64,000 bases of DNA. Origin: a virus. Location of the stretch: positions 1-64,000 of IMG/VR virus record IMGVR_UViG_3300013131_000002. One strand, 5' to 3'. Each line of letters opens with the position of its first letter. Position 1 is the first letter of the stretch. Positions 1 to 64,000 of the stretch are shown here, piece after piece. The translations under genes were made by a program, and so were the position numbers. The notes beneath the pieces were generated by a model that worked only from the letters and a program-made list of their open reading frames with translations, was not told where the DNA came from and did no database searches.

Positions 1-1614
1 ATGCATCTTTCTAAATCGTTTTGCATATGCAATAACTTCACCTCGGTCATTCTCAAATCCAATCTTTGCATTATAATACTCAGCCAGCATAAACAAATTT
101 CTATTATATTCGTCCTGAGATTGAGGGCGGCCTACGTAAGAAGCTACAATAATATCGTCTGGTTTTGAAATATTGTTAGGGACTTTAATGACATAGGCTG
201 CTCCAAGAGATGTTGCAGATGCAGACTTTCCTTGAGCATATGGGTCATGACAGATTATGTATAGATTTTTTGGGGTGAAGCCTTCCTTTTCAGTTTTATA
301 TGGAGCTTCATAGACAACTATACATCCCGTCAAATCATCATCCTTTCTATGTGGGAATTTAGAAATAGGTTTAGCACTGCCGTTAGGCCTGAAATTAGTT
401 TTACCATTGGAGTCATAATACATCTCTCCACAAACTCCTATAGTTTGGAGATTATTGGCAATTACTTTATTGTATTGTTCTTTCAAAGAAGCTACATCAA
501 ATACATTGGCCGTTACTTGGAGAGTAGCCTCTTGTGGAGTAAATGGGTGTTCGGCAATATATTGATCGAATGCTTTTGGATCGTTACCTTTTTTCTTTTT
601 TTCTCTTTGAGTTTCCTCATAGGTCATAGCCATATCTTCGAGACTATTACCGTTTTCATCTATAAAGCCATCGAGATTTTTATAAATTGGAACAAAGAAA
701 CCACATTGTGTTCCCATAGCTCCGGCATCCCAATCATTATCAAATCCTAAGCAGTCATAAGCTTCTGGGTGATAAAACAATTCCTCCATACCTTCAAAAC
801 CTGGGCCTTCTTCTCCACCTGTTCCAAATGCAATCATTGTCCCAAGTGTTTTTGAACCCTGTCTCATCGTAGGCATTGCCACCTCCCAAGCTTTTAATAA
901 TCCTGCAAAGGATCCTGCTTCTTCAAAGAAGATTAACTCTCCTGCTTTACCACGGATTTTGTCTGGGTCATCCTTTAAGCTGACTCCGATAATCTGTGAT
1001 TTAAACCCAAGAGTTACATCGGCCCCATTGACATTCTTTTTGTACCCAGATTGCTTGTGCATCTCTCGGTCGATTAACCGTGGTTGGGTCCAAGCTGTGT
1101 TATCGTCTACAAATGATACAATGTCCCATGCTTTTGATAACATACCATCCCCGATTAAGTATTGCTTGTCAGAAGCAAATACAAAATTCTTAGAATTCCT
1201 AAGATGGAAATAGTTACGGCAAAGCATAGCTGCAGCTTTGTAGGAGAATCCTTTTCGACGAGCCTTGAGGACAACCATGTGTTTGTTCTCTCTACGTGCT
1301 TTATCAATTGCATTAAAATATTCGTAGTCCCCGTCATAAAATGCTGGGAAACTCCGATCACGTCGTGAGATAATTTCCCCATTAGGTTGTTCTTCATCGA
1401 TAATTCTGTCTATTGGGCAATAGTTTAAGTAGAAATAGTGAAATCCAGAAATTTTTACCCCATTAACTTCGTATCCGTGCATGCACCTATGCTGTTCTTC
1501 ATCCCAATACTCATAGTATTGTTTTGTTCCAGGAAGTGCATCAGTATAAAAGCCAAATTCTTTGTAATGATTGGCAGCTGGACAGAATAAATGTGTATCT
1601 CTAAGTTTACTCAC
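1..1614 (-). CDS. terL: Terminase large subunit (partial, C-terminus outside window)
   Basis: This is the ATP-driven DNA-packaging motor and headful nuclease. The 538 visible codons stay open to the window edge. Residues 117-126 (KARRKGFSYK) form a Walker A-like loop and 227-232 (LIFFEE) the Walker B with catalytic glutamate. CHDPYAQG at 456-462 supplies the first nuclease aspartate (D457), and ENDRG from 521 a second acidic site. I chose the GTG at 1612-1614 because it overlaps the stop of the upstream gene by 8 nt, and no ATG lies near the N-terminus. It is the last visible gene of the left leftward operon. The extreme C-terminus and stop lie beyond base 1. The family assignment is firm; the start is likely. 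Confidence 0.93.
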   Translation of the reverse strand, partial: MSKLRDTHLFCPAANHYKEFGFYTDALPGTKQYYEYWDEEQHRCMHGYEVNGVKISGFHYFYLNYCPIDRIIDEEQPNGEIISRRDRSFPAFYDGDYEYFNAIDKARRENKHMVVLKARRKGFSYKAAAMLCRNYFHLRNSKNFVFASDKQYLIGDGMLSKAWDIVSFVDDNTAWTQPRLIDREMHKQSGYKKNVNGADVTLGFKSQIIGVSLKDDPDKIRGKAGELIFFEEAGSFAGLLKAWEVAMPTMRQGSKTLGTMIAFGTGGEEGPGFEGMEELFYHPEAYDCLGFDNDWDAGAMGTQCGFFVPIYKNLDGFIDENGNSLEDMAMTYEETQREKKKKGNDPKAFDQYIAEHPFTPQEATLQVTANVFDVASLKEQYNKVIANNLQTIGVCGEMYYDSNGKTNFRPNGSAKPISKFPHRKDDDLTGCIVVYEAPYKTEKEGFTPKNLYIICHDPYAQGKSASATSLGAAYVIKVPNNISKPDDIIVASYVGRPQSQDEYNRNLFMLAEYYNAKIGFENDRGEVIAYAKRFRKMH

Positions 1615-2104
1615 TGTATTTATTAGTTTTTACTCCTGCTCTGTTTGGATTATCCTTAGCTTGTTGCTTTTGTACAAGTTCTTCAAGTCTATCTAGTCCT
1701 TCTACTACCTCTCCAATCTTAGATAAGTTGGCAACTAAGTCTTTTGCTTGGTAGAGTAGTTTTCCATTCTCATCCATTGCAGTTAAGTCAATGTTTTGGA
1801 AGTATTTTTCTAACTTGTTAACTGATGATCTAGCTGACTTAAGAAGTCTGATAGCATGGGTATCGGACAACTGAATGTACTTACTGACTGCAGCTTCAAT
1901 TGCTGTAGTCATCTTAATCCCTAAATCTTTTAGAAGCACTTCTTTTCTTTCTTCTTCGTCATATGCTGCATAGCTTGACCTATGATCTGCAAAAAAGTAA
2001 ACAAATGCAAGTTCTTTGACTGCTCGTTTCTCGAATTCCGGGATAGTCAAAGCATATGCAGATGGGATAACTAGGTTATTATTTACCGTTAGCAAGTCTT
2101 TCAT
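1607..2104 (-). CDS. Helical protein upstream of terL, possible small terminase subunit
   Basis: A 165-aa protein, almost wholly predicted alpha-helical. A long amphipathic stretch in the C-terminal half (about residues 90-150) could form a coiled coil or oligomer. It overlaps terL by 8 nt and the HU-like gene upstream by 26 nt, so translation is probably coupled. Small terminases often sit immediately before terL and are helical DNA-binding oligomers, which makes that role attractive, but I see no clear helix-turn-helix motif and the idea rests on position. Otherwise it is a conserved crAss-like protein of unknown role. Confidence 0.6.
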   Translation of the reverse strand: MKDLLTVNNNLVIPSAYALTIPEFEKRAVKELAFVYFFADHRSSYAAYDEEERKEVLLKDLGIKMTTAIEAAVSKYIQLSDTHAIRLLKSARSSVNKLEKYFQNIDLTAMDENGKLLYQAKDLVANLSKIGEVVEGLDRLEELVQKQQAKDNPNRAGVKTNKYSE

Positions 2105-2321
2105 TCTTCTTTCTTTTTAGTTCGTTTAAATGAGCTATTCTAGATTTTTTTGCATGAAATTTTCCAAAATATGGAAGTCTAACAGCTTCAAAATCACCAA
2201 GTTTAATGATATTGGCTACGAATTTAAACTGATGAAATACAATATCCTCTATCTTGTTGAGTGGAAGGTTGTATTTTGTTGCTAATTTTTGAATGACGAC
2301 TTTTTCATTTATCATCATCAT
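2079..2321 (-). CDS. Small HU/IHF-like DNA-binding protein
   Basis: An 80-aa basic protein. The segment RLPYFGKFHAKK (about residues 48-59) resembles the glycine-phenylalanine turn at the base of the beta-arm in HU/IHF proteins (pattern xxGFGxFxxR). It is preceded by two helices and followed by a lysine/arginine-rich tail. HU/IHF proteins bend and compact DNA, and crAss-like phages commonly carry such a gene near packaging and head genes. It overlaps both neighbours (17 nt upstream, 26 nt downstream). It is slightly shorter than a typical HU (about 90 aa). A second, larger HU/IHF-like protein lies at 61702-62196. The assignment is by motif only. Confidence 0.6.
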   Translation of the reverse strand: MMMINEKVVIQKLATKYNLPLNKIEDIVFHQFKFVANIIKLGDFEAVRLPYFGKFHAKKSRIAHLNELKRKKNERLANGK

Positions 2322-2604
2322 TGTCTTTTAAGTTTAGCTTTTTCCCTCCTGTTCCTTTTGGGGTAGTTATCCATCTACTTGGTTTATCTGGACATTCACT
2401 TGTCTGCCATCCGGCCTTTACTTCGATGTAGCATCCACATAATCCACAGGTCATATCTTTTTCTTGAAGATGTGGACATGTAGAACATGCTTGGACTCTT
2501 TCTATATACTGATCTTCTGATACAGGTTTGAATCCACTGGCTGCATATTTAGCAGAAGCTTTGGCAAAATTGCCAATCATTTGAAAAATGTTAGGTTTAC
2601 TCAT
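2305..2604 (-). CDS. Zinc-ribbon-like cysteine-rich small protein
   Basis: A 99-aa protein with cysteine pairs CSTCP (residues 41-45) and CGLCGC (53-58) plus a further cysteine in SECP. This spacing is typical of a structural zinc ribbon. The C-terminus is lysine-rich and then acidic (DNDDD), and that tail is encoded in the overlap with the next gene. The start forms an ATGA-type overlap with the 41-aa gene upstream. Related short zinc-ribbon proteins are frequent in phages but have no settled role; nucleic-acid binding is a reasonable guess only. Confidence 0.6.
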   Translation of the reverse strand: MSKPNIFQMIGNFAKASAKYAASGFKPVSEDQYIERVQACSTCPHLQEKDMTCGLCGCYIEVKAGWQTSECPDKPSRWITTPKGTGGKKLNLKDNDDDK

Positions 2605-2722
2605 TTGATATTTCTGTTAGTTGTAATAATTCAACAGTTCCATTTCCACTTTGTATAACTGATAGACAAGTATTTCCCATGTAGAAAAATGTTATCACTT
2701 TGTCTTCTGGGATAAATATCAT
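2597..2722 (-). CDS. Hypothetical 41-aa protein in overlapping gene chain
   Basis: This short reading frame starts with ATG at 2722, which shares bases with the TGA of the upstream gene (ATGA). It ends at 2597, overlapping the start of the zinc-ribbon gene by 8 nt. It exactly fills what would otherwise be the only gap in a tightly overlapping chain, which is the main support for its being real. The product (MIFIPEDKVITFFYMG at the start) is mostly beta-strand-like, with no membrane segment or known motif. Function unknown. Confidence 0.55.
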   Translation of the reverse strand: MIFIPEDKVITFFYMGNTCLSVIQSGNGTVELLQLTEISNE

Positions 2723-3033
2723 TTTGTAGGGATGATGTTTATCTGTACTGGTTCTAACTTTAAAAGTGGGCTTAGCTCATATCCATTTTTAGTCTGTACT
2801 ATAGCATTCTTGTCTTTTAATCTTTTCACGTAGTTGTTCAAAGTATTATGATCTTTGATGTCTAGTAGTAGAGATATCTTCTTTTTGTTAGTAGGGGAGC
2901 ATAGGTTTATAGTCTCACTGTTATCTATGAAAGCAGCAAGTATGTTCATCTCAGTATCTGTTAACTCAAGAATTCCATTGAATACTTGAATAAACTTTTT
3001 AGTGGTATCAGCTTTTATACTAATCTTCCTCAT
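2719..3033 (-). CDS. Winged-helix-like DNA-binding protein
   Basis: A 104-aa protein. Residues from about 25 (LTDTEMNILAAFI) to 85 read like a winged helix: a helix that starts with a threonine/aspartate cap, a recognition region (KKKISLLLDIKDHNTLNNYV) and a hairpin wing (KNAIVQTKNGYELS). Such domains bind DNA in transcription regulators and replication initiators. It overlaps the upstream gene by 15 nt and the downstream 41-aa gene by 4 nt. Being in the late cluster next to packaging genes, it could be a late regulator or packaging-site binder. This is a fold-level guess from pattern only. Confidence 0.5.
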   Translation of the reverse strand: MRKISIKADTTKKFIQVFNGILELTDTEMNILAAFIDNSETINLCSPTNKKKISLLLDIKDHNTLNNYVKRLKDKNAIVQTKNGYELSPLLKLEPVQINIIPTK

Positions 3034-3277
3034 CTTGTTTAAGTTTGATTAATTCAATCTTTGCACGTCCGTCTATAATGTGGACTTTACATGTCTTAGA
3101 GTAACTATTGAATTCATTAAGATGTTCTTCAATATTCTCTCTTGTCACTAAAAAAGTAAGAAATACTTCAATCTCTTTTGTAGCTTGAAGTATATCTTTC
3201 TTTAATAGTTGAATATTTGGTACAGCTTCTCTAAGACTGTGGTAGTCCTCTAGTGATAAAGTGACCGTTCCGTTCAT
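3020..3277 (-). CDS. Hypothetical 85-aa protein
   Basis: A small acidic protein with a central helix (about residues 15-45) and alternating hydrophobic strands after residue 60. No recognised motif, signal or membrane segment. It begins 10 nt downstream of the groES-like stop and overlaps the winged-helix gene at its end, so it belongs to the same transcript. Function unknown. Confidence 0.55.
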   Translation of the reverse strand: MNGTVTLSLEDYHSLREAVPNIQLLKKDILQATKEIEVFLTFLVTRENIEEHLNEFNSYSKTCKVHIIDGRAKIELIKLKQDEED

Positions 3278-3287
3278 ACTTAGTTAC

Positions 3288-3569
3288 TTAGTTAGTTACT
3301 ACCCCAAGTACTGCCATTGATTCGTTGATCATAACATAATCAGATCCTTCGAGTTCAATGATTACCCCGTCACTTGCAGGGTGAATGTATACGATATCCC
3401 CAACTTTGCATTTACAGTCTGGACCTGCAGCTAATACTGGAAGTACGTTAGAACGTAATGCTGATGCTGATTTTCCACTTAGGATAATTCCTGAATCTGT
3501 TACAGTTTTGTCAGGTTTAGGGACTACCAACCAATCACGGGTTGGTTCAAAATTGATTTTCTTTTCCAT
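3288..3569 (-). CDS. groES: GroES-like co-chaperonin (Cpn10)
   Basis: A 93-aa protein matching Cpn10 along its length: the N-terminal strand FEPTRDWLVVPKP, a mobile-loop region (about 19-33, DKTVTDSGIILSGKS) and the C-terminal core VGDIVYIHP followed by GSDYVMINESMAVLGV. The family is usually 95-100 aa. GroES caps host GroEL during folding; T4 gp31 is the classic phage replacement and helps fold the major capsid protein. No GroEL is encoded here, so it would work with host GroEL. It is the first gene behind a near-perfect host-type promoter (3591-3621). The fold assignment is strong; the capsid-folding role is inferred. Confidence 0.85.
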   Translation of the reverse strand: MEKKINFEPTRDWLVVPKPDKTVTDSGIILSGKSASALRSNVLPVLAAGPDCKCKVGDIVYIHPASDGVIIELEGSDYVMINESMAVLGVVTN

Positions 3570-3590
3570 TGTTGTTTAATTTGCTTGATG

Positions 3591-3621
3591 CAAATATAAC
3601 AAGGAATCTTATATAACCAAA
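3591..3621 (-). promoter_or_regulatory. Bacteroidota-type promoter before groES
   Basis: Read leftward, this holds TTTG (3618-3621), 19 nt, then TATATTTG (3591-3598). That matches the Bacteroidota primary-sigma consensus (TTTG, 19-21 nt, TAnnTTTG). Transcription should start near 3584, about 15 nt before the groES ATG at 3569. It would drive groES and the overlapping chain down to terL with host RNA polymerase. Confidence 0.75.
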
Positions 3622-3625
3622 TTTT

Positions 3626-4072
3626 TTACTTAACTAGTGCTATTACAGTAGTGGCAATGAATACAGTTGTTGTGAGTACAAACAATCCTGTAGTCTTTTT
3701 ATAAGTAGATAGATCTGAGTTTGTTGCTACTAGTTCAGCATTTAAGTTTTCTATATCCAGTTGCAAACTCCCAATCTTTTCAAGATTTGCTTTATCTGCA
3801 GTTTGACATTTAACATATGAATCAGTCAAAGTTTTGATAGCTAAGTCTTTATCATTCAATCTTATCTCATAAGAATTAACACTTTGTGTAAGTAGGAATT
3901 CACTTTTCTTACAAGCATCTAAATCTACCATTGCTTTTAGCAATGTTTCTTCTTGCTTAGTTGTAAAGAATACCCCGGCCTGACCGTTATAGTTAATTCT
4001 TTGGGGAGTAAGTTGTCCATAGCTGATCACGTTCATCGTTATCAGCACTAGAAATACGACCAATGACTTCAT
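3626..4072 (-). CDS. Secreted/membrane coiled-coil protein, spanin-like partner
   Basis: A 148-aa protein with an N-terminal hydrophobic signal (MKSLVVFLVLITMNVISYGQ), a central heptad-rich coiled coil (about 45-120) and a hydrophobic C-terminal segment (TTGLFVLTTTVFIATTVIALV, just before the end). It begins inside the end of the preceding gene (80 nt overlap in another frame), the nested layout typical of Rz/Rz1 spanin pairs. There is no cysteine lipobox after the signal, so it is not a standard o-spanin. The C-terminal segment suggests a two-anchor or unimolecular arrangement. Lysis-stage envelope disruption is inferred from context. Confidence 0.6.
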   Translation of the reverse strand: MKSLVVFLVLITMNVISYGQLTPQRINYNGQAGVFFTTKQEETLLKAMVDLDACKKSEFLLTQSVNSYEIRLNDKDLAIKTLTDSYVKCQTADKANLEKIGSLQLDIENLNAELVATNSDLSTYKKTTGLFVLTTTVFIATTVIALVK

Positions 4073-4376
4073 CTCTGTCTTTTTTTATGTTAATGATTAG
4101 GTTTGCATTTGCAAGTATCTTGTACTTGTTTATGCTATCGTTGAATGCTAAGCTGTCTATGATGTGCATTGTTTTAATTGAGTCAATTTTGAGCTCATAC
4201 AAATCTGATATTACTTTTAGCTTGGCATCTGACTTGTCTTTTTCTTCTTTGATATTTTGTATTCTAGAAGCTAGTCCTATAACTAAGACTGTAAGTACTG
4301 CACATACAACGAATACTATTCCTTGCCAGGAGATAACTTTACTGTTCTGACTGTTCATTTTGTTTTGGTTTTCCAA
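3993..4376 (-). CDS. Rz-like inner-membrane spanin candidate
   Basis: A 127-aa protein with one N-terminal membrane helix (WQGIVFVVCAVLTVLVIGLA, about 19-38) followed by a long charged helix with heptad character (about 42-110). This topology, N-in with a periplasmic coiled coil, is that of Rz-type i-spanins. Its start overlaps the end of the holin-like gene by 38 nt and its 3' end contains the start of the next envelope protein. The order lysin, holin, Rz-like, nested partner is the classic lysis cassette. Spanin sequences diverge quickly, so the call rests on topology and position. Confidence 0.6.
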   Translation of the reverse strand: MENQNKMNSQNSKVISWQGIVFVVCAVLTVLVIGLASRIQNIKEEKDKSDAKLKVISDLYELKIDSIKTMHIIDSLAFNDSINKYKILANANLIINIKKDRDEVIGRISSADNDERDQLWTTYSPKN

Positions 4377-4587
4377 ATACTTTTGATACGTTTTCTACTG
4401 CTGTGAATCCCATTCCTGCTCCAGATAATATCAATAATCCATCATATATAAACTCAGGACATATGTAAATTGTGAATGTCCCCACATATGCAATGATTAT
4501 GCAGGTTAAAAGAGCCAGGGCTGACCCAACTCTCTTGAAACTTACGTCTCCCTCAGCTGAAAACATTGACTTTACCCATTTTAGCAT
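4339..4587 (-). CDS. Holin-like two-helix membrane protein
   Basis: An 82-aa protein with two hydrophobic helices (about residues 20-44, SALALLTCIIIAYVGTFTIY; and about 50-66, DGLLILSGAGMGFTAV). Its N-terminus is positively charged and its C-terminus hydrophilic (KPKQNEQSEQ). Holins of this size and topology open the inner membrane at a set time and release the lysin. The start codon abuts the lysin stop, and the end overlaps the Rz-like gene. Assignment by topology and cassette position; other small phage membrane proteins look similar. Confidence 0.6.
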   Translation of the reverse strand: MLKWVKSMFSAEGDVSFKRVGSALALLTCIIIAYVGTFTIYICPEFIYDGLLILSGAGMGFTAVENVSKVFGKPKQNEQSEQ

Positions 4588-5132
4588 TAGAATTCTCTTA
4601 ATAGTGTATAAGTAAACAATTTTTTACCCGAATCCTCACAAGTTTTTATCAATTGATTGAACTGTTCGGGATTATTTAACACTTGGCACCCAGCTGACCA
4701 TTTGTCGATGATACTAGATATAGCAGATGGGTTAGCTCTATGAATGTTTACCCCAAACATTCCAGTATCCTCAGTCTTTGATTCTTCAGCTAAGTCATTT
4801 TTGTTGTTATCACGGTAAACAGTGATAGGTTTAGCTTGTACTAAAGCTTTGTACTGACCTTTGTGTAAACCAAGTTTCCAACTGTCGACATATTGTCCGG
4901 GTTTAAGTACTGCTGTTCCTTTTGGATTCATCAGATTTTTTAACCAGTGGGTCCCAGGATTAGTAGTACAACTATACACTGTCATGATTGGACCATTGAC
5001 TACATAAATGAAATCATCAAATTTGTTTCTTTCATTTGCTGCAGATCTAGTTCCAATTATATGAAACTTAGGCCAGTCATATCCGAGCCTAGCAAACTCT
5101 GCTTCTAGTTCTTTGTAAGTGTACTTTTTCAT
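4587..5132 (-). CDS. L,D-transpeptidase-like (YkuD-type) lysin candidate
   Basis: A 181-aa protein without a signal peptide. The C-terminal half contains GVNIHRANPS followed about 16 residues later by WSAGCQVL. The histidine, then S-x-G-C-x-V/N arrangement is the catalytic signature of the YkuD/L,D-transpeptidase fold, with the cysteine as nucleophile. In a phage lysis cassette such an enzyme would act on peptidoglycan peptides, as a peptidase rather than a cross-linker. It lies directly upstream of the holin-like gene and downstream of fibre genes. The fold call is good by motif; endolysin function is inferred from position. Confidence 0.7.
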   Translation of the reverse strand: MKKYTYKELEAEFARLGYDWPKFHIIGTRSAANERNKFDDFIYVVNGPIMTVYSCTTNPGTHWLKNLMNPKGTAVLKPGQYVDSWKLGLHKGQYKALVQAKPITVYRDNNKNDLAEESKTEDTGMFGVNIHRANPSAISSIIDKWSAGCQVLNNPEQFNQLIKTCEDSGKKLFTYTLLREF

Positions 5133-5374
5133 TTTGGGGTATTGTAAATTGTAAATGCAGTACCTGGGTCTGCCTCAAGCAAAGATACAAAATATTCTAA
5201 TTTACTAGTATCCTGAAAATCCTGAATCATTCGTGTATGCTCAGGTAATCCCCTTGGTGGGATTTCTTCGGTACCGGTAAGATCTTCAGATAAGATAAAT
5301 ACTATTACGTCATTACCTACAAGCACTTGAAGTTGCCAGTCCCCATTTTCTAGTTGTGTATAATTGTAATTCAT
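5129..5374 (-). CDS. Hypothetical 81-aa acidic protein
   Basis: A small acidic protein starting MNYNYTQLENGDWQLQVLVG, with strand-rich N-terminal and helical C-terminal halves. It shares 1 base with the fibre gene stop upstream and 4 bases with the lysin start downstream. No membrane segment or motif was recognised. Lying between fibre and lysin genes it could be a fibre chaperone or minor structural protein, but nothing in the sequence decides this. Confidence 0.5.
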   Translation of the reverse strand: MNYNYTQLENGDWQLQVLVGNDVIVFILSEDLTGTEEIPPRGLPEHTRMIQDFQDTSKLEYFVSLLEADPGTAFTIYNTPK

Positions 5375-6621
5375 TAGCTTAACGAGAAATTAAATGAAAC
5401 AGTAGTGATTTGTGCTGATGTAGCACCTCCTACCACGTTAGGATTTTTTGCTATGCAGTACAATCTATCTCCATTTGAAAATGATACAGTTGTACCATCA
5501 TCCGTTGCATATACTCCAGCGGCACTACCTGCAGCAATAGTAACTTTAGCGCCTAAAACGGATGCCGTTGCATTAGCTACATAAACTTGAAGACTGTTTG
5601 TTGCTGGGTTAGCAGACCTTGTTATTACTCTCATTTTGCTTGCTACTCCAGCAGGCATTGGGTACCCGGGCATAAAAGCAGCTGCCGCACTACCATAATC
5701 ACCTGCTGTAACAGCTACGGTAGCTACTGGTGTACCCCCTAAATAAATTGAACCTCTAGCCCCGTTTGTGATACCCGCTCCGTTAGCATTTCCAACAAAG
5801 ACAGTAGTATTTGAAGTTTGATAAGTATTTGTATCTAAAGCAAATGTACCCGCAGCAGTCATTTTTACAAAAGGCGTGCCCGATACCCAAGCAGGATAGT
5901 TAACAGCTGCCCACGTCCCTAGTGTTGGAGTCCCTGTAAGTTTACTATAAGCTAAACTTGTAAGCCAAGAAGGGTCAGCATAACTACCTGAACTTAATAA
6001 ATCTCCAACAGTCCAGGATCTATCTGCTGATAAATCGTAGCTTGTGCCGTTAATATTAAGAGTTCTTGATGTTGGAACATAGCCTGTTAAAGACGCTGAT
6101 GTAATATACCCTGATGGGTTTGTTAGTGGATAGTAAGTAGCAGCAGCAGTAGCTGAAGTTAAGTATGGAAGTAATGCTGCTGAAGTAATATAACCTGCAG
6201 GATTAGTAGCATCGTACTTTGCATTAAGAGCTGTTTGTAAGTCTGTCTGTGACGACAGTGTCCCAGTAATTGACCCCCAAATTGATGAGCCTCCTCCACC
6301 AGTAGCATTGATTGTTACATCCCCAGTAGATTGATCGATTGTCACGTTAGTCCCAGCAATGATGCTAGTCACTCCAGTGTTTGCAATTGTAATACTACCA
6401 TCAATCTCTGTAACTCCAATCCCTGTTCCAGCCAGTACAAAGGATGATAAGTATTTGAAGCTGAAGGTCTTTGCTTGTTGAGATTTTACATAAGACACAA
6501 GCACTTGCCCATGTCTTATGTTATCATACCTAAGTGTAGACCCATCAGATTCATCTACATCAACTAATTGCCGTAAGCTGATATTAGACTTTACAGTTTT
6601 ATTAGTTGAGAATTTTGTCAT
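5374..6621 (-). CDS. Tail/head fibre protein, likely receptor-binding
   Basis: A 415-aa protein rich in Gly, Ser, Thr and Ala. An N-terminal part (about 1-110) resembles attachment regions of Bacteroidota phage fibres, with a TGIGVTEIDG / NTGVTSIIAGTNVTI pair. A repeat region (about 110-260) follows, with recurring units such as AGYITSAALLPYL, SGYITSASLTGYV and TGTLSSQTDLQTALNAKYD. A C-terminal beta-rich domain (about 275-415) ends in SFNFSLS. Repeats of this kind build trimeric fibre shafts, with the C-terminal domain binding the host. The start abuts the next fibre-like gene. Fibre identity is likely; which virion structure carries it is unknown. Confidence 0.75.
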   Translation of the reverse strand: MTKFSTNKTVKSNISLRQLVDVDESDGSTLRYDNIRHGQVLVSYVKSQQAKTFSFKYLSSFVLAGTGIGVTEIDGSITIANTGVTSIIAGTNVTIDQSTGDVTINATGGGGSSIWGSITGTLSSQTDLQTALNAKYDATNPAGYITSAALLPYLTSATAAATYYPLTNPSGYITSASLTGYVPTSRTLNINGTSYDLSADRSWTVGDLLSSGSYADPSWLTSLAYSKLTGTPTLGTWAAVNYPAWVSGTPFVKMTAAGTFALDTNTYQTSNTTVFVGNANGAGITNGARGSIYLGGTPVATVAVTAGDYGSAAAAFMPGYPMPAGVASKMRVITRSANPATNSLQVYVANATASVLGAKVTIAAGSAAGVYATDDGTTVSFSNGDRLYCIAKNPNVVGGATSAQITTVSFNFSLS

Positions 6622-7169
6622 TATCTAACTTTGTCTACTTCTAAACTGATAGCAGCAATTGCTGGATAAGGGGCAGTTGCAGCAAGTGTTCTAATTTGCA
6701 TATCTGTAGAATTAGCTGCATACTGTAATCCAATTCTAACATTTTCAGTAGTTGTAACAATATGAGAATGTAAAGTCATAATCCCAATCTGACTTGATAT
6801 TGCTAATGAAAGTACATTAGCAGTATAGTCTTGAGCTACTCCATTAACATGTAACCATGCAGTTAGAGATCCTTCAGTTGTTGTATTGTTTTTAAAGATC
6901 TGAAGAGTAAAGTCAAAACTGTAAGTTCCAGGATTTACTACTACAATAGTATTAGATGCATAGTACACCCCTTCTGCATATGTTGTAGTAGGAGTTGGGG
7001 CTACATAAGCAGTATTAATTGCAGCAGTAGTAAGAGTAGTGGTATTTAGAAAAGATCCACCAACATTGATTTCGTTTACTATAGCGTTTAGATGTCCAAC
7101 TTTTGCTGGTAGATTATCAGCTCCTAAAAAGTTAGAGTAGTAATTGTCACGAATAAGTGAGATAGCCAT
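6621..7169 (-). CDS. Beta-rich fibre-associated structural protein
   Basis: A 182-aa protein. Residues from about 60 to the end read as a string of amphipathic beta-strands (SFDFTLQIFKNNT, SLTAWLHVNG, SHIVTTTENVRIGLQY), typical of a compact jelly-roll such as C1q/TNF-like phage fibre heads. The N-terminus (MAISLIRDNYYSNFLGADNLPAKVGHLN, split by a helix) resembles other small phage structural proteins. It shares its stop region with the start of the 415-aa fibre, so the two are probably co-translated and may assemble together. No catalytic motif. Confidence 0.55.
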   Translation of the reverse strand: MAISLIRDNYYSNFLGADNLPAKVGHLNAIVNEINVGGSFLNTTTLTTAAINTAYVAPTPTTTYAEGVYYASNTIVVVNPGTYSFDFTLQIFKNNTTTEGSLTAWLHVNGVAQDYTANVLSLAISSQIGIMTLHSHIVTTTENVRIGLQYAANSTDMQIRTLAATAPYPAIAAISLEVDKVR

Positions 7170-7181
7170 TTTTGTATAATT

Positions 7182-7409
7182 TTAATTAAGTTTACTTCTA
7201 GCTTGAATGTACAAGTGTGACTTCTCCTGTTCTGCAGCCATAATGGCCATGATTCCTCTAAGTTCTTCATACGTAAATTGTATAACTAACTTATCTTCAT
7301 GATCTACCATTTGGATAACAGCTTCGTCAATATACACTACAGCCTGCTCTCCATCATCCTCTTTACTAAATGGAGGTTGATAAATTCCAGTTTTAATGTA
7401 AGTTGGCAT
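7182..7409 (-). CDS. Hypothetical 75-aa protein
   Basis: A small acidic protein (MPTYIKTGIYQPPFSKEDDG at the start) with a strand-rich first half and a helical second half (YEELRGIMAIMAAEQEK). No recognised motif. It lies 12 nt before the fibre-like gene. A possible promoter -7 element (TATCTTTG, 7428-7435 read leftward) lies about 20 nt upstream of its ATG. Function unknown. Confidence 0.5.
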   Translation of the reverse strand: MPTYIKTGIYQPPFSKEDDGEQAVVYIDEAVIQMVDHEDKLVIQFTYEELRGIMAIMAAEQEKSHLYIQARSKLN

Positions 7410-7427
7410 TCAAGTCTAATTTGATAT

Positions 7428-7435
7428 CAAAGATA
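7428..7435 (-). promoter_or_regulatory. Possible -7 promoter element
   Basis: Read leftward this is TATCTTTG, a common Bacteroidota -7 element, about 20 nt before the ATG of the 75-aa gene. No convincing TTTG element lies 19-21 nt upstream, so it may be weak or fortuitous. Confidence 0.3.
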
Positions 7436-7452
7436 GTCAAATTCTTAGACAT

Positions 7453-7690
7453 ACCTATCCCCTTCGATTGTTTTTTGTTTCAAATTGACCTTCAGAGTAC
7501 TGCCGTCTTTAGCCTTCGGAGGAACATTTCTGTCAGCCTATAGTTTTAACCCTCCCCAGTATCCTATATCAATCCCATTTTTGCAACTATCGGGGACAAC
7601 TTTCTCTAGCTATGTTGCTAGAAATAGAACCCGACTTCTGACCCCCTATCTTGGTTACCTCAGGGGTGATCGTTTGGATTACGGTTGCAG
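7453..7690 (-). ncRNA. Structured untranslated leader or small RNA
   Basis: About 240 nt without a supported gene on either strand, immediately downstream of a good leftward promoter (7694-7724). Read leftward it has several hairpins. The clearest pairs TCGGG with CCCGA (bases 7630-7634 and 7590-7594) around an inner 6-bp stem TCTAGC/GCTAGA (7617-7622 and 7605-7610) with a 6-nt loop. A CCTTCGGAGG palindrome also occurs (near 7513-7522). It could be a long 5' leader of the fibre/lysis genes or a separate small RNA. No known RNA family was recognised. Confidence 0.35.
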
Positions 7691-7693
7691 AGA

Positions 7694-7724
7694 CAAAGAT
7701 AGCAAATTACTTACCCTTGTCCAA
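7694..7724 (-). promoter_or_regulatory. Bacteroidota-type promoter
   Basis: Read leftward: TTG (7722-7724), 20 nt, TATCTTTG (7694-7701). This fits the host consensus. It overlaps the 3' end of the 44-aa gene and fires into the structured region 7453-7690 and then the fibre and lysis genes. Confidence 0.6.
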
Positions 7725-7845
7725 CTGAAAGTTTTGTATAATGCTTTGAAGTTTTTAACTTCGAGTGCTTCTTCTTACTGTGAACCCCTGGACGTTTCTT
7801 CTTCGGGGTGGGTTTGAAGTTAGTGTTAGTCTGAACTTTTGCCAT
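7711..7845 (-). CDS. Small basic conserved phage protein (44 aa)
   Basis: A 44-aa, very lysine-rich protein: MAKVQTNTNFKPTPKKKRPG, then VHSKKKHSKLKTSKHYTKL and a GQG C-terminus. The motif KRPGVHxKxKxSKxKxSKxYxKxxxGQG is one I recognise as recurring in small proteins of Bacteroidota phages, which is the main evidence that this short frame is real. The charge suggests binding to nucleic acid or ribosomes; the role is unknown. It is second-last in a short leftward run (50, 54, 44 aa) and starts 6 nt after the 54-aa gene ends. The overlapping rightward frame at 7485-7817 is judged to be a shadow. Confidence 0.65.
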   Translation of the reverse strand: MAKVQTNTNFKPTPKKKRPGVHSKKKHSKLKTSKHYTKLSVGQG

Positions 7846-7851
7846 TGTTAG

Positions 7852-8016
7852 TTAGTGTTTTTCAAGTGTTAATCTAAGTGAGATCGAGTACAAGTACAAA
7901 CTTATGTACAACTCCCACCAAAGTTTATCTTTTGGACGAACAAACTTAAAATCTACCCCAATCCTGTTGGTGATCTTCATTCGTCTCTTGGTTCCTCTTA
8001 CCTTTAATCTTTTCAT
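7852..8016 (-). CDS. Small basic hypothetical protein (54 aa)
   Basis: A 54-aa protein with a strongly basic N-terminal half (MKRLKVRGTKRRMKITNRIG) and an aromatic, hydrophobic C-terminal half (WWELYISLYLYSISLRLTLE) that could be a short membrane-associated or amphipathic helix. It lies between two small genes with 12-nt and 6-nt gaps. No family recognised. Supported by position, leftward polarity and an A-rich start region. Confidence 0.45.
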   Translation of the reverse strand: MKRLKVRGTKRRMKITNRIGVDFKFVRPKDKLWWELYISLYLYSISLRLTLEKH

Positions 8017-8028
8017 CTTATTCTGTAT

Positions 8029-8181
8029 TTAGCTTCCACAATAAAGACAACCCTCATCGTCGTCGTCATAGTATCCACTGGTTATCTTTTCTACTTCTTC
8101 ACTGACTTGTGCATTAGTCCATGTAGGGTTTTTCATCTTAATCTGAACCCTTAAAAAGTGGTGTTGTTCTAAACTATTCAT
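8029..8181 (-). CDS. Small acidic protein with C-terminal CxxC (50 or 35 aa)
   Basis: A 50-aa frame ending in a run of aspartates and GCLYCGS, a CxxC pair. The first ATG (8181) is only 5 nt from a promoter -7 element (8187-8194), so the transcript would be nearly leaderless. An in-frame ATG at 8136 (MKNPTWTNAQVSEEVEKITS) gives a 35-aa product with a normal leader and may be the true start. It is the first gene of the leftward block. Function unknown. Confidence 0.45.
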   Translation of the reverse strand: MNSLEQHHFLRVQIKMKNPTWTNAQVSEEVEKITSGYYDDDDEGCLYCGS

Positions 8182-8182
8182 C

Positions 8183-8210
8183 GTAACAAATATACTATGA
8201 AAATTGTTAC
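8183..8210 (-). promoter_or_regulatory. Promoter element within an inverted repeat (operator-like)
   Basis: The arms GTAACAA (8183-8189) and TTGTTAC (8204-8210) form a perfect inverted repeat with a 14-nt spacer. The leftward -7 element TATATTTG (8187-8194) lies within it. A further GTTACAA follows at 8214-8220. A repressor dimer bound here would block the promoter of the leftward small genes. The -35-like element is poor (nearest TTG at 15 or 23 nt), consistent with an activated or regulated promoter. Confidence 0.45.
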
Positions 8211-8678
8211 AAGGTTACAATGTGTTTTTATACCCTAAAGGGACATTATAGTGTGATTATTCAGTCATTAACTTAAAAAACTCCCGATAGGGTATGAATC
8301 CCCATACTTTAATATGAGTTAGATGTGGAAAATAACATCTTTGTCGCAACTATAGTAAATTTTTGAGACAAACTAATGTGGATAATTGTCCCCATATTAA
8401 GGCTTATCGTTGATAATACTCCCCAACCCCTGCCAAACTCCGAAGTAAAATGTAGCCAAACTCAGAAGTTAGTTGATATGCAAATGCATATAGAATTACC
8501 GATCTGCTTAATACAGTATGCAATTACATATAAGATGGGTAGCGTTTCTAACCTACTAAAAATTTTTTTGGGGTAAAATTTTTATGGGGAAATTTTTTGA
8601 GAGTGATGCCCTACGTATTCAAAGACCCCCACTAAGTTTGGGGATTATGGCTAACCTCTCCGTTTCCCCAAGCATGCC
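8211..8678. other. Non-coding divergent region, candidate origin or control region
   Basis: About 470 nt between diverging blocks with no supported gene. It holds a perfect 7-bp inverted repeat ATATGCA/TGCATAT (8476-8482 and 8485-8491), CCC/GGG mini-hairpins near 8233-8242 and 8282-8292, and AT-rich direct repeats at 8558-8601. A divergent, AT-rich, repeat-bearing gap next to early genes is where phages often place an origin or early promoters. No direct evidence of origin function. Confidence 0.4.
8558..8601. repeat. Tandem AT-rich direct repeats
   Basis: Two consecutive copies of about 15-16 nt (AAAAATTTTTTTGGGG at 8558-8573 and AAAATTTTTATGGGG at 8575-8589) plus a partial third (AAATTTTTTGAG, 8590-8601). 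Spacing is close to one and a half helical turns. They could be iterons, a DNA-unwinding element or protein-binding sites. Confidence 0.55.
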
Positions 8679-8885
8679 ATGCAGATTACATCAGCAAGCA
8701 TTACTCCAACCAAGAAATGGTTGATCATCAATGGTGAGACCACCATCGATGAAACATCGTTCACTCTGAAGACAGAGATGAAGATGTACGATCCACAGCA
8801 TCCACAGTACGATGTACTGGTGGAAGCAGTTACTCGTATGGGCCTCCTCGGCCCAGTTACTAAGCCTTCTAGGAAGGCTAAGTAA
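8679..8885 (+). CDS. Hypothetical 68-aa early protein
   Basis: First rightward gene after the divergent region. The product starts MQITSASITPTKKWLIINGE and has several short beta-strands (TSFTLKTEMKMYD) and a basic C-terminus (KPSRKAK). It is followed 5 nt later by a strong intrinsic terminator (8891-8916), so it forms a single-gene transcript, suggesting independent early expression. No family recognised. Confidence 0.6.
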   Translation: MQITSASITPTKKWLIINGETTIDETSFTLKTEMKMYDPQHPQYDVLVEAVTRMGLLGPVTKPSRKAK

Positions 8886-8890
8886 CATCT

Positions 8891-8916
8891 AGGGAACCTT
8901 CGGGTTCCCTTTTTTG
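8891..8916 (+). terminator. Intrinsic terminator after first early gene
   Basis: An 8-bp stem AGGGAACC/GGTTCCCT (8891-8898 and 8903-8910) closes a TTCG tetraloop and is followed by a run of T (8910-8915). This is a textbook rho-independent terminator. Confidence 0.9.
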
Positions 8917-9035
8917 ACTGTAAGGTATTGCTTGGCTAAACTACGAGAGTGGTTGCCAGGCATCTCACATCTGTCTCAAGGCTAATTGATTGTTGCCTAT
9001 AAAACAATCTATCTAACTCTATAACACATTATGTT

Positions 9036-9221
9036 ATGAAGTACTTCATGTTAACCATCCTCATCCTTGCTTTCTTAGATAGTCTTGCACTAGTCTATTT
9101 CACTGTAACAATACTCAAACCTGACTGGTATGTTCTTGCATTCCTCTCATTTGTTTCATTGTTCTGTGCATCTCTTCTTGTGTTTCATATACATGAGTTG
9201 AGAACTGGAAAGCATTTTTAA
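9036..9221 (+). CDS. Small two-helix membrane protein
   Basis: A 61-aa protein, largely hydrophobic, with two probable membrane helices (about 3-28, FMLTILILAFLDSLALVYFTV; about 31-52, YVLAFLSFVSLFCASLLVFHI) and a short basic tail. Early phage membrane proteins of this size are often involved in superinfection exclusion or membrane remodelling, but there is no specific signature here. Positions 8917-9035 before it hold no other gene. Confidence 0.5.
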   Translation: MKYFMLTILILAFLDSLALVYFTVTILKPDWYVLAFLSFVSLFCASLLVFHIHELRTGKHF

Positions 9222-9517
9222 ACATTACAACCAACAGCATTGAGATCTGATTTGTCGATACAAGTCTTTCGATTGATATGTTGTTGGTTTGTATTAATGC
9301 ACCATAACTTACTTCACAAGGGTAAGCAGTTGTAACAAACCTTCTTGATAAACCTGAATAATTACAGGTCAAGGTAATGCTATGCTTGTCATAGATATAC
9401 ACAACGGACTCTATGAGTCTAAACTAGGTTAGGAAGTGATTCCTTATAACCAATGTGTTACAACTGAGTGCAGAGTGGTACAACAAAGTAAATCATAAAC
9501 TAAAATCATAAACGAAC
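9222..9517 (+). ncRNA. Hairpin-rich untranslated region, possible structured RNA
   Basis: About 300 nt without a plausible gene. Possible stems include GGTTTGT/ACAAACC (9286-9292 with 9335-9341) enclosing CTTAC/GTAAG (9308-9312 with 9322-9326), ACCTG/CAGGT (near 9352-9369), GACTC/GAGTC (near 9412-9424) and AGGAA/TTCCT (near 9431-9445). The GGTTTGT strand can alternatively pair with ACAACC at 9227-9232, so two folds compete. It could be a regulatory leader of the 139-aa gene or a separate RNA. No known family was recognised. Confidence 0.35.
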
Positions 9518-9937
9518 ATGAAAGTAGTACTTAACAATGAGTATGGTGGATACGGTTTATCTACTGATATACTAAAGATGTATTTAGAAAGAACTAATAC
9601 ACCTTACGAAACAAGTTTTGTTCAACCTGAATACTACACTAACTATGATGGTATAGTGGTAGATGGTCAACCTTTTTATGATGACTGTATCCAAAGACAC
9701 GATCCTGTCTTGATACAAATTCTAGAAGGATTACAAGTATTGTGTAGATATAAACATCTAAAGATTGTAGAAATCCCTGACTTTGCTTCGTATTCTATTG
9801 GTGAGTATGACGGTATAGAGTGGATTGAGAATACTTGGATCGAAGTAACTATTGATGAACTACGTTCTGGTCTTTCACAGGAAAGATTAGAACAAGTTAG
9901 TCAAGTAGACTTTATTAGGACAATAGAAAGGACGTGA
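9518..9937 (+). CDS. Conserved phage hypothetical protein (139 aa)
   Basis: An acidic 139-aa protein starting MKVVLNNEYGGYGLSTDILK. This N-terminal pattern (K-V/I-V-hydrophobic-N-x-x-YGG-F/Y-GLS) is one I recognise from a family of uncharacterised proteins in diverse large phages. The centre is rich in Asp and Tyr, and a short basic-acidic helix lies at the C-terminus. No catalytic motif stands out. Its leader contains TCATAAACTAAAA (9493-9505), repeated before the next gene. Function unknown. Confidence 0.65.
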   Translation: MKVVLNNEYGGYGLSTDILKMYLERTNTPYETSFVQPEYYTNYDGIVVDGQPFYDDCIQRHDPVLIQILEGLQVLCRYKHLKIVEIPDFASYSIGEYDGIEWIENTWIEVTIDELRSGLSQERLEQVSQVDFIRTIERT

Positions 9938-9977
9938 TATTCGTCGTATTCCTAGGCATGAAGACAAACTGCCTTAT

Positions 9978-9992
9978 ATTTTGTAATCAATC
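9978..9992 (+). repeat. Copy 1 of 15-nt motif, candidate early promoter element
   Basis: ATTTTGTAATCAATC occurs here and again at 11760-11774. Both copies directly follow a hairpin (here AGGCA/TGCCT, about 9953-9975) and lie 17-32 nt before a start codon. It does not match the host promoter consensus well. It may be an early promoter for the virion RNA polymerase or a processing signal. Confidence 0.4.
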
Positions 9993-10023
9993 AACATAAT
10001 TCATAAACTAAAAATCAAAAACC

Positions 10024-10479
10024 GTGAAAGCACAAAAAGAAAATCAAACAGTTAGTATTAAGGTTAGTACTGACTCAATTGCACAACACTTACATAATGT
10101 AGTTTCTGAGCATCCTAATGCAGATGCGTTAGTAGACACTATCATTGGCGTAGGATTAACAACAGGTAAACTTGGACACATGTTCATGGGTGCGTTAGGT
10201 GTTGTTCCTATTCAACAGTTTGGTATTGGGGAAGAAGTTATATGCACAGATAGTGTGTATGATTACCTCAACACCGAAGGGTCAGACCGTCCAGATTATA
10301 GAGAGATAGGTGCGTGTCGTATAAAGTCTTACAGACCGTACGATGATAGCCAATATGCTGTAGAGTATTATCGTATCAATAAAGATGGTGCTAGAGTTAC
10401 TGACGTAGCATATGTTTGTTCAGATACATTATCTGCTATGCCGTTACTACCTCCAACTGAAATACATAATGTACTATGA
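10024..10479 (+). CDS. Hypothetical 151-aa protein
   Basis: The frame starts with GTG at 10024, the only sensible start near the leader. An N-terminal part contains a helical and glycine-rich stretch (ADALVDTIIGVGLTTGKLGHMFMGALGVV, residues about 38-66, split by charged residues). The C-terminal part (about 70-140) looks like a small beta-barrel (FGIGEEVICTDSVYDYL, GACRIKSYRPYDDSQYAVEY) reminiscent of SH3-like or KOW-type folds. It overlaps the next gene by 4 nt. No family recognised. Confidence 0.55.
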   Translation: MKAQKENQTVSIKVSTDSIAQHLHNVVSEHPNADALVDTIIGVGLTTGKLGHMFMGALGVVPIQQFGIGEEVICTDSVYDYLNTEGSDRPDYREIGACRIKSYRPYDDSQYAVEYYRINKDGARVTDVAYVCSDTLSAMPLLPPTEIHNVL

Positions 10480-10697
10480 GAAAGCAATTTAAACAAGTGT
10501 TCCGTGGACTAATGGAATTAGTTGCGGTATTCATTGCAGTGTTTATTACACCAGCTGTAATTGCAGCAGTTGTTAATCTTAACACTGATGTATACTTCTC
10601 ATGTGTACAACATTCTGCTTACGATGCAGTAATGTCTGTTATTGGTATTTGCTTTTGTTTCGTTTACATGGGAATGTATCAAGATGAAAAAGCTTAA
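10476..10697 (+). CDS. Small membrane protein (73 aa)
   Basis: A basic N-terminus (MRKQFKQVFRGLM) leads into two hydrophobic helices (about 14-36, LVAVFIAVFITPAVIAAVV; about 50-68, VMSVIGICFCFVYMGMY), with an acidic end. It overlaps the upstream gene by 4 nt and the downstream gene by 14 nt, so the three are translated together. Probably inner membrane; role unknown. Confidence 0.55.
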   Translation: MRKQFKQVFRGLMELVAVFIAVFITPAVIAAVVNLNTDVYFSCVQHSAYDAVMSVIGICFCFVYMGMYQDEKA

Positions 10698-10869
10698 GTA
10701 CCATCTACAACTTCATTGGTATTGGGAGGAACGAGTATTCGTATTCGTTCCAACCATTGCCTTTGGGGAATGCCTACCAGATTACGATGATTCGTATTGG
10801 TTTGCTTTTATGTTTGGACCTATGAGATTAGGTATCAAACGAGTTGCTAATAATATAGCACAAGACTAA
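10684..10869 (+). CDS. Hypothetical 61-aa aromatic-rich protein
   Basis: I place the start at the ATG at 10684 (MKKLKYHLQLHWYWEERVFV). A longer in-frame extension to 10642 would lie deep inside the preceding gene. The product is rich in Trp, Tyr and Phe. The second half, FGECLPDYDDSYWFAFMFGP, followed by a basic-acidic end, is reminiscent of small conserved phage proteins with W-F-x-x-GP patterns, but I cannot name a family. It overlaps the membrane protein gene by 14 nt. Confidence 0.5.
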   Translation: MKKLKYHLQLHWYWEERVFVFVPTIAFGECLPDYDDSYWFAFMFGPMRLGIKRVANNIAQD

Positions 10870-10898
10870 GGATTTACATAAAAATCATATAAAAACAA

Positions 10899-11498
10899 AT
10901 GTTTAACACAGTTAACACTGGCTCATTGCAGGGATTGCAAGTGGGTCAAACCTTGTTACTCCATTCTAGGAAAGTGAATGGTGGAAAAATTCAATTGGAA
11001 TTTGCTGAAGTCCTAAACAGCGGCTCAAACACAGTAAATCCTCTTGCTTTATTCAATGGCTCTGATGAGAGATTCACTCAGGGTGGTGCACGTCGTGCAT
11101 GGTTAACAGCCGAACCAAAAGATGCTAGTAAGTATCTTGGTATCGACTTGTCTTCTACTAATCCTGGTTGGACTATCGATGAGATGGGAAGAGAAATCTT
11201 ACCATTGAACATCCTTAATCCTAAGGCTAAGGTTGGAGACGAAGAAATTGCTTTGAAAGTTGAAGTTGTAGAAACAACTGAACCAACTGATTGGCAACGT
11301 TCTAACATTAGCACTGCTGCTAAGCGTCGTGGTAAAGATGGAGATTACATTACTCACAAGGGTATGTATATCTTTGCTAACACACGTGTAGCATTCCGTA
11401 CTGCTAATCACGTATTTCTAGAGCCAGATGCTAAGGTATCTGTATCTGGAGGTATTCCTGCTGGAGTTGATTTTCAGACAGGTGAGATTTTCAACTAA
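10899..11498 (+). CDS. Hypothetical 199-aa protein, probably abundant early product
   Basis: The sequence is mixed alpha/beta with no membrane helix. It includes LQGLQVGQTLLLHSRKVNGG near the start, a central segment with two tryptophans, and a C-terminal strand-rich part (MYIFANTRVAFRTANHVFL, then SGGIPAGVDFQTGEIF). Its codons look carefully arranged and it is followed by an elaborate hairpin region and a strong terminator, which suggests high, defined expression. I considered a single-stranded DNA-binding or capsid-related role but found no supporting motif. Function unknown. Confidence 0.6.
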   Translation: MFNTVNTGSLQGLQVGQTLLLHSRKVNGGKIQLEFAEVLNSGSNTVNPLALFNGSDERFTQGGARRAWLTAEPKDASKYLGIDLSSTNPGWTIDEMGREILPLNILNPKAKVGDEEIALKVEVVETTEPTDWQRSNISTAAKRRGKDGDYITHKGMYIFANTRVAFRTANHVFLEPDAKVSVSGGIPAGVDFQTGEIFN

Positions 11499-11504
11499 TA
11501 GTTG

Positions 11505-11700
11505 AAGGTTAATATTACACCATACTTGACCACGTAGAGTCTTAACTTACTCGTGATGCTAACTACACAGTTTAGTAGAGTAAGAGTATGTGTGTAATTA
11601 CTTCTGTGCAGAGCAAACCAAGGGTTGTAACCTTGCAGAAGTACAACAGTATGTAATCTGTTTGCTTAAGAGGTTAAGTATAATTAAACCTAGGGGTTTA
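11505..11700 (+). ncRNA. Structured 3' untranslated region, possible small RNA
   Basis: About 200 nt with no supported gene. A first hairpin pairs CTTACTC with GAGTAAG (11546-11552 and 11578-11584), with a possible inner stem CTAACT/AGTTTAG. A second pairs TACTTCTG with CAGAAGTA (11599-11606 and 11636-11643), enclosing CAAGG/CCTTG. It lies between the 199-aa gene and a long terminator, so it is transcribed and ends with a stable 3' hairpin, as many small RNAs do. No family recognised. Confidence 0.4.
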
Positions 11701-11701
11701 G

Positions 11702-11760
11702 AAAAGGGTCTGAGAGTAACTAATGCTGAAAAGAATTAGTATCTCAGCCCTTTTTTTTTA
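11702..11760 (+). terminator. Long intrinsic terminator
   Basis: AAAAGGG-T-CTGAGA (11702-11715) pairs with TCTCAG-CCCTTTT (11742-11754), and an inner ACTAAT/ATTAGT stem (11719-11724 and 11735-11740) extends it. A tract of nine T follows (11751-11759). Strong rho-independent terminator for the 10024-11700 transcript. Confidence 0.88.
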
Positions 11761-11774
11761 TTTTGTAATCAATC
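11760..11774 (+). repeat. Copy 2 of 15-nt motif, candidate early promoter element
   Basis: ATTTTGTAATCAATC, identical to 9978-9992, begins directly at the end of the terminator T-tract and lies 16 nt before the ATG of the 49-aa gene. A new transcript must start about here, which supports a promoter role. Confidence 0.45.
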
Positions 11775-11790
11775 TAAAACTATAATAAAA

Positions 11791-11940
11791 ATGGAAGAAC
11801 CAATTCACAGCGATGTGCTATCAGCAGTTATAAAGCACATAATATCTAATGCTGGTATAACTGATAAGTTAATTATTGATACTTTTGCTTTAGGCTTTAT
11901 AGCAGGAGTTAGATTTGTAGAAAATTCTCAAGCACAATAA
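11791..11940 (+). CDS. Hypothetical 49-aa protein
   Basis: A short frame starting MEEPIHSDVLSAVIKHIISN, with a second helix (TFALGFIAGVRFVEN) that is amphipathic to moderately hydrophobic. It follows the terminator/motif at 11702-11774 with an A-rich leader and precedes a small lipoprotein gene by 32 nt. No family recognised; real by position and codon use rather than homology. Confidence 0.45.
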   Translation: MEEPIHSDVLSAVIKHIISNAGITDKLIIDTFALGFIAGVRFVENSQAQ

Positions 11941-11972
11941 TCACGAAACATATTCACAAAAACAAATACGTC

Positions 11973-12134
11973 ATGAAAAATTCAACTCTTTATGCTCTAA
12001 TTACCTTTGCACTAATATGTGTAATGGCTTGCATGACTTCTTGCACAACCTCAAAAGGTTATGATTACAAGTCTCATGCAAAACGTAGTAATACTGGACC
12101 AAGTAAATGCTTTAAGAAGCATAATAATTGGTAA
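11973..12134 (+). CDS. Small lipoprotein (53 aa)
   Basis: The N-terminus is a type II signal peptide: MKN, a hydrophobic stretch (LYALITFALICVMA), then a lipobox-like MTSC with the cysteine at residue 24 (another cysteine at 20). The mature part (about 30 aa) is basic, YDYKSHAKRSNTGPSKCF, resembling short lipoproteins common in Bacteroidota genomes. Phage early lipoproteins often sit in the envelope and block re-infection (T5 Llp is an example), but that role is only suggested here. Confidence 0.6.
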   Translation: MKNSTLYALITFALICVMACMTSCTTSKGYDYKSHAKRSNTGPSKCFKKHNNW

Positions 12135-12140
12135 GAAAAT

Positions 12141-12256
12141 AATCACGGTACCAGCTCGTGCCCATGGGTAGCTCCCAACACCTTGGATGAACGACATTAG
12201 ATTGAGTGTACATTTACTTCTAATCGTCCTAAACTCCAGTAAACTGGTATCGTGAT
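12141..12256 (+). ncRNA. Structured RNA element closed by a 14-bp stem, upstream of polA
   Basis: AATCACGGTACCAG (12141-12154) pairs with CTGGTATCGTGATT (12243-12256) over 14 positions, the only imperfection being one G-U pair. Inside, GACATTAGA (12193-12201) pairs with TCTAATCGTC (12219-12228) with one bulge, and a GC-rich arm (about 12157-12182, GTG/CAC and GGG/CCC) gives a third branch. A multi-branch junction closed by a long stem 22 nt before a start codon resembles a riboswitch-like or protein-binding leader. No known class was recognised. Confidence 0.5.
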
Positions 12257-12278
12257 TTATGTTTAAAATTAATCACTT

Positions 12279-12485
12279 ATGGGTTATATGAAGTGGGTAA
12301 AAGGCCTGATGGACACGGGTCGACACACTGTTCTTCGTCAAAAGTATGATGAAGCAGTTAAGTGTAAATTTCAACGTGTAGAGTTTGATAATTCTAACAT
12401 GGATATTAAGTTTGTAGAAGCTGTTCTTGATTTCATTGACAAGAATGACGATGCACACCAATCCACTAAGAATGAAATACTCTGA
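12279..12485 (+). CDS. Hypothetical 68-aa protein preceding polA
   Basis: The product (MGYMKWVKGLMDTGRHTVLR start) is helical, with a basic first half and an acidic second half ending in a hydrophilic tail. It overlaps the polA start by 14 nt, so translation is coupled. It is the first gene after the structured element at 12141-12256. No motif recognised. Confidence 0.5.
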   Translation: MGYMKWVKGLMDTGRHTVLRQKYDEAVKCKFQRVEFDNSNMDIKFVEAVLDFIDKNDDAHQSTKNEIL

Positions 12486-14388
12486 CACTATCTATGTAGT
12501 CGGTGGCAAAGACAATCTCTTTGACTACCCATTAAAATCATGTACAATGCAAGAATGTGTTGACTATCTTAAATCAATTGATTTGATTGGGGTAGACACA
12601 GAGACCGAAGGTTTCGACTTCACAGGAAAGAAATTGCTCATGATTCAAATGGGGGATAAAGAGAAACAATTTGTTGTTGACTACAGAGTAACTAGTAAGG
12701 AAGACATAGCAATGTTGAAGGATGTTTTAGAAGATGACTCTAAGATAAAGATTCTTCACAATGCTAAGTTCGATTACAAGTTCCTCAAATTCTATTGTAA
12801 TATCAGCTTGACTAATGTGTACGACACATTCTTAGTTGAGAAGATATTACACTGTGGTAAGAATGATTACGGCTTTGCTCTTGGCAAGCTTACACAAAGG
12901 TACTTAGGGGTAACATTGAATAAAGAGGTTCGAAATAGATTCGTTAACCAAGAGTCAAACCCTTTTACAGTTGACCAGATTGTGTATGGTGCTAAAGACG
13001 TAGAGTACTTAATTGATATCTACCACAAACAACAGCCAGACATCGATGCTAAAAGATTACGTAATGTAGTCAAGCTTGAGAACTTGGCTGTAATAGTTTT
13101 CTCTGAGATAGAGTACGAAGGATTAATCCTTGATACAGAAGCTTGGAAGAAACTTGCTGTTAGAAACAAAGCATTGTCTACTGAACTTGAGAAAGATTTA
13201 GATATGACTTTGCTTGCTGATGAAAGATTCAGCCGATATAAAGCACAGAAGCAGATGGATATGTTTACACCTGTAGAAGAATTAAAAGATTCTACAGTTA
13301 AATGGTCATCTCCTTCTCAAGTGTTAAAGATATTCAGAACCTTAGTCCCTGAACTTGAGAATGCTAATGGTAAGAAGCTTGCACCTTATAGGTTTAAGCA
13401 TGTTCTTATCGACGAGTATATCAAGTATAAGGAGAAGGATAAGTTATCTTCTGCATTTGGGGAGAACTTCTACACATTCCTTAGTGCTGATAAGAAAGTC
13501 AGAACGAATTTCACACAAATCCTGGATACAGGTCGTGTTAGTAGTTCTGAGCCAAACATGCAACAAATCCCTGCTACTAACGAGTACAGAAATTGTTTCG
13601 TGGCCCCTGAAGGTTATGTATTTGTATCGTCAGATTATTCATCACAAGAACTAAATGTAATTGCATATGGATCTCAAGACCCTGTGTTCCTCAAAGCTCT
13701 AGAAAATAATGAAGACTTGCACTCAGTATGTGCAGAGTTAGTATTTGGAGATGTATGGAATAACGCTGCTGAACCAGACTGTGATTACGTATTGAGAAAA
13801 GAGAAATGTAATTGCAAAGCTCACAAGAAATTAAGAACTCAAGTTAAGACAATTAACTTTGGATTAGCCTATGGTATGGGCCCTAAGAAATTATCTGAGA
13901 CAATCAACTGCGACGTAAAAGAAGCAAAAGAGTTGATTACTAAGTATTTCAAAGCCTTCCCTAAGATTGAGAGTTTCTTAAGTAGTCTTGGAGAGTTTGG
14001 GAAGAGACATGGTTACATTGAGACCTTCCCTCCGTTTAAACGTAAGAGGTGGTTTAGTGGCTGGACTGCAAAGATGTACAATGATAGAGATAGCTTTATG
14101 GAATTGGGATCTATTGAAAGAGCCAGTAAGAACACACCGATACAAGGTAGCTCTGCTGATATGACTAAGCTTGCATTAGTTTACATTCACAAACACATCA
14201 AAGAGAATAATCTTCCTGTTAAGATAGTAATGACGGTCCATGACCAAATAGATACTATTTGCCCAAAGGATTATGCTGATGAGTGGAGTGTAGCAATGAC
14301 TGAGCTTATGGAGAAAGCAGCTAATGTAGTTATCAAGAACGGATTGCTAAAAGCAGAAACATCAATCACTAACGTATGGAGTAAATAA
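12472..14388 (+). CDS. polA: DNA polymerase I, family A, with 3'-5' exonuclease
   Basis: This is the replicative polymerase, 638 aa. The proofreading domain shows DTETEG (D42, E44), HNAKFDYKFL and YGAKD. The polymerase domain shows motif A, DYSSQEL (D388), motif B, RTQVKTINFGLAYG (conserved R, K, F and YG), and motif C, VHDQ (H590, D591), where most family members have HDE. No 5'-3' exonuclease domain is fused; that activity is separate at 27460. I start at the ATG at 12472; an upstream frame extension to 12427 reads through the previous gene and lacks family similarity. Family A polymerase is characteristic of one part of the crAss-like phages. It overlaps the next gene by 1 nt. Confidence 0.95.
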   Translation: MKYSDTIYVVGGKDNLFDYPLKSCTMQECVDYLKSIDLIGVDTETEGFDFTGKKLLMIQMGDKEKQFVVDYRVTSKEDIAMLKDVLEDDSKIKILHNAKFDYKFLKFYCNISLTNVYDTFLVEKILHCGKNDYGFALGKLTQRYLGVTLNKEVRNRFVNQESNPFTVDQIVYGAKDVEYLIDIYHKQQPDIDAKRLRNVVKLENLAVIVFSEIEYEGLILDTEAWKKLAVRNKALSTELEKDLDMTLLADERFSRYKAQKQMDMFTPVEELKDSTVKWSSPSQVLKIFRTLVPELENANGKKLAPYRFKHVLIDEYIKYKEKDKLSSAFGENFYTFLSADKKVRTNFTQILDTGRVSSSEPNMQQIPATNEYRNCFVAPEGYVFVSSDYSSQELNVIAYGSQDPVFLKALENNEDLHSVCAELVFGDVWNNAAEPDCDYVLRKEKCNCKAHKKLRTQVKTINFGLAYGMGPKKLSETINCDVKEAKELITKYFKAFPKIESFLSSLGEFGKRHGYIETFPPFKRKRWFSGWTAKMYNDRDSFMELGSIERASKNTPIQGSSADMTKLALVYIHKHIKENNLPVKIVMTVHDQIDTICPKDYADEWSVAMTELMEKAANVVIKNGLLKAETSITNVWSK

Positions 14389-14744
14389 TGGCTAAAAACG
14401 AAGACGAAATTAAAATACTAACATTACTAATGTGGTTACAAGCTGCTGTATATGCTGCAGATGAATGTCAAGAGATACCTTGGTTCAATACCAAGAGAAC
14501 TAAACAGTTTCTCAAAACCACTGTTGACGTCATTCTGAAAGAGCATGGTGAAATCATTAAAGTTTTATGGAGTACAGATGGTGTGCAAATGCCTGAGATT
14601 ACTAGAGCTATAGAAGAATTCACCAGACTCTTATCTACTACTGAGTATTTCAATCTGCCTGAAGTATCTGCTTTACTTAGAGCTTATCAGGCAGGAGAAT
14701 TTGAAGAAACATTTAATCTTACAAGAGATGGACAAAAATCTTAA
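14388..14744 (+). CDS. Hypothetical helical 118-aa protein
   Basis: An acidic, almost entirely helical protein (MLWLQ... type N-terminal helix after MAKNEDEIKILTLL). The first base of its ATG is shared with the polA stop region (TAATG), which suggests a stoichiometric link with the polymerase. No motif recognised. Overlaps the next gene by 17 nt. Confidence 0.55.
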   Translation: MAKNEDEIKILTLLMWLQAAVYAADECQEIPWFNTKRTKQFLKTTVDVILKEHGEIIKVLWSTDGVQMPEITRAIEEFTRLLSTTEYFNLPEVSALLRAYQAGEFEETFNLTRDGQKS

Positions 14745-14964
14745 AAGAAGAAATCTGTCTGGTATTTACATCTTTGAAACATTTGAAGGTGAGGAGAAAC
14801 ATCAACCTACATGCTTTGAGGATTGTACAGAAGCAACTCAAGACAAATGGTTAGATTCATTAGAATCAGAAGCATTAAAGAATCTTGCTAAACATTTAGC
14901 CAAGACTCTGATTCAAGTTGCTGACTTTGCTAGAGTAGTGAATGGAGGTGAAGATGAACAGTAA
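14728..14964 (+). CDS. Hypothetical 78-aa protein
   Basis: I choose the ATG at 14728 (MDKNLKRRNLSGIYIFETFE). The frame is open upstream but inside the previous gene. It is acidic, with a long C-terminal helix (about 48-70). One pair of cysteines (C28, C32) is visible. No family recognised. It overlaps the next gene by 11 nt. Confidence 0.5.
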   Translation: MDKNLKRRNLSGIYIFETFEGEEKHQPTCFEDCTEATQDKWLDSLESEALKNLAKHLAKTLIQVADFARVVNGGEDEQ

Positions 14965-15196
14965 TTTACCAGCGGGAGCTGAGAATCATCCAAATAATCC
15001 TTGGGATTGCTCTGATACCTATTGTCCTGAGTGTGAATCAGAAGGTATTGCTAATCTAGTTGACGAGTATTTAAAAGCTCATCCTGATTGTGAAGATTGG
15101 GACGAAGCTTATGAGAAAATTGACGAGTTAGGGTGTATAAGTCTTTGCAGAGATTGTCATTATAGTGATCTACAATGGGAGGATCACGATGATTAA
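14954..15196 (+). CDS. Zinc-ribbon-like acidic 80-aa protein
   Basis: Two cysteine pairs, CPECE (about residue 24) and CRDCH (about residue 68), plus CSD and ISLC nearby, suggest a zinc-binding fold, with a strongly acidic helix between (HPDCEDWDEAYEKIDELG). The start could be 14942 or 14954; I prefer 14954, which leaves a short overlap with the upstream gene. Function unknown. Confidence 0.55.
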   Translation: MNSNLPAGAENHPNNPWDCSDTYCPECESEGIANLVDEYLKAHPDCEDWDEAYEKIDELGCISLCRDCHYSDLQWEDHDD

Positions 15197-15485
15197 TCCA
15201 GAGAGAGCAACACAAATGGTAAAGCATCTTATAGATAAGATGTTTGAATATGCTAACCTTGATGTTAAGTATGAAGATGTACTAGGTCGTAAAGACGATT
15301 GGTATATTCAGTATACAATGACACAAGAACAGCATGATGCATGGAGAGAATACTCTGTGAAATACATTAAGAAGGAAAGTAAGAAACCAATGAAATGGGC
15401 AGAGTTAGAATTTGCCTGGTTTGACCTTTCCTACGGGCTTAAAGTGGAGCAGCCTGAGCCTCCCGAATTAGATAACATAAATTAA
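15189..15485 (+). CDS. Hypothetical 98-aa protein
   Basis: The ATG at 15189 overlaps the upstream stop by 8 nt. The product begins with a helix (MINPERATQMVKHLIDKMFE), has a strand-rich middle (DDWYIQYTMTQEQHDAW), and ends with a proline-rich acidic tail (EQPEPPELD). No recognised family. Part of the same overlapping operon downstream of polA. Confidence 0.5.
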   Translation: MINPERATQMVKHLIDKMFEYANLDVKYEDVLGRKDDWYIQYTMTQEQHDAWREYSVKYIKKESKKPMKWAELEFAWFDLSYGLKVEQPEPPELDNIN

Positions 15486-15486
15486 A

Positions 15487-15657
15487 ATGAAGAAGTTATT
15501 CTTTCTTGCACTTGTACTTGCTTCATGTAAGCAGGCACCAGTAAACATTACAGTTCATTGTCCAGAATCAAAAGACACAACGAAACTGTTTGACTTAGAA
15601 ACTGTAGGGACTACAACAGATCCAACAGAAGAAGAACTTAATCAATTAAACAATTAA
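15487..15657 (+). CDS. Small lipoprotein (56 aa)
   Basis: A short frame with a compact type II signal peptide, MKKLFFLALVLASC, whose lipobox LASC puts the lipidated cysteine at residue 14, followed by KQAP and a mostly acidic mature part. It starts 1 nt after the previous stop. It is the second lipoprotein of the early block (the other is 11973-12134). Envelope modification or exclusion is a guess. Too short for many gene finders. Confidence 0.6.
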   Translation: MKKLFFLALVLASCKQAPVNITVHCPESKDTTKLFDLETVGTTTDPTEEELNQLNN

Positions 15658-15662
15658 TCAAG

Positions 15663-15977
15663 ATGATTACAACAATCGTAATTTTATCAATAGTAGTGGT
15701 AGTGCTACTATTTGTCGTGCTTATTGCATCTAATGCAACTCAAAGACTTATCAGAGAGATTAAGTATCTAGAAGATATTCTTGAAGCTAAAAACGATGCT
15801 TTGAGTGGTTATTTAGAAGCTTATCAAGAACAGGTTGATGCAAATGCTGATCTTAGGTATGCTCTTCATGCATTTAAAAGCACTAAAAAACCTGTAGGTC
15901 GTCCTAAAGGCTCTAAGAACAAGGTTGTTAAGCCTAAGTTTGATAAGCAGAAGTTTAACGATAAATACGGGAAGTAA
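15663..15977 (+). CDS. Membrane-anchored coiled-coil protein with AT-hook
   Basis: Residues 3-22 are a single membrane helix, residues about 26-70 a charged coiled-coil-like helix, and residues 76-85 (KPVGRPKGSK region) an AT-hook core GRPKGSK followed by a lysine-rich tail to residue 104. AT-hooks bind the minor groove of AT-rich DNA. Together this looks like a tether between the inner membrane and DNA. No homologue comes to mind with a known role. The GRPKGSKNK tail is common in phage proteins and might bind RNA or other partners instead. Confidence 0.65.
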   Translation: MITTIVILSIVVVVLLFVVLIASNATQRLIREIKYLEDILEAKNDALSGYLEAYQEQVDANADLRYALHAFKSTKKPVGRPKGSKNKVVKPKFDKQKFNDKYGK

Positions 15978-16162
15978 TGCCTGATATTACAATGTGTAAG
16001 GGGAGTGACTGTCCCCTTGCTTCTACCTGTTACAGACATACAGCTAAGTCAAACCCTTATCGACAAGCTTATTTTTATGCCCCACCTTGGGATGAAGAAA
16101 CTAAGAATTGTGATTACTATTTACCTAACGAAAAAATCGACGTAAAATCAGATGACAAATGA
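15977..16162 (+). CDS. Conserved cysteine-rich phage protein (61 aa)
   Basis: Four cysteines in the pattern MCxGxxCPLxxxCYR...C, followed by RQAYFYAPPW and a single late cysteine. This arrangement recurs in small uncharacterised proteins of Bacteroidota phages and suggests a bound metal or iron-sulphur cluster. It shares one base with the upstream stop and overlaps the next gene by 4 nt. Biochemical role unknown. Confidence 0.65.
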   Translation: MPDITMCKGSDCPLASTCYRHTAKSNPYRQAYFYAPPWDEETKNCDYYLPNEKIDVKSDDK

Positions 16163-16722
16163 CAAAGAAAAAATCGAAAACAATTTACTCAGCTCGTCGG
16201 AGACAGCAAATCTTACCTATGATAGAATCTTTAAAGGATTCCTCGATAGAATTGAAGAAGTCACAAGACCCTCTGGACATAGCAGAGATGATGTTCAAGA
16301 TAGTTGAGCATTTATTTGTTATTCCGAGAGAAGAGTTCTTAAATGAAGGTAGAGCTAGAGATCACGTTATTAGACGTTGTTTGATAGCTAATCTTATTGG
16401 AACTTTTACAGACATCAGAGATTACAAGATTGGTGAGCTTCTAGGACGTGATAGAACGACTATTCTTCACATGTTTAGAGTTCATGATGATTTAATTTAT
16501 TCTGACAAAGTTTATAAAGACTGGTTTGAAAGAGCTTCAAGTTTGTATGCTAGATCTAATTACTTCCCTAAGGTTGATAATGTAACGATGGATAGTATCA
16601 TCGAAAAGATTATCAAAATCAACGAAGATGTGGAAGAATTAAATGCCATGTTAGGTAATCTACTAGTTAACACAAAATCACTTAAAGATGTCTCAACTAC
16701 AGACCAAGCTCTTACAGATTAA
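16159..16722 (+). CDS. DnaA domain-IV-like DNA-binding protein
   Basis: A 187-aa protein. Residues about 65-112 resemble the DNA-binding domain of bacterial DnaA, including the signature-like IGELLGRDRTTILHMFRVH (about 91-109; DnaA has IGxxFGGRDHTTVxHA). There is no AAA+ ATPase domain. N-terminal (1-60) and C-terminal (about 130-187) parts are helical. Such stand-alone DnaA-type helix-turn-helix proteins may bind DnaA boxes or a phage origin, recruiting or displacing host DnaA. It sits just upstream of two helicases. The domain call is good; function is inferred. Confidence 0.7.
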   Translation: MTKKKSKTIYSARRRQQILPMIESLKDSSIELKKSQDPLDIAEMMFKIVEHLFVIPREEFLNEGRARDHVIRRCLIANLIGTFTDIRDYKIGELLGRDRTTILHMFRVHDDLIYSDKVYKDWFERASSLYARSNYFPKVDNVTMDSIIEKIIKINEDVEELNAMLGNLLVNTKSLKDVSTTDQALTD

Positions 16723-17887
16723 AGATCAAGAGCAAAAGAAAGCATTGACTGCTTGGAAGGATGCAGACTACATAGGCACTGTTATAGCCGGTACAGGATT
16801 CGGAAAGAGTCGTGTTGGAGTAATTGCCTGTGGAGCTATGATTCGTAAACATGGAGGTAGAGGATTAGTCTTGGTCCCTACCAATCAGCTGCAAGACCAA
16901 TTTGAAGAAGAGTTCAAGAAGTGGAGTTATGAAGATGTGTTAGAGAGTGTAGACATTCTCTGCTATGCATCAGCTCATAAACTACGAGATAAATCTTACA
17001 CTGTTACAATAGCAGATGAGGTGCATCTTGGTTTGTCCCCAATCTATCGTGAAGTGTTTCTTCAAAATGACCACAAAAGACTTCTTTGTATGACTGCCAC
17101 TGCCCCAGAGGAAGAGGAGTATGAAGAAGTTCTTGATGAGATAGCCCCAACGGTCTATACCATCACCCTAGATGAATGTGTACAGAAAGGACTAGTTGCC
17201 CCTTATTCTATCCATTGCATCCCCGTTCCATTGACTGAAGAAGAGAGAGCTGCTTATAAATCTGCAAACAATGCTTTTGTTCATTATAAGTATCATCTCG
17301 GAATGTACAATGCTTTCGAGGAAGCAGGAAGAATACTTAAGGACCCTAGTGCTTCTCCTGTACAGAAGAAGAATGCAACTTTGTTCTACAAAGCTATTCG
17401 AGATAGGAAGGAAGTCGTACAGAAGGCCCATAACAAAATTCTTTATACTGCACTGATAGCTTCTGCTAAGTCAGATAAGAAAATACTAACGTTTGCCGGA
17501 AGTAATGAATTCACTAACCAAATGCATAGAGAATTGAATGAGTCTAACTGCCCTGCAGCAAGATTCCATTCAGCTCTTGGTAAGAAAGAGAAGGACAAAG
17601 CTCTCAAGGATTTCAAATCAAATGAGGTAAGAATACTGTGTTCTACCAAGGCATTGAATCAAGGATTCGATGTACCAGATGCACAGCTAGGAATCATTTG
17701 TGGCCTTGATAGCAAAGCATTAGCCATGATTCAGAGAGTTGGGAGATTGCTACGACTTAGCCCTAATAAGGTTGGGGAAGTAGTGATACTTTACGTGAAA
17801 GATTCTCAAGAGGAGAAGTGGCTAAGAAGTTCTATCGAAAGTTTATCAAATATAGTTTGGTGTGACGATATTTCTTCTTATATTTGA
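16688..17887 (+). CDS. Superfamily 2 DNA/RNA helicase
   Basis: A 399-aa helicase with motif I AGTGFGKS (34-41), motif II DEVH (110-113), motif III TAT (MTATAP) and motif VI QRVGRLLR near the end. The central part holds a helical insertion (about 175-250). Its length and motif spelling match compact phage SF2 helicases related to UvsW/RecG-type branch-migration enzymes that remodel forks and recombination intermediates. It overlaps the DnaA-like gene by 35 nt. Helicase identity is certain; which structure it unwinds is inferred. Confidence 0.92.
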   Translation: MSQLQTKLLQIKDQEQKKALTAWKDADYIGTVIAGTGFGKSRVGVIACGAMIRKHGGRGLVLVPTNQLQDQFEEEFKKWSYEDVLESVDILCYASAHKLRDKSYTVTIADEVHLGLSPIYREVFLQNDHKRLLCMTATAPEEEEYEEVLDEIAPTVYTITLDECVQKGLVAPYSIHCIPVPLTEEERAAYKSANNAFVHYKYHLGMYNAFEEAGRILKDPSASPVQKKNATLFYKAIRDRKEVVQKAHNKILYTALIASAKSDKKILTFAGSNEFTNQMHRELNESNCPAARFHSALGKKEKDKALKDFKSNEVRILCSTKALNQGFDVPDAQLGIICGLDSKALAMIQRVGRLLRLSPNKVGEVVILYVKDSQEEKWLRSSIESLSNIVWCDDISSYI

Positions 17888-17923
17888 ATACGATTACTTA
17901 TAGAAAGTATAACAAAAACTTTT

Positions 17924-18490
17924 ATGATCATTGAAATTGATACAGAGAAGCTGATACAACTAGAGTTGACAGCTGATGAGTTCTTGTTCTTATCTATGCT
18001 TAGTCGTGACCTTGATTCTAGTGACTTAAAGTTAATTGTTGACCGTGAGAGATTGCAAACCAACGGGTGGATTAAACTGGGAGAGGAGGACGAATGTACA
18101 TTGAGAGAAAAATTTAACGACGAATTCTCAACTACAGAAGATGCCATATGGCACGGCCTCCTTTCTCATTATCCACTTAAAGTAATTGCAAGTGGAACGG
18201 TCAGAATCCTTAGAGCTAAAGATCCCAACTCTAAGGCAAATGCTAAAGCTAAAAGTCGTTACCTTAAATACATAGGAAAGAATAAACAAAAGCACGAACA
18301 CGTTATTGAGTGTCTGCAACGAGAGCTCCTATTACGTAGAAAAGGGAATAACTTAGGTTATATGCAACAGCTAGAAACTTGGATTAATAATCACACATGG
18401 GAGAAGTACAGTGATCTAAGTGATGGAGAACAATCCAAATCAAAACCTGAGTCATCAGGCTCAGAAGGTAGAATCACAAGGCAACTTTGA
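17924..18490 (+). CDS. Putative replisome organizer or helicase loader
   Basis: The N-terminal half (residues about 10-75) reads like a winged helix (LTADEFLFLSMLSRD, then KLIVDRERLQTNGWIKL), the middle part is basic (KANAKAKSRYLKYIGKNKQK) and the C-terminus is disordered and serine-rich. It overlaps the DnaB-like helicase by 68 nt. Proteins in this place in other phages load the helicase at the origin. The role is inferred from position and fold. A 19-nt start-site context is shared with rIIB (see findings). Confidence 0.5.
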   Translation: MIIEIDTEKLIQLELTADEFLFLSMLSRDLDSSDLKLIVDRERLQTNGWIKLGEEDECTLREKFNDEFSTTEDAIWHGLLSHYPLKVIASGTVRILRAKDPNSKANAKAKSRYLKYIGKNKQKHEHVIECLQRELLLRRKGNNLGYMQQLETWINNHTWEKYSDLSDGEQSKSKPESSGSEGRITRQL

Positions 18491-19403
18491 CGATTCGTTA
18501 AAGGAGTTCAGACACATCTCATTATCAGTAGACAAGTCAATCGAAGAAATTAAAGCTGCTCAGAGTGGCTCAAGGATTGTCTTCCCTACTGGATGGCCGA
18601 GATTGAATAAGAACTTGCTTGGTGGACTACAAAAAGGTAAGATGTACGTTATTGCCGGTCGTCCTGGTGTAGGTAAATCTGCATTTTCAAACCAATTAAT
18701 TTTCGACGTGCTCGATAACAACAAAGACAAGAAAGTAATAGTTCTGTACTGGACGTTCGAGATGCCTGACTATCAGCAGATCATGAGAGCTGCATCAAAT
18801 AAGGCACAACTCCAGTTTTCACAGTTATACAGTGTCGACCAAAAGTTATCAGACCAAAATGTTAAGAAGTATGAAGATGCCGTAGACACTTACAGGAAGT
18901 ATCCTATCTTTTTCTGCTCCATTCCACAGAACATGGTGAAGATTAAAGAGATTAACAACAGAGTATTCCAAAGATACCCTGAACACACAATCATTAATCT
19001 TTACGACCATTCGAGATTGATTCTAGGCTCAGAAGACACAGAGCTTCAGAAGCTGAATCAAGTATCGAAGACTTGTATGTGGTTGCAAGCACGAATGGGT
19101 AGTATTTCTATTCTGTTGTCACAGCTAAACAGGAATATCGAGCAAGAGTATCGTGCCAAACAACAGTATCAACCACAGCTTACAGACCTATTCGGTGGTG
19201 ATTCTATTGGGCAAGATGCTCACGTAGTGATGATGCTACAAAGACCATTCGACCTTTACGGTATTACAGATGCTTATTGTGGAGAGGATCCTGAGGGGTT
19301 GTTAGCCTGTCATATCGAGAAGAATCGTGATGGTCAATTGGGTATGATTCCCTACGAAGCTGATTTGTCAACATTCAATTTGACAGAACGTGTTAAAAAG
19401 TAA
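18423..19403 (+). CDS. dnaB: DnaB-like replicative helicase
   Basis: A 326-aa RecA-fold ring helicase. Walker A is GRPGVGKS (79-86); a Walker B-like INLYDHSRL, then ILLSQLNRN (motif H3-like) and the DLFGGDSIGQDA segment with arginine-containing IEKNRDG correspond to the DnaB C-terminal domain. The usual DnaB N-terminal domain (about 150 aa) is missing, as in several phage helicases, which implies a different way of contacting primase. I start at the ATG at 18423; a GTG lies immediately before it. Confidence 0.9.
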   Translation: MENNPNQNLSHQAQKVESQGNFDDSLKEFRHISLSVDKSIEEIKAAQSGSRIVFPTGWPRLNKNLLGGLQKGKMYVIAGRPGVGKSAFSNQLIFDVLDNNKDKKVIVLYWTFEMPDYQQIMRAASNKAQLQFSQLYSVDQKLSDQNVKKYEDAVDTYRKYPIFFCSIPQNMVKIKEINNRVFQRYPEHTIINLYDHSRLILGSEDTELQKLNQVSKTCMWLQARMGSISILLSQLNRNIEQEYRAKQQYQPQLTDLFGGDSIGQDAHVVMMLQRPFDLYGITDAYCGEDPEGLLACHIEKNRDGQLGMIPYEADLSTFNLTERVKK

Positions 19404-19426
19404 ACTTATAAGTTAACAAGTAAAGA

Positions 19427-20131
19427 ATGGAGTTAGTACTGCCAACAGAGAAGGTCGCTGCCCTTCGTAAGAGTCCTAGACATATGATTATCTACGGACC
19501 ACCTAAGATAGGTAAAACAACAGCACTTGCTAAACTTGATGGATGTCTTATCATAGACCTAGAGCAAGGGTCGGATATGGTAGAAGCACTGAAAGTTAAA
19601 GCAGCTAGTCTAAAAGAGTTAAGTGAAGTTGGTAAAGCAATTATGAAAGCTGGAAAGCCTTACAAATATATTGCTATCGACACCTTAACTCAGTTAGAAG
19701 TATGGTGTGAAGCAGAGGGTAAAGAGCTCTATCGTCAAACTCCAATGGGTAAGAACTTCGATTCCGATAACAAGGGATTGTCAGTTTTAAGTTTACCTAA
19801 CGGTGCAGGCTATTTGTATTTACGAATGGCTGTAAAGAAGTGGATGGATAGACTAGAGACTTTGTCTGACCACATCATCTACATCGGTCACTTAAAAGAT
19901 AAGCAGATCGAGAAGAAAGGTAAGGAGGTATCAGCTAAAGATTTAGACTTGACTGGTAAGATCCGTAGTATTGCTTGTGCTAACTCAGATGCCATTGGCT
20001 ATGTGTATAGAAACGAGGACAAAACTATGATCTCATTCAATTCATCTGATGATGTCACTGCCGGCTCACGTTGTGAGCATTTAAGAGGTCAAGAGATGGA
20101 GCTTGACTGGAGTAAAATTTATATTGATTAA
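19427..20131 (+). CDS. Sak4-like RecA-fold ATPase (recombination)
   Basis: A 234-aa ATPase with Walker A GPPKIGKT (24-31), a following acidic patch (LIIDLEQGSD), and Walker B YIAIDTLTQLE (about 79-89). The organisation matches the AAA_24/Sak4 family, single-strand annealing ATPases of phages that work with an SSB encoded nearby; the SSB-like gene is two genes downstream. Located between the DnaB helicase and a small HTH protein. Confidence 0.8.
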   Translation: MELVLPTEKVAALRKSPRHMIIYGPPKIGKTTALAKLDGCLIIDLEQGSDMVEALKVKAASLKELSEVGKAIMKAGKPYKYIAIDTLTQLEVWCEAEGKELYRQTPMGKNFDSDNKGLSVLSLPNGAGYLYLRMAVKKWMDRLETLSDHIIYIGHLKDKQIEKKGKEVSAKDLDLTGKIRSIACANSDAIGYVYRNEDKTMISFNSSDDVTAGSRCEHLRGQEMELDWSKIYID

Positions 20132-20147
20132 TTAAAACTGTAAGAAA

Positions 20148-20507
20148 ATGTCTATAGAGGCAACAATTCAACAAAACCGAACAGTTGCAAATAATGCAAC
20201 AACTGAAGGACCAATCACTTTAACTGTGACTGGAATTATTAACGACTTAAACGATGGCATCGATCGTGAAGGTATTGCAACTAAGTATGGCTTGACTAAA
20301 GCTGAAGTTACTGAGTTGTTCAAGCACCCTAAATTGACTGGCTTACGTGCTCGTAAAAAGATTCCAGTACGTTTTACATTGGTCGATGACACTCTTGTTA
20401 GCAAGTCTAGCCTTAATGAGTTAGAGCAACATGCAGATCCAAACCAAATGGATTTAATGGATGCTATTCAAGAGCATGTAACAACTGAAGAAGCTATCAG
20501 CAACTGA
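20148..20507 (+). CDS. Small helix-turn-helix protein (119 aa)
   Basis: Residues about 40-65 (REGIATKYGLTKAEVTELFK) form a clear helix-turn-helix pattern, followed by a basic stretch (RARKKIPVRF) and an acidic helical C-terminus. It is flanked by Sak4-like and SSB-like genes, so it may regulate or accompany recombination functions. No family name recognised. Confidence 0.6.
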   Translation: MSIEATIQQNRTVANNATTEGPITLTVTGIINDLNDGIDREGIATKYGLTKAEVTELFKHPKLTGLRARKKIPVRFTLVDDTLVSKSSLNELEQHADPNQMDLMDAIQEHVTTEEAISN

Positions 20508-20571
20508 GAGTTCCGTCAGCAACAGGACATAGTGTATAAAACTTATTTTTGTTAAATTTAAATTAGATAAA

Positions 20572-21345
20572 ATGGCAATTGAGTCAAACAATTCAGAAGA
20601 AGTAGTAGCAGGTGGTGGTTATCAGTTATATACTGGTATTGCCCCTGTAAGTGTAGTGGCAGTTAACCCTACTCAAGCAGAACTCCAAGCAATTGGAATT
20701 AATGCTAAAGATGAACCAAACTATAGTGTTGAGATCAACAACGAAGAGTACAACAAAGTTGTATTCTATCTTCGTCACGATGATCCTAATGTAACTGTAC
20801 GTTTCGACATCTTGATGAAGCCAGAAGTTCGTACTTCTAAAAGTGGAGACAAGTATATGTGGATTAACAACATCGGTCAGATGACTTGGAGTGCAGACGT
20901 TCCTGCATATGATTGGTGGAAGAACTCTGACACTAGCCGTAAAGCTTATGTTGGAGAGGACACACTTGTTAACTTCACTAAAGCCTGGGCTAACGTTGCT
21001 AACGGTGGCAAGATTAGTTTCGATACTATCGATTCTATTGCTAAAGGTGATGTTAAAGAGTTGAAGGAGTATGTTAAAGCATTAGCTGCTAACAAACTTC
21101 GTGTGTTGATCGGTGTTAAAGATGAGAAGTATCAGACTGTTTATAACCGTCACTTCGGTCGTCTTAAGCCAGCCAACGACAACTTGTTCGTTAAAGCTCT
21201 TAACGAGGATTATGGTTCTTTCAATGCTGAGTACAGCAAAGATCTTAAGTTTGGGGTTTATTCTCCATCGATGATCGTAGCTGATGCTAAGGAAGAGTCT
21301 ACGACTCCTTTCAAAGAAGCTGATGATAAGGACGATTGGATGTAG
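20572..21345 (+). CDS. Single-stranded DNA-binding protein candidate
   Basis: A 257-aa protein containing many beta-strands in the first half (NKVVFYLRHDD, VTVRFDILMKPEVRTSKSG, KYMWINNIGQMTW) consistent with an OB fold, and an acidic C-terminal tail ending ADDKDDWM. An acidic tail with an aromatic near the end is typical of SSB and T7 gp2.5-like proteins, where it contacts replication partners. The N-terminus VVAVNPTQAELQAIG matches, from memory, a family in crAss-like phages. It is the last gene before a terminator. Confidence 0.7.
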   Translation: MAIESNNSEEVVAGGGYQLYTGIAPVSVVAVNPTQAELQAIGINAKDEPNYSVEINNEEYNKVVFYLRHDDPNVTVRFDILMKPEVRTSKSGDKYMWINNIGQMTWSADVPAYDWWKNSDTSRKAYVGEDTLVNFTKAWANVANGGKISFDTIDSIAKGDVKELKEYVKALAANKLRVLIGVKDEKYQTVYNRHFGRLKPANDNLFVKALNEDYGSFNAEYSKDLKFGVYSPSMIVADAKEESTTPFKEADDKDDWM

Positions 21346-21372
21346 TTGAAACCTTAACCAAAAAAAGTCAGG

Positions 21373-21403
21373 GGGTTACATATTGTAACCCTCTTTCTTT
21401 TTA
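21373..21403 (+). terminator. Intrinsic terminator after SSB-like gene
   Basis: GGGTTAC (21373-21379), a 5-nt loop and GTAACCC (21385-21391) form a stable stem followed by TCTTTCTTTTT. It closes the 12279-21345 transcript, possibly with readthrough. Confidence 0.8.
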
Positions 21404-21416
21404 ATTTAGCCTCCCT

Positions 21417-22400
21417 ATGATTGAATCAAGAAGCAGTGATGCATACTTGCATAAGGATTCTATATTGTGTAGGATATCTGAGTACGACATTTTCAGATAT
21501 TATTGTCACAATTTTAAGAATTTTGGTGACAAGTTTTGCAGTGAGCTAAGAGAGGATAGGTCCCCAACGTGCTCAATTATACCATTCAATGGTAAAGTTC
21601 TTTACAAAGATTTTGGGAGTGGAGATAGCCATGATTGTTTCTCTTATGTACAAGCAAAATTTGGGTTAACATTCTCAGAAGCAATGAGAGTTATTGACAC
21701 TGATTTTGGATTGGGATTGCAGTCAGGTTCTGTTATTAAAAGTCAAGTAGCTATTACGTATGGGAATCAACAGGTTATAGAAAGACGGCCTACCAAACTT
21801 GCAAAACGTGCAAGAAAATGGTCGGAGGAAGATAAAAATTTCTGGAGCCAATTCCACATTTCTAAGAGGTTATTGACTAAATTTGGTGTCGAACCAATTG
21901 ATTATTTTTGGATTAATGAAGCACGTTACCGTTGCCACACTCCTAGTTATGTATATAACATTAATGGTAGTTATAAAATCTACAGACCATTTGAAACAGA
22001 GGGTAAGTGGTATAGCAACACTTCTAAAGATGACATCCAAGGGTGGGAGCAACTAAAAGACAATGGAGACATTGTTATTCTAGCCTCTTCTCTCAAGGAT
22101 GTCATGTGCTTAAATGTATTGGGGTATGAAGCTATTGCTCTACAGAGTGAGATGCAGATGCCTGATGCAACATTAATCAATCAGTTAAGGGAGAGATTTG
22201 AAGTTGTAGCTGTCTTGTATGATAATGATTTTGAGAAAGAGACAAATCCTGGCCAGACAATGGCTAATAAAATTTGCTCTGAGTTCAATCTAATTAACAT
22301 AATTTTGCCAGCCCACTACAAATCGAAAGATATTTCGGATCTGATAAGAGATCATGGGATAGAAGTGGCAGAGAAGATTGTTAAAATTCAATTACCGTAA
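21417..22400 (+). CDS. DnaG-type primase with altered Toprim motif
   Basis: A 327-aa primase. The N-terminal part has a zinc-finger-like pattern (residues about 29-56, cysteines in YYCHNF, KFCSEL and PTCSI) followed by LYKDFGSG as in DnaG-type N-domains. The Toprim core is visible: ILASSLKDVMCLNVLGY (around 221-237) in place of the usual hydrophobic-EGxxD element, and LYDNDFEKETNPG with D269 and D271. The first catalytic glutamate is therefore replaced by serine (S224 or S225). The 326-aa DnaB-like helicase is encoded separately. Confidence 0.8.
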   Translation: MIESRSSDAYLHKDSILCRISEYDIFRYYCHNFKNFGDKFCSELREDRSPTCSIIPFNGKVLYKDFGSGDSHDCFSYVQAKFGLTFSEAMRVIDTDFGLGLQSGSVIKSQVAITYGNQQVIERRPTKLAKRARKWSEEDKNFWSQFHISKRLLTKFGVEPIDYFWINEARYRCHTPSYVYNINGSYKIYRPFETEGKWYSNTSKDDIQGWEQLKDNGDIVILASSLKDVMCLNVLGYEAIALQSEMQMPDATLINQLRERFEVVAVLYDNDFEKETNPGQTMANKICSEFNLINIILPAHYKSKDISDLIRDHGIEVAEKIVKIQLP

Positions 22401-22404
22401 ACCA

Positions 22405-22620
22405 ATGGAGACACCGTATTATACAGACCCTATCGTAAGAACCAGAATAGATGAGATTTTGCAAAAGTGTGCAACTTTATTTTCTAATCTCGGAACTTCG
22501 ACTAACTTTGACGTGCAAACACCACTAAGGGCAAAAGAAACAGAACGTCAATGGCTAAAAGAAATTCAAGAACTAGATCCAACACTGTACGAAAAGCTAG
22601 TACCAAGTCAAGAGGATTAA
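22405..22620 (+). CDS. Hypothetical 71-aa protein
   Basis: I start at the ATG at 22405 (METPYYTDPIVRTRIDEILQ), 4 nt after the primase stop; upstream extension would run into the primase. An acidic helical protein, ending inside the next gene (70-nt overlap in another frame). The size of the overlap is unusual but both frames have convincing starts and codon use. No motif recognised. Confidence 0.5.
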   Translation: METPYYTDPIVRTRIDEILQKCATLFSNLGTSTNFDVQTPLRAKETERQWLKEIQELDPTLYEKLVPSQED

Positions 22621-23054
22621 CCAAAGGAAAGATTCAAGCAAGACAGAAAGAAGTAGATGGGATTAAGTTCAAATCTATGCTGGAAGTCTTCTGCTACAAG
22701 AAGCTGAAAGAACTCGGAGTAGACTTTACTTACGAAGAGCATTCTTATCAGTTGACTGATGGTTTCTATTATCCTTGTCCAATCTTTGAAACTAAAGGTA
22801 CAAGTAAAGAATTCGTAGATAAGAGTAAGGATAAGATTCGTGGGATTTCTTACACACCAGACTTTGTAAGTCACGATGCAGATGGTAAGCTGCTATGGGT
22901 GATAGAATGTAAAGGTTTTGCTAATGATAGATTTCCAAACACTTGGAAGAACTTCAAGAAGCATCTAATCGATACTGATTCTGTCTGTCCGTTATTCTTA
23001 CCAAAAGATCAAAAACAAGTACTACAGGTGATTCAGCTCATATCTGAGCTATAA
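22551..23054 (+). CDS. PD-(D/E)XK nuclease, possible Holliday-junction resolvase
   Basis: A 167-aa protein. The core is SMLEVFCYKKLKELG (E near residue 44), then YTPDFV and WVIECKGFAND, giving the E...PD...ExK catalytic set of the PD-(D/E)XK superfamily. Phage enzymes of this layout include T7 endonuclease I-like and DUF1064-type resolvases that cut branched DNA before packaging. The N-terminus (about 1-30) is highly basic and probably binds DNA. Nuclease fold likely; substrate inferred. Confidence 0.8.
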   Translation: MAKRNSRTRSNTVRKASTKSRGLTKGKIQARQKEVDGIKFKSMLEVFCYKKLKELGVDFTYEEHSYQLTDGFYYPCPIFETKGTSKEFVDKSKDKIRGISYTPDFVSHDADGKLLWVIECKGFANDRFPNTWKNFKKHLIDTDSVCPLFLPKDQKQVLQVIQLISEL

Positions 23055-23074
23055 ACCTCAAATTTTTAAGAAAT

Positions 23075-23437
23075 ATGAGCTTAACTATTAATGAAAGCTC
23101 TATGTTTCTTAAACCACAAACTCTTAAAAAGGGAGACTTAATTATTATCTCTATTGGTAGTGGGATACACTATGCTATCTACGATAGTATGAAAGACGAA
23201 AGCAAGATTTATTTCTATCATTTAGGAGGGTCTTGGTGGGAGCATCCTTACCACGATAAAAGAGATAATCAAGATGCTTCATGGCTATATAAAAAGATTA
23301 ACAACCCTGGATTAGGGTCTGTTGACTTTACCAATAGTCATGGAAGTAAGAGAGTGGCCCCTTTACCACAAGAGTGGTGTACTAAGAAACTATTAGAGAT
23401 TCAAAAAGATTACAAAAAAGCTAGAAACTTATTATGA
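23075..23437 (+). CDS. Hypothetical 120-aa protein
   Basis: A strand-rich first half (LKKGDLIIISIGSGIHYAIY) suggests a small barrel (the pattern of LxxGDxVxI domains), and the C-terminal part is helical and basic. It overlaps the rIIA-like start by 4 nt. No recognised family and no obvious catalytic residues. May work with rIIA/rIIB or nucleic acid, but this is speculation from position. Confidence 0.5.
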   Translation: MSLTINESSMFLKPQTLKKGDLIIISIGSGIHYAIYDSMKDESKIYFYHLGGSWWEHPYHDKRDNQDASWLYKKINNPGLGSVDFTNSHGSKRVAPLPQEWCTKKLLEIQKDYKKARNLL

Positions 23438-26256
23438 GTATCAAACAAATTGACAATGAATTTGTCGGTTCAGATACCGGTGTTGCTAAACGTATCAATC
23501 GTGGTGCAGAGAAACTGGTGTTTGACATATTGCAAGCCACACAATATTCTACCCCAATCCCTTCAACTGTCAGAGAGCTGGTAACAAATGCCTGCGATTC
23601 TCAACGAGAGAAGGAGATTGCCATAGAGATATTGACTGGGCAAAAGACTGTGGAAGATTATTACATCAATCGAGAAGGTGAGCAGTACGAAGACAGTAAC
23701 TTCGATCCTAGTTATTATAGTATAACTAATCTTGATGTAGTAAACAAACACATTGACGTTATCTACAAGCACAACCCTGGAGTTGGATATTGTGACGAGT
23801 TCATAATTAAAGACTACGGTGTTGGTATCGGAGGTAGACGTTTAGAAGGTATCCTAGAGTTAGGTTATTCAACTAAACGTAATACTTCAGAGAACTTTGG
23901 TGCTTTCGGTTTAGGGGCTAAAGTTGCATTATCTACTGGTGTAGACTTCTACACAATTGAGACTGTGTACAACGGTCAACGATTCAAAGCAAATTGCTTT
24001 AACTACAAAACAGATTTTCTCATTCCGAGATTTAATCTTAGTACAGGCCAAGAGAATCCATACATCATATTTTCTGATGGGACTAAAGTCTATTACGAGC
24101 CGACTACAGAATTGAACGGAAGTACAATTTCGTTTGGAGTTAAGAAGCATAATGCAGATCGTTTTATTGATGCAGTCAGTGAGCAATTAACTTACTTGAG
24201 TAATGTTAAATTCTCCGTGGTTGAAGAGAATGGATATCAAAGAGAGATCGACTTCAAACCTAGTGTGATTTACAACTCAAAGCATTTGATTATCACTGAG
24301 AGTAACTATTATGCACGTCCACATATCGTCATTGTTAAAGCAGAGGGAGCAGCCACTGGTATTAACTATGGTCATGTGGATTTCCGAGAGTTGGAGATGG
24401 AGCAGTTATATGGGGCAGTTGGTCTGAAGTGTCCTATACGACAAGTGTATAAGAATGAACTTGGGGAAGAAGTAGTTATTCAAGACGGAGTCGATGTTAC
24501 TCCTAGCCGTGAGAAAGTAATCTGGTCTGACCACACTAAACAGTTTGTTCAGAACTTGATTATTAAAGCAGCTGAGGAAGCAACAGAGCTTGTGCAAGAG
24601 AAGCTGAATGAAACCGACTTCTTGAAGTGGGTAGAAGCTTGTAAGAATGTAGTATTCTCAGGGAAACTTACAGAGGATCACTCTTCAAACGGTAGAGTAT
24701 TGCAGGCTATGAGTCGAATCATTGACACTAAGTCTTTAAAGCCGGTATATCCAGAGAACAAACGAATTAAGTTTGAGCACATGGGTAAAATCTTTGAAGG
24801 GTTCAATGTTAGATTGCATACCTTGAGCAATAAGCTTGAGAACGGAGAATTTAAGATAGTCTCTAATACTACTGATGTTGATACTTGGGAAAAGTTTGAC
24901 ATTGCTAAAGTGTATTACAGAAAAGAAGGATTTACCAGACTTAAAGATGCATATCTTATGAAGCAGAATGGTGGTTCTTTTATCTCAATTCGGAAGAAGT
25001 CAACTCAAGACTTAGAGGACAAGTGTGATGATCCTGCTACACGACCTGAAGATTTAGTATTGTATGAAGCACAGTTAGGGAAGATTAAGAAGAACCAAAT
25101 AGAAATCGAGAAGTATTTACAATTATCTGAAAGCTACAAATGCTATGATGATGTGATAGTTCCTGATGACTTTGAGGCTACTCTTAAAGAGGAGGAAGAA
25201 GTACTGGCTGCTACAGGAGGAGGAACACAAAAGTTAACTCCAGCTGAACTTCGTGAGTTAAACAAGCAGATTGTTGGTTACACTGTTCGTGAAGCTACTG
25301 CTAGGAATGCTGTTAACTGGGATGATTCTGTATGGGATAAGGTAGAGCCAAAGCTATCAGAACTTAGAGCAACTGAGACTATAATTTATTATGGTACAGA
25401 TGAAGACGGTGAGAAGCTTAAGCTAGCTGCTGAAATCTTAAAGATGTTTGCCCCTAGAATCTGTGACATCTATCCTGGAGCTACTTATACTCCCCCTTAT
25501 TCTAATAGTAGAAGTGATGCTATGCATTTCTATATGTGTCATCCTACTAGATTTATGAATGGTAGAGGAGAGTTAAATGAGTATTCTATGGGAAGTGTAG
25601 TAAAGAGAGAGACTAAAAGTCCACAGTTGATTAAGCTTAGTGAAGCTAATGTCAAGCAAGTTAAGAACGTAGAAAATATCAAGCATATTGACGAGTTCTT
25701 CTATGCTGTGGATGAGGATGACAATCTTACTTGCAGCTTCTATCTGAGAGCATATTATGCTGCTCATGTAATGGATGTAGATAGAGTTCTACCTTTCTTT
25801 GAGAACTTACAATCTATCAATCCTTTATTTGGAAAGATGTATGAATCTCTTGATGGTGTAGCAGGCAAGCTATCTTACAAGTTGAAAGGTAAAAGCCATC
25901 CAGTAATTGATGAGGTTTTTACGAGACTGAATAAGATGGCTGCACTAGAGTATGTAAGCATGACCTCACCTGATGACAAGCAAGCAATTGCTAAAGCAGC
26001 AGGGGATTTGTTTATGCTATCTGATATTCCAGGTGCTAAGATTCGTCTTCCAGGATTTGAAGCAATCTTATCTTTCTACAAAGACTTCACAGATACTTCT
26101 AAACATATCTTATCTCAGATATCTAATTATAAGTATGAAGAAGAGGATACTAAACGTGAGATTCAGCTGTATCTTAAAGCAAAAGGGTTACTCGAAATGA
26201 CCATTCCTGTTGAAGAATTAAATGAGTTCGAGTCATTTATTTCATTAAATTTGTAA
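23434..26256 (+). CDS. rIIA: rIIA-like protein (GHKL ATPase)
   Basis: A 940-aa protein with an N-terminal GHKL (Hsp90/MutL-type) ATPase: N-box RELVTNACDS (E48, N52), G1 box KDYGVGIG (D127, G129, G131) and G2 box GAFGLGAK (156-163). The remainder (about 400-940) is largely helical. T4 rIIA has the same architecture (725 aa) and with rIIB controls lysis timing and protects against the lambda Rex exclusion system; crAss-like phages carry homologous pairs. The adjacent downstream gene is the rIIB-like partner. ATPase call strong; biological role by analogy. Confidence 0.88.
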   Translation: MSIKQIDNEFVGSDTGVAKRINRGAEKLVFDILQATQYSTPIPSTVRELVTNACDSQREKEIAIEILTGQKTVEDYYINREGEQYEDSNFDPSYYSITNLDVVNKHIDVIYKHNPGVGYCDEFIIKDYGVGIGGRRLEGILELGYSTKRNTSENFGAFGLGAKVALSTGVDFYTIETVYNGQRFKANCFNYKTDFLIPRFNLSTGQENPYIIFSDGTKVYYEPTTELNGSTISFGVKKHNADRFIDAVSEQLTYLSNVKFSVVEENGYQREIDFKPSVIYNSKHLIITESNYYARPHIVIVKAEGAATGINYGHVDFRELEMEQLYGAVGLKCPIRQVYKNELGEEVVIQDGVDVTPSREKVIWSDHTKQFVQNLIIKAAEEATELVQEKLNETDFLKWVEACKNVVFSGKLTEDHSSNGRVLQAMSRIIDTKSLKPVYPENKRIKFEHMGKIFEGFNVRLHTLSNKLENGEFKIVSNTTDVDTWEKFDIAKVYYRKEGFTRLKDAYLMKQNGGSFISIRKKSTQDLEDKCDDPATRPEDLVLYEAQLGKIKKNQIEIEKYLQLSESYKCYDDVIVPDDFEATLKEEEEVLAATGGGTQKLTPAELRELNKQIVGYTVREATARNAVNWDDSVWDKVEPKLSELRATETIIYYGTDEDGEKLKLAAEILKMFAPRICDIYPGATYTPPYSNSRSDAMHFYMCHPTRFMNGRGELNEYSMGSVVKRETKSPQLIKLSEANVKQVKNVENIKHIDEFFYAVDEDDNLTCSFYLRAYYAAHVMDVDRVLPFFENLQSINPLFGKMYESLDGVAGKLSYKLKGKSHPVIDEVFTRLNKMAALEYVSMTSPDDKQAIAKAAGDLFMLSDIPGAKIRLPGFEAILSFYKDFTDTSKHILSQISNYKYEEEDTKREIQLYLKAKGLLEMTIPVEELNEFESFISLNL

Positions 26257-26279
26257 TACAAATAATAACAAAATCTTTT

Positions 26280-27449
26280 ATGATTAGTTTAAATGTAATC
26301 GATGGAAACATCGTCGGATCTTACGGGGAGAAGTCATTCTCTGTAACGTACACTGAAGAGTTGTACAATAAAATGCAAGAGTTAGCTAAAAAAGCTGATC
26401 GTGTAGAAACAATGGATGAGCTTCGTGCCATCTTGGATACATTCGAAGGATTAGCTGTAGAAGACTATACTCAAGTTATCGAAGATAAATGTGAGTTTAT
26501 CTATGTGAACAAAGCAACCGGGGAATTCTTCTTGAAGACTGGTGATGTAGTTTCTAACATTCCAATGCCAGCAGCACTTGTAGAGAGAATCTATGAGTCT
26601 ATGGATATGGGGTTAGACTTCATGCCACTTGTTAAGATGTGGACTCGTTGGCTTCGTAACCCAATTCTTTGGAAGAAGATGCACAAAGGTACTGGAGTTG
26701 AATTCTCTACAAGATTCTTCAACTTCATTAACTTGAAGTATGTTCATCCTGTTCTTTACAAAGAGCTTACCGAGGAGAAAGGTTTTAGCCATGACGTAGC
26801 TGAGAAGAAAGCTACTATGTATCAAATGAAGATCACCAAGGAAGGTTTGTTGAATGGTTACAAAGTATCATCAGAAGTATTGCACAAGTTTGATGCAGAA
26901 ACTGGAGAAGTAGTAGACCGTTACAAACGTACATTCAATGTAGACACTGGTGAAATTGAGTCAGAAGGCTTACCAGAGTTTGTTGAGGATCGTTTGTTCC
27001 AACCTGCTATCATGGGTGATGGCGGAGATGCATTCTATTGTGAAGGTCCTACTGGCTATGAAAAGCCTGGGCATTTCATCAAAGTAGGATGTACTCATCG
27101 TCTTGCATCTTGGGATCAAGTTGATACTAACGACCGTCATTCTTGTGTACCTGGTTTACACTTCGGAGGTCTTGAGTATATCCACCGTATCTCAGGGGAA
27201 ATTCACAATATCTTTGTAGACCCGATGCATATCGGAGCTGTTCCAGATGATTCAACTGGTGCTATTCGTTGTATTCAGTATTTTGTGCATTCAAGTTTGG
27301 CAGGTGTAAATGGTTCTATTTATCACTCTTCAACTTATGCAGCTAAAACTGATGATGAATGGGCAACAGCTCGTAGAGAAGCAGTAGAGAAATCTTCATC
27401 TACTATTGAAGAAATAAAGGCAAAGATTGCTAGAATAAATAACATTTAA
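26280..27449 (+). CDS. rIIB: rIIB-like protein
   Basis: A 389-aa protein following rIIA by 23 nt. Sequence markers typical of the family include MPLVKMWTRWLRNPI (a central tryptophan-rich region) and CVPGLHFGGLEYI (a C-terminal C-x-x-GLHxG element). The C-terminal tail is charged and helical. In T4, rIIB is the partner of rIIA in membrane-associated lysis control. Its start context (26266-26284) is almost identical to that of the helicase-loader candidate at 17924. Assignment by neighbour and motif. Confidence 0.82.
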   Translation: MISLNVIDGNIVGSYGEKSFSVTYTEELYNKMQELAKKADRVETMDELRAILDTFEGLAVEDYTQVIEDKCEFIYVNKATGEFFLKTGDVVSNIPMPAALVERIYESMDMGLDFMPLVKMWTRWLRNPILWKKMHKGTGVEFSTRFFNFINLKYVHPVLYKELTEEKGFSHDVAEKKATMYQMKITKEGLLNGYKVSSEVLHKFDAETGEVVDRYKRTFNVDTGEIESEGLPEFVEDRLFQPAIMGDGGDAFYCEGPTGYEKPGHFIKVGCTHRLASWDQVDTNDRHSCVPGLHFGGLEYIHRISGEIHNIFVDPMHIGAVPDDSTGAIRCIQYFVHSSLAGVNGSIYHSSTYAAKTDDEWATARREAVEKSSSTIEEIKAKIARINNI

Positions 27450-27459
27450 ATTGAGCTAG

Positions 27460-28233
27460 ATGGAAGATACATTAGACCAGAGTGTAGGAAATGTGGAACC
27501 GATATGTCTAATTGATGGAGATAGCTTAATTTATTATGAGATGGACAAGCCAACCCTGGAGGAAGCCTTACAAGGGCTAGACTCCAGGATCTTGACCATT
27601 CTTGAACAATGCAAGACCCCTACATATGTTGGATTTCTTACAGATCATAATTGCTTTCGTTATCAAGTTAGCAAGGATTATAAAGCTAATAGAAAACATA
27701 GACCTAAGACTGTCATTTTCCCTGCCCTTCGAGAATACCTCAAACAAAAATGGGGATTCTACGGAGTAGAGGGATTGGAGGCTGACGATCTTGTAAGTTA
27801 TTATGCTAAGAATGAAGCACGGAAAACTATTATCTGCTCACCAGATAAGGACGTTCTTTATCAATGCCCAGGCATGCACTTTAATTATCGTACTCTTGAG
27901 TTCCTGCATACGTCACCAGACGATGCATATCAGTTCTTGTGGAAACAAGTATTGATGGGAGATAGTACAGATAACATCACAGGCATTCCAGGTGTTGGAG
28001 TAAAGACGGCAGAGAATTGGTTGATGGGGAGAACTAATGATGTTGAAGCATTTGTTTTGAAGAAGTATATCGAGAAGTTTGGAAGTACAGAAGGCATTAT
28101 GCAGTTCTATACTAACTTTAAACTTGTATATTTACTTCAAAGTCCTGAGGATATTCTCAGAGAGCTTCAAAATAATTTAGAACCCTTAAAACCGATTACT
28201 TATTATGAGCCAGCAGATAGTGACGGATGGTAA
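27460..28233 (+). CDS. 5'-3' exonuclease / flap endonuclease (FEN family)
   Basis: A 257-aa enzyme with the FEN acidic motifs in order: CLIDGDSLIYY (first Asp pair), YKANRK (bridge region), GLEADDLVSYYA, CSPDKDVLYQ, and GDSTDNITGIPGVGVKTA, the helix-hairpin-helix metal-binding end. It supplies the 5'-3' exonuclease missing from the PolA (12472-14388) and would remove RNA primers. It overlaps the next gene by 29 nt. Confidence 0.93.
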   Translation: MEDTLDQSVGNVEPICLIDGDSLIYYEMDKPTLEEALQGLDSRILTILEQCKTPTYVGFLTDHNCFRYQVSKDYKANRKHRPKTVIFPALREYLKQKWGFYGVEGLEADDLVSYYAKNEARKTIICSPDKDVLYQCPGMHFNYRTLEFLHTSPDDAYQFLWKQVLMGDSTDNITGIPGVGVKTAENWLMGRTNDVEAFVLKKYIEKFGSTEGIMQFYTNFKLVYLLQSPEDILRELQNNLEPLKPITYYEPADSDGW

Positions 28234-29014
28234 GATAATTTATACCCCCGTGAATGGAAGAACCATTCGTATGACAGGAAGTGTTGCAGACTATTCTAGA
28301 GTTTATGATGAAGATGGTAAGACGATTCTCTCATTAGTTAATGGGAAAGTTCGTCATGATGTAGGTAAGATTGTTAGAAATCGTACTAAGACTCCTTATA
28401 GAGTTAACTACATTACACCACTTTATAATGCTGTAAATCTTTTAGCTGGATATGATCTATCAGTTGCAAGAGCAACTAAATCTACAATTTTTCTATGCCC
28501 AATGCTTGGAGGAAAGAGGGAGTTGTTTTATTGGGAGAAGCTTTTAGTTAATGCATTTGTTGCCATTCCTAATGAGACTGGGATAATTGCATTGCTCTAT
28601 CGTTTTTCAGGGGATCCTACGTTCATTAAATTTGAACAGGCCTTGTCAAACTTTAGAACCTTTAAGTATAGAATAGATACCGATCCTTATCACGTTATGT
28701 TTGTATTTAGTGTACCAGATTATGCAGAGACGGCATACAATCATTTCGTGAATGGTAGGTATTCAGAGATAGATGATATCATGAAACTTAAGATTTTGGA
28801 TTATCATGGATTTAATATGGATGGGTCAACAGCTAAAATCCTATTCAAGTCTCCTTCGTTGAAGAAGGATCTTGAGGAACAATTAGACGTAATGATACCA
28901 GATGAGAATGAGTTACATTCTCCACCAAATTTAATCGAAGAAACATTTGATCCAGAACAATACTATACAGGGAAAGTAAAATTAGATAACGTAAATTTTT
29001 TAACGAATGAGTAA
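28205..29014 (+). CDS. Conserved phage hypothetical protein (269 aa)
   Basis: A mixed alpha/beta protein, with MLGGKRELFYWEKLLVNAFV (about 98-117), then LLYRFSGDPTFIKFE and FVFSVPDYAETAYNHFVNGRYS, patterns I recall from uncharacterised proteins of several Bacteroidota phages. No catalytic residues stand out. It lies between the FEN nuclease and uracil-DNA glycosylase with overlaps on both sides, so it is probably made with DNA-metabolism proteins. Function unknown; the C-terminal tail (about 240-269) is acidic and looks disordered. Confidence 0.6.
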   Translation: MSQQIVTDGKIIYTPVNGRTIRMTGSVADYSRVYDEDGKTILSLVNGKVRHDVGKIVRNRTKTPYRVNYITPLYNAVNLLAGYDLSVARATKSTIFLCPMLGGKRELFYWEKLLVNAFVAIPNETGIIALLYRFSGDPTFIKFEQALSNFRTFKYRIDTDPYHVMFVFSVPDYAETAYNHFVNGRYSEIDDIMKLKILDYHGFNMDGSTAKILFKSPSLKKDLEEQLDVMIPDENELHSPPNLIEETFDPEQYYTGKVKLDNVNFLTNE

Positions 29015-29762
29015 ACTGCTTGAACAGCTTGGGGATTGGGGGCCTATTCATCAATCGATAGTAGGTAACCACCCTGGGCTGTACAATCAGCTCGTAGAAT
29101 TTATTCAACATCACAGAGATAATTATACTGTTTACCCAGATAAGCATGAGGTATTCAGAGCATTCGAGCTGTGTCAGATGAAAGATTTACGAGTTGTTAT
29201 TATCGGCCAGGACCCGTACCACAATGGTGCTGCTACTGGCTTAGCCTTTGGGGTCAAAGAGGGAATGAAAATCAATCCAAGTCTACGAGTGATACAGAGA
29301 GAAATCTGTAGGTCTCATGGAATAGACGAATCAGAAGCTAAAAATACTGAGTTTGATTATTCATTGTCGCACCTGGCCAAGCAAGGGGTATTGCTACTGA
29401 ACACTACTTTAACTGTTACTAAGGGTAAACCAAATTCACACGAGATGGTGTGGGGCTGGTACACCAAAGAAATGGTTAGAGCAATATGTGAGAATCTAGA
29501 TGGAGTTGTTTTCTTACTTTGGGGTAAGTTTGCACAACATGCATTTGGAGGGATTGTTAAAGAAGTAAACAACATCCATGATAAATCACATATTATCTTT
29601 GCAGCAAGTCATCCGGCTGCTGAGGTATACGGAGGTAATGCTAGATTCATTGGATGTAATCACTTCATTAAAGTTAATGATGTAATTGCAGAGCCAATCG
29701 ACTGGTTTAAATTACCACAGAAGGAGACAACAGAAATAGATAACCAAATCAATTTACTATGA
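29007..29762 (+). CDS. ung: Uracil-DNA glycosylase (family 1)
   Basis: A 251-aa enzyme. GQDPYH (67-72) is the catalytic water-activating motif (the Asp of GQDPYH), LLLNTTLTV is the uracil-recognition region and HPAAEVYGG near the C-terminus corresponds to the family HPSPL loop (with AA in place of SP). It removes uracil from DNA, protecting the phage genome or reusing host DNA. It overlaps neighbours by 8 and 4 nt. Confidence 0.95.
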   Translation: MSKLLEQLGDWGPIHQSIVGNHPGLYNQLVEFIQHHRDNYTVYPDKHEVFRAFELCQMKDLRVVIIGQDPYHNGAATGLAFGVKEGMKINPSLRVIQREICRSHGIDESEAKNTEFDYSLSHLAKQGVLLLNTTLTVTKGKPNSHEMVWGWYTKEMVRAICENLDGVVFLLWGKFAQHAFGGIVKEVNNIHDKSHIIFAASHPAAEVYGGNARFIGCNHFIKVNDVIAEPIDWFKLPQKETTEIDNQINLL

Positions 29763-30151
29763 ACGATAGAGAACAGCAAATTGCAGATGTTTGTAACAAA
29801 ATCAAATCACTTTTGTTACTAAAGAACAAAGCCTATGGAGATTCAGCACTAACACCACTACGAGTATTTTCTAAAGGGGATACAGTAGATGGGTTACTTG
29901 TACGAATCGATGATAAGTTATCTCGTATTAAGAATGCAGGTTTTAGATCTGCTTCTGAAGATACTCTTATGGATTTGATTGGATACCTTGTTCTTCTAAA
30001 AGTTCAAATAGCTGAGAAAGATGCAGCTTATAGCAAAGCATATTCTAAAGTTCTTGGGATTGATCAACTTGGATTACCGAAGATGGAATCTAATGGAACT
30101 GTTGATATGGATAAGATTCGTTATACTAACGATCCTGCATCAGGGTATTAA
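29759..30151 (+). CDS. Nmad1/DUF1599-type protein linked to nucleotide modification
   Basis: A 130-aa protein. KNKAYGDSALTPLRVFSK (about 22-39) and RIDDKLSRIKNA...EDTLMDLIGYLVLLK match the DUF1599/Nmad family pattern, seen in phages and predicted to act in modified-nucleotide metabolism. There is no proof of catalysis here. It is the last gene of the rightward block and ends 6 nt before the convergent terminator. With the uracil glycosylase it hints at special handling of bases. Confidence 0.75.
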   Translation: MNDREQQIADVCNKIKSLLLLKNKAYGDSALTPLRVFSKGDTVDGLLVRIDDKLSRIKNAGFRSASEDTLMDLIGYLVLLKVQIAEKDAAYSKAYSKVLGIDQLGLPKMESNGTVDMDKIRYTNDPASGY

Positions 30152-30184
30152 AAAAGAAAGGGCCTCATGGCCCTTTTTTTTATT
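30150..30184. terminator. Bidirectional terminator between converging blocks
   Basis: AAAGGGCC (30157-30164), TCAT, GGCCCTTT (30169-30176), followed on the + strand by a run of T (to about 30181). A run of A upstream gives a T-rich tail for the leftward transcripts as well. It separates the early block (ending 30151) and the late block (ending 30195). Confidence 0.92.
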
Positions 30185-30194
30185 CTGCTTTAGC

Positions 30195-33100
30195 TTATTT
30201 GTTATAAAATTCTGAAGCTTCTTTTGGATTGAAAGTTTTGTCTACTCCAACATAGAATGGTATATTATCGTAGGCTTGTTTTTTAATCTTTCTATCTCCT
30301 TTTTTCATTCCTGATTCTGCTCTTTGGTAGAATATCTTTTTCTTGTCTACTTCAAATCCTAAAGTATATGGAAGATCATAGAACAAAGCTTGCTCTGCTA
30401 ATCCAAACATTGACTCAACCATATTTACAGTGGCTGTAGGAGATTGGATGATTCTCAAAAAGTCTTTGTAGTTATAGAATTGTTGAAGCTCAGCATTCAT
30501 ACGAATAGCTTGGTATCCAAAGAATTGTGATACTTTATCGTCTTTATCATCATCTCCCATTAACATTCCTGCTGCAACACTAGTAGTAATTACCCAAGCT
30601 GCTTGAGACAATGTACGTTTAATATCTGCTTGTTCCCATTCTGTATGCTTACCATATACTCCACGATACTTAAGTCCTGCTTTTGTTGCTTGAACCATAT
30701 AATTCATGAAGACTTTGTACATACCATTAGCAAGTACCCCAGATTCGGTATCAACATGAACTCCACGATTAGATCCATATCCCCAATGTTTACGTAAACC
30801 TGGAGAAAAGAATCGACGGAACAAGTTTAAAAGTTTACCCCACCATCTTCTTTCAGCTAATGCTCTATCTACATCTCCTTTAACTTGGTTTGTTTTTTTC
30901 ATCAAACCACTAAGCTTATTAACAAAATCCATCTGAGTTAAGTTAGCTACTCTTGGATCTAATTCTAAATTACCATTTGCTTTTTCTATCAATAGGTCAT
31001 AGAGATTTGCATCTGTACCATCTGCATTTTTAATTACATCTCCATTTTTATCTTTAAGCTTTCCCTTATAACTATCCATCAATGCAAGCATACGAACTAT
31101 TACAGCTTCGTGCTCTGCCATAGTTTGTAAAATACTCCCAACTCCTCCAACTAGAGATTTTCTTAATCTGCTACCTGTGATATTAGATACTTGATCCATG
31201 CCTAGCTGATCTGTATAAGCATCTGACCAGAGAGCAGATTTAATAAGTTTTGATTTTGGGGCAAATGCTCCCCAATCAGATATACCTGCGGCTCCAGTTA
31301 TAAACTTTGCTAATGCCCATGCATGGTTTGTCTTATTAAAGTACTGACCTACAATTCCTTCTTCAATTAATTTCTGGTTATCTAAGAACAATTGATTAGT
31401 AGCTTGAAGACCATTAAATGATAGAGCTTTTAGTGCTGTGAATCTTGTAACTGCAGAAGTAATTTTACTTGCACTTATTGACTTTCCTGCTATACCTACA
31501 GTATTTAATATATCTTTTCTTCCAAAGAATACTGATTCAATAAACTCCTCTACCATTTGGGATGTGTTACTTGTAATCCCTTCTCTTGTTTCATATTCTA
31601 TATACCCATTTCTTCTAGCATATTGATTTACAAGTGGAACATAAGCTAAAGCTCCTTCTACCAAAACTTTTCTATTTCTTATCAAATCTCTCATCAATAT
31701 AACTGATGATTGAATTTTACTTTTAGATTCAAAATCATTAGCCATTTTAACAAAGTGCATTATGGCCCCAGTTAAATCTCTTGTAACTAATGCTTCTGAC
31801 ATAACAGAAGTAAAGAATATTGGAACGATTTGCTGTCTAGCTTGAGCAGCAGTTAACTCTCCATATTCTGTATCTCCTTCAGTAATCATGAATCCTTCTC
31901 TTAGCATCTCTCTACTAGTAGCTAAGAATCCATTATTCTGCATTTGTCCTAGAGTATCAGCTTTAACTGTTGGAACCATATATGTATATGTATCCCAAGT
32001 ATTTTTAACTTGTTTAGTCTCTCCGATTTTGTCTGAGTGTTTATTATAAATATCTAGTAGTTTGTACATATATTTATAATCTTCAGTCTGTGTATTCTTA
32101 AGAGCTGTATATTTTGGATTTAAGTATGAATCATTAGGCATAACAGCATCTCCACGGAAACTATTTGAATAACTGTTGTAGATATAATTAATATCTGATT
32201 CAATCTGTTCCATCTCTACTAAAGCTAAAGCTGCTCTATCTACATCTATATCTCTATATTTATAGTATTCTTTCTCTACAGCTCTATATTCTTTTTCAAG
32301 ATCTAACTTTCTTTGCATGGCATTTGGAGAAGTCTTACTATTCTTAGCATGCCAGTCATCTATCATTCTGTAGTATCCCTTACGAAGTTCTACAAACTTT
32401 GGTTCTTTTGATTTTTTCCATTCATCATAGGCATCTCTATCCCCAATGTTCGGCTTTTTGAATTTCTTCTCAGCTTCATCGAGCATGTTATAAAAAGTTT
32501 TCCAATATCTTGTAACATCATAAGGTTGAACAAATCCTAAAACTTTAATTTCCTTTCTAATGTTATTACCTTTATTGTCTTGTTCTACAACAAAATGGCT
32601 AATAACCTCATACATATTAGCATAAGCTTGTGTAGGATTAAAGCCACTTTTACGAGCCATGAAGTTTTCATAATCTTTTGATAGACTATATTGAACATCT
32701 CTAGTTTTTTCTGCTGCTTCTAATAATGAAGCTTTTACTTCTGTTACGAATAATTGTATAGCTGTTTGAGAAGAATTGATTACTGGATCCATAAGTACAC
32801 TGTACTTAGTCTTATCCATCTGAGCATTTACAAGTTCATCAATAAGAGATTGAAGTCCTATCTTTTTTCCACGAATCTGCTTTACAAGTTCTTCAATTAA
32901 TAATTTATCTCTAGTAGGTTTATCTATAAGATCTTTCTTATAATCATCTCTAATTTTTAAAGTTGCTTCTGTTTCAATAAGCAAATTCTTTCTCATCACC
33001 CCATCCTTCTCTATACTTTGAGCTAAAGCTTCTAGCTCATCATTTAATCCTGTATTTTTATGATAGCCAAGGATTAGAGAAGCATGTAAAGGGGCACCTA

Positions 33101-34853
33101 ATTTTAAGTACTTTGTATAGGTCTCATCCATTTTATTGTTTAGAGCTATTACTTTATCTCTTAACACTTGGATGTTATCTAACTCTTGTTGAGTAACTGT
33201 TTTCTTTTTCTGAAGCTCATCTAACTTTTCTTTTACAGCATCAGATATATCTTTCATTACACCTCTAGTATTATTGCTATCATAATAAGTTCTCATGTAG
33301 TTAGCAATATTCCCAAGAATGTTAATTAGTTTGAGTCGTTCTTCTTCATCAATATTTTCTAAATCTACAGACATCTTTTCAACCATTGCAAAGTCACTTT
33401 GAGCTTTATTAAATAGTTGATTAACATAGTCTACTAGTCCTACAAAATCTTCTGCCTCTTCTACTAACTTGAGTTTTGCCTTATGAGATTTTAATAAACG
33501 TGCAGCAGATTTAGATTCCGGGGTAGTGCTTCTAGAGGCCATGTCCAAACTTTCTTGAACAGCTTTTACAGCATTTACTTTTGCAGTTTGTACTGACTTC
33601 TGTAAAGATGATAATCCCTTACTTTGCTGTTCGTATAGGCTGATAGCTCCTCCAAATTCTCCTGGATTTATGTCCCCGGCAAATAAGTCTTGAGCTAACT
33701 GAGCAGCCATATCAGTTTTAATTCCAAACTTTTTAGCAATTGCTCTAAATATTCTATTAAAGAACTGTTGAAATTTGCTTGGATTTTTATATTCTAATTT
33801 AGCTCCTTCTAACCCAATAGCAGTAGCTAATACCTCTTTATCTAGTTTCTCTTGATCCTCTGCTAACTCTGGATATTCTTCTAGTACTTTATTGTACAGG
33901 TTTGTATTTCTAAGTTCTTTTACTGCAGCTTGTACAGCAGGGTGATTATACCCTAACAAATCTACATATAAGTGACCATACTCGTGGTAGGCTGTATCTT
34001 CAGCAATCCTATCTGGATTAAGTGTAATGACTACCCCTCCATTTTTTCCAGGGCTTATTTTACCTATACTTGGAAGTTTAGGGTCATAAACTACATCTAC
34101 TTTTACTCCAACCTTTTGGAATACCTCTTGTAATCTTTTGGCCTGTATTTTTACTTTCCCTAATTGAGCTTCTCCAGTGTTAGAGAATCTTTGCTCACTT
34201 GAGTTTTCTAATCTAGCAGTTTCTGATATAACTGTTTCTGATAATTGTTGTCCTTGTGGACGACCGATCATATCTAGATAACCTTGTAAACCTTCTACGT
34301 ATCTTCTGCCTACAACACTTTGTGCTAACTCTTGCACTTCTTCCCCATAAGTTTTGAACATGTCCATTTGTTCATAAGCTTTGACTAGCTCCTCTTGGCT
34401 GTTAGTAGGGGAATTATATAATCCTAGTGGCTCTCTACGTAATTCACTTAATGCTACAGGATCTATTTTTACACTATGAGTGTCTTGACTTTTCCATTGC
34501 ATCTGTCCATTAGCATCTGCTATGCTGTATCCAGAGTTGGTAGGGCTGCTTTTTATTTTATCTGTTACAACTAAATCTCTAGTAGCTCCAAATGCAGAAC
34601 GAGCATAACTATTTATCTGTGCAATTCCATTAAGTTGGTCAGATAGAGTAGAGTTAGTAGACCCTTTATTTACATAATAATTTCCTTTGAACTTGTTGAC
34701 TAACCTTACTTTAGTCAATATATCCATTATATCTGCAGTCTTTCTAGATTTCTCTAAAGTGTTTACAAGATAGTTTGCAAGTTCAGTACTAGCTGCTGAT
34801 ACTCTTAGACCAGTGCTAGCCGTAGTAAATACATTACATTTTCTATTTGCCAT
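30195..34853 (-). CDS. Giant virion protein with HExxH metallopeptidase motif
   Basis: A 1,552-aa protein, last gene of the late structural operon. The sequence shows a zinc-peptidase motif, TAYHEYGHLYV (H290, E291, H294), with a possible third ligand E340 (KEVLATAIG). A long helical region follows (about 410-830). From about residue 830 to 1450 a lysine-rich region with few obvious domains follows, and the C-terminus is basic. It lies 6 nt after the RNA polymerase gene. In crAss-like phages such large proteins are packed in the virion and ejected (cargo proteins). The peptidase is inferred from the motif. Confidence 0.75.
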   Translation of the reverse strand: MANRKCNVFTTASTGLRVSAASTELANYLVNTLEKSRKTADIMDILTKVRLVNKFKGNYYVNKGSTNSTLSDQLNGIAQINSYARSAFGATRDLVVTDKIKSSPTNSGYSIADANGQMQWKSQDTHSVKIDPVALSELRREPLGLYNSPTNSQEELVKAYEQMDMFKTYGEEVQELAQSVVGRRYVEGLQGYLDMIGRPQGQQLSETVISETARLENSSEQRFSNTGEAQLGKVKIQAKRLQEVFQKVGVKVDVVYDPKLPSIGKISPGKNGGVVITLNPDRIAEDTAYHEYGHLYVDLLGYNHPAVQAAVKELRNTNLYNKVLEEYPELAEDQEKLDKEVLATAIGLEGAKLEYKNPSKFQQFFNRIFRAIAKKFGIKTDMAAQLAQDLFAGDINPGEFGGAISLYEQQSKGLSSLQKSVQTAKVNAVKAVQESLDMASRSTTPESKSAARLLKSHKAKLKLVEEAEDFVGLVDYVNQLFNKAQSDFAMVEKMSVDLENIDEEERLKLINILGNIANYMRTYYDSNNTRGVMKDISDAVKEKLDELQKKKTVTQQELDNIQVLRDKVIALNNKMDETYTKYLKLGAPLHASLILGYHKNTGLNDELEALAQSIEKDGVMRKNLLIETEATLKIRDDYKKDLIDKPTRDKLLIEELVKQIRGKKIGLQSLIDELVNAQMDKTKYSVLMDPVINSSQTAIQLFVTEVKASLLEAAEKTRDVQYSLSKDYENFMARKSGFNPTQAYANMYEVISHFVVEQDNKGNNIRKEIKVLGFVQPYDVTRYWKTFYNMLDEAEKKFKKPNIGDRDAYDEWKKSKEPKFVELRKGYYRMIDDWHAKNSKTSPNAMQRKLDLEKEYRAVEKEYYKYRDIDVDRAALALVEMEQIESDINYIYNSYSNSFRGDAVMPNDSYLNPKYTALKNTQTEDYKYMYKLLDIYNKHSDKIGETKQVKNTWDTYTYMVPTVKADTLGQMQNNGFLATSREMLREGFMITEGDTEYGELTAAQARQQIVPIFFTSVMSEALVTRDLTGAIMHFVKMANDFESKSKIQSSVILMRDLIRNRKVLVEGALAYVPLVNQYARRNGYIEYETREGITSNTSQMVEEFIESVFFGRKDILNTVGIAGKSISASKITSAVTRFTALKALSFNGLQATNQLFLDNQKLIEEGIVGQYFNKTNHAWALAKFITGAAGISDWGAFAPKSKLIKSALWSDAYTDQLGMDQVSNITGSRLRKSLVGGVGSILQTMAEHEAVIVRMLALMDSYKGKLKDKNGDVIKNADGTDANLYDLLIEKANGNLELDPRVANLTQMDFVNKLSGLMKKTNQVKGDVDRALAERRWWGKLLNLFRRFFSPGLRKHWGYGSNRGVHVDTESGVLANGMYKVFMNYMVQATKAGLKYRGVYGKHTEWEQADIKRTLSQAAWVITTSVAAGMLMGDDDKDDKVSQFFGYQAIRMNAELQQFYNYKDFLRIIQSPTATVNMVESMFGLAEQALFYDLPYTLGFEVDKKKIFYQRAESGMKKGDRKIKKQAYDNIPFYVGVDKTFNPKEASEFYNK

Positions 34854-34859
34854 TTCTTA

Positions 34860-37800
34860 TTAAATTGAACAGAATGTTAACGACTCATTGTCATCACCCT
34901 CCTCTCTATTATCTTTTAACAGTACCATTGCTCCACCTTCTACTGATGTTGTAACTCCTACTTCAGGATTTATATTAGATACTCCTGACAACTCTACTAG
35001 TCTTTTTGAAATTCCAAGAGGTTGAACTCTTGTGTATACCCCACCTGTTTCTGTAGTAGAAGATTTTACAAATAATCCAACATCTTTATTTTTCTTATCT
35101 ACCAAAAGTACGAAATTATTACTTATTCCACTCACTGCAAGTTGGTCTGCTAGCTTAGAAATATTCTTTTTTCTTAACAAAGTTTTCTTTCCATGTCTCA
35201 TGAATGCATTAGCTCTAATAAAATTAAAGAGTTCATCATTCAAGTAGTCGTTGCTTTGAACATCTTTTACTTTAGTCATGAAGAATTCTACTGGAGATTT
35301 TGCAGTTACCTTTCCGGCATCTTTTCCATATCTATTTATTCTTGGGCTAGTCCAGAATTCTACTGGTATGATATCTGTAAAGGAATTAGCTCCAATGTCG
35401 AACCCACGACTAACAATTGAATGAGCTGCTAGGTCTTCTGCAAGTTCCTTGATCTCTTTTATTTGCTCAGTATTTCCTGGGTCGGTAACATATTTTTCTG
35501 GAGAGTAAAGAAGTTTTCTTAGCTCTGCAGTAAACATGTCCTTCTCAGTTCTAGAGAATCCGTATGAGTTATCAAACTTAACTGTGAAAAATTTAGCCTC
35601 CATTGAGTCATTCTTCTCATCTCTTGCAAAGTTGCTTACGAACTTATTGCCTGTTAAAGATGGGTACTTAGCTTTCATCTCATCTAATTTCTTATCGATA
35701 TTAGTATCTTTTGAAAGGTAGGTTTTTGAAAGATGCTCTTGTGTAAAGAAGTCTGCAAGTGGAGATTCTTCAACAACATCTATTTCCCCCATATCATTTC
35801 TAAGTAAAACTCTTGGAGTTAAAAGCATTCTTAAATTTAAGTTCCTAGAGATATCTCTATGTTGCTCTGGAGTAAACTGTATCTCTCCTACATTTAATTT
35901 AAGATTGTCTTTGAATGTTTTAAATGCTGGAGATGTATTAGCCGGGAAGAGGATAGATGCCATCTGCATAGCAGAGTCAGACATTCTATCATAAGCTTTC
36001 TGTGTTCCATAAATAGAATCATCTCCTAAGAATTGATCAACAGGATTGCTCATTCCATCAGGTCCTCTAAATGCTTGTGCTCCAGACTTATCGTCAAAAG
36101 CTAATCTCTTGTCTTTATATGCTTCGATACGATCTATAGAATTCATACCGTCAGCAGTATCCGGGGTAATAGTTTGGTAGAACTCCATTAGTTGAGATCC
36201 TGCTTTAGAAAACTTCATGAAATTATTCATGAATATACCTTGGGTAATATTCTTCTTATCATTTCTTTTAAGTTCAGCAAGATCTTTTCTATTCATATTA
36301 ATAGTCTCATATCTATTGATGTCATTGAGAGGAGTTAGTTTAAACTCTTTCATTGCATCTACATATGCACTATTCATCTCTGTTAGTTCTCCACCATACT
36401 TATTATAAAAAACATCTGTGAAATATCGTATAATAGGTTGGTTCAAGAAATCGTGCAGAGCTACTGTATCCCCATTGAATGTTATCCAGAATGCTTCTAC
36501 AGGTAAGGTAATAGTTCTATCATTAAGTTCGTACTGCTTAGGATTGTTAGCAGCATCCACAGCAGCAGATACATATCTACCAATTAATGTACTTGTAGGA
36601 ATAGTGGCATCTATTTTAGTAGCCTCAGTTCCTACTTTTTCCAAATGCTTTTTATAAACTTTATTGTCAAGTTTAATAGCATACTCAGGAGTTGTAACTA
36701 CTGTTCCAGCAGCTGCTACGTTTCTACCTGATAGCACATTATTCCACAATCCTTTCAACGTGTTACCGATAATTGCTCTTTCAGCAATTTCAGTTTCTTT
36801 CATTGGACTAGCAAACTCAGTATTGTTAACCAAAGAAGGATTTCTTTCTAGAATACTAGCCATGATGCTTGTCAAGCTTTCTTCATCCAAAGGTCTAACA
36901 GTTTCTGTTAAGTGCATAGGACTAGACATTACTGCTTCAATAGTATCTAAGATTACATTTGTATAAACCTCTAATGCTTTAGACCCTTCAGGTACTGCAT
37001 TTTTGATTGTGTTATCTTTGATAGCTTTATTATAGTCTAGACTTACTTTTGTTACCTCTCCTTTTTCATTCTTACTTAAGTATGGAGCTAGTATGAAAAG
37101 TTTATCTACGTCAAAGTCAGATCCCATCAACTTGGTAATATGTGGTGGAACTTGTACTGCTTTTGTATAATTATCTGGGAGGAATCCCTTAATCTTTATT
37201 AAGATTGTAGAAGATTTATCTTGGTTAGGGATACGGTATCCAATCATACGTAGAAGTTCCTCTGGAATGTTGTCTAAAGATTGCCCTGGCTCTACCCCAA
37301 ACTTACGAGCAATGTCAGGACGTATCATAACTTCCATGTGTCCTAATCTAGGTTTGCCTTCATTATCAGTTTTGATTGCATAGAAGTTTAAGTTAGAGTT
37401 TTCTTCACTACCTCCAAACTGTGCAAACTGAACTGCCTCTATACCAAGAGCTTTCTGCTTGAATACTTGGTTGTTAAACATACCAAATAAAATTTGTTGG
37501 AACTTAGTCTGGTATACAGGGAAGTCTAATGGAATAGCAAACCTTGGCATTCCACTTTCTTTATCTATTACAATGTTTAAAGCATCATCATAGTTTGATG
37601 GTAGCTTTCTTTCTAAATTTTCTTTTTCAAGAATGCCACGTATAATTTTTAAGGCTTTTAATCTAGCTTCATACTCTTCTTTGAATCGTTCACCAGATAA
37701 ACTCTTCTGAGCTTTTAGAATGCCATCAATACCTAACTCTTTGAATAAACTTCTTGTAGCTATTTCAGCCATGTTCTCAGTAGCTTCGTGGAAAAATTTA

Positions 37801-40800
37801 AGAAGTTGGTCTCCTTTGATTGCTACTTCTTTGCCTTTAATCCCTGCATTGTATTTGTAAACTCCTGCTTTATTTACATTAGCAATAGCATTCTTTTTCA
37901 ACTGTCTATTGATAATAGCTTTTTGTTTACCGGTATCTGATATTTTTTGTGGGAATCCTAATCCTCTAGAATTCAACTCTTCTACATATAAGTTTGTAAA
38001 TTCCCCAGCTTCACCTGTTACTTGATATACAGATGACTTATGGAATTTTCTAACAGACTCCACATTCACTACATCAATTTTTGAGATGTTAGGATTGTTT
38101 GCATACTGCCCTGTCTTCTCCATACGTTGACGTAAGTCATTCATTGTGGAGTTATCTTTAGTAGCTTCTTCTAATAATACTCTCCAAGAATTCTTTTCAT
38201 TAATTGGAGTAACATTATTATTAATATTTTGAAGAGACTCAAAGTATGGTTTAAAAGGCTCTATTATTATTCTCTGCCCAGCTTTTGCATTTCTTGGAAG
38301 AACCGATGTAGCTTGGTAAGCAAATATTGCAGGCCTTCCTTCAGCCTGTGCATTTTTGTATTCGTTAAAAGCATCTTCGTGGTATGCAAACCACTTACCA
38401 TCTCCTTGCATTGACTTACGATACATGTCAATTGATGCAAATCCTTGACCATCTGTACCCTCAATTTTTGTAATTGTAGGATCAAATGATTGAGCAATAC
38501 TCTTAGCTATTGCAGGATCTACTCCAGCATTTACCATTCCAGCTTCTAGATCTTTAGCTATCTTAACATTTCTATTTTCATCTGCTATAGTCATTCTTAG
38601 ATTATCATCTCTAAGAATTGCTGATGTATATGTAGGAGACATACCATATTGTCCAGCTACTCCAGGTTCTTCTACAGCTAGTTCACCAGCTATTGTCATT
38701 CTAGAAACAGGAGTTGTCAATGGAGCCATACGTTTGTAGAAGTTATCTAAGCTTTTAGTATGAGCTCTTGATCCACGGAATATTCTATTGAATTCATTAC
38801 GTGCTACAAAATCATCAAATACAAAGTCTCTTAGAACTAATTCTAATCCTCCAAGTTCTTCTACTTGCTTCATTCCTAATCTATCAGCAGCATCATATTC
38901 TATTAGCTTGCCTTTTACTTCAGCAGCTTTCTCAGTAAAATATAACATGCTTTTAGCAACCATGTCTTTTACAGACCCCTCAAACTTTGCATATCCTTCT
39001 GGATCTTCTTGCTTTAATTTTCCATTTAAAAAATCAACTACCATGTCACTCATATGACGAGTTCCATTAATATACATTTTGTCTTCTGTAGAGTTTTTTG
39101 CTGGGATAATTAAGTCAGTTACAATCTGTATTCCATTAAGCTTTCCATCAAATTGCATGAATTTAGAATCAAAAGCTCTTCCTACTAGTTTACCATTCTC
39201 ATCTCTCATTACAATTGAGAACTTACCATCTTTACCTTGTTTAGATGTGTAGTGGTAACCTTCACTCAGTAATGCTAGTGGTGCATTCTGTAAATCATTT
39301 TTTGCTTTAGCTATTCTAGCTAAGTCTTGAATAATGTAACTAGCTATAATGTCTTCTTGAGACATCTGTATTCCAAATGTAGAAGTCAGCTTTCTAGATC
39401 GTGCAAATGGAACAACATCTGCACGAGAACGGTCTCCTTGTGTAGGTATTTGATTTAGCCCTAAGTTTTTATTTGCATTATTTAGATATCCATTTAACCT
39501 TGTGATTAAACTATCTGCATTGTTGAAACTTGCATAGTCTGTAAATGCAATAAAGTCTTTCTCTCCTTTAGTAGAATCGTATACAAAGTTTTTGAATTCA
39601 GTTCTATATAAAGGGTTCTTTAAAAGCTGGAGTATTAGTCCAGTGAACTTGTTGTTAGTTAGAGGATTAGGATTGTTAAAAGGATCTGCCATATACATAT
39701 CCCACATCTTAGCAGCTTCTGGTGTTTCAGAAGTAAGAGTAGAGATAATTGTATCTAGAGATGTAGGCAAGTTCATATCATAAACTGCCGAGTTCATACC
39801 ATTAACAAAGCTTGTTCCCTTATTAGATTTAAATAATGGAACTATCGATGCAAGATGACGAATTGTTCTCTGCTCACCACCTGCTCCAAATATATTAATT
39901 GGGTTTTCTTGCGGTCCCTTATAAGCTTTAATTGTTTGTCCTTCAAATTCTAACTTAACAATTTTAGTTACAAGTTTAGATAGTTCATGATTAGGACGGT
40001 TTACGTAGTATGCATAAAGTTGTTTACCTTTTAAGAATACTAATCGATTGTTTTGGCTTACAGTTACTCCAGTGTTGAAATATTTCTGTAAGTTGTGAGC
40101 AGTCTGCATAAAGATTGTTGAGTCTCCAATGTTCATACTCATATCCCAAAGAACTCTGGCTAATGCCATTACAGGTTTAGAGATACCTGTTTGTGATTCT
40201 ACTTCTTCTGCAGAACGTAATGATTGCTGAACTACCATATAGTTCGTAGCAATGGTCTTAGCTTTTTCTTTTTTAACAGTTAAAGCTAAGTTTCCTTCTT
40301 CATCTACTGTATATTTATAGACAGCTCTAGGTTTTTCTGTTTGAACTTCTACTGAATTATTTTTCCAGTTAGTAACTTCAGCTCTCTCTACAGATTTTTC
40401 ATTAGAGTTTATTATTTTAGAAGATGTTCCAGTTTCTGTTTTATCCTCTACAAATAATAAGAATTGATTTTGATGTAAACTAAATGCAGCTCTTATTGCT
40501 GACTGATCTGCGGCTGTCAATCCTTTTAGTAAAGGCAGTACGTTTGCATACTTAGGCTTAAACTTTATTAAGTTTTCAGCTCTAGCAAGCATAGTTTGAA
40601 AGTTAGGGGACCCAGAAAATACGTTTAGTAATTCAATGTACACCTCATCTTTTGGAAGGTAAGTATTATATCCTAAGAAGTTTGCCTCTGTACTTTCTAC
40701 ACGAGATAGGATTTCTTTTACTCTACCAGTCATACCATCTGCAGGATCACTCTCAAAACTGGACTTACCATAAATCTTTTCTACGACACCGTTGTCATCT

Positions 40801-42008
40801 TCAAAGTCAATAGTTTCCTCATTAGAGTATTTGATTATAGTACCAAAGTCTCTCATATCTTCGGCTACTAATTCTCTCCATCCTATGGTTTGTATATTAC
40901 CAAACTCAGGTTCAACAGTAGTATTCCAATTGTTATAGATATCAAAGAAGATATTTCGTAACAATGGATTTCTATCTTCAAAAGCTACCGGTCTTTCAAA
41001 CTTAATTCCGTTGAGAGATGCAACAGTATCTATATAGTTTTTAGTAGCTTCTGCAAGTCTCTCTGGGTTATTAGATTTAACAGCTCTATAGTAAGCAGAC
41101 TCTACTTCAAATGCTTTTTTAGCATCTTCTAATGATACAGCATTTCCTTCTGGTGTGCTGTAGGCATTCATCAAAAAGTAATTTGCAATATCTCCTTTAT
41201 TGGTTCCTACACCAAGAGCAGTCTCTGCATTAAATCCTGGGATATCTTTTCTATCGATTAAGAATTTACTAAGAGTAGATGTAATTTCTCTAGTAGCTTC
41301 CTCTCCATACTCTTGACGATATCTGTAAGCTTTTGTTTCAGGCTTAAATGTTTCTGTGTTACGGAAAAACTTAGCAGGAATTTTATTTGACTCTACTAAA
41401 CGATATAAATCTTTTATTGCAATTTGATTTGTAGTAGCTAGTTTAATATAGCTCCATAGGTTCTTGAACCATTTAGCAATACGTTCTGGGAGAGTTCTCT
41501 CCATTGTACCTTCAGAAAGTACATACTCTCTAAAGTCTTCTGCAAGTTTTTCCTCGTAGTGAAGGTCTTCAAGCTCTTGTTGAGGAATATTTGGGTACTG
41601 TTCTCTTAAAGAATCTAATTGTTCTTTGGTAACAGGGCCATATTTTTTTCTAGCTTCGTCTATTACAAGAGTACGTTGAGCATCATTTAGCATTGAACGG
41701 TGTACAATGTGATAAGCTTCGTGATACTCTGTACCAATTTCTGCACCTCTAGATAAAAATATTGCAGAGTTTTGTACATACCCATGTACAATTCCATTAC
41801 CTATGTTTCCTAATGAATCAACAATCGTAACATCTATGTCTGGAAATCTTTCTTTTAACCATGCTGTAGCCTTATCCTCCTGTATAGGTTTGAAAAATCT
41901 TTCAGGCACATTCCCTTCATACTTATCCCATATGGATAATGCTAGTTCAGGATTTGCTTTTTCTAGAGCTTTCCACTCTGGTAGATTTTTATTAGGACAA
42001 GTTGCCAT
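34860..42008 (-). CDS. Virion RNA polymerase (crAss-like), with N-terminal HExxH motif
   Basis: A 2,382-aa protein. GSDFDVDKLF contains the Asp triad (D1631, D1633, D1635) that binds the catalytic magnesium, the DxDxD signature of crAss-like virion RNA polymerases (phi14:2 gp66, a single-chain enzyme). The N-terminus has a metallopeptidase motif, EYHEAYHIVH (H96, E97, H100), with a possible Glu ligand in KLAEDF (E157). In phi14:2 the polymerase is injected and transcribes early genes. Thus here it should serve the rightward block at 8679-30151. Polymerase identity is strong; peptidase activity unproven. Confidence 0.9.
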   Translation of the reverse strand: MATCPNKNLPEWKALEKANPELALSIWDKYEGNVPERFFKPIQEDKATAWLKERFPDIDVTIVDSLGNIGNGIVHGYVQNSAIFLSRGAEIGTEYHEAYHIVHRSMLNDAQRTLVIDEARKKYGPVTKEQLDSLREQYPNIPQQELEDLHYEEKLAEDFREYVLSEGTMERTLPERIAKWFKNLWSYIKLATTNQIAIKDLYRLVESNKIPAKFFRNTETFKPETKAYRYRQEYGEEATREITSTLSKFLIDRKDIPGFNAETALGVGTNKGDIANYFLMNAYSTPEGNAVSLEDAKKAFEVESAYYRAVKSNNPERLAEATKNYIDTVASLNGIKFERPVAFEDRNPLLRNIFFDIYNNWNTTVEPEFGNIQTIGWRELVAEDMRDFGTIIKYSNEETIDFEDDNGVVEKIYGKSSFESDPADGMTGRVKEILSRVESTEANFLGYNTYLPKDEVYIELLNVFSGSPNFQTMLARAENLIKFKPKYANVLPLLKGLTAADQSAIRAAFSLHQNQFLLFVEDKTETGTSSKIINSNEKSVERAEVTNWKNNSVEVQTEKPRAVYKYTVDEEGNLALTVKKEKAKTIATNYMVVQQSLRSAEEVESQTGISKPVMALARVLWDMSMNIGDSTIFMQTAHNLQKYFNTGVTVSQNNRLVFLKGKQLYAYYVNRPNHELSKLVTKIVKLEFEGQTIKAYKGPQENPINIFGAGGEQRTIRHLASIVPLFKSNKGTSFVNGMNSAVYDMNLPTSLDTIISTLTSETPEAAKMWDMYMADPFNNPNPLTNNKFTGLILQLLKNPLYRTEFKNFVYDSTKGEKDFIAFTDYASFNNADSLITRLNGYLNNANKNLGLNQIPTQGDRSRADVVPFARSRKLTSTFGIQMSQEDIIASYIIQDLARIAKAKNDLQNAPLALLSEGYHYTSKQGKDGKFSIVMRDENGKLVGRAFDSKFMQFDGKLNGIQIVTDLIIPAKNSTEDKMYINGTRHMSDMVVDFLNGKLKQEDPEGYAKFEGSVKDMVAKSMLYFTEKAAEVKGKLIEYDAADRLGMKQVEELGGLELVLRDFVFDDFVARNEFNRIFRGSRAHTKSLDNFYKRMAPLTTPVSRMTIAGELAVEEPGVAGQYGMSPTYTSAILRDDNLRMTIADENRNVKIAKDLEAGMVNAGVDPAIAKSIAQSFDPTITKIEGTDGQGFASIDMYRKSMQGDGKWFAYHEDAFNEYKNAQAEGRPAIFAYQATSVLPRNAKAGQRIIIEPFKPYFESLQNINNNVTPINEKNSWRVLLEEATKDNSTMNDLRQRMEKTGQYANNPNISKIDVVNVESVRKFHKSSVYQVTGEAGEFTNLYVEELNSRGLGFPQKISDTGKQKAIINRQLKKNAIANVNKAGVYKYNAGIKGKEVAIKGDQLLKFFHEATENMAEIATRSLFKELGIDGILKAQKSLSGERFKEEYEARLKALKIIRGILEKENLERKLPSNYDDALNIVIDKESGMPRFAIPLDFPVYQTKFQQILFGMFNNQVFKQKALGIEAVQFAQFGGSEENSNLNFYAIKTDNEGKPRLGHMEVMIRPDIARKFGVEPGQSLDNIPEELLRMIGYRIPNQDKSSTILIKIKGFLPDNYTKAVQVPPHITKLMGSDFDVDKLFILAPYLSKNEKGEVTKVSLDYNKAIKDNTIKNAVPEGSKALEVYTNVILDTIEAVMSSPMHLTETVRPLDEESLTSIMASILERNPSLVNNTEFASPMKETEIAERAIIGNTLKGLWNNVLSGRNVAAAGTVVTTPEYAIKLDNKVYKKHLEKVGTEATKIDATIPTSTLIGRYVSAAVDAANNPKQYELNDRTITLPVEAFWITFNGDTVALHDFLNQPIIRYFTDVFYNKYGGELTEMNSAYVDAMKEFKLTPLNDINRYETINMNRKDLAELKRNDKKNITQGIFMNNFMKFSKAGSQLMEFYQTITPDTADGMNSIDRIEAYKDKRLAFDDKSGAQAFRGPDGMSNPVDQFLGDDSIYGTQKAYDRMSDSAMQMASILFPANTSPAFKTFKDNLKLNVGEIQFTPEQHRDISRNLNLRMLLTPRVLLRNDMGEIDVVEESPLADFFTQEHLSKTYLSKDTNIDKKLDEMKAKYPSLTGNKFVSNFARDEKNDSMEAKFFTVKFDNSYGFSRTEKDMFTAELRKLLYSPEKYVTDPGNTEQIKEIKELAEDLAAHSIVSRGFDIGANSFTDIIPVEFWTSPRINRYGKDAGKVTAKSPVEFFMTKVKDVQSNDYLNDELFNFIRANAFMRHGKKTLLRKKNISKLADQLAVSGISNNFVLLVDKKNKDVGLFVKSSTTETGGVYTRVQPLGISKRLVELSGVSNINPEVGVTTSVEGGAMVLLKDNREEGDDNESLTFCSI

Positions 42009-42009
42009 A

Positions 42010-45000
42010 TTAACAGATTTCTTTTAGTATTTCGTTTGCTTCTTGTGGAGTTTTACCTAACTCTATTAAGAAGGAGTAAGTTACTTCCGATTTTTCATAT
42101 TCAATACCATCTACACTTACAGTTTGTAAAGATACAATATCTTCGTTTAATAGATCAGGATTTGATCCTTCTGTTGCTGCTACTAATGCTTGAAGGTCTT
42201 CCATAGACATAGGAGCCCCAGTAGATTGTGCAGGTGCTGGAGTAGTTGGTGTTGGAGCAGTTTCTTTTGTAACTTCCTTCTTAACCTTTATTTTTAGTTT
42301 AAGAGCCATACCTGGTCTTAAGAAATTAGATTTTAGGTTGTTAGCTTTCTTAATAGCATCTACAGTTGTTCCATATTTAGCTGCAAGAGATTTTAAAGTC
42401 TCACCTTTTTTAACAATGTGCTTTTTCCAAACCTCTTGTTCTACAGTTTCTTTACTAGCAGCTTTCTCTGCAGCAGCTTTTTTCTCAGCTTGTTGTGCAG
42501 CTATAGCAGCAGCAATAGCATCTGGTACAGCTGGGGTAGTAACAGGTACACCTGGCATTCCTGGAAGAGTTGGTAATCCCAAGTTGATATCTGCAGTGAT
42601 AGTATTTGCAGCAGGAGCAGGTTGATTTGTAGGCTGATCGAATACCTTAGCTTTCATCTCCTCCTTAACTTCTATAGCTACTCCATTAGATTCAATAGTT
42701 CCAAACTCTAATCCGATGTCAAAGAAGACTGATCCATACCCATTATTGGCTACGTCAGATGCTAAGATAGCTTTACTTCCAATTCCTTCTTTACGATCTT
42801 CCGTTGCTTCTTTCTCAGAGAATAAATAATCTGTGTAAGAAGGGTAAGTTCTTTCAGAGTTTATAGGGCTTACATATGGAGCATTGGTTTCAAGAAGGGC
42901 TTTAGAAACTTGGAAACGTTTCTGAGCAAGCTGATCTAAAAACTCTTTAACCATTACTGGCTTCAATTTTTCAAACTCTGCTTTATCTCTTGCTGCAGAT
43001 TTGAAATCTTTACCACCTTCTTCTGTTTGCTCCACTACAGTAAAAGAGAATGGGAGATCAGCATTACCTGTTCTCTTGTATTCTTCTATTGCAGGAATAA
43101 GTTTATCATATTGTACAGACACTAAGCTGTTAGCAGCAGGAGACCAGAATGTTACACGGATACCGTTCTTTCCTTCTGTAGCTCCCCAGTTTTTACTAAC
43201 TTCTTCCACATACATATAACCAGGAGCAGATACTTTAATCTTGTTAGTACCAACTATTTGGTTAAAGGTATTTACATCTCTATTTTTCAAAGATGCTATA
43301 GCAGCATCTTGTGCTTCTTGAGTTAAGAATCTTGTACTACCTTGTACTACACGGTAGTTTCCATTAGGGTCTTGTACTAAGAATGCTACAACCCCTGCAT
43401 CTGTTAAGTTATCATAGTTAAGGATTGCTTGCTCTAATGCATATGAAATTTTAGATAACTCTTCAGGCATTAAACCTTCTGTATTTCCTAATTCCCATCT
43501 ACGAGTTATAGAGCTAGTATTTCCTTCTGCATCTTTAGTTTCTACCCCGGTAGCTATAGCTACTATAGGAGTGGTGCTAGTAGGAACTCCATTAACAAAT
43601 CTTGTCCCTAATCCATTTTCAGAAGCAGGATTTACAAAGATTACATTCCCAAGTATATCACGAAGGTTGATAATATTACCTTTACTTCCAGTAGTAAACT
43701 TCTTAGATTTTATTGTAGATGTAGCTTTTCCACCATTTTTAATAGTGTCGTAAATTATTTGACGAGTATGTCCTTTGTATCCATCAGTAGAATCAGGTCT
43801 AAATCCTGTAAGCATTCCTACGTAAGTTTCTACTTGTATAGTTTTCCCAACAGAGTCTACTTTATCTTCTACTATTTTAACAAAGATTGGAACTTCCTCC
43901 CAATGTCTATCTTCTGGAAGAGAGTCCTTACCCTCAGTCTGCCACCACTTAGTATCTTCTCTTACTTCAAATACTACAGTTGTACCAGGTTTAGCTGTAT
44001 TAGGATTTCCTAAAGCTTTCTTGTCCAATGTGATAATGCCGATCTCATCTCCTTTCTCATTTACCACAATACGACTTTTTCTACGAGTGTCATTAGGAAT
44101 GCCTACAGATACTTCTGTGCTACTAGCAGTTCCTAATACTTTATAGTTATCATCTAAATCATATTCACCTTTTGTAAGTTGAATATCTAATTGCACAGAC
44201 ACTGTGTTTCCAGTAGGAACTTCCTCATCAGTTTCGAATTCGATAGGATTAACTAGTCCAACAGTAGTAACTTGTCCACCAGCTTGATCTGTATGAGTGT
44301 TACTAGACATGTCATTAGTAGCTTTTTGCTCGTCTGCTAATCTTGCTTCGATTTCACCAGGCTCTGTTCCTACTTCATCCAGCCCCGTGTCTTCAGATGT
44401 TTCTCCAGTTCGCTGACTCTGTTCTTCAGCGATTTGCCTTGCAGCAGTTTCTTCAGTTCCTTCGGCAGATACTGTTCTACGACCCAACTTGATGTCAATT
44501 TCATCGGTATAATCATTTATTTGTTCAATTTTTCTAGCAGCTTTCTTTTCATTGAAAGCTATAACTTGTCTTGCTTGAGTAATTTCGTTTTGTATTTCAG
44601 CAAGTTTTTTAGCACCCTCTACTGTGTTAGGGTCTATACTTCCAGAGTTTAGAGTATTTTGATGCTCATCAATCAATGCTTGAAGTTTATCAATCTCCTC
44701 ATCTAGTATAGCTACTTCTACTTCAAGCTCTTCAATTTTTTGACCCAAGGCCCCAACTTCTATTTGTATTCTTTCACCTCTGTCTACAAGAGTAGTACGT
44801 CTAACATTATGCATTTTTTGCATACTAGCAATAAGACCTCTTAATTTCTTAACAGTTTCATCTTTATTAGCATCTTGCAAAGTATAACCTAAAGCAGCAT
44901 AATCTGCATAAACACTATCTAATACTTTATTTAAAGTTCTGATATTAGATGAGAGTTGAAGCATCTGCATTTTAATAACTTCATTAGTTATTGCATCTAC

Positions 45001-48000
45001 AGGTAGAGTATACTCTTGGCTTATTACAGAGTCTACAATTTCTTGTATAATCTCTTGTCTGTCTTGTTCTACTTCTTGAGTCTCTTCTTCAGTCATAGTA
45101 GCAACTTGACTAGTATAGTTTCTAAATGCCATAGCTAATAATAGCTTTTCATATACAGCATCTATAACCTCTACTTCATCTTGCCCTCTACGTTTTCTGA
45201 ATGTGTAGTATTCTTGTTTATCTACATCAAATAAAGTAATGCTGCTAACTTCTCCATCGGGACTGAGGTTAACTGCATCCATAATTGTAACACCCGTGTT
45301 TTCATAACGTCTTCCTCCTATTAAGAACCCACGACCTGTGGGTGCATGTGTACGAACTCCGTCAACTTCCACTACTTCAGTATCAGCATTTGTTACAAGC
45401 TTATTTGCTTCAGTAACAGTTGGATCAGCTGCTCTTCTTTCTTCTTCTAGCATTCTTTGCCCAAGATCATCTACTTCATCTTCTGGGGTATTTACTTCAG
45501 AAGTTTTTCTAGCAGATGCATCATTAGCTATTACCTCTTTAAATTTATTTGTAAACTGCTCTAATCCTGCTAAATTTTCTATAGCATCTGCCCAGATAAA
45601 AGTTTCAGAAGGATTTGATTGCATTTGGTATTGAGCAACTACTATTAATTTTTTAGCAGCTTTATCATAGTAAACACTTAATCCAGTTACTACTACAGGT
45701 TCTTGAAACTGTGCTGCAAGTTTAATTTGAATTTGCTCTGTAACAGCTGCAAGTATTTTATCACCTTGCTTTTCTCTATTTATAAATTTAAATAAAGCAG
45801 CAAGATCATATGGCATACTGTCTACCTCATCCAATATAGAATTAACTTTATTAGTTATTCCAGCTCTTAGTTCTGAATTCTTTTTATATTTCAAGGATTC
45901 GTTATAAGCAGCTTTCATCATTGGAGACATAGAGTCATAATCTAACTTTCTCATCTCCTCAACAGATAGAGTAGAAAATTTATCTTTTCTAATTTCTGCC
46001 TGACGTTTCTTAAGTTCTTTGATAGTCTTTAAAGCTTCAGCTTTTAGAGTATCATCAGTGATATTAGGAAGTGCATTGATTAATTGTTCAGCTGTTTGAG
46101 CATGAAGTATTAAATCTTTTGCTACTTGATTTCTTCTCTCTTCTAAATTCTTACTTTGATCAGCTTGAAGTGCTTCGTAATATAAAGTACGTTTGTCTGG
46201 ATTTTTACGTAACTCTTCATATGCAGATACAGCTTGCTCTCTTGCAGCAGCTGTTGCAAACATATCTGAAAAAGCATTGTTAATTTCTTCTCTGTCTTGT
46301 GGATCTAAAGCTCGTAGAACCAGGTTCAAATGGTCTACAGTATTTTTACCCATAGAGTATTGCAACAGTTCTTCTACAGATTTAGAATCTACTTTTCCAT
46401 CAGCTCCTGGGGTAACTTTTCCAGACTTGATAGAGAACTTTAATATATTAGGATCTAATGCTGGTAATCCTTGAGCTTTTAATTTATCATTTACTTTATC
46501 TACAAGTTGATCAATTTTTGCTTCGTGATTATCCATTTCAACAGCAGCAGAGTAAAGCATATTACGATATGCTTCTGTTACTCTGATTTGAAGATCCTCT
46601 TGGTTACGTTGCTCTGCAGACATAGTCAATCTTTCCAAAGGAGTGGACCTCTCTTGGATAGGAATCATTTCTTTAATATTCTTAGCAACTTGTGTATTTC
46701 TTCTTAAAGCATCTTTAACATCTCTTACAGTAGACTGAATATCTTTTTCTGTAAAAGCTTTAGCTTGGCTTTCATTTAAATGTGGAAGAGCAAATTTTAC
46801 AAATTCTTCTGGAGTCAGTTTCTCTAGATCGTCCAACATTTCTTCATACATATCTGTAGCCCCAAACTGCTCAGCAATCATTGCTTCATTTGCTAGAGCT
46901 TTTGATAAAATATTAGCAGCAGTTTTATGATCTCCTTTCTTAGTGGCTTTATGGTAATCCTCCATCATAGCTTGAGTCTCAGAAGACATCTCTGCACGTT
47001 GTGTAATCTTAGATAGGATACCTGAGTTTCTGATTGCTAATATTTTTTCTGTAGCTTGCTTTTGTTGTTTAGATTGTCCTCTAGAAGAGAATGCAGTCAT
47101 ACCTCCACCTATCATTGCCCCTATCAAACCTTGCTCTAAACTCTCTTCTTCTGTAAAAGTCTTTTTAAATGCTTCAGCAAAATGTTCAGCTACACTAGCA
47201 GTACCGTCTGTTTGTCTTTTACTCCAATACCCTAAGTTAAATTGTTGGGCACCATACTGTGCAAGTTCTTGTCCTCCCTCGAATATTGCTCCCTTACCTA
47301 GTGTGGCACCTTTTTTTACAACTTTTTCAGCTAACTTTCCAGCTTTACTTGTAAACCAAGTAGCCTCTGTAGCAGATCCTGCAGCTCCAGTAAGTCTTGA
47401 TGCTGTTACAACTTCTTCTCCAATACCTGCAACAGGGACATTAAATCTTCCAAGCAACTTGCTTCCCATTAAAGCTGAGATCATAAACATGTTTGATCCT
47501 AAAAGGATAGGCATGTTAATAGCAAAGTTTGTATTACCAGCTGCATTTGCATATCTTTCAATCTCAGCCATCTCATCTGGTGGAATCAAGTTTCTTGATT
47601 TACCAGGATTAGCAGCTTCCCATTCTTGAAATTTAGTTTCTATATATTGTCTTTTAACATCACGAGATTCTACGGCAGCTTCTGCATACGATGCTGAGTA
47701 AGATGCTGCTAGCATTTTTCCAGCCTTCATCATTCTACCTTTGAATGGGCTGATTTGACCTGCAGCTAAATTTTCTACAGCTCGTACAGAGTTAGCACTT
47801 GCTGCCCCACCACCTCCAATTGTTCTAGTAGCTGCTGCAGCTTCTGCTCCTAATGCTTCAGATATTACACCAGCTTTTGGTCCTTTTCCTACAGCTCTTT
47901 GGATTAAGTTTTTAGCTCCACGATATGCACTTCCTGATATAGACTTTCCTTTTGTTAAATATAAAGGAGCCATAGCACCAGCAGCAAATCCTATCCCATT

Positions 48001-49305
48001 CATTACTTTGTCAAAGTAGAAGTTAGCAGAACCTTCTTCAAATGGAATCCAATTAATTTCATTACTATCTAACTCTTTTCTAGTATAGTAAAATGGCATA
48101 GCATTGCTAGCACTTTCTCTAAGTTCATCTAAATAATTTCCTAAGTCTGTATCCCAATAAGCAGCTGCTATATCTTGCCAAGCTTCTGGCCCACTTTTGT
48201 CTTGAATGGTTTTTGAAACAGCTTCTTTATATCGAGCTAGAACTTGTTTAGATCCTATTCCACCAGGTGCATTATATCCAACTGTTCCCCCAAACATAGA
48301 TTTAATAGCTAATCCTGCTTGGTAAGATCCAGATCTTTGAGCTTTCTCTTCTTTAATAGCCATAACAGCGTCATCCACTGTTAGGTTTTTTTCACGAAGA
48401 GCTCTCATTAAAGCTGCATCTGTTTCTATAGTCGATCTTAAATTTCTTTCTAAAGTAGCTTCGTCAGATGTTTTTTCTATTATAGCTTTTCTAGTAGGTC
48501 CTCCTGCAAACTGATCCTCAGCCATTACAGACTCGTCTAGATAATATTCTCTTCCGTCAGATCCTTTTACAGTTTCATGTGGGGACATCAATCCAAATGA
48601 TTCTAAAAAGTCTACAGCAGAGAATAACAATCCTGGAGTAGATTCTTCTGCCTCCAACATTGTGTGAGTTTTATTTTTTCCAGCTATATAACTTTCAGTA
48701 GCTCTTTTAGTCTCAGCATTTAATCCTGCAATCCCTAAACTTGCTAATCCTGTTGGAGCTCCAAGTAATGATTCGGTACCTGTAGTTAATGCTGTTACAA
48801 GCAAGTTACCTGCACCATATCCAAACTTTGTCCAAGATCCTTGCTTTTGAGCCCTCATGTCTTCCCAGTCATTCTCCGTAGTAGGAGTAAAACCGTTTGC
48901 CATCATCTTCCTAGCACTAGGATCTTTTGGGCCCTTACCATGTAGGAATTCTATTTCTTTGGTACCTGTCAAGAATCCACGGTTAACACCGTCATACATC
49001 TTGTAGGAATCTGTATTATTAAATGGTTTTCCAGTAAAGGGATCTAATTGACTGGCAGACTGCAGTTCATATAGATTAAATTTATTGCTATTAATATTTT
49101 TGTTAATAGCTGATACTGTATCTTTAGACACGGGATTTCCACCCATATCTAGTACAGGTCCTTTTGGTTTATTCTTTAATCCAGGTCCAGATACACTTTC
49201 TAAATTTAAAACTGCTCCTCCTGTACTTGAAGATTGGTAAGGCACTCCAGTAAGGGGATCTACCCCAGGTGATGGGGTAAAAGGGTCTTTGTTAAATTCT
49301 GCCAT
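42010..49305 (-). CDS. Giant virion protein with LysM domain (2,431 aa)
   Basis: The longest gene of the window. The N-terminal 100 residues are proline/glycine-rich with DPLTG/DPFTG motifs. Glycine/alanine-rich hydrophobic stretches follow (about 162-196 and later segments such as GIGFAAGAMAPLYL), which might contact membranes. A long coiled-coil region lies around the middle (to about 1600). Near the C-terminus a LysM module is clear (residues about 2290-2339, KKHIVKKGETLKSLAAKYGT), a peptidoglycan-binding fold. Located just upstream of the RNA polymerase, it is likely an ejected cargo or periplasm-spanning protein. Confidence 0.75.
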   Translation of the reverse strand: MAEFNKDPFTPSPGVDPLTGVPYQSSSTGGAVLNLESVSGPGLKNKPKGPVLDMGGNPVSKDTVSAINKNINSNKFNLYELQSASQLDPFTGKPFNNTDSYKMYDGVNRGFLTGTKEIEFLHGKGPKDPSARKMMANGFTPTTENDWEDMRAQKQGSWTKFGYGAGNLLVTALTTGTESLLGAPTGLASLGIAGLNAETKRATESYIAGKNKTHTMLEAEESTPGLLFSAVDFLESFGLMSPHETVKGSDGREYYLDESVMAEDQFAGGPTRKAIIEKTSDEATLERNLRSTIETDAALMRALREKNLTVDDAVMAIKEEKAQRSGSYQAGLAIKSMFGGTVGYNAPGGIGSKQVLARYKEAVSKTIQDKSGPEAWQDIAAAYWDTDLGNYLDELRESASNAMPFYYTRKELDSNEINWIPFEEGSANFYFDKVMNGIGFAAGAMAPLYLTKGKSISGSAYRGAKNLIQRAVGKGPKAGVISEALGAEAAAATRTIGGGGAASANSVRAVENLAAGQISPFKGRMMKAGKMLAASYSASYAEAAVESRDVKRQYIETKFQEWEAANPGKSRNLIPPDEMAEIERYANAAGNTNFAINMPILLGSNMFMISALMGSKLLGRFNVPVAGIGEEVVTASRLTGAAGSATEATWFTSKAGKLAEKVVKKGATLGKGAIFEGGQELAQYGAQQFNLGYWSKRQTDGTASVAEHFAEAFKKTFTEEESLEQGLIGAMIGGGMTAFSSRGQSKQQKQATEKILAIRNSGILSKITQRAEMSSETQAMMEDYHKATKKGDHKTAANILSKALANEAMIAEQFGATDMYEEMLDDLEKLTPEEFVKFALPHLNESQAKAFTEKDIQSTVRDVKDALRRNTQVAKNIKEMIPIQERSTPLERLTMSAEQRNQEDLQIRVTEAYRNMLYSAAVEMDNHEAKIDQLVDKVNDKLKAQGLPALDPNILKFSIKSGKVTPGADGKVDSKSVEELLQYSMGKNTVDHLNLVLRALDPQDREEINNAFSDMFATAAAREQAVSAYEELRKNPDKRTLYYEALQADQSKNLEERRNQVAKDLILHAQTAEQLINALPNITDDTLKAEALKTIKELKKRQAEIRKDKFSTLSVEEMRKLDYDSMSPMMKAAYNESLKYKKNSELRAGITNKVNSILDEVDSMPYDLAALFKFINREKQGDKILAAVTEQIQIKLAAQFQEPVVVTGLSVYYDKAAKKLIVVAQYQMQSNPSETFIWADAIENLAGLEQFTNKFKEVIANDASARKTSEVNTPEDEVDDLGQRMLEEERRAADPTVTEANKLVTNADTEVVEVDGVRTHAPTGRGFLIGGRRYENTGVTIMDAVNLSPDGEVSSITLFDVDKQEYYTFRKRRGQDEVEVIDAVYEKLLLAMAFRNYTSQVATMTEEETQEVEQDRQEIIQEIVDSVISQEYTLPVDAITNEVIKMQMLQLSSNIRTLNKVLDSVYADYAALGYTLQDANKDETVKKLRGLIASMQKMHNVRRTTLVDRGERIQIEVGALGQKIEELEVEVAILDEEIDKLQALIDEHQNTLNSGSIDPNTVEGAKKLAEIQNEITQARQVIAFNEKKAARKIEQINDYTDEIDIKLGRRTVSAEGTEETAARQIAEEQSQRTGETSEDTGLDEVGTEPGEIEARLADEQKATNDMSSNTHTDQAGGQVTTVGLVNPIEFETDEEVPTGNTVSVQLDIQLTKGEYDLDDNYKVLGTASSTEVSVGIPNDTRRKSRIVVNEKGDEIGIITLDKKALGNPNTAKPGTTVVFEVREDTKWWQTEGKDSLPEDRHWEEVPIFVKIVEDKVDSVGKTIQVETYVGMLTGFRPDSTDGYKGHTRQIIYDTIKNGGKATSTIKSKKFTTGSKGNIINLRDILGNVIFVNPASENGLGTRFVNGVPTSTTPIVAIATGVETKDAEGNTSSITRRWELGNTEGLMPEELSKISYALEQAILNYDNLTDAGVVAFLVQDPNGNYRVVQGSTRFLTQEAQDAAIASLKNRDVNTFNQIVGTNKIKVSAPGYMYVEEVSKNWGATEGKNGIRVTFWSPAANSLVSVQYDKLIPAIEEYKRTGNADLPFSFTVVEQTEEGGKDFKSAARDKAEFEKLKPVMVKEFLDQLAQKRFQVSKALLETNAPYVSPINSERTYPSYTDYLFSEKEATEDRKEGIGSKAILASDVANNGYGSVFFDIGLEFGTIESNGVAIEVKEEMKAKVFDQPTNQPAPAANTITADINLGLPTLPGMPGVPVTTPAVPDAIAAAIAAQQAEKKAAAEKAASKETVEQEVWKKHIVKKGETLKSLAAKYGTTVDAIKKANNLKSNFLRPGMALKLKIKVKKEVTKETAPTPTTPAPAQSTGAPMSMEDLQALVAATEGSNPDLLNEDIVSLQTVSVDGIEYEKSEVTYSFLIELGKTPQEANEILKEIC

Positions 49306-49317
49306 TTGAATACAAAT

Positions 49318-51891
49318 TTACTCAATAATTGGGTTGTATCCACCTATTTGAAAATATCCGTTATCTTTATTATCTACAATTGATCTAAAGTAATCTGATG
49401 TAGCACTGAACTTTCCAAGTTTCTGCCCAGTTGCTCTATTAACAGCTGGTACATAAGATCCAGTATTAGGATCAAAGGTAAATAATTCTACTTCTGGAGC
49501 ACTCTGAATTCCTGAAAATACCATTTTAGTTTTCTCTGGACTTCCAGTATAAATTCCATCAGCATCTAGATGTCCTGATATTTGCAATCTTTGTATATCA
49601 GCAGAATTTTCACTTACAAATTTTTGGAATTCACTAGGACCTGCAACTCTTTTCTCTTGCAAATTTTTGCTCATATTCATTGCATCAGTATCATCTTGAG
49701 TAACTAATCTTTGAAAAGCCATTTCAAATCCATCTTTACCTGACATCTTACCCACATTATTTATTGTACGAGTAATTTGAGACATAGGTTGGTTAATAGC
49801 ATCTAGCATATCTCGAGACCAAACTTGTTCTACAGGGACATGTATTTTTCTTACTTGATTGTTTTCCCCTTGAACAGTAAATGTGGCAAATTGTCCATAA
49901 GCAGATTCTTTTGTTAAAGACATTCCATCCAAATTATTGTAAGTGATGTTTACAATTTTAGCTGATTCTGTAAAGTCAGCTCCCCAATCTTTTAACATTT
50001 GATCTACGTCTCCTTTTTGAGTAACTCCTAATTGTGTCCAATCACTTCCAGGTCTGTACAATCCTTGAAATCCTTTTAGAGCACTAATGGGTTTATTCAT
50101 GAATGCATCATCCATGTTCTTTTTAGTAGCTAATGCAATTGATGGCTCAGTTCCTACTGGCATATTACTTTCAGTAGTTTGCAAAGTCATAGGTTTAACA
50201 GACTTTTTGTGTTCAGCATTTGCATTCCAATAAGCATTTTTTACCTCATCTAACACATTCCAAATTTGCTCTCCTTTATGAGCTCCTTCCATGTATCTGT
50301 GAAAAGAATTCAGATCAGTTCCTTCCCAGTCATTCTGTCCTATTACATTCATAAAGTCTCTTTCACTAGCTCCTGCTCCTCTCCATGCTTTATAATCATT
50401 CCAAACAGCTTTAAAATCTACTCCAGAAGTTCCGTATCCCCAATTATTAAAATCTGCATAGTTTTTATTATCATTTAAAAGCTTTAGAATATTAGCAGTT
50501 GACAATTCATTCATCATTCCTTCTTGTGACTCTTTTAAAGTTTTTAAATCCATAGTAGCACTATTGATTCTTTGTAAAGCTTCTTGCTTTTCAAATATTC
50601 CAGTAGAATCTGATGATACAATTTCTCTATCATTAGCTATTGATAAATTCAAAGCACCTTCTCTAGAAGCAAGTTCATCCATACTATATCCTGTTACACT
50701 TAGTATTTCTCCAGGATTTTTATTAATCAATGCTCTAGCTGCTGCATTAGCTTCTTCTATAGCTTTCTTTCTAGCATTCTCATCGTCTAAACGTTTCTTA
50801 TAAAGATCATCATAAGCTTCGTCGTAACTATAAGTAGAGCTAGTTTTATTAGATATCTTAACTTCAGCTAAGGAAGCATATGGAGCTAAAAGTTCTTGTT
50901 TAGCTAAACTTGCAGCATAGTCTAATCTACCCTCTCCACTTTGTTTTTCGAGATTTTCTAAACTAGCACGATAAGCATCTAAGGTAACTTTGTAATTAGC
51001 TTTTTGACCTTTAGGCACATCTCCAGAAGCAATAAGATCTTCTAGTTTTGCAATTTCTTTTTTATGAGCTTCTATACCAGAGGCATTAATTGCCTGTAGA
51101 CGAGCTTCATCAATCTTACCATCAGCTCCTGCTACTGCAGAGTATGCTTTAAGTTTAGATTGTTGTGCTAAGTAAGCTTGTACTTCAGGGTCAGCCATTA
51201 CGGCATTGTAAGCTTTAGAAACTTTCTCTGCTGATTTTCCTGACCAAGAGCTTCCTTTTGTTTCAGTAATTTTTAATTTACCAGCTTCTCCAGTTCTTGG
51301 ATCTTTTTGACCTACTAATCCTGTAGTAGTTGTACTACTTGTAGAATCTTCTTCAATCAATGCAAGAGCTTTAGATAGTTTCTCGTCTATCTTAGGATCT
51401 GATATAATATTCATTGGGGAATAGTAGCTATTAGGATCTACCATTCCAGTTCTAGGATCTACTTTAATCCCTTCATATCCTTGTGCATACTTGCTATATG
51501 GGATTGCATAGTTATAAGCTAATGAACTAATCTCTCCTTTCTTATATCGTTCTGCTAAGTCTGTTTGATAGTTTACATATCTTTGATAGTTATCATAGAT
51601 TGGAGCATATTTTTCTTTATACTCTTTTGCAGCTCCGTGAATTCTAAATGCTTGGTTTTCAAAGTCTCCTCTATCAGCAAATTCTGAAAGTTTGTTTCCA
51701 ATGTTAGCATCTAACTCTGCTTTCATTCTCTCATCATTGGCAAAGTCAGCAGCCTTCATTGCATCTAATGACTCATCCAATGCATCAGCATTTTGAAAGT
51801 TAGTCATAAATCTATTTCGTAGCTCTTTTGAGATAGCCACTGATTGTGGATCTACATACGTGCTTTGATAATCATTAAACTTATAAGGCAT
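49318..51891 (-). CDS. Large virion protein, likely cargo/ejection protein (857 aa)
   Basis: Mostly helical, with long coiled-coil stretches in the first 480 residues (for example ESLDAMKAADFANDERMKAE) and a more mixed C-terminal part. There is no membrane helix or known catalytic motif. It lies between the 1,237-aa and 2,431-aa genes in a block where crAss-like phages keep proteins stored in the tail or capsid for injection. Assignment is by position and composition. Confidence 0.6.
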   Translation of the reverse strand: MPYKFNDYQSTYVDPQSVAISKELRNRFMTNFQNADALDESLDAMKAADFANDERMKAELDANIGNKLSEFADRGDFENQAFRIHGAAKEYKEKYAPIYDNYQRYVNYQTDLAERYKKGEISSLAYNYAIPYSKYAQGYEGIKVDPRTGMVDPNSYYSPMNIISDPKIDEKLSKALALIEEDSTSSTTTTGLVGQKDPRTGEAGKLKITETKGSSWSGKSAEKVSKAYNAVMADPEVQAYLAQQSKLKAYSAVAGADGKIDEARLQAINASGIEAHKKEIAKLEDLIASGDVPKGQKANYKVTLDAYRASLENLEKQSGEGRLDYAASLAKQELLAPYASLAEVKISNKTSSTYSYDEAYDDLYKKRLDDENARKKAIEEANAAARALINKNPGEILSVTGYSMDELASREGALNLSIANDREIVSSDSTGIFEKQEALQRINSATMDLKTLKESQEGMMNELSTANILKLLNDNKNYADFNNWGYGTSGVDFKAVWNDYKAWRGAGASERDFMNVIGQNDWEGTDLNSFHRYMEGAHKGEQIWNVLDEVKNAYWNANAEHKKSVKPMTLQTTESNMPVGTEPSIALATKKNMDDAFMNKPISALKGFQGLYRPGSDWTQLGVTQKGDVDQMLKDWGADFTESAKIVNITYNNLDGMSLTKESAYGQFATFTVQGENNQVRKIHVPVEQVWSRDMLDAINQPMSQITRTINNVGKMSGKDGFEMAFQRLVTQDDTDAMNMSKNLQEKRVAGPSEFQKFVSENSADIQRLQISGHLDADGIYTGSPEKTKMVFSGIQSAPEVELFTFDPNTGSYVPAVNRATGQKLGKFSATSDYFRSIVDNKDNGYFQIGGYNPIIE

Positions 51892-51898
51892 GGTTACT

Positions 51899-54800
51899 TT
51901 ATTTAATTCTTAGTTTTGGTCGTTTTGTCAATTCTCCTAGACGAGATGTGTATTGACGAGCCCCACCTAGCTTTTGTTGGTTTTGAGTTGTATTGGTTTG
52001 AGCCTGTCCATTAAACTGATCTGCTACAATTCCTCTATCTCCATAGAATAGTTTAGAATATCCGGCAGCCATGTTACGAAGATCAGTTTCAGTTTTTCCA
52101 TACATTGGAGAACGTTTGTTCTTAGCTTCTTTTTGAAGTTGCTCATACAAAGTAAAACGGTCATATGATCCTGTTTCATCCATTGCTTTTGCTAAACGTT
52201 CATTAGCTTTAAACATACGATCGTCTTTAACAATTCCTGTAATTCTAGTTGCAGCTGCATCTAAAGTTCCTAAGATCTCTTCACGTTTATATTTCTTCTC
52301 AGCAATTCTCATATCAGCATTAACCATCTGTCTTTTCTGCTCGTTCTCTACATTGAACATACTAGCTTGCATTCCAAGTTTAGCTTCTTCAGCAGCTAAC
52401 TGCTTATTAGAGTCTTGCTCTTGTTTAGCAATCTTAAGCATTTGCTCATTAGTCTTACCAGCAGTAGCAATCATTGCAGATATAGATCCAGGACCCATGT
52501 TCTGATTTTGGATAGCTGTATTCAATGCTACTTGACTAGCTGTAGCAGATGCTCTCTCTTGGTTAAGATTAACACGTGGCATAAGTGGCCCAGTAATTCC
52601 AGGAGAACCAGGTATTCCAGGATCCTTTTTGTATGGGTTAAGCATAGCATATCCTACAGGAACAAGTTGAAGCAATCCTGGAAGTCTGAATTCTTCTTTA
52701 GGTTTCCAGTCTTCTAATTTTATACAGTTACCTTGATCATCAAGATAGTGTCCAGGAGGACATGGTTTTCTTTCAGGAACATTTGGTTCACATTTTTGAG
52801 TAGCTTCGTTCCAAGTAGTTCCAGGAGGGCAGTCATGTTTAGGAATAGTCCCAGGAGGAGGTGGTGGTGTTGGCTTACCCGAATAATTAAGTCTCTGTCC
52901 AAGTGTTGTATTAGTACTGTAATTGTCAATACCAGATACAGTTCCAAATACCTCGTCATTAACTCCAGTTTGATTAGCAGCATATCCTTCGTACTTATCA
53001 GTATTCATTAACTGATTGTATGCAATGTAAGCAGCTTGACCTTTATAGCCACTTTCCCAGTTTAAATCATCTAACTCTGGATGATCATCTGCAAATTTAG
53101 CTGCTTCCGTATTTGTAGTATTACCTCTAGCTGCAGCATTTTGTGAACTTTTAGATGGTTCAAAACCAAAAGCTTCTAATCGAGCATTTCTTTCTTCTTG
53201 AGCAAGGAGTTCATTGATGATGTCGTCTTCATTCATTGAACTCAAATCCTTATAGTACTTGTTTTTGAATGCTTGTTTAGTACCAGATTTTTTTCCAGTA
53301 TAACTAGCTTGATCTTCAATTACTTTTTTATACTGTGCTGCTAAGTCTGCTTTTAAATCAGGGTCAGCTAGAATTTTTTGTTTAGCATCTTGGAAAGCAT
53401 TGTATGCTTCTTGATTACCATTCCACTTTTTAAGTTCATCATTATTTGCAGGTTGACCTGGCTGACCTGTAGGTGCAGGAATATCATCAACAATATTTCC
53501 AGTAGTTTCATCTATCTTCTTTCCTGCAGGTACTCTATAACCACCTTGGCCATCTGGTTCATATCCTTTATCAAGCCATAGTTTATCTATGTAATCGTCT
53601 TCAGCAGCAGGTTCTTCTTCTTTTTTCTTCTCCTCTTCAGCAAGTTTATTAACAGTATTGTTTTGAGCTTGCATTTCTTTCTCATTGTACACTCCTTCTC
53701 CAATACCTCCAGGACCTACGTTATCTAGTATTTTTGATAACTGCTCTTGAGAGCTTCCTGATTTAGAATCTCCTTTTTTAAATTTTTCTCTATCCTCTTT
53801 TCTTGGGGCTATCTCTTCTCCTTCAGATCCTTTGGTTTCAATATCCCTTACAGCCATACCATGATCTGGATAATCTTCTCCAAATATTTTTTTAGAAATA
53901 CCCTCAACTTTTTTAGAATATTCTGCATAAGCTTCCTGATGTTTTGAATTCCTGCCTATATCCCACCAATACTTCCCATATTTATCAGTAATTTCATTTG
54001 TAATCTCCCCTTCTTTTTCTTTCCATTCTTTAGGAACACATCTAGCTAGATGTTTGTCAGTAGTGAAGTTATAGACAGGTACATACCCTTCAGGACAAGC
54101 AGAAGGTTTATCAGCACCACCTTTCTTGAATAGCATTTGGCCACCAAGTCTATATGCTTTTTCTCCAGCACTTACTTCATCTGGGTTTCTACCAGCAGCT
54201 TGTTCTTGTAACTTAGCAAGTTCTTGAAGTTTAGCATTGATGATTCTTTTAGGAAGTCCTGATTTTAGAATCTCTTCATGTTTCTGAGCAAAGGTTTTAT
54301 TTCCAATTTTTAAGAATGAAGAGAAGAAGTAATCATTCTTCTTACCGTTCTTCATCTTCATACCTTTCTGCATAGTCTCGTCTCCTTCTACTTCAGTATA
54401 TGGATCAAGATCTATTCCACCTGTTTCGTGTTTACGTCCTATAAATTTAACTGCATCTTTTCCCATAGGGACAATCTTTCCCCCTGGAACTTTCTTAACA
54501 CCACCTGTTCTAGCATACTGAGTTCCCATGTTTTGACCATAGGCAGTAGTGTTATCATTATTCATATTGGTAGATGAGTTCAAACCAAATCCAGTATTCA
54601 TAGTAGATATTCTAGATTTTTCTAATGCAGATAGATAAGCAGCTCTAGTCATTCTATCTTGTCTTTGAATGTCTTTAGCTTCTTGTTTAGTAGCTTTATT
54701 TTCTTGAACACCTTTATATATTCCTACACCGGCACCTATCACACCTCCTACTAATCCTCCTACAACATTACCAACTCCTGGTATAACAGAACCTGCCATA

Positions 54801-55612
54801 GCCCCATAACCAAACCCAGCTCCAAATCCTTTAAATCCTTCCCCAACTGTATTTCCAGTAAGTTCTTTTTGAGTAGCTGTTGCTGCATTTTTATCATCTG
54901 TAGCTCTCTCTGTTATCATTCCGATTCCAGTTGCTGCTACTCCAATACCTGCAGTTGCTAATCCAGACATATTTGCTGTTAGCAATCCACCTGTACTCGA
55001 TCCTGCAGCACTTGCTCCTGTGCTAGCAACGTTAGCTGCTCCTGTAATTGGAGCTCCCCCAACTGTAGACATTGTTGGTGCAGCTTGTCCAACTACCATT
55101 TGAGTTGCTGGGCTACCCCCTGCACTAGTAAAAACTGGGTTAACTGTAGTAGCACCTACTTGTCCAATACTTGCAGCTGTAGGAGCACTAGCAGAGAGAC
55201 CAGTTGGGGCCCAAGTCGGAGTCGTGTTAACAGCATTTGCTCCGACTTCTGTCATAGCATTTACTCCTGCAATAGGGGTATTAGGATTCTTTAATAAGAA
55301 TTTACCAAAGTTTCCAGCTTTAGCATCTTTAGCAGCAGCTGATCCTAATGTTTGTAATGAGTTTTGAACAGCATCTTTTTTCTGCTGCTTAAGCATTTCC
55401 TCTTCACGTTTCTTTTTTTCCTTGGCTTGCTTAGCTAAATAGTCTGCTTGTTCTGCAGCATTTGCAAATTCCTGTTGAGCATTCTCTTCCTCTACTTGGC
55501 CTATGTAATAAGGATTTTGTCTAGACATTGCTACAGATCCAGAGTTGAATCCAGCTAATGCATACTTCTTTTGTATTTTCTTTAGAGGTTTTCTATTATT
55601 TGATTTGGCCAT
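51899..55612 (-). CDS. Virion protein with glycine-zipper segments and conserved crAss motif (1,237 aa)
   Basis: The N-terminus is basic, then a coiled coil (about 40-85). Two glycine/alanine-rich hydrophobic segments (about 206-234 and 261-302, GFKGFGAGFGYGAMAGSVIP and beyond) look like membrane-inserting glycine zippers. Residues about 376-414 contain VPGGKIVPMGKDAVKFIGR and HETGGIDLDPYTEVEG, a motif I recognise from large crAss-like structural proteins. Cysteine motifs (CPEGYVP near 505; CPPGTTW and CPPGHYL around 925-950) are scattered. A role in forming a channel during ejection is plausible but unproven. Confidence 0.7.
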   Translation of the reverse strand: MAKSNNRKPLKKIQKKYALAGFNSGSVAMSRQNPYYIGQVEEENAQQEFANAAEQADYLAKQAKEKKKREEEMLKQQKKDAVQNSLQTLGSAAAKDAKAGNFGKFLLKNPNTPIAGVNAMTEVGANAVNTTPTWAPTGLSASAPTAASIGQVGATTVNPVFTSAGGSPATQMVVGQAAPTMSTVGGAPITGAANVASTGASAAGSSTGGLLTANMSGLATAGIGVAATGIGMITERATDDKNAATATQKELTGNTVGEGFKGFGAGFGYGAMAGSVIPGVGNVVGGLVGGVIGAGVGIYKGVQENKATKQEAKDIQRQDRMTRAAYLSALEKSRISTMNTGFGLNSSTNMNNDNTTAYGQNMGTQYARTGGVKKVPGGKIVPMGKDAVKFIGRKHETGGIDLDPYTEVEGDETMQKGMKMKNGKKNDYFFSSFLKIGNKTFAQKHEEILKSGLPKRIINAKLQELAKLQEQAAGRNPDEVSAGEKAYRLGGQMLFKKGGADKPSACPEGYVPVYNFTTDKHLARCVPKEWKEKEGEITNEITDKYGKYWWDIGRNSKHQEAYAEYSKKVEGISKKIFGEDYPDHGMAVRDIETKGSEGEEIAPRKEDREKFKKGDSKSGSSQEQLSKILDNVGPGGIGEGVYNEKEMQAQNNTVNKLAEEEKKKEEEPAAEDDYIDKLWLDKGYEPDGQGGYRVPAGKKIDETTGNIVDDIPAPTGQPGQPANNDELKKWNGNQEAYNAFQDAKQKILADPDLKADLAAQYKKVIEDQASYTGKKSGTKQAFKNKYYKDLSSMNEDDIINELLAQEERNARLEAFGFEPSKSSQNAAARGNTTNTEAAKFADDHPELDDLNWESGYKGQAAYIAYNQLMNTDKYEGYAANQTGVNDEVFGTVSGIDNYSTNTTLGQRLNYSGKPTPPPPPGTIPKHDCPPGTTWNEATQKCEPNVPERKPCPPGHYLDDQGNCIKLEDWKPKEEFRLPGLLQLVPVGYAMLNPYKKDPGIPGSPGITGPLMPRVNLNQERASATASQVALNTAIQNQNMGPGSISAMIATAGKTNEQMLKIAKQEQDSNKQLAAEEAKLGMQASMFNVENEQKRQMVNADMRIAEKKYKREEILGTLDAAATRITGIVKDDRMFKANERLAKAMDETGSYDRFTLYEQLQKEAKNKRSPMYGKTETDLRNMAAGYSKLFYGDRGIVADQFNGQAQTNTTQNQQKLGGARQYTSRLGELTKRPKLRIK

Positions 55613-55623
55613 TGTAGTCAGTT

Positions 55624-58600
55624 TTATCTATTCGATGCACGGTAGGTAGCCTTAGCCGTATACAAATTTATTAAATTTTGAGCTTGATTGTTAGAAATTA
55701 ATCTAACTGCAAGGAATTTGTCAACAAACTTTCTTTGCTCATGCCAAGGCTTAAGAGAAGAAATATAATATGGATTAACTACTCCTTCAGACAAGAACAT
55801 AGGTCTGTCAGTTACGGGTACTACTGTTCCATTGTAGTAGTCATCTTGTACGTTAACTTGTCCTTGCTGCATAGACGTATTAAGTATAGTTCCAGACATA
55901 TCTCTAAAGTCATTAGTAAACCAAGAGTTATCTACTTTTCTAATGTTAGACAAGTACTTTATGTCTTTAATTCCAGAGTGCTGTGAAGTATTGTAAACAT
56001 AGAAGCTTGTGAACCCGGTATGGAACTGATTTATATTCCTTAATGAGTTTCCAGGATCTCTTTTAAAAGTATCTATTACGTATGAAATAGCTCCGAAGAT
56101 TTTATTCAACGTTTTTGTAGACGAGACAGCACCCGTGGTACTCGAAGTAGTCTCTCCAGTATAAATATACTCAAATTCAAAATTATAAATGTTCCCGTAA
56201 AAAGTACAAGGATTATTATAGTTATCATGAGCATAGAAATTTTGGCTATTGCTAGGATCAAAGCTATAGAAGTGTTTCGTATTGAAAGCATATAATGGTG
56301 GTATGTAAGAATGTCTACTAGCCCAAACTCCAAAGTCTAAAGATAAAGATATTGTCCATCCAGATCTTTTAAACCAGACTCCTTCTTCAATTGTTATTAC
56401 TCTTTTAGGATCTTTGTAGTAGTAGAATCCTTGTGGGGTAACTGTTACATCCCCTCTAGCTATTAATAATAGAAAAGTATCAGTTGGAACTAACTCTCGT
56501 TTTGTTACAATAATTCTCTTAAGAGCTGGGTCATAAGTAGAAGTAAATCCAAATCTTCCAGTAGGAGCATCTAAGTTAATACCTTGTGCCTCAAGACTAA
56601 CTCCCATATTTTCAATTTCAAATGGAATGTTCTCACGAGACCATGTAGATAATCCAACTGCAGATAAGTCTGTAACTTGCTGACCAACCATAAACATCTT
56701 TCTAGAATCTCTTGCTAAAAAGAAATAACCGTCTTTAGTTACAAGAGAGGTCATTCTATTTTGTAGCCCTAGATATCCTTCAGAAGATTGTACGAATTCA
56801 TCAGGTTCTTGTGCAAACAGATCTCCAGATCCAATGTATGCTTGAGTAGTATCTCCAAGTTCCATTGTCTGTTTACCTTTAGTTCTGAACAAACTCTTTT
56901 CAGTATGGATGTATAACAAACTCTCTAAGTTAAAGATGTTTGTAATAGCTCCTTTATTCTGTCCAAAGTCTCTATACTCAAGTGCTGTAAAGTATCTGTA
57001 AGTATCATTGAAGTTACCGTCTTGAACTAAAGATCTGATTACTCTATTAGGATATAGATTTGTAGACTTCTCTTTCTTTGGGTATGGGATACTAACTCTT
57101 TTGTCTTGCAATGCAGAGTATTGATCTTCATAAAGAAGATTGTCCATTTTACTTAAATCATGTAATGGAGATTTGTATATAATATCTGCAGCTGTGTATT
57201 TATCAAAGTATACACTATCTACTATACCCACTCCTTTTTCAACATCTCCAGCATGACGGAAATTAATATTATCATCTGACTCAACTATATACTGATATAC
57301 TGAAGATATTATAGCAGTAGATCCTCTTTGCCAGTTGTTTTCATTATTGATGGTATCCTTTCTTTCTTGCTCATTACCACTCATTATGACATTGTTGGCT
57401 GTATAACCTGTAGATATTTCAAATGGAATATCTCCATATATAGTACCAAGTGTACCAGTTAATAGATAAGGTAAGATACCTACTTGTTGATTAGATCCAC
57501 TTTTTAAATATGTAAATGCAAAACTTTGAGACGTTGATCTATACCCATATCTGCATAAGTAAGTATCCCCTCCAAAAAATGTATCACTAGATGCACCAGT
57601 ATAATAATTACTTCTACCATCTGAGGATAATCCGGTAGTAAGATTAACATCTAAAGTAGATTTATAATATCCAGTGGACACTAAAGACTGTTGGTCAAAT
57701 GGTTCAAACACATCTGTTTTAGCAGAGCATAAATTTGCAAGGTATGTATTTGGAGCACCTGCTGGTTTGTACATAGTTCCACTCCATGTAAAAGAACATC
57801 CAAGTCCAAAAACATTGCAATTTCCTACATCTCCGTCTTGTAATACTTGAAGAGTAATGTCTCCATTATTTACTCCAGGGTTTCCTGCTCCATTATAACC
57901 TAAAGCTATAAGTTGATTTTCTACAGCTAAAAAGAATGGAGTTTTTCCACCAGTAGTTTGATAGTTAGTCATAGCAGTTAGTTTAGCTCCTATTCCAATA
58001 CTATCTACATAAACACTTACTCCGTATGGTACCCCACCTATCACTCTATTTAAAGATGTTCCACCATCTGCACGTATCCAATCAGATGCTTTATAGCCTG
58101 CTAGTGGGGGAATACCAGAAGTCAATCCTAATGCAATAGCACTTTCTCCACTATTATTGATTAAGTATGTAGCTCCTTTAAATCCTGTAGCAGATGCATT
58201 TTTAAAGAATGTAAGTCCAGCTAAATATGTGGCACTGTCTGGATCTATTGCAAATACACTTTGATATGTCCCTAAATTTTCTTGAGTTCCTTTGTGCCCA
58301 CCTTCTGAATATCCAACATCAATTCCAGTTCTTCCAACTTCATGATAAGCTGCAGCTATTAATAAACTTCCGTTTAATCCATCTACACCTCTTACATCAT
58401 AGTTATCACTAGTAGAGTCTTCTTCAAAATTTATTGTATTCCCTAAGTCTGGATGTATCCATGCATGCTCATCATCTCCATTACCTGCTCTAAATCCTTC
58501 ATAGAATCCTGAGTCAGTATTGTAGTTAGTGGCCCCTCTAAATCCTCCTCTCCATAATTGCATTGTTACCACATATTGCAAATCAATGTGTGTAGCTGTA

Positions 58601-60801
58601 GCAAGTGTGTGCTTCTTACGAAGGAGATTAAAATCATGGAACTTAAATACACTTTGAAGCATCTGATCTTTATATCCTGACCAAGGTGTAAATGGGCTGT
58701 ATACACTATCTGTAGTATGTGTACCTACCATATAATACAAGTTATGATATGGACCAAATGCAGCATCAGATCGTTTTAAAGATAGATTAGCTGCTAAGAA
58801 TAATGATGCAGGGTGTAAACCACTTTGTCCTATAATAGTTTTATTGGCTTGGGTTCTCTTTGCATAATAAACTTTATACCCTTGTATCTGCTGAAGTATA
58901 AATTTAGGGATACGAATATTTGATAATGCTACCCCTAATATTCTAACAGACTCTTCAAATACTACAGAGTTTCCACTAATTGTTACATTTGGAGTACTGT
59001 AATCTGTATTTGGAATTACGTGTGAATATAGTACATTATGATTAGATGGCATTTTATGGTGCCTAACATTCTTACCACGAAGTGTTCCTACTTGTACAGG
59101 TGTCCCTACTGAATCAGTTTCCCATATATCAAAGTCATCTGTATTTGGGTAGAGTTCATTTTGATTCTCCCAATACCCCATTGTAGATCCAGTAGCAATA
59201 CTTGTATCTAGATATTGGTATACTCTAGCATTTGGATCTCTTGCTGTTATTTCGTCTGGGTTAAAATCAGTTGGTACATTCATGTACAATGTTTCTCTTT
59301 CCCATTCTGGTTTCCAAACAGGACCACCTGTAGGAATTACATTTCTTCCAGGAATATGATATGCATATGTTTCACTTCCATCTTCTAATACGAATGAGAT
59401 GTAAAATGCATATACTTCACCACGACGATAAGTTTTCTTTTTGAACAGGTTTGTTTCTACATCTCTGTAACCTTTATTCCCTTTACTTTGAACTGGTGTT
59501 ACATACTGTAAAATATATTGTAAATCAGTATCTGACGATGTTAGATTAGCATGGTAGAGAGCTGCATAACCACTATTCAAATTAAATGCATCGTAGAATC
59601 TAGGATCGAAGGCTCCATTACCAGAAGCATCTTTTCCAATAGTTGCTACTTTTGCAGTTAATACAATTGAGTTTGCAAATCTTTGATACCCTAAATCTTT
59701 ACGTGCAGTTAAGTTTGCAGCATAAAGTTTATTGTCAAGTTGTGTAAGAGACTTTGCAGTTAAGTATCTTACCTTATCTATCACAGCAGCCTCTACTGAT
59801 GACTGTGCAGCATTTTCTAATCCACTGTATACGATAGATAGTTCTGTAGGAACTGCTGGATTAGTTGATCCAATTTCTAAAGGCTCTAGTTTGTAAACAA
59901 ATTCAGCTTCCCCAACTCTTTGTAATACATATGGGACTACATATTTATAGTCTGTATTTACAGATGTTAATTTCCATAGAATAGATTTATTAGTTTGAAA
60001 CTCATTTGGGGATCCACTAATAATTTCTCTAGGAATGTAGCTTTCTGGAGAAGGAACAATGTATACTGGATTAGATAATCCTAGTACATTTGTCTCAGTA
60101 AAATCTTTATCTGCATATGCTACTCCTAAGAAGTAGGTTCCACTTTCAATTCCTCCACCTTGTAATACCTTAACAGAGTCGAACTCCGGTATTCTTCCAG
60201 AGTCCATGAATAAATTTAGCATTCTAATGCTATTTGCATTAGCCCCTACTTGATACAAATCTGTGTATACTCCTGTAGTTTTTACTAAATTTAATTGTCT
60301 TGTTACATTTAAAATTCTTGGAGGATTGTACTCACTAATGTATTCAATATTAGTTTGAGGATTTTTAGATAATGTAAACTTATTATCTGTAAAGTATACA
60401 ATAGTTTCTCCTGTTGGGGATACTCTATATTCACCAGTTACAGGATACTCTTTGCTAAAGTTTAAATGTCCTTTAACAGATGTAGTTGTCGTGAGTAATA
60501 TTGCTTTGGATGTATGTAAGTTTGCATCTACATAGAATATGCAGGAAGCCCCCATTATAAGATTAACAGTAAATATTACAAAGTTGTCATTAGGAATTGC
60601 AATAACACCTACAGGTTCAAACTTACCTTTTTGAGAAGGCACAGATAATAGCACCTCCAAAGTAGTACCGAATTCATTGCTGATAGATCCTTTATTAATA
60701 TCCATCAAAGCATTAATTGCATCACGATAGGTACTATCGATCTGGTCCATAAGACCAGTATCTTTATTCATTCCTTTTACAAACTTAGTATCTTCTGCCA
60801 T
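55624..60801 (-). CDS. Tail muzzle/stabilization protein (1,725 aa)
   Basis: The N-terminus FVKGMNKDTGLMDQIDSTYR and then INKGSISNEFGTTLEV is typical of crAss-like and other podovirus stabilization proteins (related in role to P22 gp10), which close the tail tip. Almost the entire protein is strand-rich, with many aromatic residues and no membrane segments, consistent with a large beta-structure such as a propeller. It lies between the ring protein and the cargo genes. Family resemblance is good by motif and position; no structural confirmation. Confidence 0.82.
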   Translation of the reverse strand: MAEDTKFVKGMNKDTGLMDQIDSTYRDAINALMDINKGSISNEFGTTLEVLLSVPSQKGKFEPVGVIAIPNDNFVIFTVNLIMGASCIFYVDANLHTSKAILLTTTTSVKGHLNFSKEYPVTGEYRVSPTGETIVYFTDNKFTLSKNPQTNIEYISEYNPPRILNVTRQLNLVKTTGVYTDLYQVGANANSIRMLNLFMDSGRIPEFDSVKVLQGGGIESGTYFLGVAYADKDFTETNVLGLSNPVYIVPSPESYIPREIISGSPNEFQTNKSILWKLTSVNTDYKYVVPYVLQRVGEAEFVYKLEPLEIGSTNPAVPTELSIVYSGLENAAQSSVEAAVIDKVRYLTAKSLTQLDNKLYAANLTARKDLGYQRFANSIVLTAKVATIGKDASGNGAFDPRFYDAFNLNSGYAALYHANLTSSDTDLQYILQYVTPVQSKGNKGYRDVETNLFKKKTYRRGEVYAFYISFVLEDGSETYAYHIPGRNVIPTGGPVWKPEWERETLYMNVPTDFNPDEITARDPNARVYQYLDTSIATGSTMGYWENQNELYPNTDDFDIWETDSVGTPVQVGTLRGKNVRHHKMPSNHNVLYSHVIPNTDYSTPNVTISGNSVVFEESVRILGVALSNIRIPKFILQQIQGYKVYYAKRTQANKTIIGQSGLHPASLFLAANLSLKRSDAAFGPYHNLYYMVGTHTTDSVYSPFTPWSGYKDQMLQSVFKFHDFNLLRKKHTLATATHIDLQYVVTMQLWRGGFRGATNYNTDSGFYEGFRAGNGDDEHAWIHPDLGNTINFEEDSTSDNYDVRGVDGLNGSLLIAAAYHEVGRTGIDVGYSEGGHKGTQENLGTYQSVFAIDPDSATYLAGLTFFKNASATGFKGATYLINNSGESAIALGLTSGIPPLAGYKASDWIRADGGTSLNRVIGGVPYGVSVYVDSIGIGAKLTAMTNYQTTGGKTPFFLAVENQLIALGYNGAGNPGVNNGDITLQVLQDGDVGNCNVFGLGCSFTWSGTMYKPAGAPNTYLANLCSAKTDVFEPFDQQSLVSTGYYKSTLDVNLTTGLSSDGRSNYYTGASSDTFFGGDTYLCRYGYRSTSQSFAFTYLKSGSNQQVGILPYLLTGTLGTIYGDIPFEISTGYTANNVIMSGNEQERKDTINNENNWQRGSTAIISSVYQYIVESDDNINFRHAGDVEKGVGIVDSVYFDKYTAADIIYKSPLHDLSKMDNLLYEDQYSALQDKRVSIPYPKKEKSTNLYPNRVIRSLVQDGNFNDTYRYFTALEYRDFGQNKGAITNIFNLESLLYIHTEKSLFRTKGKQTMELGDTTQAYIGSGDLFAQEPDEFVQSSEGYLGLQNRMTSLVTKDGYFFLARDSRKMFMVGQQVTDLSAVGLSTWSRENIPFEIENMGVSLEAQGINLDAPTGRFGFTSTYDPALKRIIVTKRELVPTDTFLLLIARGDVTVTPQGFYYYKDPKRVITIEEGVWFKRSGWTISLSLDFGVWASRHSYIPPLYAFNTKHFYSFDPSNSQNFYAHDNYNNPCTFYGNIYNFEFEYIYTGETTSSTTGAVSSTKTLNKIFGAISYVIDTFKRDPGNSLRNINQFHTGFTSFYVYNTSQHSGIKDIKYLSNIRKVDNSWFTNDFRDMSGTILNTSMQQGQVNVQDDYYNGTVVPVTDRPMFLSEGVVNPYYISSLKPWHEQRKFVDKFLAVRLISNNQAQNLINLYTAKATYRASNR

Positions 60802-60811
60802 TTGTCAAATA

Positions 60812-61705
60812 TTAATAGTATCCTCTACCGTATGATCCTCTGTTTAATTCTTCTCTTGTTCCTAAGTTTTCAAAGAAGTTTGCATGTCTATTGATGTTTG
60901 GAACAAGTCTAACCCATTGATTCATGAATGATTCATATTTATCAATGCTTGGGAAGTTAGCTTGGTTACGTGCTTGTGTGCAATAGTATTTCCATTTAGC
61001 ATCAGCAAAATCGTATCCAATTCCATTCATAGATGGGGTATATCCCCCAAGTAACATTTGCTTGTAAATGTACCAGAACATAGCTTCTTTGTAACTAATG
61101 TCATCTGGTACCATTGGATAACAGTCATCATCTAATGGGAAAGCTGTATAACTTAAACATACTTGACCAGTTTCAAATGATGTTTTAATATAGTCCCCAT
61201 CAACTGTGTAAGTTTCTTTTGACTTAGCAAATTGGTTTGAACATTCCTCACAGTGAATATGTGCTGGGAATGTGCTGGTACCATATTGAAGTGGAGTAAG
61301 TGGATTGGCAGAATTTAAGTATAGGTTTTCTAATACTCTCATTCTTGCATTTAAATCCCGTAACTCGTAGTTATAAGTAATCTTATCACCAGGATCAGCA
61401 ATGACTTGTGCATTAAGTTGATCTATTTTTGCAATGAGTTCTGTGAATTCATTAGCAGTAGATGGACTTACAGCATTATTGATAGCAACTTGATTTATAA
61501 AGTACAAGTCAAGTGGAAGTAATGCCTTGAAATTATTTACTTGTAGTACACACCCTTTTGTTAAAAGTTGTGGAGTAGAACCAATATGTTCAAGAGCTTC
61601 TCCTGTCCATTCTACTGCATCATCGATCCAGTTATCTCCGGGAGGTTTTAAGTCCCTCATAACCTTACGTATGATTGCTTTACTTGATATGAGTTTATAA
61701 ATCAT
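60812..61705 (-). CDS. Ring/connector protein of the tail (297 aa)
   Basis: The N-terminal MIYKLISSKAIIRKVMRDLK followed by DAVEWTGEALEHIG is typical of crAss-like tail-ring (gp4/tail tubular A-like) proteins that join portal and tail. Helical N-terminal half, mixed middle with a cysteine pair (CEECSNQF), helical C-terminal half ending with RGSYGRGYY. It overlaps the IHF-like gene by 4 nt and is followed by the muzzle gene. Assignment by pattern and order. Confidence 0.72.
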   Translation of the reverse strand: MIYKLISSKAIIRKVMRDLKPPGDNWIDDAVEWTGEALEHIGSTPQLLTKGCVLQVNNFKALLPLDLYFINQVAINNAVSPSTANEFTELIAKIDQLNAQVIADPGDKITYNYELRDLNARMRVLENLYLNSANPLTPLQYGTSTFPAHIHCEECSNQFAKSKETYTVDGDYIKTSFETGQVCLSYTAFPLDDDCYPMVPDDISYKEAMFWYIYKQMLLGGYTPSMNGIGYDFADAKWKYYCTQARNQANFPSIDKYESFMNQWVRLVPNINRHANFFENLGTREELNRGSYGRGYY

Positions 61706-62196
61706 TTTCTAGAGTATTTTTTAAATCTTAGATAAGCTATATCGTTAGATTTTAATAAAGCAATAAGTTTCTCTTTGTTTCCTTTTACACCTCTAGTAGC
61801 ATCAAATCTATAAGCTGTTTTGTTTTTAACTTTAGCTTTGCTTTTTGTCCAATGATATTTACAGTAGTATTTATCAGTGTAGTATATATGCCACTTCTCT
61901 CCCTTGCCTGTTACACTATCGTACAACTCTACTCCAGAATCTATCAGTTCTTGTTTGTATTTTGCAGTTTCAGCCCAGTCAACAGTAAGTTTTCTTGGGT
62001 CTCTTGCTACTCTACGAATCGATAATGTTCCGAGGTTACTTTGCATGTTGAACTCATACCCGTCAAGGAGAGCTTCAACTATTGCTAGATTAAACTCGGA
62101 ACATATATCAGAAAACGTATTACAATCAATCTCTTCTTCGGTTTCTTTTAGGTAGTCTTTATGTACGGCTTTTATTGTATGTGATTTGGTTTGCAT
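61702..62196 (-). CDS. IHF/HU-like protein (164 aa)
   Basis: The central region FSDICSEFNLAIVEALLDGY, then MQSNLGTLSIRRV, resembles the core of HU/IHF proteins (helical pair, then a strand with GxLxIRR in place of GFGTFxVR). The C-terminal 70 residues are basic. crAss-like phages have an IHF-type gene in this spot between virion genes. It could compact DNA or act as a structural ring protein that reuses the fold. It overlaps the ring protein gene by 4 nt. Confidence 0.65.
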   Translation of the reverse strand: MQTKSHTIKAVHKDYLKETEEEIDCNTFSDICSEFNLAIVEALLDGYEFNMQSNLGTLSIRRVARDPRKLTVDWAETAKYKQELIDSGVELYDSVTGKGEKWHIYYTDKYYCKYHWTKSKAKVKNKTAYRFDATRGVKGNKEKLIALLKSNDIAYLRFKKYSRK

Positions 62197-62200
62197 TCAA

Positions 62201-63172
62201 TCAACACTTTTTGCCACCCATTCTTTTCTTACCTGCTGCGGCCATAGCTTGGAATTTGTTCTTTCCATATTTTTTACGACCAACAGATGCTGCAATAGCT
62301 TCAGCAGATTCTTCAGACTTACCTTCACCTTTTAGGTTATTAACCATAGCAGCAAATCTTCCTCCACCTCCTGGTTTCATAGATTTACCACCTCCCATAT
62401 AGGTACGTTTTCCACCTGTACGTTCTTGTGACTTTACAGTTACACCTGGTTTAGCAGCATTTACAACATTTGCTGCACCACTAAGAGCTTGACCTGCACC
62501 TGATAAAGCACTACCTACATTAGCACCTCTTCTAGTACCAGTAGCCTTTGCTTCTTCCATTTTTCTAGCATTTCTTAATGCTACTCTAGCACCTCTAGGA
62601 TTAGATTGAGCAGTTTGCATAGCCAAATCATAAAATCCTAATTCTTTTTTAGGTTCTTCTTTAGGTTTAGGTGCTACTTCTCCTGCTGTTGTATTAGTAG
62701 ATTCAGCATCAGCATCAGCTTTGGGGGGATCAGTATCTTCACCTCCAGCTCTCATTTTCTTTTTTGGGGACCCGAAATGGATTTCTTTGGATTCTTCCAT
62801 CCAAGACTCCTTCATTTTCTTAGGGGCTTTACCAGCCTTTTTATACATTGTTTTCATGACTTCTGATTTTTTATTTTTAATGCCACCTTTTTTAAAGGTA
62901 GTCTGTGGTTGTTCGGGTTGAGATGTATTCACAGGGGCCCCTAAACTATTACTAGCTAGGTTTTGAAGAGAAGCTCCAGTTGATTGTAAAGCTGGATATT
63001 GTACAGGGTTGCTGTCCATTTCTCCTCCAAGTGCATACTTAGATTTGATTTTCTTTTCTTGCTTAAGCATTTGCTTAGTAGGTTTCTTTCCAGAACCTTT
63101 ATTGGCACGGATGTTATCCCAAAGTCCCCTTTGAGAGTATGACCCATCTTTTCTTTTAATCAGCTTGCTCAT
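62201..63172 (-). CDS. Basic low-complexity virion-associated protein (323 aa)
   Basis: A lysine- and glycine-rich protein with acidic/proline linkers (about 145-175). The N-terminus includes GSYSQRGLWDNIRANKGSGK and the C-terminus SEESAEAIAASVGRKKYGKN followed by KFQAMAAAGKKR. This C-terminal pattern (AxAIAASxGRKKYGxxKF) recurs in other phage structural or scaffold-like proteins. It may bind DNA or RNA inside the virion. It overlaps the membrane-protein gene by 17 nt. Function unresolved. Confidence 0.6.
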   Translation of the reverse strand: MSKLIKRKDGSYSQRGLWDNIRANKGSGKKPTKQMLKQEKKIKSKYALGGEMDSNPVQYPALQSTGASLQNLASNSLGAPVNTSQPEQPQTTFKKGGIKNKKSEVMKTMYKKAGKAPKKMKESWMEESKEIHFGSPKKKMRAGGEDTDPPKADADAESTNTTAGEVAPKPKEEPKKELGFYDLAMQTAQSNPRGARVALRNARKMEEAKATGTRRGANVGSALSGAGQALSGAANVVNAAKPGVTVKSQERTGGKRTYMGGGKSMKPGGGGRFAAMVNNLKGEGKSEESAEAIAASVGRKKYGKNKFQAMAAAGKKRMGGKKC

Positions 63173-63386
63173 CTTCTTTAGGTTTATTTAGCATTTGTCT
63201 TTCTTGACGAGCTTTCAATGCTCTCTCAACATTGAACCAGATTAGGGTTATACCCCCTATAATTCCTATGATCCAAGTTATACTGTTTGTAAACATGGCC
63301 CAAGAGATAGTAGCCCATGCTACATTAAGTCCTGCCCATTCCCCGTATTCTGCTATTTTGTGTGCGTCAATGTTAAAGTGTGCCAT
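63156..63386 (-). CDS. Small membrane protein, possible second holin
   Basis: A 76-aa protein with one or two hydrophobic segments (about 20-36, LNVAWATISWAMF; about 37-51, ITWIIGIIGGITLIWF) and a charged C-terminal tail (KARQERQMLNKPKEDEQAD). The topology resembles holins, but it lies in the tail/structural operon rather than the lysis cassette. It may be a membrane component for ejection or an alternate holin. No family named. Confidence 0.5.
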   Translation of the reverse strand: MAHFNIDAHKIAEYGEWAGLNVAWATISWAMFTNSITWIIGIIGGITLIWFNVERALKARQERQMLNKPKEDEQAD

Positions 63387-63401
63387 TTCATTTATAAAGT
63401 A

Positions 63402-63662
63402 TTACCAATTACTGCAACTACCACACTTCCAAACTCGAAGTGCTTTGTTAATTCTTGAGTTAGGGTCGTTAGCTGTTTTAGCTGAAGTAAGTCTTTTCTT
63501 CATACCACACATACGTGAACAGAAAGAGTTTCTTCTTTTGCCTCCCTTTGGTTGAGGAGCCTTTAGGTTGGATCCAGGGTGTTGACTTTCGTAAGACTTT
63601 CTGCCTTTTTCGTTAAGTCCACCTTTTGGATTTTTTCCTGCTTTATTTTGCCAAGCTGCCAT
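63402..63662 (-). CDS. DUF6321-like small basic protein (86 aa)
   Basis: A basic protein with a distinctive pattern: AWQNKAGKNPKGGLNEKGRK near the start, SFCSRMCGMKKRLTSAKTAN in the middle, and NDPNSRINKALRVWKC toward the end. I recognise this order (WQxKxGKNPxGGLNxKGRxSY ... RRxSFCxRMxGMKK ... NDPxSRINxALRxW) from a family of short proteins (DUF6321) encoded in tail/head regions of many phages. Here the end adds two more cysteines (CGSCSNW). Its role is unknown. Confidence 0.75.
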   Translation of the reverse strand: MAAWQNKAGKNPKGGLNEKGRKSYESQHPGSNLKAPQPKGGKRRNSFCSRMCGMKKRLTSAKTANDPNSRINKALRVWKCGSCSNW

Positions 63663-63685
63663 ATCTACAAAATTAGTTAAAAATG

Positions 63686-64000
63686 TTATTGTTGTACATT
63701 GTTATTATCATAATTTGTAGCCTGTTGTTGAGTAGATGGAGCTCCTCCTGTCACATCCTGAGATCTATCTGCAGATGTATCTGAGAATGTACCTGCAAGT
63801 AATCTAAGTTCTCCATTCATCATGCCTTGAGTAATAGCTTGTACCATATCCATAGGCATAGGAAATGGACTAGAATCACTATAACAAGGTTGATTTCCAC
63901 AATCTCTGAATGCTGCTACTTCTTCTGGATCTTCAAATACACCTCTTACGTTAACGTAATCAGCTCCTTTAGGATTAAGAACATATAGGTAGTCCTCAAT
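63686..64000 (-). CDS. C-terminal part of a virion ring-region protein (partial)
   Basis: An open frame of 104 codons runs from the right edge to a TAA at 63686. The sequence includes DYLYVLNPKGADYVNVRGVF, then SPFPMPMDMVQAITQGMMNG, and ends in a Gln/Asn-rich tail. This pattern matches, from memory, the end of a conserved crAss-like structural protein near the ring genes. The start is outside the window. It is transcribed just before the DUF6321-like gene with a short gap. Confidence 0.65.
   Translation of the reverse strand: MEDYLYVLNPKGADYVNVRGVFEDPEEVAAFRDCGNQPCYSDSSPFPMPMDMVQAITQGMMNGELRLLAGTFSDTSADRSQDVTGGAPSTQQQATNYDNNNVQQ

Follow-up and report, generated by a model that had tools for sequence, protein, structure and literature searches.

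A small phage RNA family with a covarying three-way junction and two palindromic loops, carried as an exchangeable cassette and possibly self-associating

We identified a structured RNA, designated element A, that as far as our searches reach is a new, previously undescribed family of phage noncoding RNA. It lies in a 64,000-nucleotide stretch of DNA (positions 1 to 64,000 of IMG/VR record IMGVR_UViG_3300013131_000002, hereafter the window) belonging to a 78,251-base uncultured virus record. Eight relatives, three close and five highly diverged, occur in other uncultured viruses, so that all known members come from uncultured virus contigs. The stems vary freely across these members and the two hairpin loops stay conserved. 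That element A is a real conserved RNA, independent of the polA gene beside which it sits in the window, we regard as nearly certain. It is an accessory, exchangeable cassette whose presence and position vary among related phages. The reading we favor, to which we assign a probability of about 0.55, is that element A is a small processed phage RNA that would act in trans by associating with itself into dimers or larger assemblies.

In the window, element A is a 117-nt RNA in which AATCACGGTACCAG pairs with CTGGTATCGTGATT over 14 bp, one G-U among them. This closing stem, P1, encloses a three-way junction whose arms are the P2 hairpin and P3-P4 (Table 1). The first-pass annotation, made from the letters of the window, had reported the same 14-bp stem with its single G-U pair; its end, given as 12256, moves one base further, and the gap to the ATG, given as 22 nt, becomes 21 nt. 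Folded alone, element A reaches -36.7 kcal/mol, as against -23.7 ± 3.2 kcal/mol for dinucleotide shuffles (z = -4.0), and with its flanks the fold z is -2.3; values for the other eight members run from -2.5 to -4.0. Inverted repeats with comparable arm length and spacing exist elsewhere in the window, and the fold by itself is therefore moderate evidence only. What settles it as real is that nine homologues covary, which also bears out the earlier claim of a strong multi-branched fold that coding does not explain.

Table 1. Element A, its helices and loops, and the flanking genes, in window coordinates.
Feature	Position	Strand	Basis
53-aa ORF, lipoprotein-like, its end 6 nt upstream of element A	11973..12134	+	ORF
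Element A, three-way-junction RNA, 117 nt	12141..12257	+	fold, covariation
P1 5' strand, closing stem	12141..12154	+	alignment of nine
P2 hairpin, stems GTG/CAC and TGG/CCA	12158..12181	+	alignment of nine
P2 loop UAGCU, holding palindrome AGCU (12170-12173)	12169..12173	+	same in 9/9
P3 5' strand TTGGA, partner TCCAG 12235-12239	12183..12187	+	alignment of nine
P4 5' strand, GAC + A + TTAGA	12193..12201	+	alignment of nine
P4 apical loop with self-complementary hexamer UGUACA (12207-12212)	12202..12218	+	GGCGCC in register in L015
P4 3' strand, TCTAA + TC + GTC	12219..12228	+	alignment of nine
P3 3' strand TCCAG	12235..12239	+	alignment of nine
P1 3' strand	12244..12257	+	alignment of nine
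68-aa ORF, opening the downstream operon, 21 nt past the end of element A	12279..12485	+	ORF
PolA-type DNA polymerase	12472..14388	+	phrog_17, E 1.7e-106

A search of 37 records yielded a copy 83% identical to element A in contig L001, and DNA pattern searches added those in L090 and L114. A covariance model built from the first three sequences gave weak matches in L121, L128, L132 and L178, all four of which sit immediately upstream of a second conserved RNA candidate, element B (described below). An 8-sequence model then matched L015 with an E value of 2e-14, and it found no further carrier among the searched polA-relative and element B-carrying contigs (131 records in all). Family members span 105-118 nt. 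The combination of stem, UAGCU and UGUACA occurs only in members of the family in 3.3 Mb of sequence, counting both strands.

Every helix of the fold covaries, the check that the annotation had proposed. In a hand alignment of the nine sequences, guided by complementarity and thus made with the structure in mind, standard pairs fill 267 of 272 paired cells, and compensatory changes on both sides are seen at 19 of 33 pairs; because L121, L128, L132 and L178 (four of the five diverged members) are close kin, independent events are fewer than these cell counts. The inner 9 bp of P1 are common to all nine members and contain that helix's six double-changed pairs, with sequences as different as CGGTACCAG, CGGTGACAG, GCAATACAG and GTGATGCAG yet fully paired. 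The remaining double changes fall in P2a (one), P2b (two), P3 (four), P4a (two) and P4b (four). P2 carries them in L114 (GTA/TAC and TAA/TTA) and in the diverged group, and P3 reads CCGGT/ACCGG, CCAGT/ACTGG or ACAGT/ACTGT in diverged members. A separate tool, run on an alignment of eight sequences, counted 20 pairs with double changes and scored covariation at 0.554; none of 500 shuffles reached this score, and slid controls lay at 0.04-0.12. The cells departing from Watson-Crick pairing comprise 14 G-U on the plus strand, one A-C and four C-U, the last all at one terminal pair of P2a, which diverged members lack. Since the wobbles are G-U when read on the plus strand, element A acts as RNA from that strand.

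Several candidate matches were set aside in the course of these searches. Apart from L078, the loci from one DNA-pattern scan were dropped after checking as chance matches to a single pattern, as were the pattern matches in L109-L113. The match in L101 is coding and, like that in L108 (a Scytolyngbya MAG), lacks a model match. Antisense matches of the first covariance model (R1) arise because the P1 stem is palindromic and also matches when read in reverse. An origin of the fold as the terminal inverted repeats of a small transposon was rejected, since the departures from Watson-Crick pairing are G-U on a single strand and covariation extends to every inner helix.

The conserved loops are both palindromic. 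Loop 2 is UAGCU in all nine members, always with the palindrome AGCU. The loop 4 hexamer is UGUACA in eight of nine members and GGCGCC, in the same register, in L015, where a 14-nt loop TAAA-GGCGCC-CAAA replaces TAAG-UGUACA-UACU. When loop 4 was shuffled, a hexamer palindrome arose in that register in 0.5% of cases and anywhere in 4.8%. AGCU and UGUACA are each self-complementary and are not complementary to one another. Switches from one palindrome to another have served as evidence for symmetric intermolecular kissing loops in the RNAs OLE and GOLLD, and AGCU is one of the palindromes in that argument (PMC12286853). By the same logic, the switch in loop 4 leads us to infer symmetric kissing for element A, an argument consisting of one switch event (one of nine members) plus invariance.

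Copies of element A thus probably stick to each other through their self-pairing hairpin loops. Element A starts within about 10 nt of the upstream stop codon in the window, in L015 and in the L121/L128/L132/L178 group, and in the window it lacks its own T-run terminator, which together suggest that it would be cut out of a polycistronic transcript. The processed RNA would then pair with further copies through AGCU in loop 2 and through UGUACA or GGCGCC in loop 4. Because each molecule has two loops that are complementary to themselves, either a dimer held by two kissing contacts or a closed ring with an even number of copies could result. More tentatively, and with somewhat less than even odds, we suggest a very small RNA family that self-assembles into defined rings or doubly kissed dimers via its two palindromic loops and is swapped as cassettes with element B and tRNA-like genes. 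Natural RNA homo-oligomers are rare and mostly known among very large RNAs. If the suggestion is true, element A would assemble from RNA alone at a size far below that of GOLLD or ROOL, and a 105-118-nt phage RNA with a covarying fold and a palindrome switch would be a compact and easily tested example.

OLE, GOLLD and retroviral dimerisation sites offer precedents for the way in which element A is proposed to act. OLE loop 9.3 kisses symmetrically through a tetranucleotide palindrome, of which a published variant is the AGCU of element A loop 2, and loop palindromes switch in register in GOLLD L21a and OLE L9.3 as they do in element A loop 4 (PMC12286853). OLE is, however, an unrelated large bacterial RNA, and the AGCU of element A is invariant and so shows no covariation. 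GOLLD and ROOL are phage and prophage RNAs found near tRNA islands; element A is also phage-encoded and lies next to tRNA-like genes in some carriers. Unlike element A, at 105-118 nt, they measure several hundred nucleotides, and element A has no sequence or covariance-model match to them. They form RNA-only homo-oligomers, whereas an oligomer of element A is predicted from sequence. The dimerisation initiation site of HIV-1 presents an apical hexamer palindrome able to start dimerisation. Loop 4 of element A is likewise an apical hexamer palindrome, but the HIV-1 site lies within a genomic RNA leader, has another loop size and shares no common descent with it.

The closeness to the upstream stop codon, together with placement on the strand of the flanking genes, would equally suit a cis-acting intercistronic element, one that stays in the mRNA as a processing, stability or attenuation structure and yields no trans-acting RNA. 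We consider this unlikely: a generic hairpin needs neither invariant UAGCU and UGUACAU loops nor a three-way junction across such divergence, and the flanking genes vary from carrier to carrier. Against self-association, a protein or a host RNA might be what the conserved loops bind. Two invariant short loops on variable stems would be typical of protein-binding RNAs, and element A might be a sponge or scaffold whose loops are recognition sites for a phage or host protein. The change of UGUACA to GGCGCC in L015 keeps the palindrome, an outcome that protein recognition does not predict, and we give this alternative a rather low probability.

The first-pass annotation had proposed that element A could be a leader of the polA operon that senses a ligand or a protein, and its position 21 nt before the operon's first start codon fits that proposal. 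AATCAC recurs at 12269-12274, where a potential 6-bp alternative hairpin would let AAUCAC ahead of the start codon compete for the GUGAUU of the P1 3' strand. Folding predicts that the 14-bp P1 prevails, and AATCA precedes the start codon in the element-free L010 and L027 as well. The annotation had named absence of the stem in related phages of the same gene order as evidence against its proposal, and L010 and L027 are such phages: they carry the same small upstream gene, 68-aa ORF and polA, and the intergenic position holds a spacer of about 22 nt without element A. In all, polA is 84-90% identical in five phages that lack element A at that place; in three of them (L002, L003 and L004, polA 85-90% identical) it is absent from the whole contigs, and so from the vicinity of polA. 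Elsewhere it lies before element B or a tRNA-like gene. The leader proposal is thus not supported, and we think it improbable; the annotation's other suggestion, a processed small RNA, may hold.

Where element A is present, its position shifts. About 870 nt (L001) and about 500 nt (L090) separate it from the 68-aa ORF downstream, and element B and other small ORFs lie in this interval; in L015 it follows polA, and in L121, L128, L132 and L178 it occupies a different gene neighborhood. Such patchy presence and varying position show that the cassette is not bound to polA. Element A stands directly before element B in L001, L090, L114, L121, L128, L132 and L178. In L015 its place is exactly that of element B in L012, L014, L016 and L017, and a tRNA-like gene comes directly after it; in L001 a tRNA-like gene lies about 230 nt downstream of element A. 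The window has element A without element B, and ARAGORN finds no tRNA in the window or in the L114, L121, L128, L132 and L178 loci. Element B and the tRNA-like genes as neighbors suggest that element A would serve next to the other RNA cassettes of the phage instead of controlling polA. The sequence TAATCAC brackets the insert in the window (12140-12146 and 12268-12274) and also begins element A in its close relatives. Its presence at both ends makes it plausible that recombination at this short repeat brought element A into the window.

The packaging RNA (pRNA) of phage phi29 is about 120 nt long; it has a three-way junction, and its intermolecular contacts are made by two loops that pair with each other. 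Element A resembles it in size, junction and possession of two loops capable of intermolecular pairing, but a pRNA-like ring on the DNA-packaging motor is very improbable, given that each element A loop is complementary to itself and not to the other, that the element lies in a replication cluster with no link to packaging genes seen, and that it is patchy among close relatives.

Database comparisons place element A in no established family. Rfam returned nothing at the gathering score and nothing relevant at E values up to 10, and ARAGORN and the Rfam tRNA model find no tRNA fold within it. When the window, L090, L015 and L178 versions were compared with GenBank phages by blastn, no related DNA came up, the only matches being to tRNA T-arms or short and due to chance. 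No description of it was found in the open-access papers searched. Bacterial Y RNA (YrlA) with its partner Ro60 was rejected: Rfam gave no match, and the nine carrier contigs, some of them fragments, hold no TROVE protein (PF05731).

The window's PolA shares about 30% identity with Crassvirales polymerases in GenBank, and this kinship, with the look of the small lipoprotein, makes a Bacteroidota host likely. Alongside this Crassvirales-like polymerase, adjoining genes at window 23434-27446 match the PHROGs of the T4-type lysis inhibitors rIIA and rIIB.

Element B occurs in L001:2959-3072, in L090:9563-9713 and in 85 IMG/VR stretches, amounting to at least 64 distinct sequences. It has an invariant core, ATCGTAAAACACRG ... 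YYGTTCTCATCGTATAGGAGATAG ... GTTAGCCTT ... GACGTCGTTTAAAAAGGC, and a variable hairpin insert; covariation is visible (ACAG/CTGT, ACGG/CCGT, ACAAC/GTTGT), and no Rfam match appeared where this was tested. It may deserve its own study more than element A does. A phage RNA such as element A would moreover point to a broader system of RNA cassettes, so far without annotation, in environmental phages.

The tRNA-like genes (L007:3600-3681, L020:3569-3660, L006:3560-3648, L008:3570-3651 and L015:7136-7221) lie upstream of polA or directly behind element A or B. Their acceptor, D and T arms are good, scoring about 56 bits with Rfam tRNA in L007 and L020. Their anticodon loops run to about 10-22 nt without a plausible anticodon, and ARAGORN reports most as tRNA-???. 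Are these genes decoys, or tRNAs with tiny insertions? In L003, a tRNA-like gene about 220-330 nt downstream of the start of element B (1882) has an apparent insert in its D-loop region with inverted-repeat ends, ATCAATCGCG ... CGCGGGATTGAT. A candidate for a third RNA cassette is the conserved stretch CTATTAGTAAACTTTAGTACCCG...GAGGACGTAGGGC...; it lies at about 3075-3170 in L001, where 8-bp arms ACTATTAG/CTAATAGT close it, and after element B in L003, L151, L173, L177 and L197. A leader motif, AATAATCACGA, recurs before small genes and RNA cassettes in the window (11938-11949 and 12140-12151) and in L003, L004, L010 and L033, and is possibly a promoter or the cassettes' recombination seam. 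In L011, positions 5384-5611 hold a group I intron (Rfam, 53.6 bits) where that contig's polA match breaks off.
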